The notes under the pieces: generated by a model | Databases searched by the model: none | Seen by the model: only the letters and a program-made list of their open reading frames with translations | What the model was told of the DNA's origin: nothing | Assembly: GCF_015291625.1 (NCBI RefSeq) | Contig: NZ_CP030047.1 | Location: forward strand, 7,378,001-7,442,000 | Length of the DNA stretch: 64,000 nt | Source of the DNA: Bradyrhizobium sp. CCBAU 53421 | GTDB lineage: Bacteria; Pseudomonadota; Alphaproteobacteria; Rhizobiales; Xanthobacteraceae | Direction: 5' to 3' | Made by a program: the position numbers and the translations under genes | In this document: positions 1 through 64,000 of the stretch, piece after piece | Numbering within the stretch: the stretch's first letter is position 1 | How the letters are laid out: each line of letters opens with the position of its first letter

Positions 1-1550
1 CGCTTCAGCGTGTTATGGAGCAGATTCCACGTGTTGCCATAGAGATACGGAGAGGCGACGATATTGTCCCCCACTTCGCCGCTTGACAGGTTGACGATGG
101 CAAGGAAGGTTGCCGCCTGACCTGATGCGACGGCGAGCGAGTCGCTCCCCATGTCGACCGCAGCGTACCTTCTTTCCAGCGCGCGGGTTGTCGGATTGAT
201 GATCCTCGTATAGGTAAATCCATCAGCCTTGACGTTATAGACGTCCGCAATGTGATTCAGGTCGCCATCGAGTTCATAAGCCGTGTTCTGATAGATCGGC
301 ACTGCCACAGCTTTCGTCACCGGATCGCGTCGATAGCCCGCGTGCAGAACAGCAGTTTCGGCAGAGAACGGGAGCTGCGAGACCCTTGCGAAGGACGATG
401 ACATCTCGACGCCACGCTCGCAGGCCTGGCGGGTTGATGCCGTCCCCACGGATGAAGCCGGACCGGACCGAAAATATGTACGAAAGGCGCACCCCAACTG
501 CTCGATCCAACTGGGCTGAATCTCGCCAATGCAGCCGACCCGAAAACTCCGCGTCGCAAGATGCAGCTTCGAGTAGATGTAGAGGTTGTGGGCCGCCAAG
601 TGACGATATAGCCCATCGAATCCTGCCTGATCCGCGATTCCGGACGGCGCGCTGAACGCGACGCAGACCGGCGACTGCAAGTCGGCGGACAGCAGCGGAG
701 ACACTACCGCTTCGAGTTCTTGGACGAGATTGTCTCTGACCTTCTCATACCTGCGGCGCCTGGCATCAATGCCTTCCCCCTGCAGAATCTCCAAGGCCTT
801 CGTTGTTGCCTGAACGATGTGGGTCGGTGGGGTCGACCGCCACTCACCGGTGCGCTCGAGCGAGAGCCATTGATCTCTCACGTCGAGCACAAATGACCTT
901 GGTTCTTGAACCGCTTTTTTGAGCAGCTCGCGAGACGCGATGACAAAAGCTACTCCTGGCGGCCCCTCGATACACTTATTGCTCGACGTCACCAGGATGT
1001 CCGGTCCGCCGCGGCTTAGGTCGATGTCAATCGCGCCAAAAGAGCTCATGCCGTCGACGATCGTCTTGACACCACGCCGCCTCGCCTCCTCTATGATCGC
1101 GTCAAGCGGATTGACGATTCCGGTCGTCGTCTCGCAATGCACGAGACATAGGTGAGTAACGCCGGGATTTCGGCTCAGCTGCTCGGCAACTTCCTGGGGG
1201 TCCAGGGGCTCGGTAGCTCGCTTGACAACCTTCAGCGATTCGACGCCCCACAGCCGCAGAATCTTGAAAATGCGCTCGCCATAGATGCCGTTTATGCAAA
1301 CGAGCGGCTTGTCGTCCCTGGACACGAATGAAGAGAGCGCAGCTTCCATTGCAAAGGAGCCGCCTCCCTGAATAGGGACCACCGAATAGTCCTCGGCACG
1401 TCCCAGCAGGTTGAGCATCAGCCGCCTCATGCGGGCGGTCACTTCCTTGAATTCGCAATCGCGCGATGCGAGGTCGAGCTGCATCTGGCTCCTGACCGCC
1501 AGCGACAGCGACAATGGACCAGGCGTCAGCAGCGAACGTTGTCTAGTCAC
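1..1550 (-). CDS. rtxA: RtxA-type dihydrorhizobitoxine synthase, bifunctional fusion (partial)
   Basis: The reading frame is open from a GTG at 1550 (AAGGGG eight bases upstream) to the left edge, about 516 codons. Residues 1 to about 360 are a class V PLP aminotransferase of the PhnW/serine-pyruvate type, with VDGMSSFGA at 165-173 and the Schiff-base motif SSNKC with Lys192. After a linker, the same frame continues from about residue 383 into an O-acetylhomoserine sulfhydrylase (MetY/Cys-Met PLP family) with HAGYRRDP, VPIYQNTAY and FTYTRIINPT. This aminotransferase-sulfhydrylase fusion is characteristic of RtxA, which makes serinol and then dihydrorhizobitoxine in Bradyrhizobium. Rhizobitoxine inhibits plant ACC synthase and so lowers ethylene during nodulation. 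The C-terminal half of the sulfhydrylase lies outside the window. No interruption is seen in the visible part. Confidence 0.88.
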   Translation of the reverse strand, partial: MTRQRSLLTPGPLSLSLAVRSQMQLDLASRDCEFKEVTARMRRLMLNLLGRAEDYSVVPIQGGGSFAMEAALSSFVSRDDKPLVCINGIYGERIFKILRLWGVESLKVVKRATEPLDPQEVAEQLSRNPGVTHLCLVHCETTTGIVNPLDAIIEEARRRGVKTIVDGMSSFGAIDIDLSRGGPDILVTSSNKCIEGPPGVAFVIASRELLKKAVQEPRSFVLDVRDQWLSLERTGEWRSTPPTHIVQATTKALEILQGEGIDARRRRYEKVRDNLVQELEAVVSPLLSADLQSPVCVAFSAPSGIADQAGFDGLYRHLAAHNLYIYSKLHLATRSFRVGCIGEIQPSWIEQLGCAFRTYFRSGPASSVGTASTRQACERGVEMSSSFARVSQLPFSAETAVLHAGYRRDPVTKAVAVPIYQNTAYELDGDLNHIADVYNVKADGFTYTRIINPTTRALERRYAAVDMGSDSLAVASGQAATFLAIVNLSSGEVGDNIVASPYLYGNTWNLLHNTLK

Positions 1551-2254
1551 ACCAATTCCCCTTAAACCGTATTCGTCGATGGATCTGAATCGCGATGATG
1601 CGCCCTCACCCCCTTGGGCGCAGGTTTTCTCGGTTCATCTGCTGCTGGGAGAAACACCATAGGCGCAGGCGAGCTTCGCAGCGGCCCATCACATCATGCA
1701 TGCAAGGATTTGAGCGCCGTCGCATTGCCAGCTAGGCGTCGATCGGCTTACGCCCAACCTGTGTATTCAGGCGAACGTCGAGGTTCGGAACCAATGTGCA
1801 CGTCAGGCCATCGCGTGCGGATATCAATCCGCGCGTGATGGACATGATGCGTGCCGTTGCTGATGAGCCTGATCCTGCGTGAGCCTGACACTTGAGACAT
1901 TCGCATACTGCCACTCGTTGGAGAATTCGGGACGTTGACGACCTTTGCCGTTTAATTTCAGATCGTACAACTTGACGTTAGGTGCGTTTCAACCCTCTCC
2001 CGAAATCTTCTTGCGTGAATTTTTTCTGACGTGCTCCTTCACTAGGAGCGATAAGCCGACTCAGGCGGCTGAGCGAAGTGATCGGCAGCAAGCTAGCTCG
2101 GGGTTTTCATAGTCTGACGTCAGGATCGTCCCGGCACTCAATCATCACGGCGGTGGGTAACTGTGGTTGACGGCTGATCCGGAGTGCCGCCGCCCAGCGG
2201 TGAGCCGCAGAGAGCTCGAATGCTCAACCGCGGAGGAGCTCAACGGCGTCGCGG
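1551..2254. other. Intergenic region upstream of rtxA
   Basis: About 700 bases with no convincing gene. Short open frames exist (for example 1732-1914, minus), but none has a recognisable family or ribosome binding site. I checked the minus strand in front of rtxA for TGGC-N7-TTGC (sigma-54) and found none. Confidence 0.4.
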
Positions 2255-2455
2255 CTAAACGATCGTGCCCTGTGCCATGAGGCGCTCGAGTTCGACGGAT
2301 AGCTCCTTCGAGCCGTTCTGTGCGCGTTGGCTCTTCTGCCAGATCTGCCAGATGTCGAGCGCACTCTCGATCCGGTCTGCCACGTCCTCAAGGTCCAGCT
2401 CGAGGCCAGTGTCGATTATGCTCGAGACAGAGCGTCGAAATGTATGGCGCGACAA
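2255..2455 (-). CDS. Possible small hydrophilic protein (66 aa)
   Basis: A short frame starting from TTG encodes a charged, helical peptide with two Trp residues in DIWQIWQK and a C-terminus ELERLMAQGTIV. I do not recognise a family. A stop codon lies directly before the TTG, so this is not a tail of a gene cut by the neighbouring IS, whose left end is 14 bases away. It may be a real small gene or chance. Confidence 0.25.
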   Translation of the reverse strand: MSRHTFRRSVSSIIDTGLELDLEDVADRIESALDIWQIWQKSQRAQNGSKELSVELERLMAQGTIV

Positions 2456-2468
2456 TCAGAATGAGAGC

Positions 2469-2533
2469 GTATTGCCTCACGTATTGATGCTCCCGGGTGC
2501 GATCGGTTGCCTCATTTATTTTGCTCCTGGCTT
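2469..2533 (+). repeat. Left terminal inverted repeat of the IS
   Basis: Pairs with 4150-4213. Shared blocks are ATTGCCTC, CGTA, GTTGCCTCA and TGCTCC in the same order and spacing on opposite strands. Position is read by eye, so the outer edge is uncertain by a few bases. Confidence 0.75.
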
Positions 2534-2698
2534 GGGTTGAGGAGGAGGCCGGGTGCGGAGATGGCCGGGGTTTCGGAGCGCCCGGCCTCCTTCGCTGGCA
2601 CCTCGTACATCATTGGGGTGTTGTGACCTCATGCCCTGGCGGCATTTTCCCGCTAGGAGCGAACAGCAGCGCATTCGCTTGCTCGCTGCGCCAGGATT

Positions 2699-4153
2699 TC
2701 AGCCGACGTTGAAGGGTTCGAAGAAGCTTGTTCGGATAGGCTCCAGGATATATTCCACCTGCAAGCGCGAGAGCAGTTCGCTGCCAGTCCGCCAGGGCTC
2801 GGCTTCAAACCATTTTCGCAAATCTGGCGTTGCCCGGATGAGAGGGTCGGGACGACGCCGACCTCTCTTCGCTTTCACAATTGGCCGATCCGTCGGTCGC
2901 ATGGCTCCGTCCTTCCAGGCCGTGCGCAGGCTTGCCAGGAAAAGATCGATCGGTTGCGATGCCATGGCAGGATCGGAGGTTGGCTGGGAATCCGCAAGCG
3001 CCGCGAGACGTTCCTGCGCGGCGCGGATATCGCGCAACAACGCGACGGGATCAAGATGAGCGTAGATTTCCTGGAGGCGGACGCGAACCGGATCGAGCGT
3101 GCGGGCATCGGCGGCCACGCGCTGGTGCGGCGTCGCCGGCGCGCTGTATGTCTTGCGCACACGCGCACCGTCACGCTGCTTGGCTATCAACTTAAACGAC
3201 GGCTGGAAGAAGTTCACGAACAGTCGCGCCGATCGATAAAGTTCAGCCAGCAACGTGGCCGCTTCCAGGCCCTCGAACCGACGATAGCCCACCATCCTGC
3301 GCACGACGGCGCCGTTCTTCTGCTCGACGAACGCCTGGTCGTTCTTGCGGTAAGGCCGGCAACGCGTGAAGACGATGTTGGCCGCTTCGCAGTAGGCCTT
3401 CAGCGTCTCGTTCATGAACACGGTGTCGTTGTCCGTATCGAGGCCGAGCAGCGCAAAGGGCAATTGTTTGCGCAATTCCGTTAGCACCGTACTCAGCAGC
3501 GTCTGTTCGCGCACGATCAGAGGGGCGCACTCCGTCCAGCCGGTCGCAATGTCGGTGAGCACAATGGTCTGGATATAGCTGCCGCGCGCCGATGGACCGC
3601 TGTGCGCTACGAGATCCGCCTCGACGAACCCCGGCGCCGGATCGTTCCAATCTGCCGACGTCCGTATTGGAATGCTACGACGCAAGGCGTGCGTCGTGCG
3701 CCGTCGGCGCTTGCGACCCAACCCTTCTCGGACCCGCGCCAACGCGCGGTCGATCGTGGCCGCGCTCATCGCCAGAAGTTTGCCGCGGATCTCGGGAGCG
3801 AGGTCGAGGTGACCGTGTCGTTCCATCGCCTCGATCAGCGCGGGCATCAGCGCCTTCAGCCGCTTCCCGTAAATCCGGTCAGACGCTTCCCAAAGGAGCG
3901 CGATCGCGTTGTGTTCCGCCTCGTTATAGACCCGGCGGCGCGCCCGCCGACTTGGTCGTACGTCCTCCTGACCTCGCAGTAGTCGCATCGCGTGCTTGCG
4001 ATGGAATCCGGTGATCTCGACGAACTCGTCCAATATCTGCGCCTTCTTCGCGCGATCCGAACTTCGATAGCGCGCGCCTACCGCCGCCGTCAGTTCCTTC
4101 CGCGTCGCCATGCTCAGCCACCCCATCTTCGCCCCCGCCCGTTCCCAGTCCAA
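2699..4153 (-). CDS. IS transposase, rve-type integrase catalytic domain
   Basis: Up to 484 residues; the true start may be the inner ATG of MGWLSMATRKE or MATRKE. The N-terminal part has helix-turn-helix character (KKAQILDEFVEITGFHRKHA). The middle is an rve/DDE integrase core: the first Asp is in GFVEADLVAH, the second in LGLDTDNDTVF, and the Glu is in NDQAFVEQKNGAVVRR. The C-terminal third is basic and probably binds DNA. The frame is uninterrupted from start to stop, so the element could be active. I cannot name the IS family with certainty; rhizobial genomes carry many similar integrase-type elements. Confidence 0.85.
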   Translation of the reverse strand: MDWERAGAKMGWLSMATRKELTAAVGARYRSSDRAKKAQILDEFVEITGFHRKHAMRLLRGQEDVRPSRRARRRVYNEAEHNAIALLWEASDRIYGKRLKALMPALIEAMERHGHLDLAPEIRGKLLAMSAATIDRALARVREGLGRKRRRRTTHALRRSIPIRTSADWNDPAPGFVEADLVAHSGPSARGSYIQTIVLTDIATGWTECAPLIVREQTLLSTVLTELRKQLPFALLGLDTDNDTVFMNETLKAYCEAANIVFTRCRPYRKNDQAFVEQKNGAVVRRMVGYRRFEGLEAATLLAELYRSARLFVNFFQPSFKLIAKQRDGARVRKTYSAPATPHQRVAADARTLDPVRVRLQEIYAHLDPVALLRDIRAAQERLAALADSQPTSDPAMASQPIDLFLASLRTAWKDGAMRPTDRPIVKAKRGRRRPDPLIRATPDLRKWFEAEPWRTGSELLSRLQVEYILEPIRTSFFEPFNVG

Positions 4154-4213
4154 GGGAGCAATTTACGTGAGGCAACGGCTCAGCATCCGGGAACATTTAC
4201 GGCGAGGCAATGC
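4150..4213 (-). repeat. Right terminal inverted repeat of the IS
   Basis: Reverse complement of the left end with mismatches. It lies just upstream of the transposase start at 4153 and so probably overlaps its promoter. Confidence 0.75.
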
Positions 4214-4748
4214 GGCGCCTTGATCGCCGCCGCCCAGAAATGCCAGAAACCGCGCCAGCGATAGCCTTGCCCTTTGGGAAGCGGCCTTGGGTCGGGTCTT
4301 CCCGCGAGAACTGAAGCCATCAAGCTGCAGGCTCATTGAGGAGGTGAGCGGTCCGGCATGAATTAGGTGGGGGCGCGACCGGCGTGCGCCAGCCTTTCCC
4401 ACGGATTTCCCATCGTTCCCTGCCGGCCCGCTCCGTGCAGACATGTTCACAGCCAGCCGCGCGGACGGACCTTTGAAGCTCGTGCGCACGCGAGGGCTAC
4501 GGCCAAAACTGTAGACAGCGCCCCGAGGGCAGACCTGGCGCCGAGAGCCGGGACGGGCTGCTCCTGCTTCCAGGTCAATGTACTGGGAAACAATTGTGGC
4601 CCGCCGGATGCGGCGAGACCCGGAGGAACGAATTGCCCCTCGTCGTGCGCAAGGGATCAAAGCTGGATGGCCGAGATCCGGCAGCTCGGTTACGAGACCC
4701 TTGGCGCGGCGCCGGCCGGGCGCGCGGGAAACGGCGTCAAGCGAGAAC
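4214..4748. other. Intergenic region
   Basis: About 530 bases between the IS and the small gene at 4749. Several overlapping frames exist on both strands, none with family character. It is probably eroded island DNA. Confidence 0.35.
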
Positions 4749-4964
4749 TCAGGCTATTGGAAGTCGGACTTCCTCTCTGGCCTTTGTCCTGGCGTCGTAG
4801 ATTCTGACTTGAAGCATGGGACGGCACTTCTTGAGCTCCTGCGCTCCTGCAAAGGCTCCGTCTCTGGTCGCGAATTCGGTTTTCAATTGACCGTCGATTT
4901 CGAGCACATAACCAGAAGAGGGCAATCGACGTGTGGACGCGACCATTTTGTTCCTTTGGAGCAT
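4749..4964 (-). CDS. Conserved small protein, paralogue of the broken copy at 39968
   Basis: The frame gives up to 71 residues; MVASTRR is a possible inner start. The core YVLEIDGQLKTEFATRDGA and the tail MLQVRIYDARTKAREEV match a second locus at 39968-40136 that reads YGLEVNGRLKAEFVTRDGA and MLQIGIYDAQTNAREEI. Two diverged copies that keep the same protein pattern show that it is, or was, a real gene. The pattern (short beta strands, then an ELKK helix) suggests a compact soluble domain. Function is unknown. It lies downstream of cysNC on the same strand. Confidence 0.6.
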   Translation of the reverse strand: MLQRNKMVASTRRLPSSGYVLEIDGQLKTEFATRDGAFAGAQELKKCRPMLQVRIYDARTKAREEVRLPIA

Positions 4965-5077
4965 GAGTCTGATTGACGCCTGTGCTTAACCCGAGTCGCC
5001 GTGGCCCGGCCAGCAGGTTAATGAGAGGCATTTCCTGCTATCGATGGTGCGATCCGAGGTGACAGGTTTGACGAACA

Positions 5078-6961
5078 CTAACCGCCAAGAATTGCGCGAG
5101 CCATCAAAACATCGATCACGGCCTGGGCCATTTGCTCAGGTGTCTGCTCCACGGTCCTGAGATGAATTTCGGGTCTTATCGGCGCTTCGTAGGACGCATC
5201 GATGCCGGTGAAGTTCTTGATCTTACCGGACTTCGCCTTCGAATAAAGACCTTTGGGATCGCGCCGCGCGCATTCTTCGATTGGCGTATCGACAAAGACT
5301 TCGACAAACTCCTCCTTGCTGACCAGACTGCGCACCCTGTCTCGTTCGGCCCTGTGGGGCGAGATGAACGAACAAATTACGATCAAGCCACTGTCCGCCA
5401 TCAACTTGGCAACTTCCCCGGCGCGCCGAATGTTTTCCATTCGATCGACCTCGGAGAAGCCGAGGTCCGCGTTTAATCCGTGCCGCAGGTTGTCCCCATC
5501 CAACAGCATGGCATGGCGGGACATTGCAAACAGCTTTTGATCGACGATATTGGCAATCGTCGATTTTCCCGCGCCTGACAGGCCGGTGAACCAAATGATG
5601 CAAGGCTTCTGGTTCTTGAGGTCGGCCCGCTCCTTCCGTCCCACCGCAACGGGTTGCCAAACGATATTGCCAGCCCGCCGCAATGGACGTGCGATCATTC
5701 CGGCCGCGACCGTACGGTTGGTATAACGGTCGATGGCGATAAATGATCCGGTCTTGCGATTGACCTCGTAAGGATCGAACGCCGCAGGCAAGGCGGTTGA
5801 GATATTGCAAAAACCGATCTCGTTAAGGCCAAGCGTCCCGGCTGCCAGGTGCTTTCGTGTATTGACGTCGATCCGATGATTGATCGCGGTAATGCTACCT
5901 GCTGTGGTCTGCGATCCGATGCGCAGAATGTAATGGCGCCCCACCACGAGCTGGTCCTCATCCATCCAGATCAGATGAGCGGCGAATTGGTCGGCGAGCT
6001 CCGGCCGCTCGGCGGGACGTGCCAGGAGATCGCCGCGGCTGATATCGATTTCGTCTTCAACGGTAATCGTGATTGCATCGCCGGCTTCGGCGCAGGACAG
6101 ATCGCCGCCCTGCGTCACAATCCGCCTGACCCGTGTGGTCCGTCCAGACGCTGCGACGACGATGTCGTCTCCCACCGAGATGCTTCCGGAAGCCACGGAT
6201 CCGGCGTAACCGCGGAAATCCAGGTCCGGCCGGTTCACCCACTGCACCGGAAAACGGAAGGCATGCCCGGAGCTGTCGGACTGGATATCAATACTCTCCA
6301 ACTGGCCGAGCAGGCAGGGACCATGGTACCAGCGAGTGTTGCCGGATCGGTTGACGACATTGTCGCCGTGCCTGGCAGAGATCGGGATCGGAACGATCGA
6401 GTCGAACCCAAGATCGCTGGCAAAGGCAACATAGTCGGCGACGATCCGATCAAAGGTCGCTTTGCTGTAGTGGGCGAGGTCGATCTTGTTCACCGCCAGG
6501 ACGAGATGGCGAATACCAAGGAGCGAACAGATGAACGAGTGGCGCTTGGTTTGGACCAGCACCCCCTTGCGGGCATCGATGAGGATGATAGCGAGCTGGG
6601 CATTCGAGGCGCCCGTTGCCATGTTGCGAGTATACTGCTCGTGGCCGGGCGTATCGGCCACCATGAACGAGCGCCGTTCCGTCGCAAAGAACCGATAGGC
6701 CACATCGATCGTGATGCCCTGCTCTCGTTCGGCCTCAAGCCCGTCGACGAGCAGCGCGAAATCGATCTCACGGCCGGTCGTGCCGTGCTTGGCGCTGTCC
6801 CGTTCCAGCACCGTCAGCTGATCCTTGTAGATCATCTTGCTGTCATGCAGCAGCCGGCCGATCAGCGTCGACTTCCCATCGTCCACCGAACCGCAGGTGA
6901 TGAATCGCAGCTGATCCTTTGGCTTGGCCTGGACAGATTCCGTTATCGGTTTGGCAAGCAT
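5078..6961 (-). CDS. cysNC: Bifunctional sulfate adenylyltransferase GTPase subunit / APS kinase (CysN-CysC, NodQ type)
   Basis: About 627 residues. The N-terminal EF-Tu-like GTPase has the P-loop GSVDDGKS (about 24-31), DTPGHEQYTRN and NKIDLAHYS. It drives ATP sulfurylase together with CysD. The C-terminal APS kinase has a second P-loop, GLSGAGKS, followed by DGDNLRHGLNADLGFS, and phosphorylates APS to PAPS. This fusion is the NodQ architecture of rhizobia. The ATG at 6961 overlaps the cysD stop as TGATG; a TTG at 6964 is also possible. PAPS made here would feed the sulfotransferase encoded upstream at 8131-9513. No defect is visible. Confidence 0.93.
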   Translation of the reverse strand: MLAKPITESVQAKPKDQLRFITCGSVDDGKSTLIGRLLHDSKMIYKDQLTVLERDSAKHGTTGREIDFALLVDGLEAEREQGITIDVAYRFFATERRSFMVADTPGHEQYTRNMATGASNAQLAIILIDARKGVLVQTKRHSFICSLLGIRHLVLAVNKIDLAHYSKATFDRIVADYVAFASDLGFDSIVPIPISARHGDNVVNRSGNTRWYHGPCLLGQLESIDIQSDSSGHAFRFPVQWVNRPDLDFRGYAGSVASGSISVGDDIVVAASGRTTRVRRIVTQGGDLSCAEAGDAITITVEDEIDISRGDLLARPAERPELADQFAAHLIWMDEDQLVVGRHYILRIGSQTTAGSITAINHRIDVNTRKHLAAGTLGLNEIGFCNISTALPAAFDPYEVNRKTGSFIAIDRYTNRTVAAGMIARPLRRAGNIVWQPVAVGRKERADLKNQKPCIIWFTGLSGAGKSTIANIVDQKLFAMSRHAMLLDGDNLRHGLNADLGFSEVDRMENIRRAGEVAKLMADSGLIVICSFISPHRAERDRVRSLVSKEEFVEVFVDTPIEECARRDPKGLYSKAKSGKIKNFTGIDASYEAPIRPEIHLRTVEQTPEQMAQAVIDVLMARAILGG

Positions 6962-7860
6962 CAAAAGTAGCCTTCCCGCTTCTTCTTCTCCATCGAAGCG
7001 GCTTCATCGACATCAATCAGCCGCCCCTGACGCTCCGACACCGTCGCAGTCTGCATCTCTGCGACGATGTCTTCGATCGTCGTTGCGTCGGATTCAATAG
7101 CCCCGCTCAACGGATAGCATCCTAGCGTGCGGAAACGGATCATCCGCATTTGCGGCGTCTCGCCAGACAGAAGCGGCAATCGCTTGTCGTCGATCATGAT
7201 CGTTGCGCCATTTCGACGCACGATCGGTCTTTGCTTTGCGAAATAGAGTGGGACGACCGGAATCTTCTCGCACATGATGTATTCCCACACGTCGAGCTCA
7301 GTCCAGTTCGACATTGCAAAAACGCGCATGGTTTCGCCCGGGCGAATCCGCGTGTTGAACAGGTTCCAGAGCTCCGGCCGCTGGTTGCGGGGGTCCCATA
7401 CGTGCCCAGCCGAGCGGAAGGAGAGAATCCGCTCTTTTGCGCGGCTCTTTTCCTCATCACGGCGCGCGCCGCCAAAGGCAGCATCAAATTCGTGAAGGTC
7501 CAGCGCCTGCTTCAGGGCGTCGGTCTTCATCACCTGGGTATGAAGCGCGGAGCCGGAATCGATCGGATTGATCCCGCGCTCGATGCCCTCCTCGTTCACA
7601 TGGACGATCAGGTCGAGGCCGAGGCGCTTGGCTGTCGCGTCCCGGAAGCTAATCATCTCGCGAAACTTCCAGGTCGTGTCGACGTGAAGCAGGGGAAAAG
7701 GCAGCTTTGCGGGATAGAAGGCCTTGATCGCAATGTGCAGCATCACGCTCGAGTCTTTTCCGATCGAGTAAAGCATGACCGGCTTTTTGAACTCGGCGAC
7801 CACGTCACGCATGATTTCGATCGATTCAGCCTCGAGACGGCGCAGATGTTTCGGCAGCAT
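6961..7860 (-). CDS. cysD: Sulfate adenylyltransferase subunit 2 (CysD/NodP)
   Basis: Catalytic subunit of ATP sulfurylase, a PP-loop ATP pyrophosphatase family protein. The motif [13 protein letters not shown] sits about 30 residues from the chosen start, and [26 protein letters not shown] and the C-terminal KKKREGYF are typical. I chose the ATG at 7860 ([20 protein letters not shown]) because CysD/NodP proteins begin this way. The frame can extend to 7953, but those 31 residues look non-family. It is coupled to cysNC by overlapping stop and start codons. Confidence 0.93.
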
Positions 7861-8130
7861 GTGTCTTCTACGATGCGGGATCGCTAGTTCGTTCAGTACC
7901 GCGTTTGCCTTGCGATAGGCCCGACAGGCGTTGCAGCGATCGGCGCCTGCCATAGCGCATCGGCGTCCACCGGGTCAAACAGCGGATAGCGCGCAATCCT
8001 TCGTCGACGCCTGCCAGCATCCAAGCGAAGCGCGGCTGGACACGCGAGCCGGTGGACTTACTTCCGCTTGCCAGCTAGACAACGAGCTCGATAAGGCAGG
8101 CAGCACATTCTGACCATAATCCTGGGAGGG
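7861..8130. other. Gap between cysD and the sulfotransferase
   Basis: About 270 bases with no supported gene. It probably holds leader sequence for cysD. No clear terminator separates the two genes. Confidence 0.35.
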
Positions 8131-9513
8131 TCATCGCTCATGATTGCTGCGTCCCTCCTTGAGCCGCACAATCTCGTCCCGCAGCGCCTCGATAACGGCG
8201 TCGCGATGCCGAACGGCCTCTTGCTGGGCACCTCGATCCGATTCCGAGGCCAAGAGTGCCATGCGCAACTGGGCCGCCATCGAACTCGTCAGCTCCTGAC
8301 TTTGGTCGAAGTCGGTTCCGGATAGATGCTGCGCATCGTGCCCTGTGGATGCATTTGCTGTGGAGCAAGAGTTCTCGATTGGCTGCCGAATCCCAGGGGT
8401 CGGCTTACCGGGGTTGGCTGGAATGTTCGACCATGCCCGTTCCCTGCTGAGGCGCAGATCCCACCACATTCGAAATATCTGACGATAGAGCTCGGTGACC
8501 TCGCGCCCTTTATCAACCACTCCGGCTTGTTGTGCGTGCCGCAATTCCGCTCCATATCCGAGCTGTATCATCAGCTCGACGCCGATCAGATCGGTTATCG
8601 TTTGCATCTCTTCGATACCCAATTGGACTTGCCACGCGTCGACAGACTTCTCATCGACGGTCCTTCTTTCAAGGATTTTCCGATCTCCAAAGCTGCTGGA
8701 GTGAAGATAATCGGCCCGAGCCGTCGACGTAGCTGCAGTGTCTTTTGGATCACAGCCAAGGCCAGCGATGAGACGCTGAATTTCCCCCTCCGGACACGCC
8801 GCCAGACGTTCGTACTGCACCACCATCGTCTGCCGGCGATCGCGGTGCGCAGCGAGTTTGGGCAGGCCGAGAACCAAATCAGCAAGCGAAGAGGCAATAA
8901 CGTCAGGCAGGCGGAGCATGAGATCAGCAAGCGAGTACACGCTGACCGAACGGGAGCTTTCCGCCTGAAGGGGGACACCCCAAGTCGACTTCAGGGATGC
9001 GGCAATGGCGTAGGGATTGCGCATCAGAAGAATATGCGGCGCTTCAGGATAAAGAAGATCCAAATAGTCGAGCACCATCCAGTAGCGTGGTGTCTTGTCC
9101 ACGATGATGCGCTTGCCCGCCGAGGACAGATACGCACCGTACGCCGCATCCGCAAAGGCACGGCTGACCGCAGCGCGATCGATCCGGCCCAAGAACTCGG
9201 AAGTTGCCGTTTCGATCAGAGATCTTCCGGCCGGGTGACGATGGTCCACCCTGCCAAACGACTCAAGAGCCAGCATGAGCCAAGGCTCTGGTGGAGCTGT
9301 AATTTCCGGATGCTGTTGGAGCAAATGCGCCAACAGCGTCGTTCCGGATCGTGGAAGGCCGAGCAGAAAGCAGACCGTGGCCCCGCGGTTTACATCCTGG
9401 CTCAAGATATCGCTCCCGATGTGCTCGAGGAAAGCGAACCCCGAACCACACACTTGTTCGCTCGAGGACGACGGCGGCCGAGCAATTTCCCATCGGCCGA
9501 TCGCTCGCGACAC
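8131..9513 (-). CDS. PAPS-dependent sulfotransferase with long C-terminal extension
   Basis: 460 residues. The 5'-phosphosulfate loop LGLPRSGTTL is at 51-60 and the 3'-phosphate motif appears in LLMRNPYAIAAS. The acceptor site and order of blocks fit the cytosolic sulfotransferase fold. After about residue 330 comes a Ser/Thr- and Gln-rich tail ending in a charged helix (VIEALRDEIVRLKEG) that could be a short coiled coil; this is not part of the usual domain. Its position directly before cysD and cysNC suggests it uses the PAPS made by them. Substrate is unknown: a Nod factor or a surface glycan are both possible. It is not a clear NodH or NoeE by eye. Confidence 0.8.
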   Translation of the reverse strand: MSRAIGRWEIARPPSSSSEQVCGSGFAFLEHIGSDILSQDVNRGATVCFLLGLPRSGTTLLAHLLQQHPEITAPPEPWLMLALESFGRVDHRHPAGRSLIETATSEFLGRIDRAAVSRAFADAAYGAYLSSAGKRIIVDKTPRYWMVLDYLDLLYPEAPHILLMRNPYAIAASLKSTWGVPLQAESSRSVSVYSLADLMLRLPDVIASSLADLVLGLPKLAAHRDRRQTMVVQYERLAACPEGEIQRLIAGLGCDPKDTAATSTARADYLHSSSFGDRKILERRTVDEKSVDAWQVQLGIEEMQTITDLIGVELMIQLGYGAELRHAQQAGVVDKGREVTELYRQIFRMWWDLRLSRERAWSNIPANPGKPTPGIRQPIENSCSTANASTGHDAQHLSGTDFDQSQELTSSMAAQLRMALLASESDRGAQQEAVRHRDAVIEALRDEIVRLKEGRSNHER

Positions 9514-10379
9514 TTTGCCATACTAGGAGGGAGGCGCCTGCAATTCATGGTCTAAATCTGTCGAATTGATGAATCGCGCAAGCTTTTTTGGCAATTGCAA
9601 TCGGCAGTTTGCGAGTACTCGCAAGGCTAGTTGTGACCAAAAGCCAGCTCAACTATACGAAGGCAAGCCGCCAATATGGAATCGGATGACAAGACTATAC
9701 TGCGGTTTATCGGGTAACCCCCACACAACACTGCTGGTGAAGTGCGTGAAGCGACGACACTAGCCCCCGGCAACCGAGCGTCAACACGTAGCGTCTCGGC
9801 TTCGGATGCAATTTGCATTGGCTTCGATGATAGCCCACCGGCGGACCTCGTTGTTGAACCTGCCTTGTCGCTTATCGATTGCTTTCTGCACAATCGGCCC
9901 GATCTCATCGCGGCTGATGGTCTGCGCCCAACAGCTCGCGGTGCTGGACATTTCAGTCCGACCGCGTGGAAAGAGCAAGTCGTATCCTTTAATCAGACGG
10001 AAAGCGACGCGTCGAGATTTCGCGACACGCGGCGCAGATGTTCTAACGTTCCTCGCTCGAGACTTTGACTGCTCGATGATACGGCAAAGGAGTGAGCAAG
10101 CCGGCGAGTAGCCAATGAAGCAGACCATGGAGTCTCGTTGGTAGGGGCATCAATCTTACCGGCGTGTGGGATCGACCCCGACAAAGCCGCCCGTGGATGC
10201 CCCTGGTTCGTCAAGACAATGAGCGCGGTGTTGCCGCAACTGCTCCGGCCAGCTCATGACTGGCACACTCCCCTTTCGTCCGTGCCGTACCAAGTATTTG
10301 ATTTGGCTGCTCTTACGAAGTTGTCGTCACTTCTCATTCGCGCTAAGGGAAGCTGGTAAAGGATGGAACCAGAGCTTCG
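9514..10379. other. Intergenic region before the MarR gene
   Basis: About 870 bases. A minus-strand frame at 9781-10128 contains RDEIGPIVQKAIDKRQGRFN, which looks protein-like, but the rest of the frame does not, and I recognise no family. It may be a gene remnant. A TGGCAC at 10261 lacks a properly spaced TTGC, so I do not call a sigma-54 promoter. Confidence 0.35.
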
Positions 10380-10931
10380 ATGCCGCCGGATTTGCTTGGC
10401 CCAGCAAACGCGCTTGGCAGTATCTCTACCGACGACCTGGAGACGATCCGGCCGTTCGTGTGGGAGATCAGATCGATCAGTGCATGTCTCGAAGAGCTTG
10501 CGAGATTTCGAGCCGACGTCCTTGGCATCACCGGGCCGCAGTGGATGATCCTGATGGCCGTGGCCTATTTAGGGAAAGAGAATGGTGTCCCCGTCAACAT
10601 GGTGTCAAAGTTGATGCACGTCGATCCTTCCTTCGTCACGACCCATTCAAAGCTGCTCGAGAAAAATGGATTCCTGCGGCGTAAGCACTGCGCAAGCGAC
10701 GCTCGGGTCGTGCAGATGACGCTGACAGCCAAAACTCGTAAACGTCTGGCATCTTTGGCACCGCAGGAAGCACTGGATGAGTTCGCTTCTGATGAATTCG
10801 GGGTTAACGGATCAAGCGAGTTCATTGCCAAGCTGGCCGCAATCAGGCGTCGTCTGGAGAAGGTCTACCGCGAGAGCGGTTGTGGCCTTCCGAAGACCAA
10901 ACGCACGTCCGTCAGAAATGATGCCACGTAG
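10380..10931 (+). CDS. MarR-family transcriptional regulator
   Basis: 183 residues. A winged helix-turn-helix of MarR type spans about residues 50-115: GITGPQWMILMAV, then VNMVSKLMHVDPSFVTTHSKLLEKNGFLRRK with the wing CASDARVVQMTLTAKTRKRL. The C-terminal helix is probably the dimer interface. MarR proteins usually repress a neighbouring gene and respond to small aromatic ligands. The small gene at 10934 starts two bases after its stop, so they are probably co-transcribed. No ligand or target is evident. The upstream sulfotransferase reads the other way. Confidence 0.85.
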   Translation: MPPDLLGPANALGSISTDDLETIRPFVWEIRSISACLEELARFRADVLGITGPQWMILMAVAYLGKENGVPVNMVSKLMHVDPSFVTTHSKLLEKNGFLRRKHCASDARVVQMTLTAKTRKRLASLAPQEALDEFASDEFGVNGSSEFIAKLAAIRRRLEKVYRESGCGLPKTKRTSVRNDAT

Positions 10932-10933
10932 CC

Positions 10934-11164
10934 ATGTCTACACTTCCAGTCTTCGAGTGTTCCTTGAAGCAGCGCGGACGAAGGTGGTTGTGGTCCGTGC
11001 ATACCGACGAGGGCAAGCAGATGATGGCCGGCTCAGGGCGCAGCCGCTCGGCCGCCAGATATCAGGCCAACCGAGCGCTGTTTTTATTGTTGCTGAGCGC
11101 GCCGTATCGTTCCGAAGCTCGAGCTCACCAGCATGCTGGGCGGCGCACTTTTGCGCCCAAATGA
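10934..11164 (+). CDS. Conserved small protein (76 aa)
   Basis: Starts almost on the MarR stop codon. The sequence CSLKQRGRRWLWSVHTDEGKQ and SRSAARYQANRALFLLLLSAPY resembles small Bradyrhizobium proteins of unknown function: a short beta hairpin followed by an Ala/Leu helix. No signal peptide or catalytic motif. Co-transcription with the regulator suggests a linked role, but nothing else supports one. Confidence 0.55.
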   Translation: MSTLPVFECSLKQRGRRWLWSVHTDEGKQMMAGSGRSRSAARYQANRALFLLLLSAPYRSEARAHQHAGRRTFAPK

Positions 11165-12043
11165 CCTTCGAGGAACGCCCCACTCGCAAGGTTGTTTCCA
11201 TCGGCTAACCCGTGGGCGCATGACTGCGCCACGTCCCAATTTTTGCAGAATCCACTTTCAGGCCACAACGACGACCTTCTCAACTGTGGTCAGCCAGGGG
11301 GCCATCGCAGTAACAACGAGCTGGTTGCGAGCCGCCCCTGACGAAAGCTGAACATTCTCGAGCGGTTTCGGGCGCGTCCGTCGTACAGACCTCGATGTTG
11401 CGGGAGCTGAATCTCGCGCTTAAGCAAATCGCGCAGAGCTGGTGTAGATCTGCAGGCTCATGTGACTTAGCGAGTCACTAGTTTTGCCGAGATATAGCCA
11501 CAAAGCGCGTTCCAAAAATCTCATCGAAGATGCCGGACGCTCGAGGCCGCTCCGCCATCGCCAGGCTCCAACCAGACCGTGGCGTGAGAAGCCCATCTTC
11601 ATCTGGAAATTGATCGTCGCTCGAACCTACGAAGATCTTTGACGCGCCGCCGATCGCGGACACATACGCTCTGCCTTGTGTTGGAGAAGCTCCTTGTCGA
11701 GGTAACCGACCGTAACGTCGTAGGTGAGAAGCTCTCCTCTGATCAGCCAGCTGAGGACTCCGGGACCTCATCAAAGCTGATCGGCTGCAGAACCAAGCGG
11801 CCAGTCCTCTGGCAGGTACACGCCGGGAAGCAGACCAGACGTTCGTCGGACCAGGAATGCAGACTGTACTCACTGAGCTCGCTGGATTCGATCACCACAC
11901 TTTATAAAGGTCCGACAATGCTACGTTCTCGGACAGCAGCATCAATCGCGGCGCTGAAATCGATAGGAAATTACCCGGGCTCGAAGTTGGTTGATCTACG
12001 GTTGGGCCGAACCACCTGTTGCAACACAATCCAACAGCCAATA
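11165..12043. other. Intergenic region
   Basis: About 880 bases with only overlapping low-quality frames on both strands (largest 11478-11873 minus and 11639-12106 plus). I see no family, promoter or repeat that I can defend. Confidence 0.35.
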
Positions 12044-12065
12044 AGGGCGGCCCGGGAGCCGCCCT
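12044..12065 (-). terminator. Hairpin terminator after the 61-aa gene
   Basis: Perfect 8-bp stem AGGGCGGC / GCCGCCCT with a 6-base loop. On the minus strand it is followed by TATT and lies about 30 bases after the stop of the gene at 12097-12282. Confidence 0.55.
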
Positions 12066-12096
12066 ACTGTTGCAATCAACAGCGCAGCCCAATCAA

Positions 12097-12282
12097 CTAC
12101 CGCTGATGTCCCAGTCCGATTCCGAGATGTAAGGCCTTCTGGCGTAGCGCACCGACAGAGCGTTTGGTCATTTTTGATATTTTTGTGACCGGGGTCCGAG
12201 CCTTTGAATGGACCTTGAGTTCTTTGATATCTGCCTTAGTCCACTCGCGCCGCTTAACGCGTTTCTTGGTTGCTTTTTTCAC
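12097..12282 (-). CDS. Small basic helix-turn-helix-like protein (61 aa)
   Basis: Very Lys/Arg-rich N-terminus (MKKATKKRVKRREWTKADI), then a compact helical unit with EWTKADIKELK, TPVTKISKMTKRSVGALRQKA. This layout (W-T-x-x-D/E, then a helix-turn-helix ending in GALRQKA) matches small GcrA/SANT-like proteins that are common in Bradyrhizobium and presumably bind DNA. A hairpin terminator follows. Function and target are unknown. Confidence 0.65.
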   Translation of the reverse strand: MKKATKKRVKRREWTKADIKELKVHSKARTPVTKISKMTKRSVGALRQKALHLGIGLGHQR

Positions 12283-12791
12283 AATGAATGCTCCTTTTGA
12301 GAGGAGCGGCTTCTAACATAGTTTTTTCACAGCGACGACCGTAAAAAGGAGGCAAGCATAGACCTCGCGCAAAGGTGCAAGGCTCTGTCATTGTCATGTG
12401 TTCAGCAATAGCTTCAGCGCCTGCCCCGTTGTTGGTTTCGTGGAGGTTTTCGTATCGAGAAATTTGGCCACGAATTGGCGAATCCGGTCTCCTAATTGGC
12501 ACATCGTCGTTGGAACCAAGCAGGTTGTTACAAGTCTTTGAAACACCATGAGAAAGCGAATTGCGACTAGCCAGAGAACTGCAGGTGGGGTCGAGATTTG
12601 TATCCAGCTCAGAGGAATCAGGCATTGAATCCGGCAGACACCGTCGCGCTCTCATACTATGGTCATCGATAGCGAGCGGGCTACTGAGCAACCGTTGCTG
12701 ATCACGGCGCGTTGCCGCCATCAACAGGCTGCTAGCCGTACGACTTTCGCCTGTCCCACAGTTGCGGCGGTGGACCGCCTGGACGGGCGAG
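12283..12791. other. Intergenic region downstream of fixS
   Basis: About 510 bases at the 3' end of the fix operon. A minus-strand frame at 12254-12820 is long but Ser/Arg-rich and shows no family character. No clear terminator for fixS was found. Confidence 0.35.
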
Positions 12792-13010
12792 CTAGTACTC
12801 GCGTCGATGCCCGCTGCCACAAATGCGCTGGTCCATTGGCACTATTTGGACCGGCACCGGGGGCTGATCGGGCTCCTCATCGGCGATGGCGCGCCAGGCC
12901 GCGCCGTCGAGATCGTCATACTGGCCGCTCTTCAGCGACCACAGAAAGCCAAGCAGGCCGAGGAAGCCGAGTGAAAGAGCGAGCGGAACCAGATAGATCA
13001 GGACTTCCAT
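12792..13010 (-). CDS. fixS: cbb3 oxidase maturation protein FixS (CcoS)
   Basis: 72 residues with one N-terminal transmembrane helix (LIYLVPLALSLGFLGLLGFLWSL) followed by SGQYDDLDGAAWRAI, the CcoS signature (membrane helix, then YDDLxxxxxRIL-like segment). It is needed for cofactor insertion into cbb3 oxidase. The ATG shares an A with the fixI stop, so translation is coupled. It is the last gene of the fixNOQPGHIS series. Confidence 0.9.
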   Translation of the reverse strand: MEVLIYLVPLALSLGFLGLLGFLWSLKSGQYDDLDGAAWRAIADEEPDQPPVPVQIVPMDQRICGSGHRREY

Positions 13011-15202
13011 CAGAGGGCCTCGCCCCTTCGCGCCCGCAACGCGTTAAGCATGACCAGTACCGACGAGCATGACATCGCCGCGGCGGCAATCAGCGGCGTC
13101 ACCAAGCCGGCGATCGCAACGGGCACGGCCAGGACGTTGTAGACGACAGCAAGACAGAGATTCTGCCGCATCAGCCGCAGCGCCCCGCGCGAGGCAATGA
13201 CTGCCATCATCACCGGCCCGAGACGCTCACCGAGGAAGACCGCATCAGCGATCGCCTGGCTCATATGGGTGGCGGTAACAGGCGACATCGAGGCATGGGC
13301 TGCTGCGAGCGCGGGCGCGTCGTTCAAGCCATCGCCGACCATCAACACCTTGTATCCCCTGCTTGTCAGATCTTCGACCCGGGCGACCTTGTCCGTCGGC
13401 GAGACGTTGGCCCGCCACTTGTGAATGCCAAGCGTCTCGGCCGCCCGCCGAACAGCCGGCTCGCGATCCCCGGAAACGATCTCCACCATGATGCCAAGGC
13501 GTGCGAGGCTTGTGACGACCTCGACCGCGTCCGGCCGCATCCCTTGCCTGATGGCAAAGACATGCCTCGCCTCGCCGTGGCTGAACGCGACGACGGAGGC
13601 CTCGGGATCATGGCACAGGATCTCGTCAGCGAGGCTGTCAGCGCCGCAGAACGAGGGGCGGCCCAGCCGGATCGGCGCGCCCTCATAGTAACCGCGGACG
13701 CCCCGTCCCGGCTCCTCTTCGATATCGGCCAGCGGCTCGTTTGTGCCGGCAGCACGTGCCAGGGCGGCGGCGACCGGATGGCGGCTCGACAGCGCCAGCC
13801 GGCCCGCCAATTTGACGACATCCTCGGGAATGCCGGCGAGATTGGCGACATCGAGTTCAGGCAGCGTCAGCGTCCCGGTTTTGTCGAAGATCACCCGATC
13901 CACCTCGGCGATACGCTCGATTGCATCCCCGGCATTGAGCAGCACGCCGGAACGGAACAGTGCGCCGGCGGCCACCGTCTGCACCGCGGGGATAGCCAGC
14001 CCCAACGCGCAGGGGCAGGTGATGATCAAGACTGCGATCGCCGTGACCACCGAATCATGAAAGGTGGCACCAGAGGCAAGCCAACCCAGCATGGTCAGGA
14101 AGGCCGTGATGTGAACGATCGGCGCATAGAGCCGCGACGCGCGCTCGGCGAGGCGCAGATAACGCGAGCGCGCTTCCAGGGCATGATCGAGCAGCCTGGA
14201 AATCTCAGCAAGCAGTGTGCCGTCCGAGGCCGCCGCTGCACGGACGCGCAGGGTGCCGGACCGTACCAATGTGCCGGCGAACACCGCGCTGCCGGGCGTC
14301 GCGATCGCCGGCAGAGTCTCGCCGGTAATAAGGCTTTGATCGACCTCGGAGCTTCCCTCGATCACGTTGCCGTCGACTGTACAGCATTCGCCGGGGCGCA
14401 CCAGCACGATGTCCCCCGGTTTGATCGCCGCCACCGGAACGGCTCTGATCTCGGTCGGGCTAATGAACTTCGCCGCAGTCTCCGCCTTGAGTGCTGCAAG
14501 GTTGCTGGCGAAGGCGCGGGTGCGCCGCCTCATGTTCTGGTCGAGATAGCGACCTGCGAGCAGAAAGGCGATCAACATGATCGCCGCATCGAAATAGGCG
14601 TGCTCGGCATGAGCGATGGTCTCGATCACCGACGTCGCCAGGGCGAGCAGAATGCCGATGCTGATCGGAACGTCCATATTGGTTCCGCGCGCCCGCAGCA
14701 CGGCAAAAGCGGAAGAGAAGAATGGTTGCGCACAATAAGCCGCGGCCGGCAGGACGATCAGCGCGGAGAGCCAATGAAAGAAGTCGCGCTGTTCCGGCAG
14801 CATGTCCGAGACATTTCCGGACCATACCGGGATCGACAGCATCATCACGTTCATCGCGGCAAAGGCGGCGACGCCCAGCCGCCGCAGCAAGTCCTGCGCC
14901 CGCTCCGCCTCCAGCGTCTCCGCATTGTCCCGCTGGAACGGATATGCCCTATAGCCTAATTCGGCGAGCCGCTTGACAAATAGTGCTGGATCGAGGGCTC
15001 CGGCGTTCCACTCGAGCGCGAGCCGATTATCGGTGAGGTTCACGCGTGCCGAGGTCACATCCGGGATGCTCGACAGATTGCGCTCGATCTTGCTCATGCA
15101 GCCCGCGCAACTGATCCCCTCCACCGCAAGGTCGAGCTGGAGGCGGCCCGAGCCTGTCCTCTTCAGAAAGTGAGAAAAATCGATGTCGGACTGCATGTGC
15201 AC
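13010..15202 (-). CDS. fixI: Copper-transporting P1B-type ATPase FixI (CcoI)
   Basis: 730 residues. An N-terminal heavy-metal-associated domain has GISCAGCMSKIE (about 29-40). Core ATPase motifs are present: the TGE loop in LITGETLP, the membrane metal site CPC in ITCPCALGLAIP, phosphorylation site FDKTGTLT, SSRHPVAAALA and GDGLNDAPA. About eight membrane helices are expected. It supplies copper for the CuB site of the cbb3 oxidase. It lies between fixH (6-base gap) and fixS (overlap). Confidence 0.95.
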   Translation of the reverse strand: MHMQSDIDFSHFLKRTGSGRLQLDLAVEGISCAGCMSKIERNLSSIPDVTSARVNLTDNRLALEWNAGALDPALFVKRLAELGYRAYPFQRDNAETLEAERAQDLLRRLGVAAFAAMNVMMLSIPVWSGNVSDMLPEQRDFFHWLSALIVLPAAAYCAQPFFSSAFAVLRARGTNMDVPISIGILLALATSVIETIAHAEHAYFDAAIMLIAFLLAGRYLDQNMRRRTRAFASNLAALKAETAAKFISPTEIRAVPVAAIKPGDIVLVRPGECCTVDGNVIEGSSEVDQSLITGETLPAIATPGSAVFAGTLVRSGTLRVRAAAASDGTLLAEISRLLDHALEARSRYLRLAERASRLYAPIVHITAFLTMLGWLASGATFHDSVVTAIAVLIITCPCALGLAIPAVQTVAAGALFRSGVLLNAGDAIERIAEVDRVIFDKTGTLTLPELDVANLAGIPEDVVKLAGRLALSSRHPVAAALARAAGTNEPLADIEEEPGRGVRGYYEGAPIRLGRPSFCGADSLADEILCHDPEASVVAFSHGEARHVFAIRQGMRPDAVEVVTSLARLGIMVEIVSGDREPAVRRAAETLGIHKWRANVSPTDKVARVEDLTSRGYKVLMVGDGLNDAPALAAAHASMSPVTATHMSQAIADAVFLGERLGPVMMAVIASRGALRLMRQNLCLAVVYNVLAVPVAIAGLVTPLIAAAAMSCSSVLVMLNALRARRGEAL

Positions 15203-15208
15203 ACGCTC

Positions 15209-15715
15209 TCAATTCAGGACGATGCGGTTCTTCGACAGAAACATGCGGCGGCCGTCATCGTCGCCCTCGATCACGAGATCCCACTGCCCGACAGCGACGC
15301 TCGAGGCGCTGCCGCGGTAGATACCAGCATTGGCCTGCGAGACATCAATCGCCCGATCGGCCCGGCGGTCGACCGGGCGCTCGAGGCGGGCCACGAAATT
15401 CATTCCGGCGAGAGGCGCACCTAGGCGGTCGCGCGCCTCGATCGCAAGCTCAGCTTCACCGTCCGACTGCCGGTGGATATATACTTGCACCTGCCAGTTT
15501 CGCTCGTTCTGCTGCCGTGCCGCGATGATCTCGCGCTGATAGGCGAGGCTCGCACGATAGGCGCTGTCAACCTCCGTCCCCGGCAGCGTCACGATGGCAA
15601 AGCGCATCATGACCAGATTGGCGCCAATCACGACCGAAAAGAACGCGAGAATCGCGATCAGGACGAAGCGCCCGGTAATGGGCCCCGTGACTTGATTTGA
15701 TGCGGTCATGGTCAC
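15209..15715 (-). CDS. fixH: FixH (CcoH) cbb3 oxidase assembly protein
   Basis: 168 residues with one N-terminal membrane helix (FVLIAILAFFSVVIGANLVMM) and a periplasmic domain. ALPGTEV-like, YRASLAYQREIIAARQQNERNWQ and the C-terminal GQWDLVIEGDDD are typical of FixH. It helps assembly and stability of the cbb3 oxidase. It lies 16 bases downstream of fixG. Confidence 0.92.
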   Translation of the reverse strand: MTMTASNQVTGPITGRFVLIAILAFFSVVIGANLVMMRFAIVTLPGTEVDSAYRASLAYQREIIAARQQNERNWQVQVYIHRQSDGEAELAIEARDRLGAPLAGMNFVARLERPVDRRADRAIDVSQANAGIYRGSASSVAVGQWDLVIEGDDDGRRMFLSKNRIVLN

Positions 15716-15731
15716 ATCCCGTCAGTGATCG

Positions 15732-17273
15732 TCAGGGGAGAACGAAGTGATCCGATGCGGAGGCGACCTCGCCGAGGCCAAGGTCGGTGACCCGAAACCT
15801 CACCGGCATCGAGCGTTCTGCCATGCCGTCAACCGGCGCTGTCAACAGCACACGCAGTTCTGTCGTCGTATCGTGAGCCAGGACGATCATCGGCCGATCC
15901 ACGGTCACCGAATCGGCGCCGACGACGTGGACGGACGTCTTGGGCGGCCCATCGATGTCGATCGCGATCACCCGATCGAAGTCGCGCCTGTTGAGCAAAC
16001 GCACGGTGTAGGCGTTGCGAATCGATCCATCACTGAGCCTGACAGCCATGGGATTACGATCATGCAGAACGCTGAGATCAAGCAGCGTTCTCGATAACAA
16101 CTCATAAACCATCACCGCGCAGATGACCGTGATCAAAAAGGCATAAACGAGCGTGCGCGGGCGTACCGGCTTGAACAGCTCCGGCTTGCCGTCCATCCGC
16201 CGGCGGATATTGATGTCGTTGTCGTAACCGATCAGGCCGGTTTTGCGCCCGATCTTCTTCATGACGGCATTGCAGGCATCGATGCACAGCCCGCACTGGA
16301 TGCAGCCCAGCTGGGCGCCATTTCGTATATCGATCCCGGTCGGACAGACCGCCGCGCATTGATTACAATCGATGCAGTCTCCGACCCTTTCGCCGCGTGC
16401 GCGCAGATCGAATGATTTCTTCAATGAGCAGCGCTGCTCGCCGCGGTCGCATTTGTAGGTGACATTGAGGGCCCATTCGTCGGTGAGCGCGGCCTGGATG
16501 CGCGGCCACGGGCACATATAAACGCAAACCTGCTCGCGCATGTAGCCAGCCAGCAGATATGTCGAAGCGGTCAGGATCCCAATCCAGATATAGGCGATTG
16601 CGGGCGCTTGGAACGTTGCCAGATCGTGCACCAAGGTCGGCGCGTCGGCGAAGTAGAGCACCCAGGCGCCGCCCGTCCACCAAGCAATCATCAACCAGAT
16701 TGCGTGCTTCGCCACGCACTTTGCCGCGCGCCCTGCTGTCATTTGGCGTGCGGCGGCCTTCAGCCGCTCGCGACGGTCGCCCTCGACCCAGCGCTCGACC
16801 GCATAGAATAGGTCGGTCCAGACCGTCTGCGGGCAGAGATAACCGCACCAAATCCGCCCGCCCAGCGCGTTCATCAGGAACAGCACCATGGCGGCAAGCA
16901 CGAGCAAACCGGTGAAGTAATAGAGCTCTTGCGGCCACAGTTCGATGAAGAAGAAGTAGAACCGCCGGTTTGGAAAATCGAGCAACACCGCCTGGTCGGG
17001 AGCGCCGAGGCCACGATGCCAACGCACGAAGGGCAGCAGATAGTAGATGCCCAGACACACGACCATCAGCCGCCATTTGATCGTACGGAAAGTACCGCGG
17101 ACGCTCTGCGGATAGACCTTCCTATGGGCTGCATAGAGGGGTCCATCCTCGTCGATCACCGGCTCATCGAGCGAAACGGTCTTGTTTACGGCGGGCTTCA
17201 TGACCGACCTTACATCGGGCGCGGATGGCTCGCGTTGATCCTGGGTCACCGGCGCGCAGGTTTTGCGGCGCAT
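15732..17273 (-). CDS. fixG: FixG (CcoG) membrane iron-sulfur protein for cbb3 assembly
   Basis: 513 residues from the ATG at 17273, which begins six bases after the fixP stop. Several membrane helices are followed by ferredoxin-type clusters: CIDCNQCAAVCPTGIDIR and CIQCGLCIDACNAVM. The N-terminal GYLCPQTVWTDLF and MCPWPRIQ are the NapH/FixG marks. The C-terminal periplasmic Ig-like domain is present. FixG/CcoG reduces copper for cbb3 maturation. The frame runs further upstream into fixP, but that part is not FixG-like. Confidence 0.93.
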   Translation of the reverse strand: MRRKTCAPVTQDQREPSAPDVRSVMKPAVNKTVSLDEPVIDEDGPLYAAHRKVYPQSVRGTFRTIKWRLMVVCLGIYYLLPFVRWHRGLGAPDQAVLLDFPNRRFYFFFIELWPQELYYFTGLLVLAAMVLFLMNALGGRIWCGYLCPQTVWTDLFYAVERWVEGDRRERLKAAARQMTAGRAAKCVAKHAIWLMIAWWTGGAWVLYFADAPTLVHDLATFQAPAIAYIWIGILTASTYLLAGYMREQVCVYMCPWPRIQAALTDEWALNVTYKCDRGEQRCSLKKSFDLRARGERVGDCIDCNQCAAVCPTGIDIRNGAQLGCIQCGLCIDACNAVMKKIGRKTGLIGYDNDINIRRRMDGKPELFKPVRPRTLVYAFLITVICAVMVYELLSRTLLDLSVLHDRNPMAVRLSDGSIRNAYTVRLLNRRDFDRVIAIDIDGPPKTSVHVVGADSVTVDRPMIVLAHDTTTELRVLLTAPVDGMAERSMPVRFRVTDLGLGEVASASDHFVLP

Positions 17274-17278
17274 CTCGC

Positions 17279-18151
17279 CTATTGTCCGCCGCCGAGCGAA
17301 TGGACATAGACGGCAAGCGCCCTGACTGTAATGGGATCGAGCCGCCCGCTCCAAGCCGGCATGATGCCGGCGCGGCCATAGCTGATAGTCTCGACCAGCG
17401 TGTCCTCGTCCGAACCGTACAGCCAAATCCGGTCAGTCAGATTCGGTGCGCCGAGTGCCTGATTGCCTTTGGCGTTCTCGCCATGACAGACCGCGCAATT
17501 CTCGGCAAAGATCCTGGTGCCGGCCGCAGCATCGAACTCGGCCGCCGTGGTCAGGCCTGACAGCGATCGCACGTAGTTTGCTACGGTGACAATCTCGGTT
17601 TTCGTGAGGATGCCGTCGCGGCCAAAGGCCAGCATTTGTCCCTCATGCGCCTGGGCATGCCCGGAACGTGCGCCGAACTGGATGGTCTGCAGGATCTGGT
17701 CGAGCGATCCGCCCCACAACCAATCATCGTCATTGAGATTCGGATATCCCTTGGCACCCGCGCCACCGCTCCCATGGCATGGCGCACAATTGTCCGCGAA
17801 CACCGTCCTGCCGCGCGCGCGGGCCAATCCCAGCAGGGCCGGATCCTTCTCGATCTCGGTAAGAGACGCTTTGCCCAGCACGGCCATCTTCTCGCCGCGC
17901 AGCTTCTCAAGACCTGCAAGGTCGTTGACGACGCTGGCGCGGGTCGAATAATCAAACACGCCTGTCGTGTAGCTTGAGAGGAGCGGCCATGCCGGATAAA
18001 CGACCCAGTAGCCCATCGCCCAAAGGATCGTGGCGTAGAAGCTCAGAATCCACCAGCGCGGCAGCGGCGTGTTGAGTTCCTTTATACCATCCCATTCGTG
18101 CCCGGTCGTGGAGCGGCCGGAGATGTGGTCGATGTCATTGTGCTCGGTCAT
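17279..18151 (-). CDS. fixP: cbb3 oxidase diheme cytochrome c subunit FixP (CcoP)
   Basis: 290 residues. The N-terminal IKELNTPLPRWWILSF and one membrane helix anchor it. Two heme c sites are present as CAPCH and CAVCH. The end LAVYVHSLGGGQ is typical. It passes electrons from the bc1 complex and soluble cytochrome c to FixO and FixN. Start at 18151, six bases after fixQ. Confidence 0.95.
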   Translation of the reverse strand: MTEHNDIDHISGRSTTGHEWDGIKELNTPLPRWWILSFYATILWAMGYWVVYPAWPLLSSYTTGVFDYSTRASVVNDLAGLEKLRGEKMAVLGKASLTEIEKDPALLGLARARGRTVFADNCAPCHGSGGAGAKGYPNLNDDDWLWGGSLDQILQTIQFGARSGHAQAHEGQMLAFGRDGILTKTEIVTVANYVRSLSGLTTAAEFDAAAGTRIFAENCAVCHGENAKGNQALGAPNLTDRIWLYGSDEDTLVETISYGRAGIMPAWSGRLDPITVRALAVYVHSLGGGQ

Positions 18152-18157
18152 GATCTG

Positions 18158-18322
18158 TCAGTCCCGGCGCAGCGGCATGCGCGCCGCAGAATCAAAACGC
18201 TTCTTGTTGCGAGGCCACAGCGCGTAAACGACGATGGCCATGAAGATGCCGCCGAACAGCGGCGTCCAGAGCGTCACGACGAAGCTCGATGCCAGGTTCT
18301 CGATGGAAATAACGGCTTTCAT
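18158..18322 (-). CDS. fixQ: cbb3 oxidase small subunit FixQ (CcoQ)
   Basis: 54 residues, found by reading the gap between fixO and fixP. It starts MKAVISIENLASSFVV and has one membrane helix (PLFGGIFMAIVVYALWP) followed by NKKRFDSAARMPL. This is the CcoQ/FixQ pattern. It stabilises the oxidase complex. It lies 11 bases after fixO. Confidence 0.92.
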   Translation of the reverse strand: MKAVISIENLASSFVVTLWTPLFGGIFMAIVVYALWPRNKKRFDSAARMPLRRD

Positions 18323-18333
18323 CAGAGGATCCT

Positions 18334-19068
18334 TCAGCGCAGATTGGCTTTTTCGTCGTAGAGCTTGAAATCGATCAACGTGCCGAGCATCTGCAGGTAG
18401 GCGACGAGCGCATCGAGTTCAGTCGGATTGCCGGCCCTGCCGTCGAAATTGCGCACAGCGGCCTTCGGATAGCGCTTCTGGAACGATTCGACGTTCGCGC
18501 TGTCAGGATCGAGCTGCGTCTTCAGGTCGACGACAGCGTTCTTGATCTGGTCCTCGCTATAGGGGACGCCGATCGCCCGATTGGTGCGCAGATGTGCGAC
18601 CATGTCGGTCAGGTCGACCTCGGTGTTCGCCAGCGACGGGTAGCCCGGCATCACCGATTGCGGCACGATGGCGCGCGGATTGGTCAAATGCGTGACGTGC
18701 CATTCATCGGAATATTTCCCGCCAACACGTGCGAGGTCCGGGCCGGTCCGCTTCGAGCCCCATTGAAACGGATGGTCATACATGCTCTCAGCGGCCAGCG
18801 AGTAATGCCCGTAGCGCTCGACCTCGTCGCGTAATGGCCTGATCATCTGCGAGTGGCAGACATAGCATCCCTCGCGTACGTAGATGTTGCGGCCGGCGAG
18901 CTCGAGCGGCGTATACGGCCGCATGCCGTCCACCGCCTCGATTGTGCTCTTAAGGTAGAACAACGGCGTGATCTCGACCAAGCCACCGATCGCTATCACG
19001 GCAAGGATGCCCGCGATCAAGATGATCGAGTTCTTCTCAAAGATCTTGTGTCGGTTCCAGAGCGACAT
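18334..19068 (-). CDS. fixO: cbb3 oxidase monoheme cytochrome c subunit FixO (CcoO)
   Basis: 244 residues from the ATG at 19068 ([17 protein letters not shown]). One membrane helix is followed by the heme c site [11 protein letters not shown] and the axial Met region in [21 protein letters not shown] is the typical C-terminal helix. The frame extends upstream to 19314 but that part overlaps fixN and is not family sequence. It lies eight bases after fixN. Confidence 0.95.
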
Positions 19069-19076
19069 GCGATGAC

Positions 19077-20729
19077 CTATTCCGCGACCTGGAGCGCTCT
19101 GGCGTCCTGGACTTGATCGGCTTCCTGTGCATTCACCGTCATCCAGAGATTGGCGGCCATGATCAGCGCACCGATCAGGAACAGTGCGCCACCCGCGGCA
19201 CGGATGATGTAAAAGGGATGCATGGCCTCGACCGACTCGATGAACGAGTATTCGAGGAAGCCGAGCGAGGTATAGGCGCGCCACATCAGCCCCTGCAGGA
19301 TGCCGGACACCCACATTGCGGAGATGTAGAGCACGATGCCGATCGTGGCGATCCAGAAGTGCCAGTTGACGAGCTTAAGGCTATACAGCTGGCGATTCCA
19401 AAGCCAGGGAATCAGACAATACAGCGCGCCGAATGATACGAAGCCAACCCAGCCCAATGCACCCGAATGCACATGGCCGACCGTCCAATCCGTGTAATGG
19501 CTGAGCGAGTTGACGACCTTGATTGCCATGGTGGGACCTTCAAATGTCGCCATGCCGTAAAAGGCAACCGAGACCACGAGCATACGAAGTACCGGGTCGG
19601 TGCGGAGCTTGTCCCAGGCGCCCGAGAGCGTCATCAGGCCGTTGATCATGCCGCCCCATGAGGGCATCCACAGCATGATCGAGAATGTCATGCCCAGCGT
19701 CTGCGTCCAGTCCGGCAGGGCGGTGTAGTGCAGATGGTGCGGTCCGGCCCAGATGTAGAGGAAGATCAGCGCCCAGAAGTGGATGATCGAGAGACGGTAA
19801 GAATAGACCGGCCGTTCGGCTCTTTTCGGAATGAAGTAGTACATGATCGCCAGGAAGCCGGCGGTCAGGAAGAAGCCGACCGCGTTATGGCCGTACCACC
19901 ACTGAAACATGGCATCCTGCACGCCGCCCCAGGCAATGTAGGATTTCGAACCGAACACCGATACCGGTAATGCGGGATTGTTGCCAAGGTGGAGCACCGC
20001 AATGGTGACGATAAAGGCGAGATAGAACCAGTTGGCGACGAAGATATGCGGCTCCTTCCGTTTCAACAGCGTCGCCACGAACACAGTGAGATAAGTGATC
20101 CAGACGATGGTGAGCCAGAGATCGGCGTACCACTCCGGCTCGGCATATTCCTTCGACTGGGTGACACCGAACAGATAGCCAGTGCCTGCGATCAGAATGA
20201 AGAAATTATAGCCAACGACCACAAACCATGGCGCAAGATCGCCAGCCAGGCGGGTGCGGCAGGTCTTCTGCACGACGTAGAACGAGGTCGCGATGAGCAC
20301 GTTTCCGCCGAACGCAAAGATCACAGCCGATGTGTGCAACGGCCGGAGCCGACCGAAGCTCGCCCAGGGCAGATCAAAGTTCAGTGCAGGCCAGGCAAGT
20401 TGCGAGGCGATCAGCAGACCGATGGAAAAGCCCGCAATGCCCCAGAACATCGCCAGCACCGAGGCGAATTTGATCGGACCGAGATTGTAGTTCGGTCGGC
20501 CATTGATCTGCGCCGGCGGTAATTGCGCCGGCCGTTCATAGTAGCGATTGAGGATGACGCCCGCGGCGGTCAGACTGGCGGCGGAAGCCAGCAATGCGTG
20601 GAAGGTAAACGCAGAATCATGCCCCATCGCTCCGGCGAAAAAGAAGACGTAGGCAGAAACTGCAAATACCGACATCAGGCCTGCTTCACCCATCGTCGTG
20701 GATTTCGAGGCAAAGGATGGGCTTGTCAT
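19077..20729 (-). CDS. fixN: cbb3 cytochrome c oxidase catalytic subunit FixN (CcoN)
   Basis: 550 residues with about 12-14 membrane helices. Marks of CcoN include [18 protein letters not shown] (heme ligand His), the CuB and heme region [27 protein letters not shown] and the two-His segment [17 protein letters not shown]. This is the high-affinity terminal oxidase needed for respiration at nodule oxygen levels. No FixK box lies directly before it; the likely promoter is upstream of the DUF6455 gene, 68 bases away. Confidence 0.96.
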
Positions 20730-20784
20730 GGCTTGGCCTTCTTTGAAAGCGGGGATGCTTCGGGAACTGTTTCCGGCGAGCTAA

Positions 20785-20805
20785 GCGATTGGGTTCATCA
20801 ATCGC
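20785..20805. promoter_or_regulatory. Perfect inverted repeat between DUF6455 gene and fixN
   Basis: GCGATTG, seven bases, CAATCGC. It overlaps the stop codon of the DUF6455 gene and lies about 60 bases before fixN. It is 13 bases between TTG and CAA, one short of the FixK spacing, so it is not a standard FixK box. It could be an operator or a weak RNA hairpin. Confidence 0.35.
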
Positions 20806-21229
20806 AAAAGCGCTGCGGAAGGCCGTGATCGACCTCACGACCGAGCGCGCGCAGGGTTTGTTCGTTGGGGCAGTCTTTCAGCGGATTTCGATACTTCCCT
20901 GTTTGGAGGTTGGCGGCGCAACGGGCTTTGGCCTGACATAGGCCGCATACTCGCTGCAGATCGCGCAGTACGTCGCCATGGCGGGCGGCAAGCGCATGCT
21001 CGGAAAAACCGGCAAGTGCGAGGCGCTTGCTCAAGAGTTCGGGAGAGCCCGGACTTTGCGCCAGGGTTCGAAAAGCGGATGTAGACAGATTAAGCTCGCG
21101 CGCGATCGCATCGATGTCCTGCGGGCTCAAGCAAGCCAGCTCGGACGTCCGAGACAGGCTCGCTCGTAATCGGCTGAGCAAATTCCTAAACCGCCAAGGA
21201 CGACCGATTCGTGCAGGTTGGCTGACCAT
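20798..21229 (-). CDS. DUF6455-type protein, first gene of the fixN unit
   Basis: 143 residues. A helical N-terminal half (LSPQDIDAIARELNLSTSAFRTLA) is followed by a Cys-rich end with VCGLCQAKARCAANL and DCPNEQTL, spaced like a small metal or iron-sulfur site. I assign DUF6455 from this pattern by eye. It has a FixK-type box 48 bases upstream of its ATG and is followed by fixN after 68 bases on the same strand, so it is probably co-expressed with the oxidase under low oxygen. Molecular function is unknown. Confidence 0.7.
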   Translation of the reverse strand: MVSQPARIGRPWRFRNLLSRLRASLSRTSELACLSPQDIDAIARELNLSTSAFRTLAQSPGSPELLSKRLALAGFSEHALAARHGDVLRDLQRVCGLCQAKARCAANLQTGKYRNPLKDCPNEQTLRALGREVDHGLPQRFCD

Positions 21230-21277
21230 GTGTCATGTCCCTCGAAGCAGCCATAGCTGCTGGAGGCAGGTTTGTTT

Positions 21278-21291
21278 TTGACCTGCATCAA
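21278..21291. promoter_or_regulatory. FixK/FNR-type box upstream of DUF6455-fixNOQPGHIS
   Basis: TTGACCTGCATCAA matches the FixK consensus TTG(A/C)-N6-(T/G)CAA exactly. It ends 48 bases before the ATG at 21229, a normal activator distance. Confidence 0.8.
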
Positions 21292-21516
21292 ATGTAAGAG
21301 CAAATCGTTCGATCCGGATCGCCCTGCCCCGGGGGGCCGGCGAGACTGCGGCGAGGCCCATTTCGTGTTGCGGGCAACAGCGCCTGCCGCATTGGTGACA
21401 GCATCGCGAGCTCTTTCGAATCGATGCTCGGCGCGGTGTTTTACAAGATCGCGCTTGAACTCACGGATTGACGATTGCCATGAAATCCGCAAGGACCTGC
21501 GCTAGCCGAACTCAGG

Positions 21517-21744
21517 CTAGCCGCCCCATGCCGGGGGCAACGCAGGCGGGGCTCGAAGCTCCATCGCATCTGCGAAAATGGTCCAATCGCGGACACCTTT
21601 TTGCTTGCAGAAGTCGCTCTCTGCCTGCTGGGCGGCAGCACTCAGCGATGCGGCATCGACCTTGAACGCTGCCTGACAGGCACGATGCTCGTGGCCGGTA
21701 TCGTCACAGACGGTCTTAATGAAGCGAACGTTAAATGAAGGCAT
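21517..21744 (-). CDS. Conserved small protein with FixK box (75 aa)
   Basis: Starts MPSFNVRFIKTVCDDTGHEH at the ATG 21744, preceded by GAGGGTGG. The core CQAAFKVDAASLSAAAQQAE and KGVRDWTIFADAMEL fit a small beta-alpha protein found in Bradyrhizobium; two Cys are in the core. It has no signal peptide. A perfect FixK-type box lies 64 bases upstream, so it is probably induced with the cbb3 oxidase. Function unknown. Confidence 0.7.
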   Translation of the reverse strand: MPSFNVRFIKTVCDDTGHEHRACQAAFKVDAASLSAAAQQAESDFCKQKGVRDWTIFADAMELRAPPALPPAWGG

Positions 21745-21808
21745 GACCACCCTCTTGCAGTGGGTTTGCTTATCCCTGCCTATTCTGCCATTAGCGCGCG
21801 GAGAGTAT

Positions 21809-21822
21809 TTGATTTGTCTCAA
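21809..21822. promoter_or_regulatory. FixK/FNR-type box upstream of the 75-aa gene
   Basis: TTGATTTGTCTCAA fits TTG(A/C)-N6-(T/G)CAA. It lies 64 bases before the ATG at 21744 on the minus strand. Confidence 0.7.
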
Positions 21823-21896
21823 GCAGCATCCAAAGTAATCGGTCACTTACCGTGACAGAGACTGTTCTGACGAGTGCTGGCGACCCGGCGATATCG

Positions 21897-22112
21897 TCAG
21901 CCAGACCTGGGTCCCCGTGATCGTGAGCAAATGGGGCGAACCGCCCCTATCTCGCGTCTGACGACCCACCCTGCCGCCGCAATGGCAAAGCCGATGACCA
22001 GGCTCGCCGCAGCCAAGGTTTCGATAAGGCCAAGGTTCAGGGCTTCCGCGCCAAAGCCTATGGCTGCGATCAGCGCCGGCAAGGCCATCGACAATGCGAG
22101 GCGAGCAATCAC
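21897..22112 (-). CDS. Small membrane protein (71 aa)
   Basis: A GTG at 22112 with AAAGGAGA just upstream starts a protein with two hydrophobic helices (LALSMALPALIAAIGFGAEA and TLAAASLVIGFAIAAAGWVV) and a basic C-terminus. The frame can extend to 22151. I do not recognise a family. It sits between FixK-box genes, so a role near respiratory membranes is possible but only inferred. Confidence 0.5.
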   Translation of the reverse strand: MIARLALSMALPALIAAIGFGAEALNLGLIETLAAASLVIGFAIAAAGWVVRREIGAVRPICSRSRGPRSG

Positions 22113-22361
22113 TAGGAATCTCCTTTGCGCCTCTCGCATCATTGATGACACTTGTTGTCATGGTCCGATGCGCGTCCGGTGCGCTTCAACATTCGCATGA
22201 TTGCCCCGCCCGTATTTTGACTCCCATCAACCCGGCCGCATCCGGGGTTTGTCGGGATCAAGGCGCGACACGAGGGATCGCCCGAACTGGAACATGTTTG
22301 GCCCCCTGTCCCGCTCGCGGCGAGCGGTACGCCGCCACTCGTTCTAGACGCATCGCTTTTT

Positions 22362-22375
22362 TTGACCTGCGTCAA
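22362..22375. promoter_or_regulatory. FixK/FNR-type box upstream of the 64-aa gene
   Basis: TTGACCTGCGTCAA differs from the box at 21278 by one base. It lies 52 bases before the ATG at 22428 on the plus strand. Confidence 0.75.
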
Positions 22376-22427
22376 TACTCCAGCGGCGGCCTACCGATAG
22401 AAACGATCTCCAGTCAAGGTCAGACAT

Positions 22428-22622
22428 ATGGCTCACAGACAGGCTTGGCGCCCCATCATCTTTTCGTGCCCAAATAGGGGCGACCGGATTCAAGGACTGC
22501 TGCCGAACGACGCAGTCGAGCCAGGCGCCAACGACCTGCACCCGGTAACCTGCGCCGCCTACGATGGTGTCCACTTCATCGACCCGCGGACCGGCCCGAC
22601 GCTCGGGGCCGAGCGCAGCTAG
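22428..22622 (+). CDS. Small protein with FixK box (64 aa)
   Basis: Begins MAHRQAWRPIIFSCPNRGDR and ends YDGVHFIDPRTGPTLGA. The form (FxCPNxG near the start, VHFIDPxTG near the end) resembles small zinc-ribbon-like Bradyrhizobium proteins where a CxxC pair is followed by VHLVNPxTG, although one Cys pair seems replaced here. A FixK box precedes it by 52 bases. Function unknown. Confidence 0.6.
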   Translation: MAHRQAWRPIIFSCPNRGDRIQGLLPNDAVEPGANDLHPVTCAAYDGVHFIDPRTGPTLGAERS

Positions 22623-22674
22623 CCCCCCGTCCCACGACCGACGCCGTAACAAGGAGACGTCCCATCAACAAAGG

Positions 22675-23010
22675 ATGTTCGACATGACAGGCCACGGCGA
22701 AACTTGCTCGGCGAAGAGCCCAATTGTGGGCCGCGGTCCAGTTCAGTTTCGGCAAAAACCCGACATGACCAACCGGAGAAGGCTTGAGCAGGTCCGGACC
22801 GGTTCGACCGAAGGTGGCAAGGTGCTTCGTAGCATCAATCCCGGTATTTGGGTCGGCGAGAGGGTCATGACCCAGCACGATGGGTTCGACGATGCCTCCG
22901 CCGACAGACCCGAGGCGGCGACTGCCGCGATCGAGACCGCGCGCCGACTGCGCAATATTGGGCTGAACCAGATCGCGGGGCGGACAAGCGATGTGGTTCG
23001 TACTGTCTGA
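22675..23010 (+). CDS. Hypothetical protein (111 aa)
   Basis: ATG at 22675 after AAAGG. The protein is hydrophilic with VRTGSTEGGKVLRSINPGIW and a C-terminal helix AATAAIETARRLRNIGLNQIAGR. No family recognised. It could be a real FixK-regulated second gene or chance; the spacing from 22622 (52 bases) fits a short operon. Confidence 0.3.
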   Translation: MFDMTGHGETCSAKSPIVGRGPVQFRQKPDMTNRRRLEQVRTGSTEGGKVLRSINPGIWVGERVMTQHDGFDDASADRPEAATAAIETARRLRNIGLNQIAGRTSDVVRTV

Positions 23011-23069
23011 AAGGTTGCTTGAATTTGTCAGTCGGCGGCGATGAATACCGTCCAGGATCTAACGGCAAC

Positions 23070-23252
23070 GTGACGTGGGAGCGGATCGACACGGCGCCCT
23101 TCGATCGGGACCTTGAGATTGGCGTGATCGAGGGTAATATCATTCATCGGCTGGTCTTCCCTTGCCGCCGCATCTTCGGTGGCTGGATCAAGGCGAAGAC
23201 AGGAGAACACGTCGCTGTGCAGCCCACGCACTGGCGCATTTGGTTCAAATAG
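23070..23252 (+). CDS. Conserved small protein (about 60 aa)
   Basis: The stretch VTWERIDTAPFDRDLEIGVI, LVFPCRRIFGGWI and VQPTHWRIWFK is a pattern seen in many small Bradyrhizobium proteins (WEPISTAPFDRDLELAV and HPTHWRPW). The start is uncertain; I used the GTG at 23070 because the homologous part begins there. It is soluble, about 60 residues, of unknown function. The sequence upstream in frame is not family-like. Confidence 0.6.
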   Translation: MTWERIDTAPFDRDLEIGVIEGNIIHRLVFPCRRIFGGWIKAKTGEHVAVQPTHWRIWFK

Positions 23253-23365
23253 CGTTGGCTATCCTGCACAATATATCGGCGCGAACTGACGTGCGCCTGC
23301 CTCCGGTGGCCCTCCCGCGGCCAAACGATGTAGAATCGATCGAATGAGAGGGTCTGCCGGCAAGT

Positions 23366-24796
23366 ATGTCCGACCACATCTGGTATCGCTATGGCACTGC
23401 CGCGGCAGCCGTCGCGCTCGCCCTCATGCTCCGCGCGGCGCTCAATCCGTATCTCGATGACCGCTCATTTACGATCATCTACCTTCCGGCGATCGTTTTT
23501 GCCGCTTTCGCCGGCGGCCGCGGACCGGCGAGCTTCGCGACCCTGCTCTGCCTCGTCATCAGCGCGGCATTTCTTGGGAAAAGCCTCATCACCCTTTCCG
23601 CAAACATGATCGATATTGCCGCATTTTCGGTACTAGGTCCCATGCTTGGCTTCATGGGCGACCGGCTGCGGCAGGAATCGGAACAAGCGCGGTATCGGCA
23701 AGCCCATCTGCAGTCGATCCTGGACACCGTACCTGAAGCCATGATCGTCATTGACGAGAAGGGTATCATTCGCTCGTTCAGCGCCGCGGCAGTGCGTTTA
23801 TTTGGCTGGTTGCCGGACGAAGTGGTTGGAAAGACTGTATCCAAGTTGATGCCGCAGCCCTACCGGGCCGAGCATGACCGCTACATTGAACGTTATCTGG
23901 CCACCGGCGAGCGGCGCATCATTGGCATCGGTCGCATCGTGGTCGGCGAGCGGAGCGACGGCTCGACCTTTCCGATGGAGCTTGCCGTCGGCGAGGCCAA
24001 AGTGCGCGGCGAACGCTTCTTCACCGGCTTCATCCGAGACCTAACCGAACGGCGGGCGCAGGAACGGCGGCTGCAGGAGCTGCAGTCTGAACTCGTCCAT
24101 GTGTCGCGGCTGACCGCCATGGGTGAGATGGCATCATCTATTGCCCATGAAATCAACCAGCCACTCTCCGCCATCACAAACTACATGCGCGGCGCAAAGG
24201 CTCTAATGGCGTCAGACAAGCCGAACGCCAATCGCATTGGTGATGCACTCGAACGCGCTGTCCAACAGGCTCTGCGCGCCGGCGATATCATCAAGCGCCT
24301 GCGGGAGTTCGTTGCCAAAGGCGAGACGCAGCATTCTGTGGAAAATCCGCTCACGCTGCTTGAAGAGGCTGTGGCGCTGGCCCTGCTCGGCGCCAAGGAG
24401 CAAGGCGTGCGGGTGACGATGCGCAGCGACCGCGATCTGCCGTCAATGATCGTAGACAAGATCCAGATCCAGCAAGTCGCGCTGAACCTGATACGCAACG
24501 CGATCGAGGCGATGGCTTGCTGTCCGCGCCGCGAATTGACCGTCGGAGTCAGCAAGGTCGATGGTCTCGCCAGGTTTACCGTTGCTGATACGGGTTCCGG
24601 CATTAGCCCTGATGTCGCCGACCGCCTGTTCCAGCCCTTTGTCACGACGAAGGAACACGGCATGGGTGTTGGACTATCAATCTGCCGGACAATCGTGGAA
24701 TCCCATGGCGGCCACATCGTGGCGGAAGCCAATCCGGGTGGCGGCACGATCTTTCAATTCACGCTGCCATTTGCTGACATCGGTGAAGAAGCATGA
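23366..24796 (+). CDS. fixL: Oxygen-sensing histidine kinase FixL, membrane type
   Basis: 476 residues. Four hydrophobic segments fill residues about 10-100, so this is a membrane-anchored FixL. A heme PAS domain follows at about 113-228 with the proximal ligand His170 in [10 protein letters not shown] and the oxygen-sensing Arg176 and Arg190 (IIGIGR), matching His200, Arg206 and Arg220 of B. japonicum FixL. The H-box [10 protein letters not shown] has His261, and N, G1 and G2 boxes are in [17 protein letters not shown] and GMGVGLSI. It phosphorylates FixJ when oxygen is low. It overlaps fixJ by four bases. Confidence 0.95.
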
Positions 24797-25398
24797 CTGA
24801 GCGGCGCATTCTTGTGATCGACGATGACGCCGCGATGCGGGATTCGCTGGCGTTTCTGCTCGATATTAGTGGTTTCTGGGTAGCAACCTACGAGACCGCG
24901 ACCGAGTTTCTCAATGATATTGCAAGCGGTCCGGTCGACTGCGTTGTATCAGACATCCGCATGCCAGGAATGAGCGGCCTCGAACTGATCCGCAAGTTGA
25001 AGGCTGATTGCCTCGACTGTCCGGTCGTCCTGATAACCGGTCATGGTGATGTATCGCTCGCAGTCGAAGCGATGAAAGCGGGTGCGGTCGATTTCATCGA
25101 GAAGCCGTTCGAGGACGAGGTGCTGTTGCGTGCCATCAACGCTGCTTTGGAAGCGCGGCCAACGAAGCCAGACGATGACGCAGCGAAACTGCAGGCAGAA
25201 GGGCGCCTTGCGGACCTCTCGTCGCGCGAACGTGACGTCCTGCAGGGACTATTAGCCGGCAAGATCAACAAGGTAATCGCCCATGATCTTGGCATCAGCC
25301 CCCGGACGGTCGAGGTTTATCGCGCCAACCTGATGGCCAAGACCAATGCACGCAGCATGTCCGAGTTGATGCGGATTGCCATCGCCGCAGGATTCTAG
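24793..25398 (+). CDS. fixJ: Response regulator FixJ
   Basis: 201 residues. Receiver domain with acidic pocket IDDDAAMRD, phosphorylation site Asp54 in VVSDIRMPG and Lys in FIEKPFEDE. The LuxR-type helix-turn-helix is at about 137-195 ([40 protein letters not shown]). It activates fixK in rhizobia. ATG overlaps the fixL stop, so the pair is translated together. Confidence 0.95.
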
Positions 25399-25930
25399 CA
25401 GGGGCGCGAGCCGCGTGGTCCAGGCGACGCATAGTGGTTGATCTTAGAGAATTCGTCCAGGAACGATTTTCAATCGCGTGAGGGTGGAGCGCCTTGGAAA
25501 CGCATTACCCAGCGGAGCCTTGAGAACAGGCCAGGACCACAGACCGGCAATGGCGAAAATCAAGACGAGCCCAGCGAACGATGCACGCGCACGTCGCACT
25601 GGCCCCCGCGCCCGTCTGCGACAATGTCCTCACATACCGCTGATTGATTCTCCGGCGAGGAATCGACGGCATCCGTGATCTCCGGCCAGTCCCAATCCCG
25701 CTGATTTGTGCAGCAAAAATCGCTGTGCACGAATCGTGCAAGATTCGCGGTTGACACGACCGATGCAGCACATGCCATGCTGGTTCTACTTGGCATCGGA
25801 CTCTGCGCGAACTGTCCGTGGCCGGTTTGATCCTGCCTAACCAAATCGGCGACCTTATGAAGCAGATCAATTGTCCGGCCCAGATTTGTGCTCCGATGGG
25901 CAGCAATCCTTTCATGCCCGGAGAACGGCA
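25399..25930. other. Intergenic region between fixJ and the stress protein
   Basis: About 530 bases. I searched it for TTG(A/C)-N6-(T/G)CAA and found none. Open frames here are shadows with no family character. Confidence 0.4.
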
Positions 25931-26764
25931 ATGTTCGGGAACATATTGGTCCATCTTCCCACGGAGCTTCCGATGCGGGCTACGGTGAACGGTTCGATTT
26001 CCTTCGCACTAAGCACGGGCGCGCATCTTGACGTTGTGGCGATCGGTTATGAGAGGACCATGATTCCGCTCGCCGCACTCAGCGGGGTGGCCGTCACTTC
26101 GGTCTTTGAAATCGAGCAGGCGCGTGCGTTAGAGAAAGCCGAAGCGGCACTTCGTGTCTTTGATCTGCGGGCAAGGAGCGCCGGCATTTCTTATGCGAGC
26201 CGCGCGCTCAGTGCGGTTCCAGCGGAGGCGCGTCGAAGCATCTGCGCCAGCGCGCGAGTGCACGACATGACTATCGTCACGCAGCCCCAGAGCGGCTACG
26301 AGAGCTATGACAACGTTATTCCCAAGGAGATCCTGCTCCAGGCCGGCAAGCCAGTTCTGTATCTGCCAAGCGTCATCCACGGCGCTTTTTCGGCCAAACG
26401 AATCGGGATTTGCTGGGACGGCAGCCGCCTTGCAGCCCGCGCGGCGCACGACGCGATGTTGTTGCTGCGCGAAGCGGACGCGCTGACCATCATCGCGATG
26501 ACTGCTGCGCACAGGGTCCCGGCACAAAGTTCCGCCGACCATTTGGGACAGTATCTTGCAAGATCGGGCCTCCCTGCAAAGATCGTGTCGCTCCCGGCGT
26601 CCCGGTCGGTGCACCGGGCCCTCCTGTCGCTTGTGGCGGACGAAAACCTCGATCTGCTGGTGATGGGCGGAAACGGCCGCTCTCGGCTGCAGGAAAGGCT
26701 GCTCGGCAGCATTTCGAGAGATCTGCTTCGTGCAAACGTCATTCCGGTTTTGATGTCGCACTGA
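25931..26764 (+). CDS. Universal stress protein, tandem UspA type
   Basis: 277 residues from ATG 25931 (MFGNILVHLPTELPMRATVN). It is long enough for two UspA folds. The second has the ATP-binding pattern G-x2-G-x9-G-S as VMGGNGRSRLQERLLGSISRDLL. In rhizobia such proteins are often induced under low oxygen by FixK-type regulators, but I see no box here. Located between fixLJ and fixK. Confidence 0.85.
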   Translation: MFGNILVHLPTELPMRATVNGSISFALSTGAHLDVVAIGYERTMIPLAALSGVAVTSVFEIEQARALEKAEAALRVFDLRARSAGISYASRALSAVPAEARRSICASARVHDMTIVTQPQSGYESYDNVIPKEILLQAGKPVLYLPSVIHGAFSAKRIGICWDGSRLAARAAHDAMLLLREADALTIIAMTAAHRVPAQSSADHLGQYLARSGLPAKIVSLPASRSVHRALLSLVADENLDLLVMGGNGRSRLQERLLGSISRDLLRANVIPVLMSH

Positions 26765-27163
26765 AGGTGAGATCGTAGATGCGATAATGCCGCCGGATGC
26801 GCTCCGAACGCCGTCGATTAGCGCAGGGCAAGGCACCCATCACCATCACCCGCCGATCCGGAGAACAGGGGCGCCGTCTGTTTCACGCGCCCGCCGTCGC
26901 CTGATCGACGAGGCAAGGCGAAACGGCTGAACATGCGCCGCGGTTTTCGAACATTGCACGTGCGCTACCGGTCTAGAGAAGCGGGACAATCTGGTCACCG
27001 CCCCTCCCCGAGGATCCCCGAGCTCAACTTCAAGACGAACGGCCGACAAGCCACCATGCAAGCTTCCTCATTCAAACGCGGCTGGTCGGCTTTGAGCCGC
27101 ATTCGAGCTATCGAAAGGCTGCGTCGCCCCCATCGAGAATCCTTCTCGCGGCCTACGTATAAA
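26765..27163. other. Intergenic region upstream of fixK
   Basis: About 400 bases without a supported gene. Near 27105 a stretch CGAGCTATCGAAAGG resembles the middle of a tts box but lacks the leading GTCAG, so I do not call it. Confidence 0.35.
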
Positions 27164-27184
27164 TACTTAGTGGGTTCTACTTAG
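27164..27184. promoter_or_regulatory. Possible FixJ-binding repeats upstream of fixK
   Basis: TACTTAG occurs twice, at 27164-27170 and 27178-27184, 78-98 bases before the fixK ATG. FixJ sites in fixK promoters contain TAAGTA/TACTTA blocks, so a FixJ operator is plausible. This is a by-eye match. Confidence 0.4.
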
Positions 27185-27261
27185 GGGAAACATCCAAATT
27201 TTCCAATTCATTAGAAGCGGCCAGTCTGCGTTCTATCGACGTTTCGAAGATCGAGTCCACC

Positions 27262-27945
27262 ATGTACGCTCAGGCCGCGAGTATTCACCAGATCAGCCAT
27301 CATCCGAGCAGCGTCCTGTGCAGGCAATCTCGTACCTATGGACCGTTTGGTATGGTTGCGACCCCGATGCGGTTCGCTCGCAATAGTGAGATCTACGGCG
27401 AGGACGAAGCAGCCGAATACCTATACCAGGTGGTATCGGGTGCTGTACGAACCTACAAGCTTATGGAAGATGGACGTCGTCAGATTGGTGCGTTTTATCT
27501 GCCCGGTGACATCTTCGGCTTTGAGGCCGGAGACAGCCATATCGCTTCGGCGGAGGCGGTCTGTGAGACGCACCTTTTGATGGTGAAGCGCAGCGCCCTC
27601 ATCGTTCGCGCCAGCCAAGAGAGCGAGCTCACAAGGCAGCTCTGGGACGCGATGGCGCTTGAGCTCCGCCGCTTTCAAGAGCATCTGATGCTTTTGATCA
27701 GCAGCGCTGAACAGCGGGTCGTGGCATTTCTGCTCGATATGTCTCGCCGTACTACGAAGAACGCTGCGATCGAACTGCCGATGTCACGGCAGGATGTTGC
27801 CGACTACCTTGGCTTGACGATCGAAACGGTCTCGCGCACCCTCACTCAACTCGAGCAGAATGGCGTGATTGCCTTGCCGACCTTGCGCCGAATCGAGCTA
27901 CGTAACGACAAACTGCCGAGCCGCGTTGCGCAGAACTTGGGCTAA
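27262..27945 (+). CDS. fixK: Crp/Fnr-family regulator FixK
   Basis: 227 residues. Cyclic-nucleotide-like beta barrel (about 30-110), dimer helix (LTRQLWDAMALELRRFQEHL) and helix-turn-helix LPMSRQDVADYLGLTIETVSRTLTQL with the Glu and Ser-Arg that read TTGA-N6-TCAA half sites. It lacks the N-terminal Cys cluster of FNR, as FixK proteins do. Only two Cys are present (20 and 101), and none at the DNA-binding helix where B. japonicum FixK2 has redox-active Cys183. It probably binds the four boxes in this window. A near-perfect palindrome CTTGGGCTAAGCTCAAG spans its stop codon. Confidence 0.92.
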   Translation: MYAQAASIHQISHHPSSVLCRQSRTYGPFGMVATPMRFARNSEIYGEDEAAEYLYQVVSGAVRTYKLMEDGRRQIGAFYLPGDIFGFEAGDSHIASAEAVCETHLLMVKRSALIVRASQESELTRQLWDAMALELRRFQEHLMLLISSAEQRVVAFLLDMSRRTTKNAAIELPMSRQDVADYLGLTIETVSRTLTQLEQNGVIALPTLRRIELRNDKLPSRVAQNLG

Positions 27946-28096
27946 GCTCAAGAAGCGCTGTGAAATGCGCGGACTTCCGAGCACCGAACAACGCCGACAG
28001 ATCGCAGCACGTGAAAGACACCCGAACATCGGCTTGGGCGATCGCGCACAGATGGCAGGATCGCTCGCTTACATTGTTCCTCCCTGGAGCACCGCA

Positions 28097-28723
28097 ATGA
28101 TCATCGATCTTTTGCTTCGAGAGCATCGCAATATTGACCTACTTCTGGTCGCCCTCCAGCGTGAATTGGAGATTTTTGAGCATGGGGCTCGTCCAGACTA
28201 TGAGGTCATTCGCGCGATTATCAGCTACTTCGAGGTTTACCCGGAGGTGTACCATCATCCTCAGGAAGATTTGATTATCGCCAAGCTTAGAACTCGCGAT
28301 CCGGATGCGGCTGCAATCATCGGCGATCTCGCGCATGAACACCAGGAAGTCATCGACCGCCTGCACCATTTCGCTCAAGCTATCGATGCTATCCTCGCGG
28401 ATCGTGAAATCCTTCGACAAGACGTCGGCAACATCGTACGCGACTTTATATTGCGGGAGCGGCACCACATGATGTGGGAAGAACGAGATTTCTTCCCCGC
28501 CGCCGTCAAGGCTCTATCGGCTGAGGATTGGATGGAAATCGCTTCCGCCCGCACTGATCATGGGGATCTGCTATTCAGCGAGACGGCGGAAGCGGCTTCC
28601 GATGCACTAAGAGCGCATATTCTGCAATTAGAGCAAGAAGCTGAAGCCGAACGGAGTTCGGTGGCGTTTTCGTCCGCAATGGCAGGTAAGCCGCCAGAAG
28701 GCGCCAAAGCCGATGGACCGTAA
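28097..28723 (+). CDS. Hemerythrin HHE-domain protein
   Basis: 208 residues from the ATG at 28097; the frame extends back into the fixK end but not with family sequence. Hemerythrin ligands are visible: LLREHRNIDLLL, YHHPQEDLI, HEHQEVIDRLHHF and ERHHMMWEERDFFP. Such di-iron proteins bind or sense oxygen or nitric oxide. Placed between fixK and hemN, it fits a role in oxygen or NO handling under microaerobiosis; the reaction is not known. Confidence 0.85.
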   Translation: MIIDLLLREHRNIDLLLVALQRELEIFEHGARPDYEVIRAIISYFEVYPEVYHHPQEDLIIAKLRTRDPDAAAIIGDLAHEHQEVIDRLHHFAQAIDAILADREILRQDVGNIVRDFILRERHHMMWEERDFFPAAVKALSAEDWMEIASARTDHGDLLFSETAEAASDALRAHILQLEQEAEAERSSVAFSSAMAGKPPEGAKADGP

Positions 28724-29072
28724 TTGATCACTGGCCCTTCACGTCGGGCCGTGGAGATCATGCTCATCTCGTTGAAATGAAGCTGACAATCCTTCTGGCG
28801 GTAAGCTGCGCGCGGCCAGTGCGACATCCGCGCCCGATGATCGCTTGCAGCCCGTCCCTTCGCAAACAGCACGGCCGGGGTCCGGCAGGTCCCGTAACGT
28901 GAGCGTCGCGGGGCAATTGGCAGGACGGCTCGAACAGCGCCCCGCTAATATTACTTTGATATGAGTGCCCCTCACGTCCGCCGACCAACTGCGATCGATC
29001 ATTGCGGCACTGCTGGACCTCTTCTTGCCCAGAAAGGGCAGGGCCGCTATCGCCATCAACAACGCGGATATT
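28724..29072. other. Intergenic region upstream of hemN
   Basis: About 350 bases without a supported gene. The hemN FixK box follows at its right end. Confidence 0.4.
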
Positions 29073-29086
29073 TTGAGCCAGCGCAA
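29073..29086. promoter_or_regulatory. FixK/FNR-type box upstream of hemN
   Basis: TTGAGCCAGCGCAA fits TTG(A/C)-N6-(T/G)CAA. It lies 55 bases before the hemN ATG. Confidence 0.75.
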
Positions 29087-29141
29087 AGCCTATCCGCCGC
29101 GTGTCCGGTAATCGGTTGGAGAGGGAAGAAAGGCATTCCGA

Positions 29142-30494
29142 ATGCGACCGGACTTGGCACAAGCCTACGGGCAGCACCGGCTGCCACGCTACACCAGCTA
29201 TCCGACGGCTCCCCATTTCTCAGCTTCGATTTGCGAATCCGACTATCAAACGTGGCTCAAGTCGTTGGGCGCCCAGCAATCCGCCTCGATCTACGTGCAC
29301 GTGCCGTTTTGTCGACGCATGTGCTGGTATTGTGGCTGCCACACGTCTGTCACGAAGCGCCAGGAGCCGATCTCGATCTATGCAGCGGGACTACGGACCG
29401 AAGCTTACCTCGTTGCAGAAACCCTTGGCCGACGGCAACCGATCTCTCATATCCACTTCGGGGGCGGCACCCCGACGATCATGACGCCTGAAACGTTCGC
29501 TGATCTGGTAGGTTCGTTGCGCCATTCATTCGCGGTCCTGCCTGATGCCGAGATTGCCGTAGAGATCGATCCACGCATGTTGAGCGAGCCGATGGCCGAG
29601 GCGCTGGGCTATTGCGGGGTCAACCGGGCGAGCCTTGGAGTCCAGAGCTTCGATCCAGTTGTTCAGCAGGGCATCAACCGGCTGCAGAGCTTCGGACAGA
29701 CCGCGACCTCGGTCGATCGGTTGCGCCGCGCCGGTGTCGACCGTATCAATTTCGACCTGCTCTATGGCCTGCCCCGGCAGACGGTCGCTTCGTGCCTGGA
29801 TACGGTCACCAGATGCCTCGAGCTTCATCCGGACCGGTTTTCGGCCTTTGGCTACGCGCACATTCCTTCCTTCAAGAAGCATCAACGTAGGATCGATGCA
29901 TCCACCCTCCCCGACAGCGTCGCGCGCCACGTCCAATCCGAAACGATCACGGAAGCTTTGGTTGATGCGGGATATGTCCGCGTCGGAATCGATCACTTCG
30001 CCCTACCGGACGACAATCTCGCCCTGGCGAGGCAGCAAGGCAGGCTGAGGCGCAATTTCCAAGGCTATACTGACGATAGCGCGGACACCCTGATTGGTCT
30101 GGGCGCCAGCGCCATCGGCCGTATGCAACAGGGCTTTGTCGCGAACGCCGTCCAAACGAAGGACTACCTCGCTCGCATCAGCGAGGATCGGCTCGCCATC
30201 GCAAAGGGCTATTTACTGACTGACGACGATCGCTTCCACGCCGAGATCATCGAACGAATCATGTGCGATTTAACGGTCGATCTTTGCGAGACATCCCGTC
30301 GTTATGGCCGGGACCCAAGCTTAGCCGTCGTCGATCGTTCTGGTCTCGACGGCCTTATCGCCGACGGCGTCGTGGTGATGGATGATGGCCGGCTTTCCGT
30401 AGCCGGTGGCGCAGAGTTCCTGGCCCGCAGCGTCGCATCGATCTTCGACGCTCACCTTACTCGGACCGGAGCTACCCATAGTCTGGCGGTCTAA
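29142..30494 (+). CDS. hemN: Oxygen-independent coproporphyrinogen III dehydrogenase HemN
   Basis: 450 residues. Radical SAM cluster motif C57-x3-C61-x2-C64 in CRRMCWYCGCH, then HIHFGGGTPTIM and VQSFDPVVQQGINR, the HemN signatures. The N-terminal RYTSYPTAPHF motif of true HemN is present, so it is not just a HemW-like protein. It makes protoporphyrinogen for heme without oxygen, needed for cytochromes in nodules. FixK box 55 bases upstream. Confidence 0.95.
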   Translation: MRPDLAQAYGQHRLPRYTSYPTAPHFSASICESDYQTWLKSLGAQQSASIYVHVPFCRRMCWYCGCHTSVTKRQEPISIYAAGLRTEAYLVAETLGRRQPISHIHFGGGTPTIMTPETFADLVGSLRHSFAVLPDAEIAVEIDPRMLSEPMAEALGYCGVNRASLGVQSFDPVVQQGINRLQSFGQTATSVDRLRRAGVDRINFDLLYGLPRQTVASCLDTVTRCLELHPDRFSAFGYAHIPSFKKHQRRIDASTLPDSVARHVQSETITEALVDAGYVRVGIDHFALPDDNLALARQQGRLRRNFQGYTDDSADTLIGLGASAIGRMQQGFVANAVQTKDYLARISEDRLAIAKGYLLTDDDRFHAEIIERIMCDLTVDLCETSRRYGRDPSLAVVDRSGLDGLIADGVVVMDDGRLSVAGGAEFLARSVASIFDAHLTRTGATHSLAV

Positions 30495-30716
30495 ACCGAC
30501 TAAGCCGAGCCGAGCCGTTTCAGATCCGAGCGCGACATCGCGTAACTGGCTTATGCTTTGGATCGCGACCAGTCGCCACGCTGAAGAGCACAACTGATTG
30601 GCATCCCTGTTCGCGGTCCCTCTGCGTCGAGCCGCACAAGGTTTCCAGCAGAGGTTGGAACAAAAACTTGACTAGAGCAATGACTACCTGACGCCAGACC
30701 AATAGCAAGCCGCTCA

Positions 30717-31070
30717 TTGCAAGATCGAGGGCGACCCTGCGCGTGAGGATCGCTTTGGTCCGCGGCTCGATCTCGCCCACCGGGTTCGCCATCAAGAGCA
30801 GCAACGCCATCCGCCGCGAGATGCGGCGCCGCGCCGCCGTCGAGCCTGTGATCGGCCATCTCAAGGACGACCACCGAATGCGCCGCAACCATCTCAAGGG
30901 CCGCGATGGCAACCGCATCAACGCCGTGCTCGCCGCCGCCGGCTACAACTTCAGCCTGCTCCGCCACTAGTTCACGGAACTTTTACGCGTCCTGCTCTGG
31001 ATACGCTGTCGCCGTCTATCGCAACGCCTCGCGTAAAACGGTGCTCAGAAACGTTCTTCACGAACGACAA
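30717..31070 (+). pseudogene. Internally deleted IS5-type transposase fragment
   Basis: Bases here repeat parts of the IS at 32947-34302. It starts with the same GCAAGATCGAGGGCGACC block, then skips the middle and resumes at REMRRRAAVEPVIGHLKDDH to AAAGYNFSLL, and ends at the same ACGTTCTTCACGAACGAC. It is a dead remnant. Confidence 0.8.
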
Positions 31071-31262
31071 TCTGCTTTCGTCACGCGACAACCGGAATCC
31101 CTCGTGCTGGCGCGATTGCTTGTCGATATCGCGCTTGTGCACAACCTGCCGACCCGTAACAGCGACGAAGAGGCGGACCATGGTCATCCCGCTGGTCCAC
31201 TGTGGCCAGGGGCAGAAATGCCTCTTGGCTCCGATTAGCTGGTCGCATATCGATTTTTGGCA

Positions 31263-31519
31263 TCACGCGCCCTCCAATCTGTGCAGACGAGCCTTGACCC
31301 CATTGCTGATGCTGTCAGCGACTTCGGCTGGAAATGCTTTTGGGAGCGACGCGGTGCCCTGTTCGACCGCCGCCGGCGCCTGTGCGCGCAGCTCATCAAA
31401 GATCGGGTCACGAGTCCCGCGCCAATTCCTGCCTTGGCGGCGGTCTGGATAAAATGGCGAGGCATGACGCAGTCGACGACATAGTGACGGCTGTCACCGA
31501 CCGCCATGGCCAGCTTCAT
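31263..31519 (-). pseudogene. HipA toxin C-terminal remnant
   Basis: MKLAMAVGDSRHYVVDCVMP and RHFIQTAAKAGIGAGLVTR are the end of a HipA-family Ser/Thr kinase toxin. After TR the frame shifts and continues in another frame as FDELRAQAPAAVEQ to LHRLEGA and a stop at 31263. The N-terminal kinase core and the HipB partner are absent. It is flanked by IS debris. Confidence 0.7.
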
Positions 31520-31713
31520 CTTGCTACGTTTGATCCGGCCTGCGTCGAGGCTAGGCTATTCGGCACCTACCAGATCAATCGACAACTCTCTGAGTGGAAC
31601 CTTTCTCCCCTGATAATACGCGCCGCCGGGGCCCACCATACTGTCTTACGAACAATTTATCGTCAGGAGAGAGCGGGCCTCAACGCAACTCTCTCGCTGC
31701 CGATTTTCCTGGG

Positions 31714-32571
31714 CTACATGAAGTCGTAGTCGTCCTCCCAATCAGGCGTTCTATTTGCTGCACGTGCCGATCTTTCGGCATACCTGCCATCGCTCTCCTC
31801 AGCCTTCGCAAGATAAAGCGTAGGCTTGTCTGCTCGCTGCCATTCACCCGCGCTATTGTTCGTCCACTTGTCGGACTGTCTAGGGTCAAGCACCATCAGG
31901 GAGTCGCTCACATCAACAAAACCGAGCGTCGCGGCCCGGCCCCTTGCCGCCTCGTTTATCGGGTGGGACAGCAGCAGCGGGCTGTCGCCATCCAACCGAA
32001 GTTGATGCTCTAGCAAAATGTCCCCTGCATTATCCACCAGGGGATGAACGACCCGAAAATCGACCGTCGAGGTAATTTCCTTCCGTCCAGGGAACAGCCT
32101 TTCAAATTTGGCGCGCGTGCGCCTATCTTTGAACACATCTTTGACGGGAGCTCCACTTTCCGTGCGCAGAAGTCCGACACTTTTCTCCCCTAGCTGGTAG
32201 CTGAAATACCTCGCATCTTTTGAACCTTTTCTCCCGTGATCATAGGCAACTTGTGCAGTCCGTGCGGCCTTGTTTGCGATCGGACCCGAATATCTCTGCG
32301 GGTTACTGGCGATATCCTGAATTTCGTCGCCATAATAATCCTCTACCTTTTCGATGAATTCGTTTCGAGAGAGCTCCACCACAGGCGGCTCGGAGGCGAG
32401 AACGTAGGAGCCTGAACCGCTGCCGGAAGAACTCGCATAAGAGCCCGGATCTGTTATGTGCATTCCAGAAAGAGCGTCCTCGAAGCTTCGCCCCCCGGAC
32501 TGTGCCGTCTCATCACTGTCGTGATAGGCCGCCCATGGAAAACCGGATGAGTCGTTGATTCGATTGTACAT
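31714..32571 (-). CDS. nopP: Likely type III secreted effector NopP
   Basis: 285 residues beginning MYNRINDSSGFPWAAYHDSD, with a Ser/Gly-rich N-terminal 60 residues (YASSSGSGSGSYV) typical of secretion signals, then a folded domain with ELSRNEFIEKVEDYYGDEIQ and KEITSTVDFRVVHPLVDN. Length and layout match NopP of rhizobia, a phosphorylated effector that affects host range on legumes. No enzymatic motif is visible. It is surrounded by IS fragments, as is usual for effectors. No T3SS structural gene is in the window. Confidence 0.72.
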   Translation of the reverse strand: MYNRINDSSGFPWAAYHDSDETAQSGGRSFEDALSGMHITDPGSYASSSGSGSGSYVLASEPPVVELSRNEFIEKVEDYYGDEIQDIASNPQRYSGPIANKAARTAQVAYDHGRKGSKDARYFSYQLGEKSVGLLRTESGAPVKDVFKDRRTRAKFERLFPGRKEITSTVDFRVVHPLVDNAGDILLEHQLRLDGDSPLLLSHPINEAARGRAATLGFVDVSDSLMVLDPRQSDKWTNNSAGEWQRADKPTLYLAKAEESDGRYAERSARAANRTPDWEDDYDFM

Positions 32572-32642
32572 GGACTTGGTATTCCTTTCAGCGAAGATGA
32601 TTTAACCGAGCAAGGGCCGGTCGGGCCGAGCGGAGGTTGATA

Positions 32643-32657
32643 GTCAGCCAGTCTGAC
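32643..32657 (-). promoter_or_regulatory. Possible weak tts box or inverted repeat before nopP
   Basis: On the minus strand GTCAGACTGGCTGAC, preceded by TC and followed 8 bases later by CCTCCGCT. The leading TCGTCAG matches the TtsI box, but the central TCGAAAGC is not conserved. It is 72-86 bases upstream of the nopP ATG. Confidence 0.3.
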
Positions 32658-32946
32658 GAGAAGCTTACGGCAACTCGGGTTTTCGGGTCGCTCCCATCGA
32701 GACTCGAAAGTCCGAGACTGCGTAGCGTTGCGCCGACGATAGACGGTAAGGTACCGACCTTATCGATCTCTTCCGTCGCCCGTGAAGAATTAGGAAGCGA
32801 CGATCTATCGCTGTGATTTAGCGTGAGCAAATATTCGATTTTGCAAGAAAGCCGTGGGTAGATCTTGGTTTTCTTGCGGTTTTGGATTCCGGATTTGGCG
32901 GCTTCGTGATTCCTTTGACGGCGAGATTCGCTGTTGGGGAGAACCC

Positions 32947-34302
32947 ATGAGCCGTCCGCGCGACGATCGTGAGGACGATCTGTTTCGTCCATCTCTGGAG
33001 AAGATCATCAACCTTCGCCATCCGCTGGTGCGTCTGTCGGCGGAGATCGATTGGGACTTCCTGGCGGGACGCTTCAGTTCGGTCTGTCGCCTGCGGGGCA
33101 GCCGCCGTTGCCGACACTATTGGTAGCCGGACTGTTCATCCTCAAGCACATGACACAATCTGTCTGACGAGGCACTGTGCGACAGGTGGGTCGAGAACCC
33201 GTATTTTCAGTATTTCTGCGGCGAGGTGGTGTTCCGGCACGAGTTGCCGTTCGATCGCTCGTCGCTGACCCGCTGGCGCCAGCGGCTGGGTGAGGAGCAG
33301 ATCGCCGCGCTGTTCCAAGAAAGCCTCTCGGTGGCGCATCGAACTGGGGCGATCGAGCCCAAAGATCTCGAGCGGGTCGTTGTGGACACCACCGTCCAGG
33401 ACAAGGCGATCGCGCATCCGAGCGATGCGCGGCTCATGCACCGGGCGATCGAGAAGCTGGTCGATTTGGCCAAACGCGAGGGTATCGAACTGCGCCAGAG
33501 CTATCTGCGCGTGGCCAAGCGCGCCGCCGTCATGGTGGGACGCTACACGCTGCCCACCAGTTCAAGCGCGCCCGGCGAGAACTCAAATTCCTGCGCACCC
33601 GGCTTGGCCGCATCATCCGTGACATCAGACGCAAGATCGAGGGCGACCCTGCGCGCGAGGATCGCTTTGGTCCGCGGCTCGATCTCGCCCGCCGGGTTCG
33701 CCATCAAGAGCAGCGTCAGCGCGGTCCCAAGGTCTACTCGTTGCACGCCCCCGAGGTGGAGTGCATCGGCAAAGGCACGGCCCGGGCACCTTACGAGTTT
33801 GGCTGCAAAGTCTCGATTGCCACGCCTGCCACAGCGCCCAAAGGCGGGCAGTTCGTGCTGCATGCCAAGGCCCTGCACGGCAATCCCTATGACGGCCACA
33901 CGCTCGGTCCCGTCATCGCCGATCTCGAAAAGCTCACAGGGGTCCAGCGCGCCGCATCCACGGCGATAAGGGCTATCGCGGCCACAACTATCCAAACCGG
34001 TTCAAGGTCTGGATCAGCGGCCAGGTTCGCCGCGTCACCAACGCCATCCACGAGATGCGGCGCCGCGCCGCCATCGAGCCTGTGATCGGCCATCTCAAGG
34101 ACGACCACCGAATGCGCCGCAACCATCTCAAGGGCCGCGATGGCGACCGCATCAACGCGGTGCTCGCCGCCGCCGGCTACAACTTCAGCCTCTCCGCCAC
34201 TGGTTCACGGAACTTTTACGCGTCCTGCTCTGGACACGCTGTCGCCGTCTATCGCAACGCCTCGCGTAAAACGGTGCTCAGAAACGTTCTTCACGAACGA
34301 CT
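32947..34302 (+). pseudogene. Broken IS5-type transposase gene
   Basis: Family sequence runs through several frames: MSRPRDDREDDLFRPSLEKI, then LSDEALCDRWVENPYFQYFC, HELPFDRSSLTRWRQRLGEE, VVDTTVQDKAIAHPSDARL, YEFGCKVSIATPA, and AAIEPVIGHLKDDHRMRRNH. Frame changes are near 33110-33175, 33550, 33720 and 33955. The intact protein would be about 440 residues with a DDE core. The 3' part is repeated at 30717-31070. Confidence 0.85.
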
Positions 34303-34382
34303 TTCTAATCCCAGGTATATGGGCCGCATATCAGGGCATGATTGAGCTACGCTGAACTTGCGCCTCAACTAGGGTCAGATTT

Positions 34383-34517
34383 CGGCGGATGTCCTCGCCG
34401 TAATCGGACCATCGGCTGTCCTCCTTCCGCCGATGGAGGTCGGCACGTTGCCTAGCAGCGTCGCTCCTCCCGGACATACTTCCGCCCGGCCGCTAAAGGC
34501 GGCCGGGCCTTTTTTTT
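34383..34517 (+). ncRNA. Candidate trans-acting sRNA, copy 1 (alpha-r14/r15-like)
   Basis: Three hairpins in a row. Hairpin 1: CGGCG/CGCCG at 34383-34400. Hairpin 2: CCATCGGC/GCCGATGG (34409-34416 and 34429-34436) with loop TGTCCTCCTTCC. Hairpin 3: a strong terminator at 34484-34508, 10-bp stem, loop TAAAG, then eight T. A second CTCCTCCC lies single-stranded at about 34464-34471. The CCTCC motifs are anti-Shine-Dalgarno. A related copy at 47127-47261 has the same plan with compensating base changes. This resembles the alpha-r14 and AbcR (alpha-r15) sRNA families. The 5' end is not defined. Confidence 0.65.
34484..34517 (+). terminator. Rho-independent terminator of sRNA copy 1
   Basis: GCCCGGCCGC / GCGGCCGGGC, loop TAAAG, followed by CT8 (T-run 34510-34517). 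Confidence 0.85.
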
Positions 34518-34594
34518 CACCAGGATCTCTCACGATTATCGAGCCCGCAAATCGTTGACAGGCGGTCGAATTCTCGACCAAGACCAGTCCCAGA

Positions 34595-36937
34595 TCAACG
34601 GTCGGCCGGAGCGGATGCGGCGCGTAGTTCGCGGGCGGCGGAGACCATGTTGACCAGCGCGGGGCGAACCTCCTCCCATTTGCGCGTCTTCAGGCCGCAG
34701 TCCGGATTGACCCAGAGTTGCGAATCCTGCAGCCGCTTTCGAGCCAAAGCCACGAGCTCTTTCATCTCGCTCGACTCGGGCACGCGCGGAGAATGGATAT
34801 CGTACACGCCCGGCCCGATTTGATTCGGATTGTAATTCCGGAACGCGTCGAGCAGCTCCATCTTCGAGCGCGAAGTCTCGATCGAGATGACATCCGCGTC
34901 CATTGCAGCAATCGCATCGATGATGTCGTTGAATTCCGAGTAGCACATGTGGGTATGGATCTGGGTTTGATCGGCGACGCCCGATGAGCAGATGCGAAAG
35001 CAATCCCCGGCCCACTCGAGATAAGCCGTCCACTCCGATCGACGCGGCGGCAATCCTTCGCGCAGCGCAGCCTCGTCGATCTGGATCATGGCCGCACCAG
35101 CATTTTCGAGATCGCCGACTTCGTCTCGGATCGCGAGCGCAATTTGACGACAGAGCTCGCCTCGGGGAATATCATCGCGAACAAACGACCAGTTCAAGAT
35201 CGTCACTGGTCCGGTCAACATCGCCTTCATCGGCTTCTCGGTTAGCGATTGCGCGTACCGCCACCAACCCACAGTGATCGGTCTCGGCCGTGAGACATCG
35301 CCAAACAAGATCGGCGGCCGGACACAGCGCGAACCATAGGATTGTACCCAGCCGTTTTTGGTAAATGCGAAGCCGGCGAGTTGTTCGCCGAAGTACTGCA
35401 CCATGTCATTGCGCTCAAACTCGCCGTGCACGAGCACGTCCAGGCCAATGTCCTCCTGCCAACGTACGGCACGGGCAGTCTCTTCCTTGAGGAACTCGTC
35501 GTATTGTCCGTCGCTCATCGCGCCTCGCGCGTGTGCTGCGCGGGCATTGCGGACCTCCGCAGTCTGCGGAAACGATCCGATCGTCGTGGTAGGAAACGCC
35601 GGTAGTTTGAAGCGCTTGCGCTGGATCTCGGCACGACTGGCAAATGGACTGGCGCGCCGGCGCGTGGTCTGGTTCATCGCTCTCATCCGGACGGCGACAC
35701 CGGCATCTTGGATCTTTGGCGAAGTCCCACGATTGGTGGTGACGCGCTCCGATTCCGCAAGAGCGCCGGCAACATTCTGATCACCCGCAAGAGCGCGCGC
35801 CAAGGTCGCAAGGTCGCGAATCTTCTGAACCGAGAATGCAAGCCAACTCTTGACGTCTGAAGCGAGCTCCGTCTCGAGTTCAACATCGACCGGCACGTGA
35901 AGCAGCGAACAGGAGGGAGCGATTTGTATGCGATCCTTGCCGAGCTTCGCGATAGCGGGATCGAGCCGCTGGCGCAGTGCCGACAAATTCGTTCGCCACA
36001 CATTGCGGCCGTCTATCGCGCCGAGTGACACGACAAGATCACTTCGCTTGGCGGTAATGATCTGGCCCAATAACGCTGGCGCCCGAACCAGGTCGACGTG
36101 CAGCCCGGCGACAGGCAGGCGCAAGGCGGTGGGAAGATTGTCGCCGAGGCCACCGAAATAGCTGGCGACCATGATCTTGATGGCCGGCCCTTCCTTGGCG
36201 AGCCGGTCATAGGCATGTAGCAAGGATTTTCTTGATTCCTCATCCAGATCAAGAACCAGGCAGGGCTCGTCGAACTGAACCCAATTTGCCCCACGTTTGG
36301 CCAATTCCTGCAGAACCTCGATATAAACCTGTAGCAGGTCATCCAGTAGTGACAGTGGCTGGAACGCAGGATCAGCACTCTTGCCTAGCTTTAGGAATGT
36401 GACCGGGCCGATCAGGACAGGGCGAGTCTGAAAGCCAAGGGCCTTGGCTTCCTCATACTCCTCGATAGGCTTGCGAGAGGACAGCCTGAAAGTCTGTCCG
36501 CGGTGAAATTCCGGGACCATGTAATGGTAGTTGGTGTCGAACCACTTGGTCATCTCCTGCGCGGGTGCGCCATCGCCGCGAGATCCGTGGCCGCAACTCG
36601 CACCCCGGCTGTCGTATTGTGAACCGCGTGCCATGGCGAAATACGTCTTGAGGGAAACGGGCTCGGCTTTCGAGGCGTAGACTTCCGGGATGGCGCCGAC
36701 CATGACACTGGTGTCGAGCACGTGATCGTACAGCGAGAAGTCGTTCGACGGAATGACGGTGACACCGAGGGACTTCTGGCGCGCCCAGTTCGCAGCACGT
36801 AGGCCGGCCGCATCCTCGAGCAACTGCTGTTCGCTGGTTCTTCCGGCCCAATAGCTTTCGAGTGCAAATTTGAGCTCGCGCCTTGGACCGATGCGCGGCG
36901 TTCCGAGCGTGGCAACCGGAAGTGAGAGAAGAGACAT
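34595..36937 (-). CDS. metE: Cobalamin-independent methionine synthase MetE
   Basis: 780 residues, normal length for MetE. Two similar barrels: the N-terminal one with RELKFALESYWAGR, the C-terminal one with IGSFPQTAEVR and the zinc ligands in HTHMCYSEF (His and Cys) and in NPDCGLKTRKW (Cys). It transfers methyl from methyltetrahydrofolate triglutamate to homocysteine. A cobalamin riboswitch precedes it, so it is expected to be off when B12 is plentiful and MetH can work. It lies convergent with the sRNA at 34383. Confidence 0.95.
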   Translation of the reverse strand: MSLLSLPVATLGTPRIGPRRELKFALESYWAGRTSEQQLLEDAAGLRAANWARQKSLGVTVIPSNDFSLYDHVLDTSVMVGAIPEVYASKAEPVSLKTYFAMARGSQYDSRGASCGHGSRGDGAPAQEMTKWFDTNYHYMVPEFHRGQTFRLSSRKPIEEYEEAKALGFQTRPVLIGPVTFLKLGKSADPAFQPLSLLDDLLQVYIEVLQELAKRGANWVQFDEPCLVLDLDEESRKSLLHAYDRLAKEGPAIKIMVASYFGGLGDNLPTALRLPVAGLHVDLVRAPALLGQIITAKRSDLVVSLGAIDGRNVWRTNLSALRQRLDPAIAKLGKDRIQIAPSCSLLHVPVDVELETELASDVKSWLAFSVQKIRDLATLARALAGDQNVAGALAESERVTTNRGTSPKIQDAGVAVRMRAMNQTTRRRASPFASRAEIQRKRFKLPAFPTTTIGSFPQTAEVRNARAAHARGAMSDGQYDEFLKEETARAVRWQEDIGLDVLVHGEFERNDMVQYFGEQLAGFAFTKNGWVQSYGSRCVRPPILFGDVSRPRPITVGWWRYAQSLTEKPMKAMLTGPVTILNWSFVRDDIPRGELCRQIALAIRDEVGDLENAGAAMIQIDEAALREGLPPRRSEWTAYLEWAGDCFRICSSGVADQTQIHTHMCYSEFNDIIDAIAAMDADVISIETSRSKMELLDAFRNYNPNQIGPGVYDIHSPRVPESSEMKELVALARKRLQDSQLWVNPDCGLKTRKWEEVRPALVNMVSAARELRAASAPADR

Positions 36938-37051
36938 AGCGCTAACCCCGGGTTGGGGGCAAAGGCCATGGCGGACGCAGGCAGGAGAAGTCGCCCGAGC
37001 GACGGCTGCTTAGCGCACCACCGGGACACCCCGCCCGTGGATGAACATATT

Positions 37052-37220
37052 GTCGGGGCAGGTCTCCTGGCTCGCGGGTCATTGCTGCTGTCCGGCCTTC
37101 CCGAAGCCGCGCGGGCTTCAGTGATTGGACAGTGGCTCGCCGCTCACAGTTGCGGGGCAGCGCCGGCATTGGCACCGGCTTCCCTCTTAGCTCCGGATCA
37201 AATGGAAACCGGAGAACCTC
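37052..37220 (-). ncRNA. Cobalamin riboswitch upstream of metE
   Basis: On the minus strand: AAGAGGGAAGCCGGTG, CTGCCCCGCAACTGTGAGC, GAGCCACTG, GGAAGGCC and the B12 box GAGCCAGGAGACCTGCC in the standard order. It ends about 115 bases before the metE ATG. It senses adenosylcobalamin and represses MetE. Confidence 0.93.
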
Positions 37221-37222
37221 GA

Positions 37223-37692
37223 CGACTTGGATTATCGGCAAGAGAACTCGGCCGTCAACCTCTCAAATTGGTGCTGCGGCCTCTTACGCGAATGACGTTC
37301 CAAGGCCACTCTTGATCGCGACGTGGACGCCACTCTCGAATCATAAGATATCGGAATGGCCATCTCGAAGGCGCGTGGCGTCGGGCGGCGTGTCAGATCT
37401 ATGGAAGAGACGACGCGGCCTGCAGGATGAAGGTACCACGCCGAGTTGGACGTTTTCATGCGGCCCGGCTTTCGAACGATTCATCGAGCACGCTTCGATG
37501 CGTCCTCCCTCTCCACCAATAACCATGGATCAGTGTCGAATAGGCGCAAGAGGTATGCGCTAAATCCAGCAGCGTGCTCAGCGAGCATGTCGATGTACGA
37601 CCAGCCAATCCTGGTAGGCGTCAAGCTGATGTTTTGGTGATACTGGCCAAAGCAAGCATATTGAATCACCACAACCACAAGAGAGCCTCGCA
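37223..37692. other. Intergenic region upstream of the riboswitch
   Basis: About 470 bases that should include the metE promoter. No supported gene; short frames on both strands look random. Confidence 0.35.
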
Positions 37693-37839
37693 ATGAAAAT
37701 GGCTGTTTGGAGCGCCCTCGGCGTCTTTGCTGCTGCCGTCTTTACTGTCGGTCTGTTCGGCTGGATGGCAAGGCCTTTTATGAGCCACCCCGTCAGACAG
37801 ATGCTCTCGAAAGCGTTCAGTAATTCAAGCCGAAGCTAG
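37693..37839 (+). CDS. Small membrane protein (48 aa)
   Basis: MKMAVWSALGVFAAAVFTVG then LFGWMARPFMSHPVRQMLSK. One membrane helix with a basic tail. AAGAGAG stands eight bases before the ATG. Family unknown. Confidence 0.45.
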   Translation: MKMAVWSALGVFAAAVFTVGLFGWMARPFMSHPVRQMLSKAFSNSSRS

Positions 37840-38582
37840 CAAGACCTGAGGCTTCCCTCTTGCCGGTCGACACGGCTGCGTGGAAGCGCAGTTCCTCTAA
37901 TGTTGACTGCAATGACGAGCAGGTAGACGACGGCCCATAACATTGCGCGAGCGGAGAATGCCACGTCTCGTCCGCCTGCTTGATCCGTGAAGTTCCTTAA
38001 CGTCGATTCCAAATCGCTCGCCGCTGAAGGGCGGCTCCGCGTTGATGTAGGCCGCAAAGTGCCAAGCACAACAGGCTTGGGCGCCCTCGACATTCGTAGT
38101 AGCGGCGACGCCCCTGGATCACACGGATCGATGGCGGCATACCTGCTCCCAATTGTCGTCAAGACTCCGGCAGCAAGGCATTCGCCCGCACTGTCGAAGA
38201 TTCAGTGCGTGATAAGAATCATTCACGGAAGTCGTGGCGAATAGGCTGTATGGTAACATTAGAACGTGCGCAGGTCGGTAAGTCGACAAAGACGGCACAA
38301 ATCTGGCGCGAACTGCCGGTTATTGCCTGGCACGAAGAATGCAGGTCCTCGGCATGTCCAGGCTTCTCCTCCTGGGCAGGTCCAGCATTGCAAATTGAGG
38401 CTTTGGCTGACCACTGAAGTTAGCGGCGCGTGACATCGAGGGACGGCGCCTGCTCGTGCGGGACATCGGCAGGCGCCCGCGTCACGTTGCCGCTAACTTC
38501 TTGCGATCTGCGCATAGCACGTTGAGGAGGACGTCCCGCTTTGGAATTGACGTGTGGATGATAACTAGATGGGCCGGAAGCA
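37840..38582. other. Intergenic region
   Basis: About 740 bases with no supported gene, promoter or repeat. The largest frames (37836-38162 minus, 38420-38761 minus) lack family character. Confidence 0.35.
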
Positions 38583-39431
38583 ATGAAGAAAATGCCTGGA
38601 AGACGCGTGCTTTGGTTCTGTATCGGTCGGTCGCTGATCTGCCTGGCCGGGCTGGCGGTGACGAGCAACAATGTTCGCGCCAACGACCACGCGCTTGTCG
38701 AAAGGGTCAAGTCAACGTGGCGAGCGCAAGATGGTGAGACTATAGAACAAATCATCTCCATGGTCTCGAAGGTGGCTCACTTTGTGCCTCGATCATGGGG
38801 AGTCGCCGAAGGAATTGACCGAACAGAGTATGTCTATTTTTCATGGACCAGGCACCCGGACAATAGATCAGACGAACAGTACGCTATCACTTGGAAGATC
38901 GCGACCGACGGGACGATTACACTTGCGTCGACATATGCAAAGCCGATTGAGTTGGGCTGGCGTGCCTTGGCGCTCTCGTTGATCGCCAGTGAAGTCACAG
39001 ATGGCGAAAGGGACGCAAATCTTCACTTTCTGCATGATCCGGCCAACTTCAATTTCGTGACGACTGCGCAAGGCAAGCTCGGCAATCTTCTGCGGCACGG
39101 CCGCTGCCATATCATTGAACCCGTTGTAGTTGATTACGTGTCGAAACCGAATGACAAGCCGACCGAGAGGGGGGATCTGTGGCGCGTTCTGCTTTTGGTG
39201 AACTGTAAGATTCCAGGGCCCCATTATTTTACCCACAACGGCGTCATCGCTTTCGAGAAGAGCGAGGGACAAGATTGGGAGCCGCAATCTTTCTTCGCCA
39301 AGCGTATCGCGGCCTTTCCTCCAGGCTCCTGGTTCGATCGGATAGAGCCAAGTGAACGGGAAGCAATAGAGAGGACGCGAAAGGCCTCGGCCGATGGTCG
39401 CACAAAGCAAGATCGCGGCGCAGCTCCTTGA
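38583..39431 (+). CDS. Secreted hypothetical protein (282 aa)
   Basis: Signal peptide at 1-33: KKMPGRR, a hydrophobic core FCIGRSLICLAGLAV, and a likely cut after VRA. The mature part has YVYFSWTRHPDNRSDEQYAI and ITWKIATDGTITLAS, a beta-rich pattern, then NLLRHGRCHIIEPVVVDYVS. The tail is charged. I recognise no enzyme motif. No operon partner is nearby. Confidence 0.7.
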   Translation: MKKMPGRRVLWFCIGRSLICLAGLAVTSNNVRANDHALVERVKSTWRAQDGETIEQIISMVSKVAHFVPRSWGVAEGIDRTEYVYFSWTRHPDNRSDEQYAITWKIATDGTITLASTYAKPIELGWRALALSLIASEVTDGERDANLHFLHDPANFNFVTTAQGKLGNLLRHGRCHIIEPVVVDYVSKPNDKPTERGDLWRVLLLVNCKIPGPHYFTHNGVIAFEKSEGQDWEPQSFFAKRIAAFPPGSWFDRIEPSEREAIERTRKASADGRTKQDRGAAP

Positions 39432-39967
39432 CGCTGAGCGCCTCCGAGGAGCAGCAAAGCACACGCGTTCGGAAGCGCTGACTTGACCTGTTACGCTTTT
39501 GCGACAAACCGCGAGCCCCTCGCAGCTCGTCATAGGGTAGCACCGTTGCTCTCGGCCCATTCCGCGAAGCAATCGATGCCATGACCAGGCGACCACGTGC
39601 CAGCTTACGAGAGCCGGCTTAGCCCTCCCCGCTCACATGCAGCGAGCGGACGCCAACCTGCGACGCGCCCAGCTCTAGATCCATTCTTCGGGGGAGTTGG
39701 CCCAGCGATGCTTGCGGCCCCTGCTCAGACCAGGCGTGCGCGCAGCGCATCGCTTCAACGGACAATGGCACCCGCAGGAGCGTGACGCCGAAGGCGGCAC
39801 GCGGGAGCGAGTGCAGCGACGAGCCTGGTTAAAAGGGTACCCGGGAACGGGGCAGTGATAGCGACGCCGGCATACTTCATGGCGGCGGGCCCCTTTCCCG
39901 AGTATCCCCGGCGAGGAGCTCTGCAGCCATGCTGCGATTTATCGACCGCAGAATTGGGACGGAAGAT
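39432..39967. other. Intergenic region
   Basis: About 540 bases, no supported gene. CGGGAAC and GGGCCCC-type GC-rich stretches do not form a clear terminator. Confidence 0.35.
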
Positions 39968-40136
39968 CTAGATTTCCTCACGCGCATTCGTTTGCGCGTC
40001 GTAAATCCCGATCTGAAGCATGCTTCTTTAGCTCTTCCCCACCCGCCCGGGCGCCGTCTCTCGTTACAAATTCGGCTTTGAGTCGGCCGTTCACTTCAAG
40101 CCCGTAACAAGAGATCGGCAGTTCACGGCTCCCCAT
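39968..40136 (-). pseudogene. Frameshifted copy of the 4749 small protein
   Basis: Starts MGSRELPISCYGLEVNGRLK, continues AEFVTRDGARAGGEELKK, then about eight bases are missing relative to the copy at 4749 and the rest, MLQIGIYDAQTNAREEI and stop, is in another frame. It overlaps the end of the jetB-like remnant, which suggests a junction formed by rearrangement. Confidence 0.6.
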
Positions 40137-40357
40137 TGCGCCTCCGGATCGCGATGGACGCGATAACCGCAACTGTCGAAGAAGCCATCGACCACGTCGC
40201 GGAAGCGGTCATCCATCATCGTGTAGTAGACCGTCCCGGTGCGAGGATCGCCGGCGAACACGAATCGTCGTCGCAGCAAGAAGTGAAACGCCCTCCAAAG
40301 GTCGGCCGCCTTCTCCGCGCCGACGGAGCGCTCGATGTTGTCAAATTCTCCAAGCAT
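40091..40357 (-). pseudogene. Wadjet JetB-like (DUF4194) fragment
   Basis: MLGEFDNIERSVGAEKAADL then LWRAFHFLLRRRFVFAGDPR, VYYTMMDDRFRDVVDGFFDS and GYRVHRDPEAQWG match the first part of DUF4194 proteins, the MukE-like JetB of the Wadjet anti-plasmid system. It ends after about 88 residues in unrelated sequence, so the second half is missing. Confidence 0.5.
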
Positions 40358-41400
40358 GGATCGCTCTGCCTTTCGCCGGCGTACCCGATCGTCTGACCAC
40401 GAAGTTCGTGCATCTGAGCCACTCGCTATCGTGCGGAGCCGTGTCAAGGCTTGGCTGCGCATCGAAGTCAGCCGCGATCTGCGCCGGCACGTCGCCGGTT
40501 AGCGCATAATGTCGGGCGCAATCGAAGGCGAGAAAATCGTCAACGGTGCCGATCTCCATGAAGCGCGCCTCCTTGGTGGCGAACGGAGGCACCTGCCGCT
40601 CGAGGAATCTTTTGACGTCCTCGGGCCGCGGCGCGATGCGGGCGATGCACTCGAGGCGAATCCGCTTCCTCAGTTCGTAGAGCGGATCCGACGGCGGCCC
40701 CGCGAGTTCTCTTGCCTCGACAGGACGGCGCAACTGTCTAGCCGGCGCCTGATGGTGTTCAGGCCAAGGCGACCGCAGGGGCTCAATGGTCCATTCGACG
40801 GTTGCCTCTTCGTGCCCGCCTTCGCGGAGCAGGGCGTCAAGCCGCCGCACCAGGTCGCCGGCGCGACCGACGAGTCCCTGTGCTCCGCGCTCCGCGTACC
40901 TGATGGTGTTTCGAACACGTGCCTCGAGCTGTCTGCGAAAGGTCTCGATCCGATCGAACATCTCGCGATCTGCTCGAAGATGCTTTCGATGGCCAACAAG
41001 TCGTCAGCCGCAGCCATCCGGCCCTCTTCGAGATCGGACGCCATGCTTGCTGCGGCGTATTCCTCGGCGAGCACCTGCATCGTCTCGGACGTGCAGGAAT
41101 TCTGAGAGCAAGATCCACGATCGCGTCGCGGAAACGGTAAGGAGTGGACTAAATCCTTCAGCAGCAGCTGGACGACGAACTCCTCGAAAAAGGCCTCCAG
41201 CCTGGTGCCCACCGTCTTCGGTTCCATGACCGTCCGTCGGGTACGCTTAAGGTCGGCCAAAATGGCCCGCAGACTCTCGGTGAACTGATCGACCTGATTG
41301 CGAGCCTCGCGACGGCGAGTGCGGCCTCGCGTTGTTTGCGGTCGGTAATCTCGCGTGTGAGCTGCTGCAATTTAGCGGCTCGTCTCTCTCGCGATCCATA
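40341..41400 (-). pseudogene. Wadjet JetA-like fragment, several frames
   Basis: Read in order on the minus strand: LQQLTREITDRKQREAALAV, then after a shift NQVDQFTESLRAILADLKRT, TVMEPKTVGTRLEAFFEEFV, LLLKD, after another shift PYRFRDAIVDLALRI, then MQVLAEEYAAASMASDLEEG, DDLLAIESIFEQIAR, MFDRIETFRRQLEARVRNTI, RYAERGAQGLVGRAGDLVRR and FLAFDCARHYALTGDVP. This fits the MukF-like JetA subunit. At least two frameshifts are present. No jetC or jetD was found. Confidence 0.5.
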
Positions 41401-41459
41401 TTCGACAAATATTACGTAATATCAATGAGTTAAGAGCACGGAAACCCACCCTTGCTGGG

Positions 41460-41500
41460 TACCCGAATATGGATACCTATATACCCGAGCAGAGGTACCC
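41460..41500. promoter_or_regulatory. Repeated TACCC motifs before vapB
   Basis: TACCCGA at 41460-41466 and 41482-41488 (22 bases apart) and TACCC at 41496-41500 next to the ATG. A likely operator for autoregulation by the VapBC complex. Confidence 0.4.
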
Positions 41501-41695
41501 ATGGCCTACAACATTAAAGACCGCGACACTGACCGGATCATTCGTGAACTTGCCGCCCTCAAAGGCAAGCCGATCCTCGATTGCATTCGCGAGGCTTGCG
41601 AACATGAAATTCAGCGTGAACGTCTGAAGACGCCGCTCTGGGAGCGGGTGCAACCGCTGCTCGACCGCATCGCCCGCGCTCCCAAACCGGCCTGA
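41501..41695 (+). CDS. vapB: VapB-type antitoxin
   Basis: 64 residues: MAYNIKDRDTDRIIRELAAL then KGKPILDCIREACEHEIQRE and a C-terminal toxin-binding helix. This is the PSK/VapB fold with an N-terminal ribbon-helix or AbrB-like DNA-binding part. It neutralises VapC encoded 43 bases downstream and represses the pair with it. Confidence 0.85.
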   Translation: MAYNIKDRDTDRIIRELAALKGKPILDCIREACEHEIQRERLKTPLWERVQPLLDRIARAPKPA

Positions 41696-41738
41696 CCGCC
41701 GATAAGGCGTTTTTCGACGATCTGTCGAGTGATGCCTG

Positions 41739-42143
41739 ATGATGATCGACGCCTCAGCCCTGGTCGCAATCTTGCTACGCGAGCCAGACGCGGCTGAGCT
41801 CGTCATGGCAATTGCGGACGCCAAGGCGCCGTTCACCTCACCCATCGCAGTCTACGAAACGATCTGTGCTCTCATGCGCGTCAACGCATGGGGTGCGCCG
41901 GAAGCGGAGGCGGCAGTGCGAGAATTTCTCGACGCCGGATCCATCCGCGTGTGCGCGACTACCGACGGAATGATATCGACCGCCGCTATGGCATTCGATC
42001 GGTTCGGAAAGGGGCGACATCCGGCTCAGCTCAATCTTGGCAACTGTTTCGCCTATGCCTGCGCCAAGACCTATCGCGCGCCACTGCTGCACAAGGGTGA
42101 CGACTTTCCGCGAACCGATCTCGAGCTGGTCCATAAAGGATAG
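41739..42143 (+). CDS. vapC: VapC PIN-domain toxin with a substituted catalytic residue
   Basis: 134 residues. PIN-domain acidic residues are Asp4 (MIDASAL) and Glu40 (VYET). The third position, normally GDCFAYA, reads G-N-C with Asn102 (codon AAC), and Asp121/Asp122 follow in KGDDF. Loss of the third acidic side chain should weaken metal binding and RNase activity, so the toxin may be dead or attenuated while the antitoxin remains. Otherwise the length and fold are normal. Confidence 0.88.
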   Translation: MMIDASALVAILLREPDAAELVMAIADAKAPFTSPIAVYETICALMRVNAWGAPEAEAAVREFLDAGSIRVCATTDGMISTAAMAFDRFGKGRHPAQLNLGNCFAYACAKTYRAPLLHKGDDFPRTDLELVHKG

Positions 42144-42955
42144 ACCGCTGGCAACGTCCGTACGATTACCCCGAACTCCCTGCCTTGGCCCGAATTCGCG
42201 GCGCTGACGCCCGCGGCCGACGAGCGGCTCTCGGAAAACTCCGACCCGCGACGGCTGGATCGCACGCAGACACTAGATGAAGCTCAAGACGAAACTCACG
42301 CGTCTTGGAGTTCATCCAAAGTTTTGAACCTAATGTCGTCACGCCTTGCCAACAAATGCCAATAGCCGAGGCCATCTTTAAGTCACTTCCACGCTGGTTG
42401 GCTGGTTGAGCCGCTATCGGAGAAGAAAGGATAGTCGAGACCAACCGGTGCCAGCTTCAGAAGTCGCTTAGCAACCTCGTCCGCCACGTACCATGAACCC
42501 AGCCGCTCCCTCGATCACTGTCTAACGGTCGGGCCCGATGTCTGGCGCATCGACGAATCTACATCGACAGATCGTGCGCTGTACGATGGCGCTCGCAAAC
42601 GCGTTGCAAGCCATGTTCATTTACTTTGATTGATTTCTCTCGGGGAGCACTCGGTTGTTTTTTAATGCACCGAGTTCGACGCTGTGCCCGATGATCTTAA
42701 GCACGGTGCAGTCTGCGTTTACTGAGAGAGACGGTCGAGGCCGGAAGCCTATCGCAACTCACACAAGAAATCGCTTGAATCTCACGTTACGTCAGGCCGT
42801 AGGTTGGCAACCACAATCGAGCTTCCACCAACCAAACGTCGAATGATGCAGCACGGACCAAGTAACCGACATGGTGCGATCAAGCAGTCGAACGCGGCTG
42901 ACGCCGGATTGCAGGTGTTTTTGAGCGCATGGACCAAGAGCGAAAGGCTGTCGGG
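42144..42955. other. Intergenic region with a possible gene tail
   Basis: About 810 bases. On the minus strand near 42290-42385 a frame reads DGLGYWHLLARRDDIRFKTL then DELQDA and stop, which looks like a protein end, but upstream frames break. I cannot name it. The rest is empty. Confidence 0.3.
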
Positions 42956-43675
42956 ATGAAACGTCGCGCGATGATAACCGCATTGCTCGCTATCATCACA
43001 TCTCCGGCTTGCGCAGCAAAACTCAGCGGCCCTCCACGCATCATCGATGGCAATACGATTGAGATCGAGCAAACCAAAATTCGGCTTTCGGGTATCGAGG
43101 CGCCAGAGACGGATCAGATTTGCCTCGACGCCCACGGCCAGAAATGGGCTTGCGGCATAGCTGCTCGTGATGAGCTTATCAGGCATTCGAATGGACGAAC
43201 GTGGGATTGTCACACCACGCGGGTGGATAAGTACGGACGGTCACTCGGCAGCTGCTTCATCGCAGGCGAGGACGTGAACGCATGGATGATAAGCTCGGGC
43301 TGGGCACTATCATCCGATCCTCACACCTACATTATCTATGAGGTTGTAGCGAGCAATGCCTATGCGGGCCTATGGTCGGGGGCGTTCATCGCTCCTTGGG
43401 ACTGGCGTCGCCGCAACAAGGGGACCATCGTTGTCGGCGCGAGCTCGATACCGATCGACGCTCAGGAACTCCTGCTCGGATCCGCTTTGCTATCCGACCC
43501 GCCCTCACCCGAATGTCTGATAAAGGGCACGCTGGGCCGCGGGAGCGAGCGCATTTATCACATGCCCGGGCAACTCGGTTACGGACAAATCGATATGACG
43601 AAGAAGGCGGGTGATCGATGGTTCTGCAGCGAAGCGGAGGCTGAAGCCACTGGATGGCGTAAAGCGGCGCGATGA
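42956..43675 (+). CDS. Secreted thermonuclease-like (SNase) protein
   Basis: 239 residues from ATG 42956. Signal peptide MKRRAMITALLAIITSPACA. SNase/Tudor-like nuclease pattern: IIDGNTIEIEQTKIRLSGIE, APETDQ, then VDKYGRSLG. The typical Asp, Arg and Glu positions around RLSGIEAPE and DKYGR are kept. The C-terminal 80 residues are a separate extension. It ends in a four-base overlap with the carbonic anhydrase gene. Confidence 0.8.
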   Translation: MKRRAMITALLAIITSPACAAKLSGPPRIIDGNTIEIEQTKIRLSGIEAPETDQICLDAHGQKWACGIAARDELIRHSNGRTWDCHTTRVDKYGRSLGSCFIAGEDVNAWMISSGWALSSDPHTYIIYEVVASNAYAGLWSGAFIAPWDWRRRNKGTIVVGASSIPIDAQELLLGSALLSDPPSPECLIKGTLGRGSERIYHMPGQLGYGQIDMTKKAGDRWFCSEAEAEATGWRKAAR

Positions 43676-44433
43676 GGCGACACATGCACGCAGACCGTTC
43701 CCTTAATATGTCTAGCTCGCTGATGATCAAGCCTTCGCGCCGGTCGCTATTACTATCGCTGTTCGCGTTTTCGGCGGTTGGCATGCGGCTTGGCGACAAC
43801 ATCGTTAACGCGAAGGAAGCAAACCGGCTGCCCAAGCCGGATAATCTGCTCTCGCCGGATGCTGCGCTCAAGCGGCTGATCGAAGGTAATGACCGATTTG
43901 TCCAGGGCGCATCACGAGGCGGCGACTTCAAGCGCGAGCGTGAGGTTTTAGTCGATGGACAAAATCCATATGCGGCGGTCCTGAGCTGCGCGGATTCTCG
44001 CATAGTGCCTGAACTTGCTTTCGACAGCGGACTTGGCGACCTGTTTGTCTGCCGCCTCGCCGGCAATTTTGTCAACGATGTCACGATCGCGAGCATGGAA
44101 TACGCCGTCGCTGTGCTGAACACGCCGTTGATTTTGGTACTCGGTCACGATCGCTGCGGCGCGATAGACGCCACGATCAAGTCGCTCAGCGACGACAAGC
44201 CGGCACCGGGGCATATTCCCTCCCTCGTCGCTGCGCTTGCGCCTGCCGTACGGGAATCTCGCCATCAAACCGGTGATGCGTTCGCCAATGCCATCCGGCA
44301 AAACGTAATCGATAACGTCGGCAAACTTAAATCGGCGGGCCCGGTTCTGAACGCGGCAGTTGAGCAGAACGGGCTAAAGGTCGTCGGAGGTCTGTACCGG
44401 CTCGACACCGGCAGGGTCGACTTGCTGAACTGA
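43672..44433 (+). CDS. Beta-class carbonic anhydrase, exported
   Basis: 253 residues at most; inner ATG starts are possible. A twin-arginine-like or Sec signal KPSRRSLLLSLFAFSAVGMR is followed by the enzyme. Zinc ligands are in SCADSR (Cys, with the Asp-Arg dyad) and in LGHDRCGAI (His, Cys). It interconverts CO2 and bicarbonate, likely in the periplasm. Start overlaps the nuclease stop, so the two are co-translated. Confidence 0.88.
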   Translation: MRRHMHADRSLNMSSSLMIKPSRRSLLLSLFAFSAVGMRLGDNIVNAKEANRLPKPDNLLSPDAALKRLIEGNDRFVQGASRGGDFKREREVLVDGQNPYAAVLSCADSRIVPELAFDSGLGDLFVCRLAGNFVNDVTIASMEYAVAVLNTPLILVLGHDRCGAIDATIKSLSDDKPAPGHIPSLVAALAPAVRESRHQTGDAFANAIRQNVIDNVGKLKSAGPVLNAAVEQNGLKVVGGLYRLDTGRVDLLN

Positions 44434-44835
44434 CCTGTACTTTCGCAGTCGTTTGAACTGCCTAGCACGGCTCCGGTTGAGTTCCGCAAAACTCGCCCGC
44501 CCATCGGTAAATGCACCGGACGTGACAGCTGCACAATTGACATACAGCTTCGGGACACCTCTTTGCATGCGCGGGCTTTTTATCCTCTTCTTAGTTTACG
44601 CACTTATGTTGGCAACGCGCGGCCAGCACCCACACAATTCCTGCCGTGACCGAACAGGGTCCATGCCTTCCGTCAATGCACTGGTCAACACAGTTGGCTG
44701 AAGCCGCAGAAATGCGCTGCGATGGATGTCGGGATCTAAGCGGGGCTCGGCGACACGGGACAAATTTCAGCAAAATATCCTCGCCGGATCGTCCGGTTTG
44801 GAACCGATAGAGATCGTACTGTCAAGCTCCCCGAC
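44434..44835. other. Intergenic region
   Basis: About 400 bases with no supported gene or clear terminator. Confidence 0.35.
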
Positions 44836-44928
44836 TCAGATCGGGCTGAAGATCACATACAGCAGAATTAGGATCGCGACGGCGGTCCAGCCTGCTGATG
44901 TGAGGAACATTGTTGCTCGCGACGGCAT
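44836..44928 (-). CDS. Tiny membrane protein (30 aa)
   Basis: MPSRATMFLTSAGWTAVAIL then ILLYVIFSPI, one membrane helix filling most of the chain. AGGAGAG stands in place before the ATG at 44928. It resembles other very small Bradyrhizobium membrane peptides. No partner is evident. Confidence 0.4.
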   Translation of the reverse strand: MPSRATMFLTSAGWTAVAILILLYVIFSPI

Positions 44929-45276
44929 TGGACGGTCTCTCCTGCATCAGCCAACGAAGCGACCGGCAATCTCGAAAACGCAGCATCGCTGAAACTGTAC
45001 GACCATACTTTGGATCCGCAATAAACCGGCAATTTTCGCGCGCGACAGTTGCGATCATCGGCTGGAACGCAGAATACTCTTCTGCGCGTCGCCTGCACCC
45101 CGTCGAGCCTGGCACTCAAGGATGGATGGACGTCCTGAGAATGTTGTCCAAAGAGCGGTGGTAGCTCTGCGTGGGCGCACCTTGTCAATTTGCGTTCCGA
45201 AGCGGGTGCGTCGGCAAGCACCTTTGAAGCAGTTTTGCCGATCCCGACGTCAGCCTCATGATCATCTTGCGTGGCC
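44929..45276. other. Intergenic region
   Basis: About 350 bases, nothing supported. Confidence 0.35.
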
Positions 45277-45795
45277 TCAATGCACGTCGCCCCAGGTCTC
45301 CTCGACCAACGCATCGATCATGTCGGATACATCATCTTGCCCCACGTTAAGTGTCAGCAAGATCCGCAACCGTGCCGTTCCCACAGGCACCGTTGGCGGC
45401 CGTATCCCACGAATATTAAAGCCGCGCGCCTGTAGCGCAGAGGCGAGCCGCATCGCGCGGGCGTTGTCGCCCACAACATAAGGAATGATCTGTGAGTTCG
45501 AAGAACTCGCGCGACCGCACACAATGAGCTGCCGATGTGCAAAGTCGATCAAATCGATCAGATGTCGTTGCCGCTCGGGCTCCTCCTGCAGGATTAAGAT
45601 TGCCTCTCGCACCGCTACGGCCATTAGGGGTGAAGGCGCGGTGGCGAAAATGAATGGGCGGCACCGATTGACCATGAAGTCGCGCAACACGCCGGAACCC
45701 GTGACAAGAGCACCCGCCGCGCCCAGCGCCTTGCCGCAGGTGTGGATCACTAAAAGTTCGACCGGAAATTGCGCGGCCCCGCCTCGGGAAAACAA
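45277..45795 (-). pseudogene. BioF/AONS-type aminotransferase C-terminal remnant
   Basis: 172 residues of an alpha-oxoamine synthase: the PLP lysine lies in HTCGKALGAAGALVTGS, then FIFATAPSPLMAVAV and PPTVPVGTARLRILLTL. The N-terminal 200 residues are missing, and the DNA upstream is not homologous. No proper start codon is seen. In BioF, 8-amino-7-oxononanoate is made for biotin; this copy cannot be functional. Confidence 0.75.
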
Positions 45796-45880
45796 GGCGG
45801 GCCGCTCCCCTCCCCCCTGGGGACGCCGCGCTGCGGATCACAACGGAAATCGTCTAACTGCCGCCCTCTGTCATTTATGA

Positions 45881-46027
45881 TCACACGCCCAAGTTACTCA
45901 CCTGCATTGCGGCTTCCGCGACGTGCCGCAAGACGAGCTGAGAAAGCTGTACAACCAGATTCTTGAGACGTGCTATTTCCTGCCTGCACCGCGCCAACTC
46001 GCGCTCTTCTTCCGTCACTATCGACAT
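45881..46027 (-). CDS. Small coiled-coil protein (48 aa)
   Basis: MSIVTEEERELARCRQEIAR then LKNLVVQLSQLVLRHVAEAA. Heptad-like spacing of Leu/Ile/Val suggests a coiled coil. Such short ELARCREEIxRLKxLVVQLS proteins are frequent in Bradyrhizobium. The frame could begin at 46069. Confidence 0.55.
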   Translation of the reverse strand: MSIVTEEERELARCRQEIARLKNLVVQLSQLVLRHVAEAAMQVSNLGV

Positions 46028-46282
46028 TTCATAGCGATCCCAGCCGCGTGACTCATGTTTGGACCTCAATTCGAGCAGGTAATCACGAACAAGGACTCAA
46101 ACTACATTCCCTGCAAAGAATGTACTGGAACCCCGCATTTCTACGCCAGTAAAAATACTGTACGATGCGGCCGAACGATCTCGCTACCCCGGCTCAGCGT
46201 GCCATCCCCGCCACAGATCTGAGCGTCTCGTACAGAATCTTAGCTGGCATGACGGTCAACGCGATCGAGCAGAAGCGCTGCG

Positions 46283-46506
46283 CGGCTTGAGCTCGTGGGG
46301 CTCCTGGACAATGGTCGTCTTCATGTCCCCTTCATACAGCAAGACATCGCCGATGCATGCGGGCTCTCGACTGTGCACGTCAATCGGACGATCCAAAAGC
46401 TAGGCGTAGGAAGCTCATTGAATGGAACGGCCATGCTGTTGATTTTCTTCCGCGAGATCAGTTCGAATTACTTGGGGAATTCCGCCGCTCATATGTCCTG
46501 CGTTGA
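46283..46506 (+). pseudogene. Crp/Fnr regulator helix-turn-helix remnant
   Basis: RLELVGLLDNGRLHVPFIQQ, DIADACGLSTVHVNRTIQKL, then after a frameshift at about 46403 RRRKLIEWNGHAVDFLPRDQ and FELLGEFRRSYVLR and stop. This is the C-terminal DNA-binding end of a Crp/Fnr protein that recognises VHVNRT-type targets. The sensor barrel is gone. Confidence 0.75.
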
Positions 46507-47126
46507 ATTTCTTCGGCGGCCGCTTCGTGCTCTTCGCATCAAGCAAACCAACAAGCGCACGCCAATTCCGATCCGTACCGCCTATTCGACCTGCAGTCGC
46601 GTTTGCTTGGCCGTTTTCTTGAAATACTTGAGCGTAGTTACAACGTGCGCGACCTGCCTGAGGTTACGGTCGCAAAGCTTCGTCGCCGCAGTAATCCTTG
46701 CGGAGAATCGAGAAACCGCGCTGGCGAAATCTTCGAGCGCTCACGTGGCACAAGCACAGGCAACACAAGCAGAATACGACATGCACCGTTGCGGCTCGCG
46801 GATTGATCGCTGCCCGTGAGAAATCGGGAGCTTAAATTTTCATGACGCGTGCCGCAGCTCAAACGACTTGATTCGTACCTAGCGTTACGTTGTAGCATCT
46901 CAAAGCAGGACGCGAGGGGCCCCGGGCAAGCCAGCGGGGCCCCTCCGCCAGAGGCGCGACAACGACACCTGAGCGGTCGACTTTGCTTTACGAGGATCGT
47001 CAAGATCATACCGATTAGACGAGTGGGGTCGATGACGGATGGTCCCGGGCCGTCCGTGCATTGGTGAATATCGCCTTGGGAAAAAGGAAACAACGCCAGA
47101 CCGACATCGATCCCTTCGTGATTAGA
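46507..47126. other. Intergenic region with one direct-repeat copy
   Basis: About 620 bases before sRNA copy 2. It contains the first copy of an imperfect direct repeat at 46864-46906. No supported gene. Confidence 0.35.
46864..46906 (+). repeat. Imperfect direct repeat, copy 1
   Basis: Core TCGTACCTAGCGTTACGTTG then TAGCATCTCA. Matches copy 2 at 47510-47552 with about seven differences over 40 bases. Confidence 0.6.
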
Positions 47127-47261
47127 ATTTGCGGTGAATGCATCACCGCAAATAACCGTCGGCAGCCCTCCCTCTGTCGACGAGAGCTGGCGCGACGCTT
47201 AGCAGCCTCGTTTGCCAGACTCACTTCCGCCCGGCCCTCGAAATGAGGCCGGGCTTTTTTT
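47127..47261 (+). ncRNA. Candidate trans-acting sRNA, copy 2 (alpha-r14/r15-like)
   Basis: Hairpin 1: perfect 11-bp stem ATTTGCGGTGA/TCACCGCAAAT at 47127-47153, loop ATGCA. Hairpin 2: CGTCGGCAG/CTGTCGACG (47157-47165, 47174-47182, one G-U pair) with loop CCCTCCCT. Terminator: GCCCGGCC/GGCCGGGC at 47229-47254 then seven T. Shared with copy 1: TAGCAGC, CACTTCCGCCCGGCC-like end, and the CCTCC loop. Stem letters differ between copies but pairing is kept, which points to a selected RNA. Promoter and 5' end not defined. Confidence 0.65.
47229..47261 (+). terminator. Rho-independent terminator of sRNA copy 2
   Basis: GCCCGGCC / GGCCGGGC, 10-base loop, followed by T7 (47255-47261). Confidence 0.85.
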
Positions 47262-47750
47262 CCGATAAGATGCGCGGCTTTGCTGTTCCAGCCAACCCAC
47301 GTCTGATGATTGCGAAAAGTTCGGGAGCCAACAGTCCTGGTGGCCTTCGAAATGCTGCCCGCATGGCCTTTGTGACGTTTAACCCAAGGAGCTCGCGAGC
47401 GCCCGCAAATCGTGCAGACACATTTGCTGACCCACGCAGCTACGCAAGTTAGGTGGATCGGACAACCGCCTGACCTAGCCATCTGTCATATTTCACGCGG
47501 TAGGGTCGGACGGCCTTGAATCGTACGTAGCGTCACATTGTACGATCTCAGGGTAGTTCGCGATGATATTTGGCAGATGATACCCGCCAGATGATCATTG
47601 GCGACCGAGCCAAGCCGCACTGGATAGTCTGGGGCAATGTGCAACTGCCGCGCGTTCATCGTTGGCTATGGCAGTTATCTGGGGCAGCCGGTCACTGATC
47701 AATAGGGCTTTGATTGCGCATTGTCGAAATTTGTTGCCAGAGGTGGGATA
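47262..47750. other. Intergenic region after sRNA copy 2
   Basis: About 490 bases including direct repeat copy 2. No supported gene. Confidence 0.35.
47510..47552 (+). repeat. Imperfect direct repeat, copy 2
   Basis: Core TCGTACGTAGCGTCACATTG then TACGATCTCA, same orientation as the copy at 46864. Confidence 0.6.
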
Positions 47751-48060
47751 GTGACGGCCGATATCGTTGATGTATGCGTTGTCGGGAGTGGTGCCAGCGG
47801 CTCGACCGTGGCCTACGAGATCGCCCAACACGGTTTGCGAGTGCTCCTTCTCGAGGAAGGTCGGGCGCTTCCTCCCGGCGCCTCGCTGGCGAGCGTCCAA
47901 GATGGTATGGATACCGCCCTAGTAAGGTCTTCGGCAGGTACGTTGACGTCGTTTGGACGTCCGCTGGACTGTGTGCGCGCTCGGCGGCGGAATGACTTTG
48001 TATGCCGGAATAGCCTTCCGCTATCGGACCATTGATTTTGATGCGCGAGCGCATGTAGCC
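47751..48060 (+). pseudogene. FAD-dependent (GMC-like) oxidoreductase, N-terminal remnant
   Basis: GTG 47751 after GAGGTGGG. VDVCVVGSGASGSTVAYEIA is the dinucleotide-binding GxGxxG, then LRVLLLEEGRALPPG. After about residue 78 the frame shifts and continues ALGGGMTLYAGIAFRYRTID with the usual GGG turn, then family sequence stops near 48060. About three quarters of the protein is missing. Confidence 0.7.
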
Positions 48061-48118
48061 GGAGACGCGCTTGACCCGTCTGCGGATGAGCAGGCATTTT
48101 CCAACAGAGAACACCGCC

Positions 48119-49059
48119 ATGCCGCTGCCCAATCCATTTTCCACATCGCCGGTGCTGCTCGGCGGGGAGAACCGCTCGGGCGCCACATTGCTGAGCATCG
48201 TGCTGGATTCGCATCTGGATCTGGTAGCCGGGCCGGAGATCGACTTCCTCGAACCGCCCAATCTCGGTCCGCACATCTTGAGCGCGATCGACCTGCTGGC
48301 GGCCGGCGATTCCCGTGTCGCGGGCATGACCAAAAACACGGTCGATCCGTTCTGGTATGACGGGGTGCACTTTGTGGTCCAGTGCCGCCGGTTCGGCCTC
48401 GACTTCGATGATATGCGTGGGTTGGTCAGCAAGGTGATGGTCGAGATGGGCGACGACATCGTTTCGTTCGCCGCCCGATGCTGCCTTATCAACGAGATGG
48501 GCGAGTTGCGCCGAGCACGTAGCGGGGCCCGGCGCTGGGGCTTGAAACTGCAGCGCAAGATTGCCCACATCGACGCCTTCGCCCGGCTGTGGCCGCGCGC
48601 ACATTTCGTGCATATCGTGCGGGACGGCCGCGACGTTGCCGCCTCTCATCTGAAAACCGTTCCTGATTGGGGGTACCGAACTGTTGCCGATGCGGCGCGC
48701 GGTTGGCTGGAAGTGGTATCCCAGCCACACCGAATCGCGCCGCCTGGCCGCTATCTTGAGGTGCGTTACGAGGATCTTGTAACCAGTCCCCGTCCCACCC
48801 TGGCCCGGGCCTGGATCACCTCGGCTTGCCTTGGGATGAGGCCGTGCTGCGTCACGCTGAATACGAGCACGTATTGTTCGAACAACCGCACGGCCATCCG
48901 GCGGCCGAGGCTGCGGGGAAGCCGCTGCACCGAGGCAGGATCGGTCGTTACGTCCAAGATCTGACGCGAGCCCAGATCGAGGAGTTCGAGCAGATCGCCG
49001 AAAGTGAGCTGAGCCGACTCGGGTATCTCTCGGCTCCCAGCCTGTCTGGCGACACGTGA
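48119..49059 (+). pseudogene. Sulfotransferase with a C-terminal frameshift
   Basis: ATG 48119. The 5'-phosphosulfate loop is GGENRSGATLLSIVLDSH and the 3'-phosphate site is HIVRDGRDVAASHL. Near 48807 the reading frame changes, and the true end continues in another frame as LDHLGLPWDEAVLRHAEYEH, HRGRIGRYVQDLTRAQIEEF to a stop at 49059. An indel of one or two bases would restore about 310 residues. Could be a recent pseudogene or a sequencing error. Confidence 0.75.
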
Positions 49060-49129
49060 GCCGCCGGCGCTGTTTCGCCGCGCCTCGCGGACTGCCACGA
49101 AGCTATCTTGCGCTGCTCGTCGGCTGGAC

Positions 49130-50142
49130 GCGGGACCGGCGCAAACGGGGCTGCTGCTGGCCTGCGGTCGAGCGCCGTACCTGGTGGTGAGTCTGTTCGC
49201 CGGGGTCGTCGTCGACCGCCTCCCTCATCGGCGGATCCTTTTGACCGCCCATCTGGTGATGGCGGCGACGCTGGCCATAATTCCCTTGTTCGCCAACCTT
49301 GGACATCTTGGACTGGTTCAGTTGTACACGACGAGCATGCTGGTTGGGGTTGCCGCAGTCATCGCTGAAGTGGCTTATCTGGCGTGCATACCCACTCTGC
49401 TAGATCGCTCACAGCTGGTTCGGGCACAGAGTTCCTGGCGGACTCGATTTCATTTTTGCTTGCCGCCGCGTTGCTGTCTCTGGTGCCCCTGCGTAAAGCT
49501 GGGTGCTCGGAGGCCGCGCCGAGAGCGGTGCTTGGCCAAGTTGCCGAGGGTTTGGCAAGCCTGTTCGGCAATCCGATTTTGCGGGCAGTCACGTTGGCCA
49601 GCGGCACATTCATCTTTTGGCACAACGCGTTTTCTGCGGCGTTTCTGCTGCATTTGACCAAGGATCTCGGGTTTGACAGCCGGCTCGTCGGCATGGCGCT
49701 CGGCATCGGTGCGCTTGGAGGTGTGGTCGGCGCGGCTAGCTCACCGCGGGTGGGCCGGGCGATCGGCCTCGGCCCAAGTTTAATGATCGGTTTGGCGGTA
49801 AGCGCCGGCGGAATGAGCTTGGCGGCCCTGCTCACCCAGCCCTGGTGGGCCGCAGTAGCATGCGTGACCCTCTCCCAATTCATGCTGTGGATCGGTTAAG
49901 GGATCTACAACGCGCAGCAGGTTCCCATTCGATATGCGTTGGTCCCGCCGCACTTACAGGGCCGGATCAATGCGAGTATCCGCAGCGTGGTGTGGGGACT
50001 GGCCTCATTGAGGGCGCTGGCCGGCGGCGCGGCCGCTGCTGCGACGAGCCTGCGTACCACGTTACTCGCGAGCAGCGTGCTTGGCATGGCCTCCATAGTG
50101 TGGATTTGGCCGCTGCGCCAGGCGCGCAGCTTGCGTCTATGA
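49130..50142 (+). pseudogene. MFS exporter remnant, several lesions
   Basis: AQTGLLLACGRAPYLVVSLF then AGVVVDRLPHRRILLTAHLV, a frameshift near 49430, then ADSISFLLAAALLSLVPLRK, AFSAAFLLHLTKDLGFDSRL, a TAA stop at 49897, and GIYNAQQVPIRYALVPPHLQ, GRINASIRSVVWG. This is an MFS_3/EntS-like drug or siderophore exporter. The first one or two membrane helices are missing. Its last codons overlap the next gene. Confidence 0.75.
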
Positions 50143-51522
50143 CCGCGACGGACTGGCTCATGGACATCAAAGAATTTGGCGATCTTGATCGGCAGCCTGG
50201 GCGGCTCATGGTTTGGCGGATCAACGTCCCCGAGCCGATCAGCTGGCGGGCTGACCCGCGCCGCCCGTCCTATGTGCAAGAGGAACATCTTCGCTCTGCG
50301 GACGATGGCCGACCGGGCTGGCTCGGCGCAGCATTCGAGTTGCCAGGCGAGCTCCACGCCGCCGCGCTGACCAAAGCGATCCTTGGCTGGGTCGATCGGC
50401 ACGAGGTATTACGCAGCCGATTGGCCAAGGATGGATCGGCAATGCATCGCGCCACGATTGATCCAGGCGCTGCAGCGCTTGAGCAAACCGTGGTGAGTGA
50501 CTGCGCCGATAGCGGCGAAACTGCTCAGTTGCTCGAAAAACTGTTTGACGCGGAGACCAACGCGCTGCGCTGGCCGGCGTATGTCTTCGTGACGATCAGC
50601 CGGCCGACATCCACGAGCCTCCTGCTCGCCGCCGACCACTCGGTTAGCGATGCCTACTCGATGGCCTTGGTACCGTATGAGATCCGCGAGCTGTACACAG
50701 CCGCGATCCGTCGAGTGGAACCTCAGCTGGCAGCGGTGCACAGCTATCTGGATCACGCCGAGGCCGAACGAGAGCGATTGACCGATCTAACCGATGACCA
50801 TCCTGCCATCGGCCATTGGCGCGAGCTGATCGCGGCGAACGGCGGTCAATTGCCGCACTTTCCGCTATCATTCGATGCGCCGGAGAGATCCTTGCAGCGG
50901 AGCGGAAAAATGTGGCTGCTCGATGCGGCTGGTGCATGCGAATTCGATCGCGGCTGCAGGTCCCAGGGCGGAAACGCGGCGACGGGAATTTTCGCCAGTC
51001 TGGCGCTGGCAGGAAAGACACTGGCGAACCAACGACAAATTCCACGCCGTTGCGCGCTTTCACACCAGGTACGATCTACGATCGATGCGTTCGGTTGGAT
51101 GGTATGTCGGGATGAGCCCGGTGAGCTTCCGGGTGGCCGATACGTTGCCGGAAATCCTGCACGCCGCCCGGCTCGAACTCAAACGCGCCAAGAAAACGGC
51201 TCAGGTGCCATTTTCAAAGGCCATGGAGCTGCTTGGCACCACGCTGCGCGACCGTTTCATGGTATCCTATATTGACAATCGGACGGTGCCCGGGTCGGAC
51301 CGCTGGCCCCACTGGCGGACAAGATTTCTGATTAGCCGTAGCTCCGATGCTTACGAGACATACCTATGGGTCAGTCGCTGGCAGGACGGAATTTCCGTGA
51401 ACTTCCGCCACCCTGGTACAGCAACCGCGCGAAATGCAATGGATGACTATCTTGCTGAAGTGGCCGCGCAGGCCCACCTGATCAGCGGCGCTCGTCCGCT
51501 GCCGCGGCTCTCAATCGACTGA
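50139..51522 (+). pseudogene. Condensation-domain acyltransferase, frameshifted
   Basis: ATG 50139 overlaps the MFS stop as ATGA. It shows the NRPS condensation/PapA fold: GRLMVWRINVPEPISWRAD, FELPGELHAAALTKAILGWV, HEVLRSRL and the active-site HxxxD in AADHSVSDAYS. At about 51025 the frame shifts and continues NDKFHAVARFHTRYDLRSMR, GWYVGMSPVSFRV (DFGWG-like region) to the stop at 51522. It would be about 460 residues if intact. PapA-type enzymes esterify lipids or polyketides. Confidence 0.75.
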
Positions 51523-52128
51523 CCAGGGTGGCTGAGAGTTAGCGTTCTTGACCAAGAACCGCTCGCGTTACGATCACGATCATTCGTGCTTGGGTGGCCA
51601 GAAAGGAGCTAAATTTAGCAGCATGCCGAGAGCGCCACCGGGCGCGAGCATAGGCCCTATCTGCTCTATCTTTTGGTTGAGGCGACTTTCTCGCGGGTGG
51701 CTTGCGGATGATCCTCGCCAGGCTAAGCCGACACAACTCTTGCTCCGGACAGTAACGTGCATAGTGCCGAGCAGCATGTCGAGTTTATGACCAGCAGATA
51801 TTGCGATCAATTGCGAGCTAGCATCCTCATATCCATGCTTTTCTTGCATTGAGCTAGCGATGGCACGGTCATTGCAGGTCTTCGTTCAATGAATGGATTC
51901 GCCCTCGCACGGCAGGCGTTGATTTTCCGGATCATGCGCTGATGGAGGCATGTTCGTACATGATGGCGCAGAGGCTCATCGACGATGCTTCGTGCAAGCG
52001 ACACGGAATACGAGCTGCAGCTGATGAGCAGCGACGAACTCGCTATGCACCCCACTGGCGATTGACTTGGACTGAAGACAAATGTTTCAGCATGACGCAA
52101 CAACAGCGACGCAAAGCGCGTAATCGAA
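51523..52128. other. Intergenic region
   Basis: About 600 bases. Open frames here are low quality. Nothing supported. Confidence 0.35.
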
Positions 52129-52341
52129 GTGGCGCATCTTAAGGATCTACGAGAGCTGATGCAGTTGCTTTGGCATTTGTTCGAAGCAGCGGACCGGGTT
52201 CCTAGAGGACCGGAGCATACAGCAGCGATTCAGACAATTAAACGCTTTGAGCGTCGGCTGGCAGTATTGGTTCAGGCATCTGAGAAAGCTCGAGCTGGTC
52301 GCACCAGAGTCGCGGGCCGAGCCAGCCCGCCAAATAAATGA
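52129..52341 (+). CDS. Small helical protein (70 aa)
   Basis: GTG start. AHLKDLRELMQLLWHLFEAA then DRVPRGPEHTAAIQTIKRFE and RRLAVLVQASE, all helical, resembling small Bradyrhizobium proteins. No motif or partner known. Start could be an ATG further in. Confidence 0.42.
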   Translation: MAHLKDLRELMQLLWHLFEAADRVPRGPEHTAAIQTIKRFERRLAVLVQASEKARAGRTRVAGRASPPNK

Positions 52342-52502
52342 TCTTCAAACAATCACAGAAATCATCGAGGGATTCCATTTATGTGCGCTATCGCTAAGGC
52401 CTGCATGGCCACCGCGATGTGAAAGGAACTTGAAGCGCCTGTCCGGACCGCGGTATCCATTCGTCTTCCAGGGGTAAATGAGGGCCGAATATGTGGCAGG
52501 CG

Positions 52503-53198
52503 CTAGAAGCGCGTGTTCTTGAGCAATACATCTCCTTCTACAGCACGGGGATAATGAGCCGCCACTTCGAATGACGGCAATAGATCAAGAATGGCTTGCA
52601 GCGACAGTTGCCCTTCGTAGAGCTCCCGGTCGCTATATTCCGTGTAGATGAAGCGTGTATTGCTCAAGGTTTGCATGCCGCCCGCAATGACGTCGGCCTC
52701 CGCGCCTTGGACATCCATCCAAATGAAATCAACCGTGTTCAGCTTAGCGTCGCTGTACCAATCGTCCAGCCGCCGGGTTTCAACCGAGAAAGGGCGGTCG
52801 AACCGAACCCAATCATACTCGGTAAGATGGTTTTTCGGACGGCGTATCGAGCCGGAGAGATCCCATTCTTTTGCATCTCCATCTGCATTGCTTGGATGAA
52901 AATCGATCATCCCGTTTCGATCGCTGATCGCGATTTCAAGCAGCGTCACCTTATCGAGGGAAGGGCCCAACTTCTTCTTAAAGCGCGCAATCGCACGAGG
53001 GTCCGGCTCGAAGCAGTAAAGCTGAGCTTGTGGGCACAGGGTAAGAAAATGTTGCGTATCGGTTCCGTCATTGCAGCCGATATCCAAGATGACTGGATTG
53101 GACTTCTGAAGAAGCGAAACGATATGCTGATGTACTTCTACCGACGACACAGGTTGTTTTCCTATTGGCGCAGAGATCGGTTGAATTCGCCACCGCAA
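52503..53198 (-). CDS. FkbM-family methyltransferase
   Basis: 231 residues, TTG start or an inner GTG at VSSVEVHQ. SAM site PVILDIGCNDGTDTQHFL (about 35-52), CFEPDPRAIARFKKKLG, VETRRLDDWYSDAKL and FIWMDVQGAEADVIAGG are FkbM marks. FkbM enzymes O-methylate sugars or polyketides; in rhizobia related proteins act on polysaccharides or Nod-type molecules. Substrate unknown. Two exact 10-base tandem repeats lie upstream. Confidence 0.85.
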   Translation of the reverse strand: MRWRIQPISAPIGKQPVSSVEVHQHIVSLLQKSNPVILDIGCNDGTDTQHFLTLCPQAQLYCFEPDPRAIARFKKKLGPSLDKVTLLEIAISDRNGMIDFHPSNADGDAKEWDLSGSIRRPKNHLTEYDWVRFDRPFSVETRRLDDWYSDAKLNTVDFIWMDVQGAEADVIAGGMQTLSNTRFIYTEYSDRELYEGQLSLQAILDLLPSFEVAAHYPRAVEGDVLLKNTRF

Positions 53199-53220
53199 TC
53201 ACACGCTGGAGGCTTCGGCA

Positions 53221-53240
53221 CAACGTATATCAACGTATAT
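53221..53240. repeat. Exact 10-bp tandem repeat upstream of FkbM gene
   Basis: CAACGTATAT twice in a row, 23-42 bases before the start of the minus-strand gene. It could be a regulator site or part of its promoter. Confidence 0.5.
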
Positions 53241-53523
53241 AATCCATATGCCGGTCCAATCCCCTTGCTCCATCAGCGCTATTGGAATGCCGTCGACGCA
53301 AAATAGCCCGGCCGCATGATTTTCTTTCAGCCAAATTCGTACGAGCAGCTTTGCTCGCAGGGGCGACAATGAAGAGCCGTGGAGAAGAAACGGAAAGAGA
53401 CTGTCGGCGCTCGATCACCATCCCATCGGTAGGTCGTGATCGGCCTGATCTTGCGGTCCCTAGCGAGCACATTTTGGCGCCCATGCGCGTGACGGTACAC
53501 TCGGATGTTTTGACGAGAAGCAA
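53241..53523. other. Region between FkbM gene and groES promoter
   Basis: About 280 bases; no supported gene. A long plus-strand frame that runs into groES is not family-like before the groES start. Confidence 0.4.
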
Positions 53524-53539
53524 TGTCAGGTTCGCAACA
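53524..53539. promoter_or_regulatory. NifA upstream activator site
   Basis: TGT-N10-ACA exactly (TGTCAGGTTCGCAACA), 104 bases upstream of the sigma-54 promoter, a normal distance. Confidence 0.72.
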
Positions 53540-53643
53540 GCTTGGCGAGCTGTGCACATGAAGGCGTTTGCTTCCGGACGAATGCACGCGCAGGCCAAGC
53601 GTGAGATTCATCACGATTGCAGGCAGATCGCTCTGCTCGTCTT

Positions 53644-53659
53644 TGGCCTGGCTCTTGCA
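53644..53659 (+). promoter_or_regulatory. Sigma-54 (-24/-12) promoter of groESL
   Basis: TGGCCTGGCTCTTGCA: GG and GC ten bases apart, matching TGGC-N7-TTGC(A/T). It ends 60 bases before the groES ATG. Confidence 0.78.
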
Positions 53660-53719
53660 ATAATGGTGCTGCTCAGAAAGCACCCATCGTCAACTCGTTC
53701 AAATGCTCAGGAGGCCTGC

Positions 53720-54034
53720 ATGAATTTCCGTCCGCTTCACGACCGCGTCGTGGTCAAGCGCATCGACGCTGAAGAGAAGACAGCTGGCGGCATCATCATT
53801 CCCGACACAGCCAAGGAAAAGCCCTCGCAGGGCGAAGTCGTCGCGGTTGGCCCAGGCGGCCGTGACGAGACCGGTAAGCTGATTCCGATCGACGTGGCGG
53901 TCGGCGATCGCGTGCTGTTCGGAAAGTGGTCAGGCACCGAGGTCAAGGTCGACGGTCAGGAACTGTTGATCATGAAGGAGAGCGACATCATGGGCGTTCT
54001 CACGGATGTGTTTTCCAAGAAGAAAGCCGCCTAG
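53720..54034 (+). CDS. groES: Co-chaperonin GroES
   Basis: 104 residues from ATG 53720 with CAGGAGG in front. [20 protein letters not shown], mobile loop [20 protein letters not shown] and [16 protein letters not shown] are standard. It caps GroEL. The upstream NifA site and sigma-54 promoter mark this as the nitrogen-fixation copy, like groESL3 of B. japonicum. No CIRCE or ROSE element was seen. Confidence 0.96.
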
Positions 54035-54106
54035 TCCGGCGCTCGCCACCACTCACCCCTGACGAACGCCTTGCCGGGCGCGTCGAAGGATGAGAAATTA
54101 AACTAA

Positions 54107-55759
<1,653 letters not shown>

Positions 55760-55788
55760 TCCCTCCTCTCAAAAGGATCGACAGGCAG

Positions 55789-55814
55789 AACCCTGGCAGC
55801 AATGCCAGGGTTTT
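55789..55814 (+). terminator. Rho-independent terminator of groESL
   Basis: AACCCTGGCA / TGCCAGGGTT, loop GCAA, followed by TT. 30 bases after the groEL stop. Confidence 0.88.
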
Positions 55815-57025
55815 CGACTTCAGGCAAGCTTGCAACCACGCAACCATTGTCAGCTTGAGTTGGATCGGCAGTTGGCGCCAGCCATTTTATCAGCAGCGGC
55901 CGTCCGACGCACACCTAAGTTGGTTAGTCTGCCTTCTCTCTCCCGCCGCCGCTCGGCTTCCATCCATGACGTTCCATGAGCTCTAGTTCTTAGACCGCGT
56001 ATACCGGATCTTTCAGTTCCGCGCATGATCCAGATCGATCCTATACCACGCTATCTAGTCAACGCTGAGGGTTCACAGGGCCACGCAGATGACGGCGTAA
56101 GATGCGGCTCGACCGGCGCGCCGACATTTTTCCTTGGAAAGCGGCGTTATTGCGCGCGGGCCAAACGAGTAAGTTCGCCTCAGGCGACAAGATGGCAGGT
56201 CGCCCGCAGAGTACATCGCTGATCTAGAATTCTCGATCGCCAAGAAACGATGTGTCACGGCAACGGTCGTTACTAGAATCTTCTTCCGGCACGGCTGTCG
56301 GAGCCAACAAGACTCTCGAGCAGTGCCCGGTCAGCCACAACGCATCAATTAGGTTTCATGCAGAAGCGGCCCCAGCGAGAGGTTCAAGCTGGGGCCGAGC
56401 TGAGGTCGCGGCCGCTCGTCACCGAAATCAGCAGCCGAACCAGGGCTGAACAATACGAGATGAAAATTACCCGCCCTATGCCCGCATCATTAGAATCGAA
56501 TTTCGAAAAATAACGCGTGTGAATCTCAGCGAAGAAATCGCCACCGGGCCCGGCCGCCAGGTATCATAATCTCGAGCTCCTCAGTTGCTCACTGGTTCCG
56601 TTTTAGAGACTCCGAACTGGATTTTCGGCCTAACCATCCTATTACTTTGGTTTGCGAGAGCGGAAAGAAGCCAAATAGCCCGCAAAGCTGCTGGTCATTG
56701 TCGCCCTCGAGCCGCGATCGCTTAAGTTTTCGACGCAGATGCCTTATCTGATTCGGGGAACTACTTCGGCTGGATTTTAACGGAGGCTGCTGAACGGGAC
56801 TCCACACCCGCTGTTCCCAAATTGGCTCCCGTCGCGGCATGGTTTCAAACACGGATATACCGTGCGGACCACTGCGGCGCAGAAGTCGCTAGGTTGAAGT
56901 CAAGTCCCGCGTGTGGTAGGCGATCGCTTGCCGACCTCAGAAAGAGGCTCGATGCTCTCGGCGCGCCGATCGGTCCGGAAATAAAACGCCGGGAATTTGT
57001 TTGCCGATCGCTTGTTGTTTGTAGA
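55815..57025. other. Gene-poor region
   Basis: About 1.2 kb. It contains one clear hairpin (56367-56397). Short frames on both strands lack family character. It is likely island filler DNA. Confidence 0.35.
56367..56397. other. Isolated 10-bp GC hairpin
   Basis: CGGCCCCAGC / GCTGGGGCCG with an 11-base loop and no T run. It may be a remnant of a terminator or part of an RNA; no transcript can be assigned. Confidence 0.4.
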
Positions 57026-57238
57026 TCAAGCTTGCTTGTCAGCTAAGGTTTTCATCGAACGACCTAGCGGCAACTTTCGCCGATGGTAGCCGTAGATCCG
57101 GACATCTTCGCGGATTTGCTCGCTAACCGAGCGCACGACACGTTTCTTCCGCCAGTTCCTGTTGAGATCGATCGGAATGGAATTGCCTCGAGGAACGACG
57201 AGAAGGTCGTTCCGTTCGTTCAAGTAGACATCGTACAT
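57026..57238 (-). CDS. Conserved small protein (70 aa)
   Basis: MYDVYLNERNDLLVVPRGNS then IPIDLNRNWRKKRVVRSVSE, QIREDVRIYGYHRRKL. A short beta start and a basic helical end; the pattern occurs in several small Bradyrhizobium proteins. Function unknown. Confidence 0.6.
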   Translation of the reverse strand: MYDVYLNERNDLLVVPRGNSIPIDLNRNWRKKRVVRSVSEQIREDVRIYGYHRRKLPLGRSMKTLADKQA

Positions 57239-57592
57239 GGAAGTCCTCGCTCCGGGTCAACATAGGCCGAAGCCCCAGCCCTTTGGTGACTTGGACGACA
57301 CAGTCTCATGAAAGCCGAACAGGGTGCTTTGCTCTCGGAATGCCAAGGCTGGGAGGGACGATTTCTGCTTCATCTAGGCAACAGCGACGAAGCCGAAAGA
57401 AACTGCGGATTGGAGCTCCCCGCCCGGCGCGTGTCGCAGGTCTCGGCTTGACTTGTTGTAAGCCTTTCGTTGCCTAATGGTGTCGGCCTATGCAACTAGC
57501 CGTGGCTTTCCGTGCTGCTTGCTTTCTAGTGATCCGGCTGGCGTCGATACCTAATATCTGTTTCTGAGCTCGGTTGGCATTATCCTGCTCCC
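57239..57592. other. Intergenic region after the hydrazine-type operon
   Basis: About 350 bases downstream of the methyltransferase gene. No clear terminator or gene. Confidence 0.35.
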
Positions 57593-58321
57593 TCATATCC
57601 TGCCCCTCATTTCAGGATGCCCCTTTTTGAAATGAAGGAAGTTACAGACATCATGATATTCTATCTCGTTCAAGCGGAAGCCATACGAGGATATGCGGTT
57701 CACCAGAAAGACCGGATCGAACGCGAATGCCTGAAAACCGTTGGAGCAATCTAATCGAACATAGTCATCCGTGCGCACCACCCCCTGAATGGTAATACCA
57801 CAAAGGTCATAGTATTCGTGGCGAGCCACCGTTGCCGTATCGCTCGTCGAAAAGAGCGACAAAGCTAGATCAAAAGGCGCTTTACAGACCAGCGACAGAA
57901 ATTCCATCGGCGCGTCCATCGTGCCAATAAAATTAAACGGCAGTATGCAAAGCACCTTTCCATCATATCGGCGCATTATCTCTTCGATTAGCCGCATTCT
58001 TTTGAAGAATTTTCTGGCCTCGCAGCGGATAACCGCTCCTCTCCTGCTCTTTAACCGGCGCATACGAGGTGGATTTATTTCGATGCCAAGATAATCATTG
58101 TCATCGTTTTTTATGCCGATAAGGCGGTAGCCGCTACAACCAACTTCTATGATCAACTGGTACTGGGTCGCGCACAGGAGATCGAGGTAAAACAGTCTCT
58201 CGCGATGATGAAACTGACGCACCTCGGCAGTGAAGCAGCTCGGACGCATGAGACGTACGCCTTCATTGCCTAGATAGATCGCTCGATTGACTTGCTGGGA
58301 CCGGAACGCGGAGGAGTTCAC
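57593..58321 (-). CDS. Putative SAM-dependent methyltransferase, last gene of the operon
   Basis: 242 residues. LIIEVGCSGYRLIGIKNDDN then DYLGIEINPPRMRRLK is a class I methyltransferase motif I (E/D-x-GC-G-x) and motif II (GIE). VLCILPFNFIGTMDAPMEFL is in place of motif IV. Later blocks are diverged and I name no subfamily. ATG overlaps the racemase stop (ATGA), so it is part of the same operon. It could methylate the product of the pathway or a carrier intermediate; this is inference. Confidence 0.6.
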   Translation of the reverse strand: MNSSAFRSQQVNRAIYLGNEGVRLMRPSCFTAEVRQFHHRERLFYLDLLCATQYQLIIEVGCSGYRLIGIKNDDNDYLGIEINPPRMRRLKSRRGAVIRCEARKFFKRMRLIEEIMRRYDGKVLCILPFNFIGTMDAPMEFLSLVCKAPFDLALSLFSTSDTATVARHEYYDLCGITIQGVVRTDDYVRLDCSNGFQAFAFDPVFLVNRISSYGFRLNEIEYHDVCNFLHFKKGHPEMRGRI

Positions 58322-59496
58322 TGGTGCCTCATATCATCTCGCGCGGATGAGACGTAAAGCCTGCGGCATCGTCGTCCCATCGCCGTGGTCAATTCGTCGC
58401 TCAGCATTTTCGCGGCCAACGCCATATCCCCGACGGTCTGCTCGGGGCAGATGAGATCCACCACCGTACCGGGCGGCGTCAAACTCTCGGGCAGGTCAGT
58501 TACGTCAATGGTGATAAGGTCCATCGAAACGAAGCCGACGATAGGCGCACGACGACCATATATGAAGACATGCCCTCGATTACCCAGAGTACGCGGAAAT
58601 CCATCAGCATAACCAATCGCGGCGGTCGCGACCCGCATTTGCTTCTTTACTGTGTAGGACCTGAAGTATCCAATCGCTTCCCCATGCTCGAGTTTACGGC
58701 ATTGAATAATTTGCGTTCGCAGATGAACAACTTGCATCGGCTTGAAATCGGGATCATCGGACGCCGAGAAGCCGAAAATTCCTCCACCCGATCTTACGAG
58801 GTCAAAATGAAACTCACGTCCGGCGAACAGTCCGGCCGAATTCGATAGCGAAAGAATCGCATTCGGGAACAAATGGGAAAGTCTGCGAAACCGATTTAGT
58901 TGTTGGAGACAGATCTCGTTTCGCCACTCTGCACAGGCGAGCTGACTCATGAACAGCACGACAGGCAATTCAGACAATCCGTTTCTATTTTCGACGATTG
59001 TGCGTAATTCATCAATGGAAAACCCCAATCGAGAAAGGCCAGTGTCGACATGAATTCCTGCTGGCAGCGCACGATTGCGAAGTCGGCAATGCCGAAGCCA
59101 GGCCTCCAATTGTTCCCTGCTGTTGAGGATCGGCAGCAAATTGCGCTGCTCGGCCGCCAGCTCCATGCCCGGCATAGCGCCGTAGAGCATATAGATCCTC
59201 GCGGATGATGGCAGCACCTCGCGCAAGGCAACGCCCTCCTCCACATCAGCGACGAAAAAATGCACGCAGCCGAGGGAAGCCAGGAAGGGCGCTATACGTG
59301 TCGCGCCAAGACCGTAGGCATCAGCCTTGACGACGGCGCCGCAAGCGCTGCGAGGCGCAAGCGCCTGGCACTTCCGATAGTTGGCTTCAATTGCGCTGAG
59401 ATCAACAATCATGGTCGATCTCGACGTCTCGCGAACGGCATCTACAAGTTTATGATAGGGATGGTCTTCGAGACCAATCGGCACATGTCTTCTCAT
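58318..59496 (-). CDS. Alanine racemase homologue
   Basis: 392 residues from ATG 59496, 19 bases after the flavoprotein gene. Fold-type III PLP enzyme: Lys57 in AVVKADAYGLGA, HVDTGLSRLGF, SLSNSAGLF, VRSGGGIFG, and the second catalytic Tyr296 in AIGYADGFPR. MSQLACAE replaces the usual MTHLACAD, and VGFVSMDL replaces VGRVSMDQ, so substrate preference may differ from Ala. The likely role is to epimerise an amino acid or product of the pathway rather than to serve cell-wall synthesis. The frame extends upstream but is not family-like. Confidence 0.85.
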   Translation of the reverse strand: MRRHVPIGLEDHPYHKLVDAVRETSRSTMIVDLSAIEANYRKCQALAPRSACGAVVKADAYGLGATRIAPFLASLGCVHFFVADVEEGVALREVLPSSARIYMLYGAMPGMELAAEQRNLLPILNSREQLEAWLRHCRLRNRALPAGIHVDTGLSRLGFSIDELRTIVENRNGLSELPVVLFMSQLACAEWRNEICLQQLNRFRRLSHLFPNAILSLSNSAGLFAGREFHFDLVRSGGGIFGFSASDDPDFKPMQVVHLRTQIIQCRKLEHGEAIGYFRSYTVKKQMRVATAAIGYADGFPRTLGNRGHVFIYGRRAPIVGFVSMDLITIDVTDLPESLTPPGTVVDLICPEQTVGDMALAAKMLSDELTTAMGRRCRRLYVSSARDDMRHQ

Positions 59497-59515
59497 CACG
59501 GCACGCCGACGACTA

Positions 59516-60583
59516 TCAATGGTGAGAATACAGCGATCGAATTGCCTCTTCCGCGCACGCGGGCCCAAAACGAAACCCGTTACCTGCACCGCCGCCAATG
59601 ACATACAGTCCGGCGACATCTTGAGCTGGACGAGAGAACGGGACCCCATCGTCAGAATAGCAGTCGCAGAACACACGCGCTGATACCACGGTGGGGATGT
59701 CAGGGGAAAACCATTTTGCGAGGATTGCGGTGGCGCGCGCGAGATCATCCGAACTGACGTGCAGCCCGCCGGGGTCAGCTCTCACATCCCATTCTTGCGA
59801 GGTGAAACTGAACAACCAATACCCCTCCTCAATCATAGGAACCAGGAACGCATAGTCATCGAACAAGCCGACCATTGGACAGTTCGTTGTAGGGCGCGCC
59901 GCCAAGTGAAGCGCGACGATCTTTTTGACTCGCCATCGCGGCCCCTCCGCGAAATGCGCGCGCAAGGGTGACTCTGGCAGCCATGGACCGATTGCCAGAA
60001 CGGCCCGCCTCGCCGAGAGTTCGCTATCATCGGATGTCTGAAGACGAATATGGCTCGGCCTCTGCCGTATCCGTGCAATCGATGTGCGCTCCCGTATCGA
60101 AGTCCCGACGGCCTTGAGCCGTAGGGAAAGGTCCCGAACAATGGAATTGACTGGGCAGTAAGACCCCCGATCCAGTGCCACGACCATATCGCCGGGAACC
60201 ACAAATTGCGGCAGTGATAAAAGTCTCTCCCTGAGCGCGAAAGAAGTCGATGGGGCGGTACCGACCACACAGCTCGTTCGCGTGAGTTCTTCCGGATCAC
60301 GCGTCAACCAAAATACGTCGCAGTCTCGGCCGCCGGGCCATTGCCCATGGGGATAGATCTCTCGCCAAATCCTTGACCCACGATTGAGGAGGCTTCTTTC
60401 CTTTTCATTACGACCGATGTTGATCTGGATTCCGGGGGCAAACCCACTGGCACCTGCCCCCACGGTCTCTCGATCGAAGATGACGATTCTATCCCGCGGC
60501 CGGCTGTTCGCTGCAATGAAGGCGGCACTCAGGCCCATGACGCCGGCGCCAATGACCGCCAAGTCGTAAATGCTGTCGGTCAT
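59516..60583 (-). CDS. FAD-dependent glycine/D-amino acid oxidase-like enzyme
   Basis: 355 residues from ATG 60583, which overlaps the cupin stop (ATGA). LAVIGAGVMGLSAAFIAANS is the FAD fold; ETVGAGASGFAPGIQINIG, RAVLAIGPWLPESPL and the C-terminal GLYVIGGGAGNGFRFGPACA are DAO-superfamily marks. In s56-p1 the homologous Spb39 cuts the hydrazine-linked Lys-Gly intermediate to release hydrazinoacetate. The same role is inferred here from the gene set. Confidence 0.82.
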   Translation of the reverse strand: MTDSIYDLAVIGAGVMGLSAAFIAANSRPRDRIVIFDRETVGAGASGFAPGIQINIGRNEKERSLLNRGSRIWREIYPHGQWPGGRDCDVFWLTRDPEELTRTSCVVGTAPSTSFALRERLLSLPQFVVPGDMVVALDRGSYCPVNSIVRDLSLRLKAVGTSIRERTSIARIRQRPSHIRLQTSDDSELSARRAVLAIGPWLPESPLRAHFAEGPRWRVKKIVALHLAARPTTNCPMVGLFDDYAFLVPMIEEGYWLFSFTSQEWDVRADPGGLHVSSDDLARATAILAKWFSPDIPTVVSARVFCDCYSDDGVPFSRPAQDVAGLYVIGGGAGNGFRFGPACAEEAIRSLYSHH

Positions 60584-60921
60584 CGAGCTCCCTCCCAAGC
60601 GATAGACAAAGCGCACAGAATTTCGCTGCCGCGATTTTCCAAATAATGAGTTCGATGTGGCTGCAGAAACACCAGATCGCCTGCCTTGATGGCCAACTCT
60701 CCATCGTCAGTTATCACCCGACCTTGGCCGCTCGTGATGCGCCAGATCTCGCAGGAAGAATGAGAATGAGGCGTCGACACAGCGAACGGATCCAGCCGAA
60801 ATTCGATGAGCTCGACGGGACAAGGGGTCCCGGACTCGCCGATTTCTTCAACGTGCTGCAAGACTACACCGGGGCTATAGACCGTCCTGTCGCCCAGCGC
60901 CATCAACTGTGCATTCTTCAT
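60580..60921 (-). CDS. Stand-alone cupin, possible half of a hydrazine synthetase
   Basis: 113 residues. Cupin motif 1 is TPHSHSSCEIW with His52, His54 and Glu58; motif 2 has PHRTHYLEN with His92. A single metal-binding domain. In actinobacterial N-N enzymes (Spb40, PyrN) a cupin is fused to a MetRS-like domain; here it is separate but in the same operon. The expected role is rearrangement of an O-glycyl-N-hydroxylysine ester into the N-N bond. Confidence 0.82.
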   Translation of the reverse strand: MKNAQLMALGDRTVYSPGVVLQHVEEIGESGTPCPVELIEFRLDPFAVSTPHSHSSCEIWRITSGQGRVITDDGELAIKAGDLVFLQPHRTHYLENRGSEILCALSIAWEGAR

Positions 60922-60970
60922 TGTATACTCCGAACCACTACCCCGTGTTCGTGGCAGACTTGTTCGCCGG

Positions 60971-62308
60971 TCAGCAGGAGCCCTCGTAGCTAATGCTACT
61001 CCACTCGATGACGCCTGTTCCCGGCCCGCAATCGTAGGCTACGCGGCCGATGATCGAATTGAGGATCAGCGAAGCGCGCCAAGGAACCAGGCTTAGATTT
61101 GTATCAGCGATGCCATGTTGAAGGCGTGCGCCATTCTGGACGTACAAGCGGCACTTTCCGGGACCGTCAAAACGAGCCGAGAACTCTTTGTCGACCACGA
61201 TCTCCTGAGAGCCACCTGGGGCATTCAGGACCTTGAGCCGTCCTGCGATCGGTTCCAGGAACGATGGGATTTCGGTGCGGTAGCCTGTGGCCAAGACGAC
61301 AATGTCTGCGACATGTTGTGAACAAGTTCCTGTCTTCCGCTGACGCAAATCCAAGCGAAAGGGAGACATGCCGCGCAAGTCCTCTGCCGTGGTATCCACG
61401 TATATCTTTACGTGGGCCGGGTAGGACCGTCTATGAACTTCGCGGTCGTACAGCGCATTGTAGATAGCGCGCAGCGTCGAGCAGTTCACGCCATCGCTCG
61501 CCAACGATTGTCGCTCAAGAATTTGCTTCCGGGCGGCTTCACTCTGGTAAAAAAACCAATCACCATGTTGCGGAAAGAACCATTCATTGACGAAAGGACT
61601 GTCTTCGAGCGCGAATATGCTTGCGCGGCGCGTCACCCAGGTCAGGGTTCCCAATGGACCGCATGCACCACCGAGGAGATGAAGGAAGATTTCAGCCCCG
61701 CTTTGGCCGCCACCTACGACCACGACACGCTTGCCGGAAAACTCACGTCGCCGCAGGAGAAGGGTACTCCCGTGAAACACCTCGTTTGGCGGCGCATTCC
61801 TGCCCCACTCAGGAACAGACGGTACCCTGCCCACACCAAGCACAATCGTACCGGTTTGGTAACTGCGGCAATTCGTTGTGATATTGAAGGCTTCACCGCG
61901 CAGTTCGACTGCGCTCACGTGCTCGCCGAATTGAATGTTCGCCAGCTTCGCCGCAGCCCAACGCAAATAGTCCTCAAACTCACTACGAGTAACAGAGGCC
62001 AGTCCCCGAACAATAGCTTGATAAAGTCGCTTCTTATCATGCAAGTAGGCGAGGAAACTGTATGCACTCGTCGGATCGGCCGGTGTGACCAAGTCCTTTA
62101 GCGGGCTGGTTTGCATGACGGCACCTGCCAAAAGCAGACCGGGATGCCACTTTACCTTCTCTAAGCTTTCAAGGACGTTCAACGAAATGTCCAGAATTGG
62201 AGCCGCGAGCGCTGCCAGACTCAGATTAGCCGGCCCCGCACCGATCGCGATGACGTTGTAGCTGTCGGCGTGTTTCAGCATCCCATGATCCCACAAGGAG
62301 CCAGTCAA
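60971..62308 (-). CDS. Lysine/ornithine N-monooxygenase
   Basis: 445 residues. FAD site YNVIAIGAGPANLSLAALA (18-36), NADPH site VVVVGGGQSGAEIFLHLL (about 195-212) and the ATGYRTEIP substrate motif; this is the SidA/IucD/PvdA family. It would make N6-hydroxylysine or N5-hydroxyornithine. No siderophore synthetase is in view, while a MetRS-like protein and cupin are, which favours N-N bond formation over siderophore. ATG overlaps the MFS stop. Confidence 0.9.
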   Translation of the reverse strand: MTGSLWDHGMLKHADSYNVIAIGAGPANLSLAALAAPILDISLNVLESLEKVKWHPGLLLAGAVMQTSPLKDLVTPADPTSAYSFLAYLHDKKRLYQAIVRGLASVTRSEFEDYLRWAAAKLANIQFGEHVSAVELRGEAFNITTNCRSYQTGTIVLGVGRVPSVPEWGRNAPPNEVFHGSTLLLRRREFSGKRVVVVGGGQSGAEIFLHLLGGACGPLGTLTWVTRRASIFALEDSPFVNEWFFPQHGDWFFYQSEAARKQILERQSLASDGVNCSTLRAIYNALYDREVHRRSYPAHVKIYVDTTAEDLRGMSPFRLDLRQRKTGTCSQHVADIVVLATGYRTEIPSFLEPIAGRLKVLNAPGGSQEIVVDKEFSARFDGPGKCRLYVQNGARLQHGIADTNLSLVPWRASLILNSIIGRVAYDCGPGTGVIEWSSISYEGSC

Positions 62309-63519
62309 TGTTCTCGGCTGCCCGAGAACACTTGAGTTACAAGAAGAACTGCATTCCCGACGATAAGTATCATCATGCTTATCAGCAGATTATCGACGCT
62401 GCCGAACTTCACGATTTGCCCTGCGATGTATGGAAATCCGAATAGGCCAATGAAGTAGGAGAGCGTGAAGACTTGAGACGCAATTGCCAACGATGTCCCA
62501 TCCGTTTCAGCAATGTACACGACCATACTGTTCAGGGTCGAATAGCTGAGACCGTATCCCAGCGCGAACATCATCGTTCCGAAGATGTAGTTCGCCGTAC
62601 TGCCTACATTCACGAAAAGAATGAATAGCCCCGCGATAGTGCATATGATGAGAACCGCGGCTACGCGTTCAAGGCGAAATCTTCCAATTACCGGCGCCAC
62701 AGCAAACCGCATGAAGACGGCTGTCAGCGTGAAAACCAGAAAGAATGTGTCGGCAGACTGCGATCGCGATGCAGCGTAGAGCGTTTGGAACGTAAAAAGA
62801 CCGGCGAAAACGCATCCCCCAAGGCCGATCATGATGATCGGATATCGCGTGTTCGATTCGAACGCTTTTAGCACGCCCTCCAGGGTGAGACGTATGGTTG
62901 GCAATTTGGTCTGAGGAGCTTGCGCCAACCCCCTACCGGCGAATTCCAAGAACGTCGCGCCAACGAGACATGCAGCCGCAAATAGGGCGTACACCGCAAT
63001 GTAGGATCCCGCAGTCACCGCGACGGTGTGCGCGAGAGGAGAAGCAAGTCCGATACCCAGCATTTGCGACCCGGATAGCAAGGTAAGATACTTGATGCGG
63101 GCTTCGGCCCGCACGTGGCCAAGGACTTGAAGAGGCGCCAGCATATAGAAGCCGGACCACCCAATGCCGAGAAAAAGTCCTCCGACGTAGGCGAAGAGCG
63201 TTAAAGTTGACGCTAATGCGAAACACATCATCGCGCCCGCCATCATCACTGCGGCTACGGTGATAGTTCGCATTAAGCCAAGCGAATCCGCGATCCGGCT
63301 GACCATTAGCGAACACAGTATCGTTGCGATCGTACCGGTCGAGATAACGGCTCCGGCGGTCGTGGCGCTTTGTTGAATGGACCGCAGAGCGTCCACGAGA
63401 AAGAAGCTCGAACCATAGGACGCCGCCAAGCTGATACTACCAAGCATAAAAGGAATGGACACTTCTAACGGGATCGCACTGGGCAGTTTCTCGGCAGGAA
63501 CGATGTTCGCGACTGTCAT
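62305..63519 (-). CDS. MFS transporter
   Basis: 404 residues with about 12 membrane helices, start ATG 63519 overlapping the stop of the MetRS-like gene (ATGA). Typical MFS loops: VSRIADSLGLMRTI and GRFRLERVA. Likely exports the operon product or gives self-protection. No family-specific substrate motif is visible. Confidence 0.85.
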   Translation of the reverse strand: MTVANIVPAEKLPSAIPLEVSIPFMLGSISLAASYGSSFFLVDALRSIQQSATTAGAVISTGTIATILCSLMVSRIADSLGLMRTITVAAVMMAGAMMCFALASTLTLFAYVGGLFLGIGWSGFYMLAPLQVLGHVRAEARIKYLTLLSGSQMLGIGLASPLAHTVAVTAGSYIAVYALFAAACLVGATFLEFAGRGLAQAPQTKLPTIRLTLEGVLKAFESNTRYPIIMIGLGGCVFAGLFTFQTLYAASRSQSADTFFLVFTLTAVFMRFAVAPVIGRFRLERVAAVLIICTIAGLFILFVNVGSTANYIFGTMMFALGYGLSYSTLNSMVVYIAETDGTSLAIASQVFTLSYFIGLFGFPYIAGQIVKFGSVDNLLISMMILIVGNAVLLVTQVFSGSREH

Positions 63520-64000
63520 GCTGCAATCTTTCCCGGAAGGCATCGTTCAATATCTGAGACCGCCAACCTGCGTCCATCGATCTTCGGTGCCCCTCCATTT
63601 CGGTGAGGTGAAGGCGTCGAAGCGCGTGCGGCAACTGGATGGCCGCTATGACCGAGCCAGCGCCATAAGGCTTCTGTTATCTTGGGCATCAGCGGCCAGG
63701 CCAATATACTGAATCCCATAAGCCAGGCGTAAGCGGTCTTATGGTCCGGCGAACCATCAAGATGATCAACCCATTCGATAAGCGGCCGCGACGATTGCGA
63801 TACCCGCAGACGGTCGAGCGAAAGCGCGGCGCACTGCTTTTCGTAGAGTCGATCCAACGTAACCATCATCGCACTATCAACGTGACATCCAGCGAGAGAA
63901 GGCATCGAGTTTAGGGACTCCGTGCAGCGGTCGATTGCCGCAGATATCTTGTCGAGAACCGCGTTGTAACGATCGACCAAGCGCCCTGGCACCAAGTCGG
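63516..64000 (-). CDS. Methionyl-tRNA-synthetase-like protein (C-terminal part, runs off the edge)
   Basis: 161 codons visible. VPGRLVDRYNAVLDKISAAI and MGFSILAWPLMPKITEALWR, WLGHSG are the helical anticodon-binding-like domain of class I MetRS (compare LLAPFMPxTAEKIWExLG). The end KIDGRRLAVSDIERCLPGKI is not a standard MetRS tail. The catalytic HIGH and KMSKS motifs would lie outside the window. Linked in one operon with an N-hydroxylase and a cupin, it is best read as a hydrazine-synthetase MetRS-like component that activates glycine, not a housekeeping enzyme. Confidence 0.72.
   Translation of the reverse strand, partial: DLVPGRLVDRYNAVLDKISAAIDRCTESLNSMPSLAGCHVDSAMMVTLDRLYEKQCAALSLDRLRVSQSSRPLIEWVDHLDGSPDHKTAYAWLMGFSILAWPLMPKITEALWRWLGHSGHPVAARASTPSPHRNGGAPKIDGRRLAVSDIERCLPGKIAA

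What the first reader, a model, noticed from the sequence alone, without database searches (positions are those of the whole stretch)
57593..64000. Hydrazine (N-N bond) type biosynthetic operon with the cupin and MetRS-like parts on separate genes
Seen: a minus-strand operon with ATGA overlaps at four junctions coding for a MetRS-like protein, MFS exporter, lysine/ornithine N-hydroxylase, cupin, glycine/D-amino-acid oxidase-like flavoprotein, alanine racemase homologue and putative methyltransferase. Known: Spb38/Spb39/Spb40 (s56-p1) and the matching pyrazofurin enzymes join N6-hydroxylysine with glycine through a cupin-MetRS fusion and release hydrazinoacetate by an FAD oxidase. Inferred: the same chemistry here, in a symbiont, with a split enzyme and extra racemase and methyl transfer steps. 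The product could act on the host or on competitors.
Basis: partly seen in the sequence, partly recalled or inferred. Interest (0 to 1): 0.95.

Follow-up and report, generated by a model that had tools for sequence, protein, structure and literature searches.

The report
Nodulation-island hydrazine–azetidine operon
At least fifteen of 265 Bradyrhizobium genomes searched, all of them carrying nodulation genes, hold near those genes a tightly packed set of seven genes that is predicted to make and export a small molecule with a nitrogen–nitrogen bond, likely built on a four-membered-ring amino acid, which might act on the host plant or on rival bacteria.

The parts
63516..64000 (-). MetRS-like amino-acid adenylating protein, last 160 codons; the gene continues past the window to 65174 (552 aa), the head of the operon; a perfect sigma-54 consensus lies further upstream at 65466-65482
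62305..63519 (-). MFS transporter, presumed exporter (start at the ATG of the ATGA overlap; longest ORF to 63543)
60971..62308 (-). Lysine/ornithine N-hydroxylase-like flavoprotein; PF13434, 1.2e-94; LKDL and DSPFVNE as in PvdA, unlike the diamine hydroxylases
60580..60921 (-). Standalone cupin, predicted N-N-forming; presumed metal ligands H52, H54, E58, H92; best PDB match RHS1 (5uqp)
59516..60583 (-). FAD (DAO-family) oxidase, predicted to cleave a C-N bond and release the hydrazine; 30% identical over 360 columns to the oxidase of the S. meliloti SM11 hydrazine-type cluster
58318..59496 (-). Alanine-racemase-like PLP enzyme, second copy in the genome; role unknown (racemase or resistant spare copy)
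57593..58321 (-).

Best explanation
This is a conserved seven-gene set in the nodulation-gene region of Bradyrhizobium that is predicted to build and export a hydrazine (N-N bonded) amino acid, likely with azetidine-2-carboxylate (AZE) as one half. Shown by sequence: the parts, their order, their conservation, the nodC linkage and the sigma-54 consensus upstream. Inferred mechanism: the hydroxylase makes N6-hydroxylysine (or a near relative). The AzeJ-like enzyme cyclises SAM to AZE. The MetRS-like protein adenylates the amino acid (likely AZE) and esterifies it to the N-hydroxyl group. The zinc cupin rearranges that ester to an N-N bond. The FAD oxidase cleaves the lysine side and frees the hydrazine, and the MFS protein exports it. 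The racemase may act on an intermediate, or serve as a spare alanine racemase if the product attacks PLP enzymes. Sigma-54 control, probably by NifA, would place expression in low-oxygen nodules.
Against: No substrate, product or expression datum for this operon. The AzeJ-like protein has PFNxxGT (21 of 21 rows) where AzeJ has PFNxxGN, IY for FY, Ala for Ser203 and GxxxY for GxxxG, so SAM cyclisation is not assured. The nearest Paraburkholderia relatives (L019, L020, L022) have no AzeJ, DAO or racemase hit near the MetRS-like gene, but a PhzF-like domain. The amino-acid partners named in the papers I saw are primary amines; AZE is a secondary amine. The hydroxylase matches in the two Streptomyces loci are weak (31.9 and 33.8 bits). 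Nine fetched loci with a MetRS-like match gave no cupin hit and L007 only a weak one. The HxHxxxE cupin motif is common to many cupins. The upstream half-site is ACC, not NifA's ACA; one genome (G195) lacks the promoter and one (G099) has a mismatch and no half-site pair. In the own genome nifH lies about 0.67 Mb away. The R7A msi280 insertion mutant is marked '+' in the strain table, apparently for effective symbiosis, so such genes may not matter for nitrogen fixation itself.
Confidence: 0.5

Rival explanations
1. A hydrazine operon in which the MetRS-like protein loads an ordinary amino acid (Gly, Ala, Ser or Glu), and the AzeJ-like enzyme modifies the freed hydrazine, for example by transferring the aminocarboxypropyl group of SAM or by methylation.
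For: Core hydrazine-synthetase parts. The AzeJ-like protein deviates at the carboxylate-binding residues N139 and S203. Partners named in PMC8664883 and PMC11705231 are ordinary primary amino acids.
Against: AzeJ-like and MetRS-like genes stand together in three phyla, and the Streptomyces AzeJ versions keep all three published motifs. No methyltransferase profile matches the window protein.
Confidence: 0.3
2. One reading: the product is hydrazinoacetate from N6-hydroxylysine and glycine, as for Spb38/39/40.
For: Same enzyme classes; FAD oxidase homologous to those of hydrazinoacetate-type clusters.
Against: The MetRS-like protein sits in a clade with the AzeJ-bearing loci, apart from the S. 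meliloti and R. rhizogenes enzymes. It would leave the AzeJ-like gene and the racemase unexplained.
Confidence: 0.12
3. The MetRS-like protein makes an ester or amide (peptide ligase) and the cupin does something else, so that no N-N bond forms.
For: Cupin motifs are generic; without the cupin the PyrN MetRS-like domain gives an amide (PMC8664883, section 8); PMC2922099 (2010) proposed a peptide ligase.
Against: The best PDB match of the cupin is RHS1; the pattern with the essential Glu is kept in 84 of 84 loci with a hit.
Confidence: 0.06
4. A hydroxamate siderophore operon.
For: The N-hydroxylase family is mostly known from siderophores.
Against: No IucA/IucC synthetase in the genome; hydrazine-type partners in the operon; sigma-54/nod context.
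Confidence: 0.02

Closest known systems
PyrN / Spb40 cupin-MetRS hydrazine synthetases (pyrazofurin, s56-p1)
   Same: MetRS-like adenylating part, zinc cupin with H-x-H-xxx-E and a late His, N-hydroxylase and (s56-p1) FAD oxidase
   Different: Two separate proteins here; partner amino acid unknown; AzeJ-like and racemase genes added
RHS1 and its MetRS-like partner, Rhodococcus jostii RHA1
   Same: Naturally split cupin and MetRS-like protein with a lysine N-hydroxylase nearby; strain DK176 carries the cupin accession WP_007299751 that the paper names RHS1, in the same gene set; RHS1 is the best PDB match of our cupin
   Different: RHA1 uses glutamate and has a saccharopine-dehydrogenase-like gene; very distant MetRS-like branch
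MetRS-paralogue/cupin/lysine N6-monooxygenase systems predicted in PMC2922099 (2010)
   Same: Same core, fused or standalone cupin, already listed in Sinorhizobium meliloti, Mesorhizobium loti, Frankia and Legionella
   Different: Predicted there to be peptide ligases; Bradyrhizobium is not in the passages and section part read, and AzeJ was unknown then
Mesorhizobium R7A: enzyme Q8KGM6 and lysine-monooxygenase gene msi280
   Same: Rhizobial hydrazine synthetase (Table 2 of PMC11705231) and a NifA2-dependent lysine-monooxygenase gene (PMC3538637); that the two belong to one cluster is inferred from L134, where such genes lie beside fdxB and acdS
   Different: L134 enzyme is fused, with a PhyH-like gene, and is on another MetRS-like branch; Q8KGM6 itself was not compared
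AzeJ and VioH, azetidine-2-carboxylate synthases
   Different: N139 is Thr, S203 is Ala, GxxxG is GxxxY, FY is IY; sits in a hydrazine operon, not with an NRPS
Split hydroxylase/PhyH/cupin/MetRS-like cluster of Rhizobium bean symbiotic plasmids (L112)
   Same: Split hydrazine-type genes, there between nodA and nodD2
   Different: Different MetRS-like branch; phytanoyl-CoA dioxygenase-like gene; no FAD oxidase, racemase or AzeJ-like gene in the stretch

Membership tests
Cupin/MetRS-like hydrazine synthetases | MetRS-like adenylating fold close to PyrN, with HxGH and KFSxS motifs | tested here: met
Cupin/MetRS-like hydrazine synthetases | Cupin with zinc ligands and the essential Glu (RHS1 E69, PyrN E56) | tested here: met
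   H52, H54, E58, H92; E in 84 of 84 other loci with a cupin hit; best PDB match 5uqp, E 9e-7
Cupin/MetRS-like hydrazine synthetases | Co-located lysine/ornithine N-hydroxylase | tested here: met
Cupin/MetRS-like hydrazine synthetases | ATP-dependent N-N bond formation | not testable with these tools
   needs enzyme assay
Housekeeping methionyl-tRNA synthetase | Groups with metG | tested here: not met
   Own metG (L115) and P0107 form the other side of a branch (SH-aLRT 97); quick tree with long branches
AZE synthases (AzeJ/VioH) | Fold and profile match | tested here: met
   the model is only pLDDT 75, with residues 63-94 poor
AZE synthases (AzeJ/VioH) | Motif RxxYYxxC | tested here: met
   R167, Y170, Y171, C174 in 21 of 21 rows
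AZE synthases (AzeJ/VioH) | Motif PFNxxGN | tested here: not met
   PFNxxGT in 21 of 21 rows; so it is called AzeJ-like, not filed as an AZE synthase
AZE synthases (AzeJ/VioH) | Motif FY (gating Tyr18) | tested here: inconclusive
   IY, with the Tyr kept (Y16), in the four window-type rows
Hydrazinoacetate (Spb38/39/40) pathway | Glycine as amino-acid substrate | not testable with these tools
   specificity residues not available here
NifA-sigma-54 regulon | -24/-12 promoter | tested here: met
   Perfect consensus in 14 of 16 carriers, 1 mismatch in G099, none in G195
NifA-sigma-54 regulon | Upstream NifA site TGT-N10-ACA | tested here: inconclusive
   TGT-N10-ACC in 14 of 16, 73-75 bases before the promoter
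NIS hydroxamate siderophore system | IucA/IucC synthetase | tested here: not met
   0 matches in the genome

The most novel reading that the evidence does not exclude
The operon makes an N-amino-azetidine-2-carboxylate: the cupin forms an N-N bond on a ring nitrogen, a chemistry I have not seen reported for hydrazine synthetases. The exported product would be a vitamin-B6/PLP-enzyme antagonist like 1-amino-D-proline of linatine, made in nodules under NifA/sigma-54, acting on host ethylene or amino-acid enzymes in the manner of rhizobitoxine or aminooxyacetate (analogies recalled), with the extra alanine racemase as self-protection.
Probability: 0.13. Interest if true: 0.93.

Novelty: new variant of a known kind. 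Interest (0 to 1): 0.7.

Why it matters
If right, reactive hydrazine chemistry is an accessory symbiosis trait linked to nod genes and co-regulated with nitrogen fixation. Versions on different MetRS-like branches lie in nod or nif regions of Bradyrhizobium, Rhizobium and Mesorhizobium, and others in nodC-positive Paraburkholderia genomes. It also joins two odd enzyme families (hydrazine synthetase and AzeJ-like SAM enzymes) in one gene set seen in three phyla, which predicts a new N–N heterocycle and makes the substrate question directly testable in E. coli.

Tried and rejected
Rejected: novelty of the split (published standalone pairs); plain methyltransferase; NIS siderophore; housekeeping MetRS. 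Left open: lysine against ornithine as hydroxylase substrate. The protein keeps LKDL and DSPFVNE where PvdA has its substrate-binding Lys and Asn (residue roles recalled) and diamine hydroxylases have MSDL/IADL, which argues for an amino acid, not a diamine. The hydroxylase tree did not discriminate. The order-level scan for the AzeJ-like protein found only the own genome among 397 drawn evenly.

Papers: ten searches; among the titles and abstract beginnings listed I saw none that ties Bradyrhizobium to hydrazine synthesis, or AZE to cupin hydrazine synthetases. Lists were cut at 20 (48, 31, 83 and 33 papers found). The library holds no subscription papers; Matsuda 2024 (named in PMC11705231) was not read. 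Read: PMC8664883 abstract and sections 7, 8, 10–13, 24; PMC11794875 abstract, sections 7, 9, 10 and passages; PMC2922099 passages and the first part of section 7; PMC3538637 passages; PMC11705231, PMC10445470, PMC13061610 passages; PMC13274452 abstract. All others: search listing only.

Rows left out: before the MetRS tree 32 loci named in the script (repeats of the same gene, other synthetases, near-identical, truncated or non-hydrazine loci) and any row scoring under 60 or shorter than 380 aa; metG (58.2) was put back by name. Of fetched loci with a MetRS-like match, L012, L021, L032, L043, L064, L065, L068, L077 and L085 gave no cupin hit and L007 one of 4e-8, below the cut used for the 84.
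Full report
Where it is. The window is G000:C1:7378001-7442000 of a one-contig 9.26 Mb genome; the nearest relatives of its proteins are Bradyrhizobium. The window also carries cbb3 oxidase subunit I, CcoG/FixG, a copper-type P-ATPase, a FixL-like kinase (below its cut-off) and noeE, and a groES/groEL pair, so it is symbiosis DNA. Fetching the DNA beyond the edge completes the MetRS-like gene: 552 aa, 63516–65174.

The observation. Seven minus-strand genes lie close together: MetRS-like, MFS, N-hydroxylase, cupin, DAO-type FAD oxidase, alanine-racemase-like, and a last gene without Pfam or NCBIfam match. Overlaps of four bases are possible at four junctions, two of them ATGA. The racemase ORF is over-long; an internal ATG at 59496 fits better. 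All seven genes in this order were seen in 15 of the 16 Bradyrhizobium genomes that carry the MetRS-like gene, own included. In the 16th (G132) the MetRS-like gene lies at a contig end and carries a stop near its end, while the last gene is on another contig. The seven genes show purifying selection, dN/dS 0.13–0.32 in pairs with L010, L011 and L018.

Why AZE may be the partner. A profile search of the fetched loci finds AzeJ-like genes only in the Bradyrhizobium operon loci and in L023, L024 (Streptomyces) and L025 (Corallococcus sicarius). There the order is MetRS-like, cupin, FAD oxidase, AzeJ-like, then a PF13434 hydroxylase-like gene (33.8, 31.9 and 56.1 bits against a cut-off of 21.3), and in L023 also MFS and GNAT genes. 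The Streptomyces AzeJ proteins keep all three published motifs; that of Corallococcus has PFNxxGG. In the tree these three and the Bradyrhizobium/Paraburkholderia rows form one 25-row clade (99%), 17 rows with AzeJ; of the 8 without, four are single proteins whose neighbourhood I could not read. In Bradyrhizobium the full-length AzeJ-like gene occurs in exactly the 16 of 265 genomes that have the MetRS-like gene; three more genomes (G006, G087, G162) hold only C-terminal remnants of 47–58 positions. No second ligase lies among the seven genes. Against: AZE is a secondary amine, unlike the partners named in the papers I saw, and three Paraburkholderia relatives (49% identical) show a PhzF-like domain and no AzeJ, oxidase or racemase hit.

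Symbiosis link. nodC over cut-off: 135 of 265 genomes, all 16 carriers among them (hypergeometric 1.3e-5, not corrected for kinship). nifH over cut-off: 158 of 265; 15 carriers are listed as over it, and the 16th (G123) has E 1e-136 with its place not listed. Operon and nodC share a contig in 16 of 16, 35.8–93.8 kb apart. The Paraburkholderia carriers L019, L020 and L022 are nodC-positive too (4 of 14 genomes tested there were over cut-off, the fourth being P. tuberum). Upstream of the MetRS-like gene a perfect sigma-54 consensus is kept in 14 of 16 carriers (own: 65466–65482, minus strand), with one mismatch in G099 and none in G195. Such perfect sites number 13 in 554,604 positions of 15 loci scanned, of which 12 should be the operon's own, and none in 128,000 positions of the window. 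A TGT-N10-ACC block stands 73–75 bases before it in 14 of 16; the neighbouring groES gene has a near-consensus promoter with TGT-N10-ACA. Precedent: PMC3538637 (passages) lists msi280, an L-lysine 6-monooxygenase gene of M. loti R7A, with a NifA/RpoN promoter; its lacZ fusion gave 372 Miller units in wild type and 7 in the nifA2 deletion, while its insertion mutant is marked '+', apparently for effective symbiosis. NifA control here is likely but untested.

Mechanism, with status. N-hydroxylation, adenylation, ester, N–N rearrangement, oxidative release and export: inferred from family and residues. AZE as partner: inferred from co-occurrence. The racemase is a second copy beside another one in the genome; PLP racemases should not take a secondary amine (general knowledge), so it more likely acts on another intermediate or protects the cell. 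Biological role (PLP-enzyme antagonist in the nodule, like rhizobitoxine, or weapon against rivals): speculation from analogy, recalled.

Verdict. A real, conserved, nod-linked variant of a known enzyme kind, with a partner family that I did not find reported in ten searches of open papers. Interest 0.7: the novelty lies in the AzeJ-like pairing and the symbiotic setting, not in the split enzyme.

Noticed in passing
L112:5908-9997; L135:6449-10590; L131:8853-10590: Bean-nodulating Rhizobium sp. N871 carries an independent hydroxylase, PhyH-like, standalone cupin and MetRS-like cluster between nodA and nodD2; CB3090 has a like set. In R. etli CFN42 p42d only the MetRS-like gene and the second half of the cupin were found. 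36 plasmid records match the MetRS-like gene at 95% identity or more, one of them over a third of its length.
   Followed up: partly
L134:5466-15408: In Mesorhizobium sp. 131-3-5 a 666-aa MetRS-like protein with a cupin match near its N-terminal end, with hydroxylase and PhyH-like genes, sits about 2 kb from nif ferredoxin fdxB and 4 kb from an ACC deaminase gene.
   Followed up: partly
L133:1-15080: Sinorhizobium meliloti accessory plasmid pSmeSM11b has a hydrazine-type cluster with NRPS, C45 peptidase, GNAT and acyl carrier protein, resembling azaserine/triacsin clusters.
   Followed up: no
L019, L020, L022: nodC-positive Paraburkholderia have MetRS-like, MFS, hydroxylase and cupin, with a PhzF-like domain in the same open frame before the cupin (Pfam run on L020 and L022).
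   Followed up: partly
G006:C301:6771-6911, G087:C48:45777-45917, G162:C1:2462397-2462570: C-terminal remnants of the AzeJ-like gene in three other nodC-positive Bradyrhizobium, which suggests loss of the operon.
   Followed up: no
window 53643 (+): Near-consensus sigma-54 site (1 mismatch) with TGT-N10-ACA 119 bases before it, just upstream of groES/groEL.
   Followed up: no
L048, L051-L057, L067: Nine Legionella/Fluoribacter loci carry MetRS-like, hydroxylase and cupin genes together; described only.
   Followed up: no
L071, L073: Protofrankia coriariae and a nodule Frankia carry a MetRS-like/hydroxylase/cupin set of another clade.
   Followed up: no
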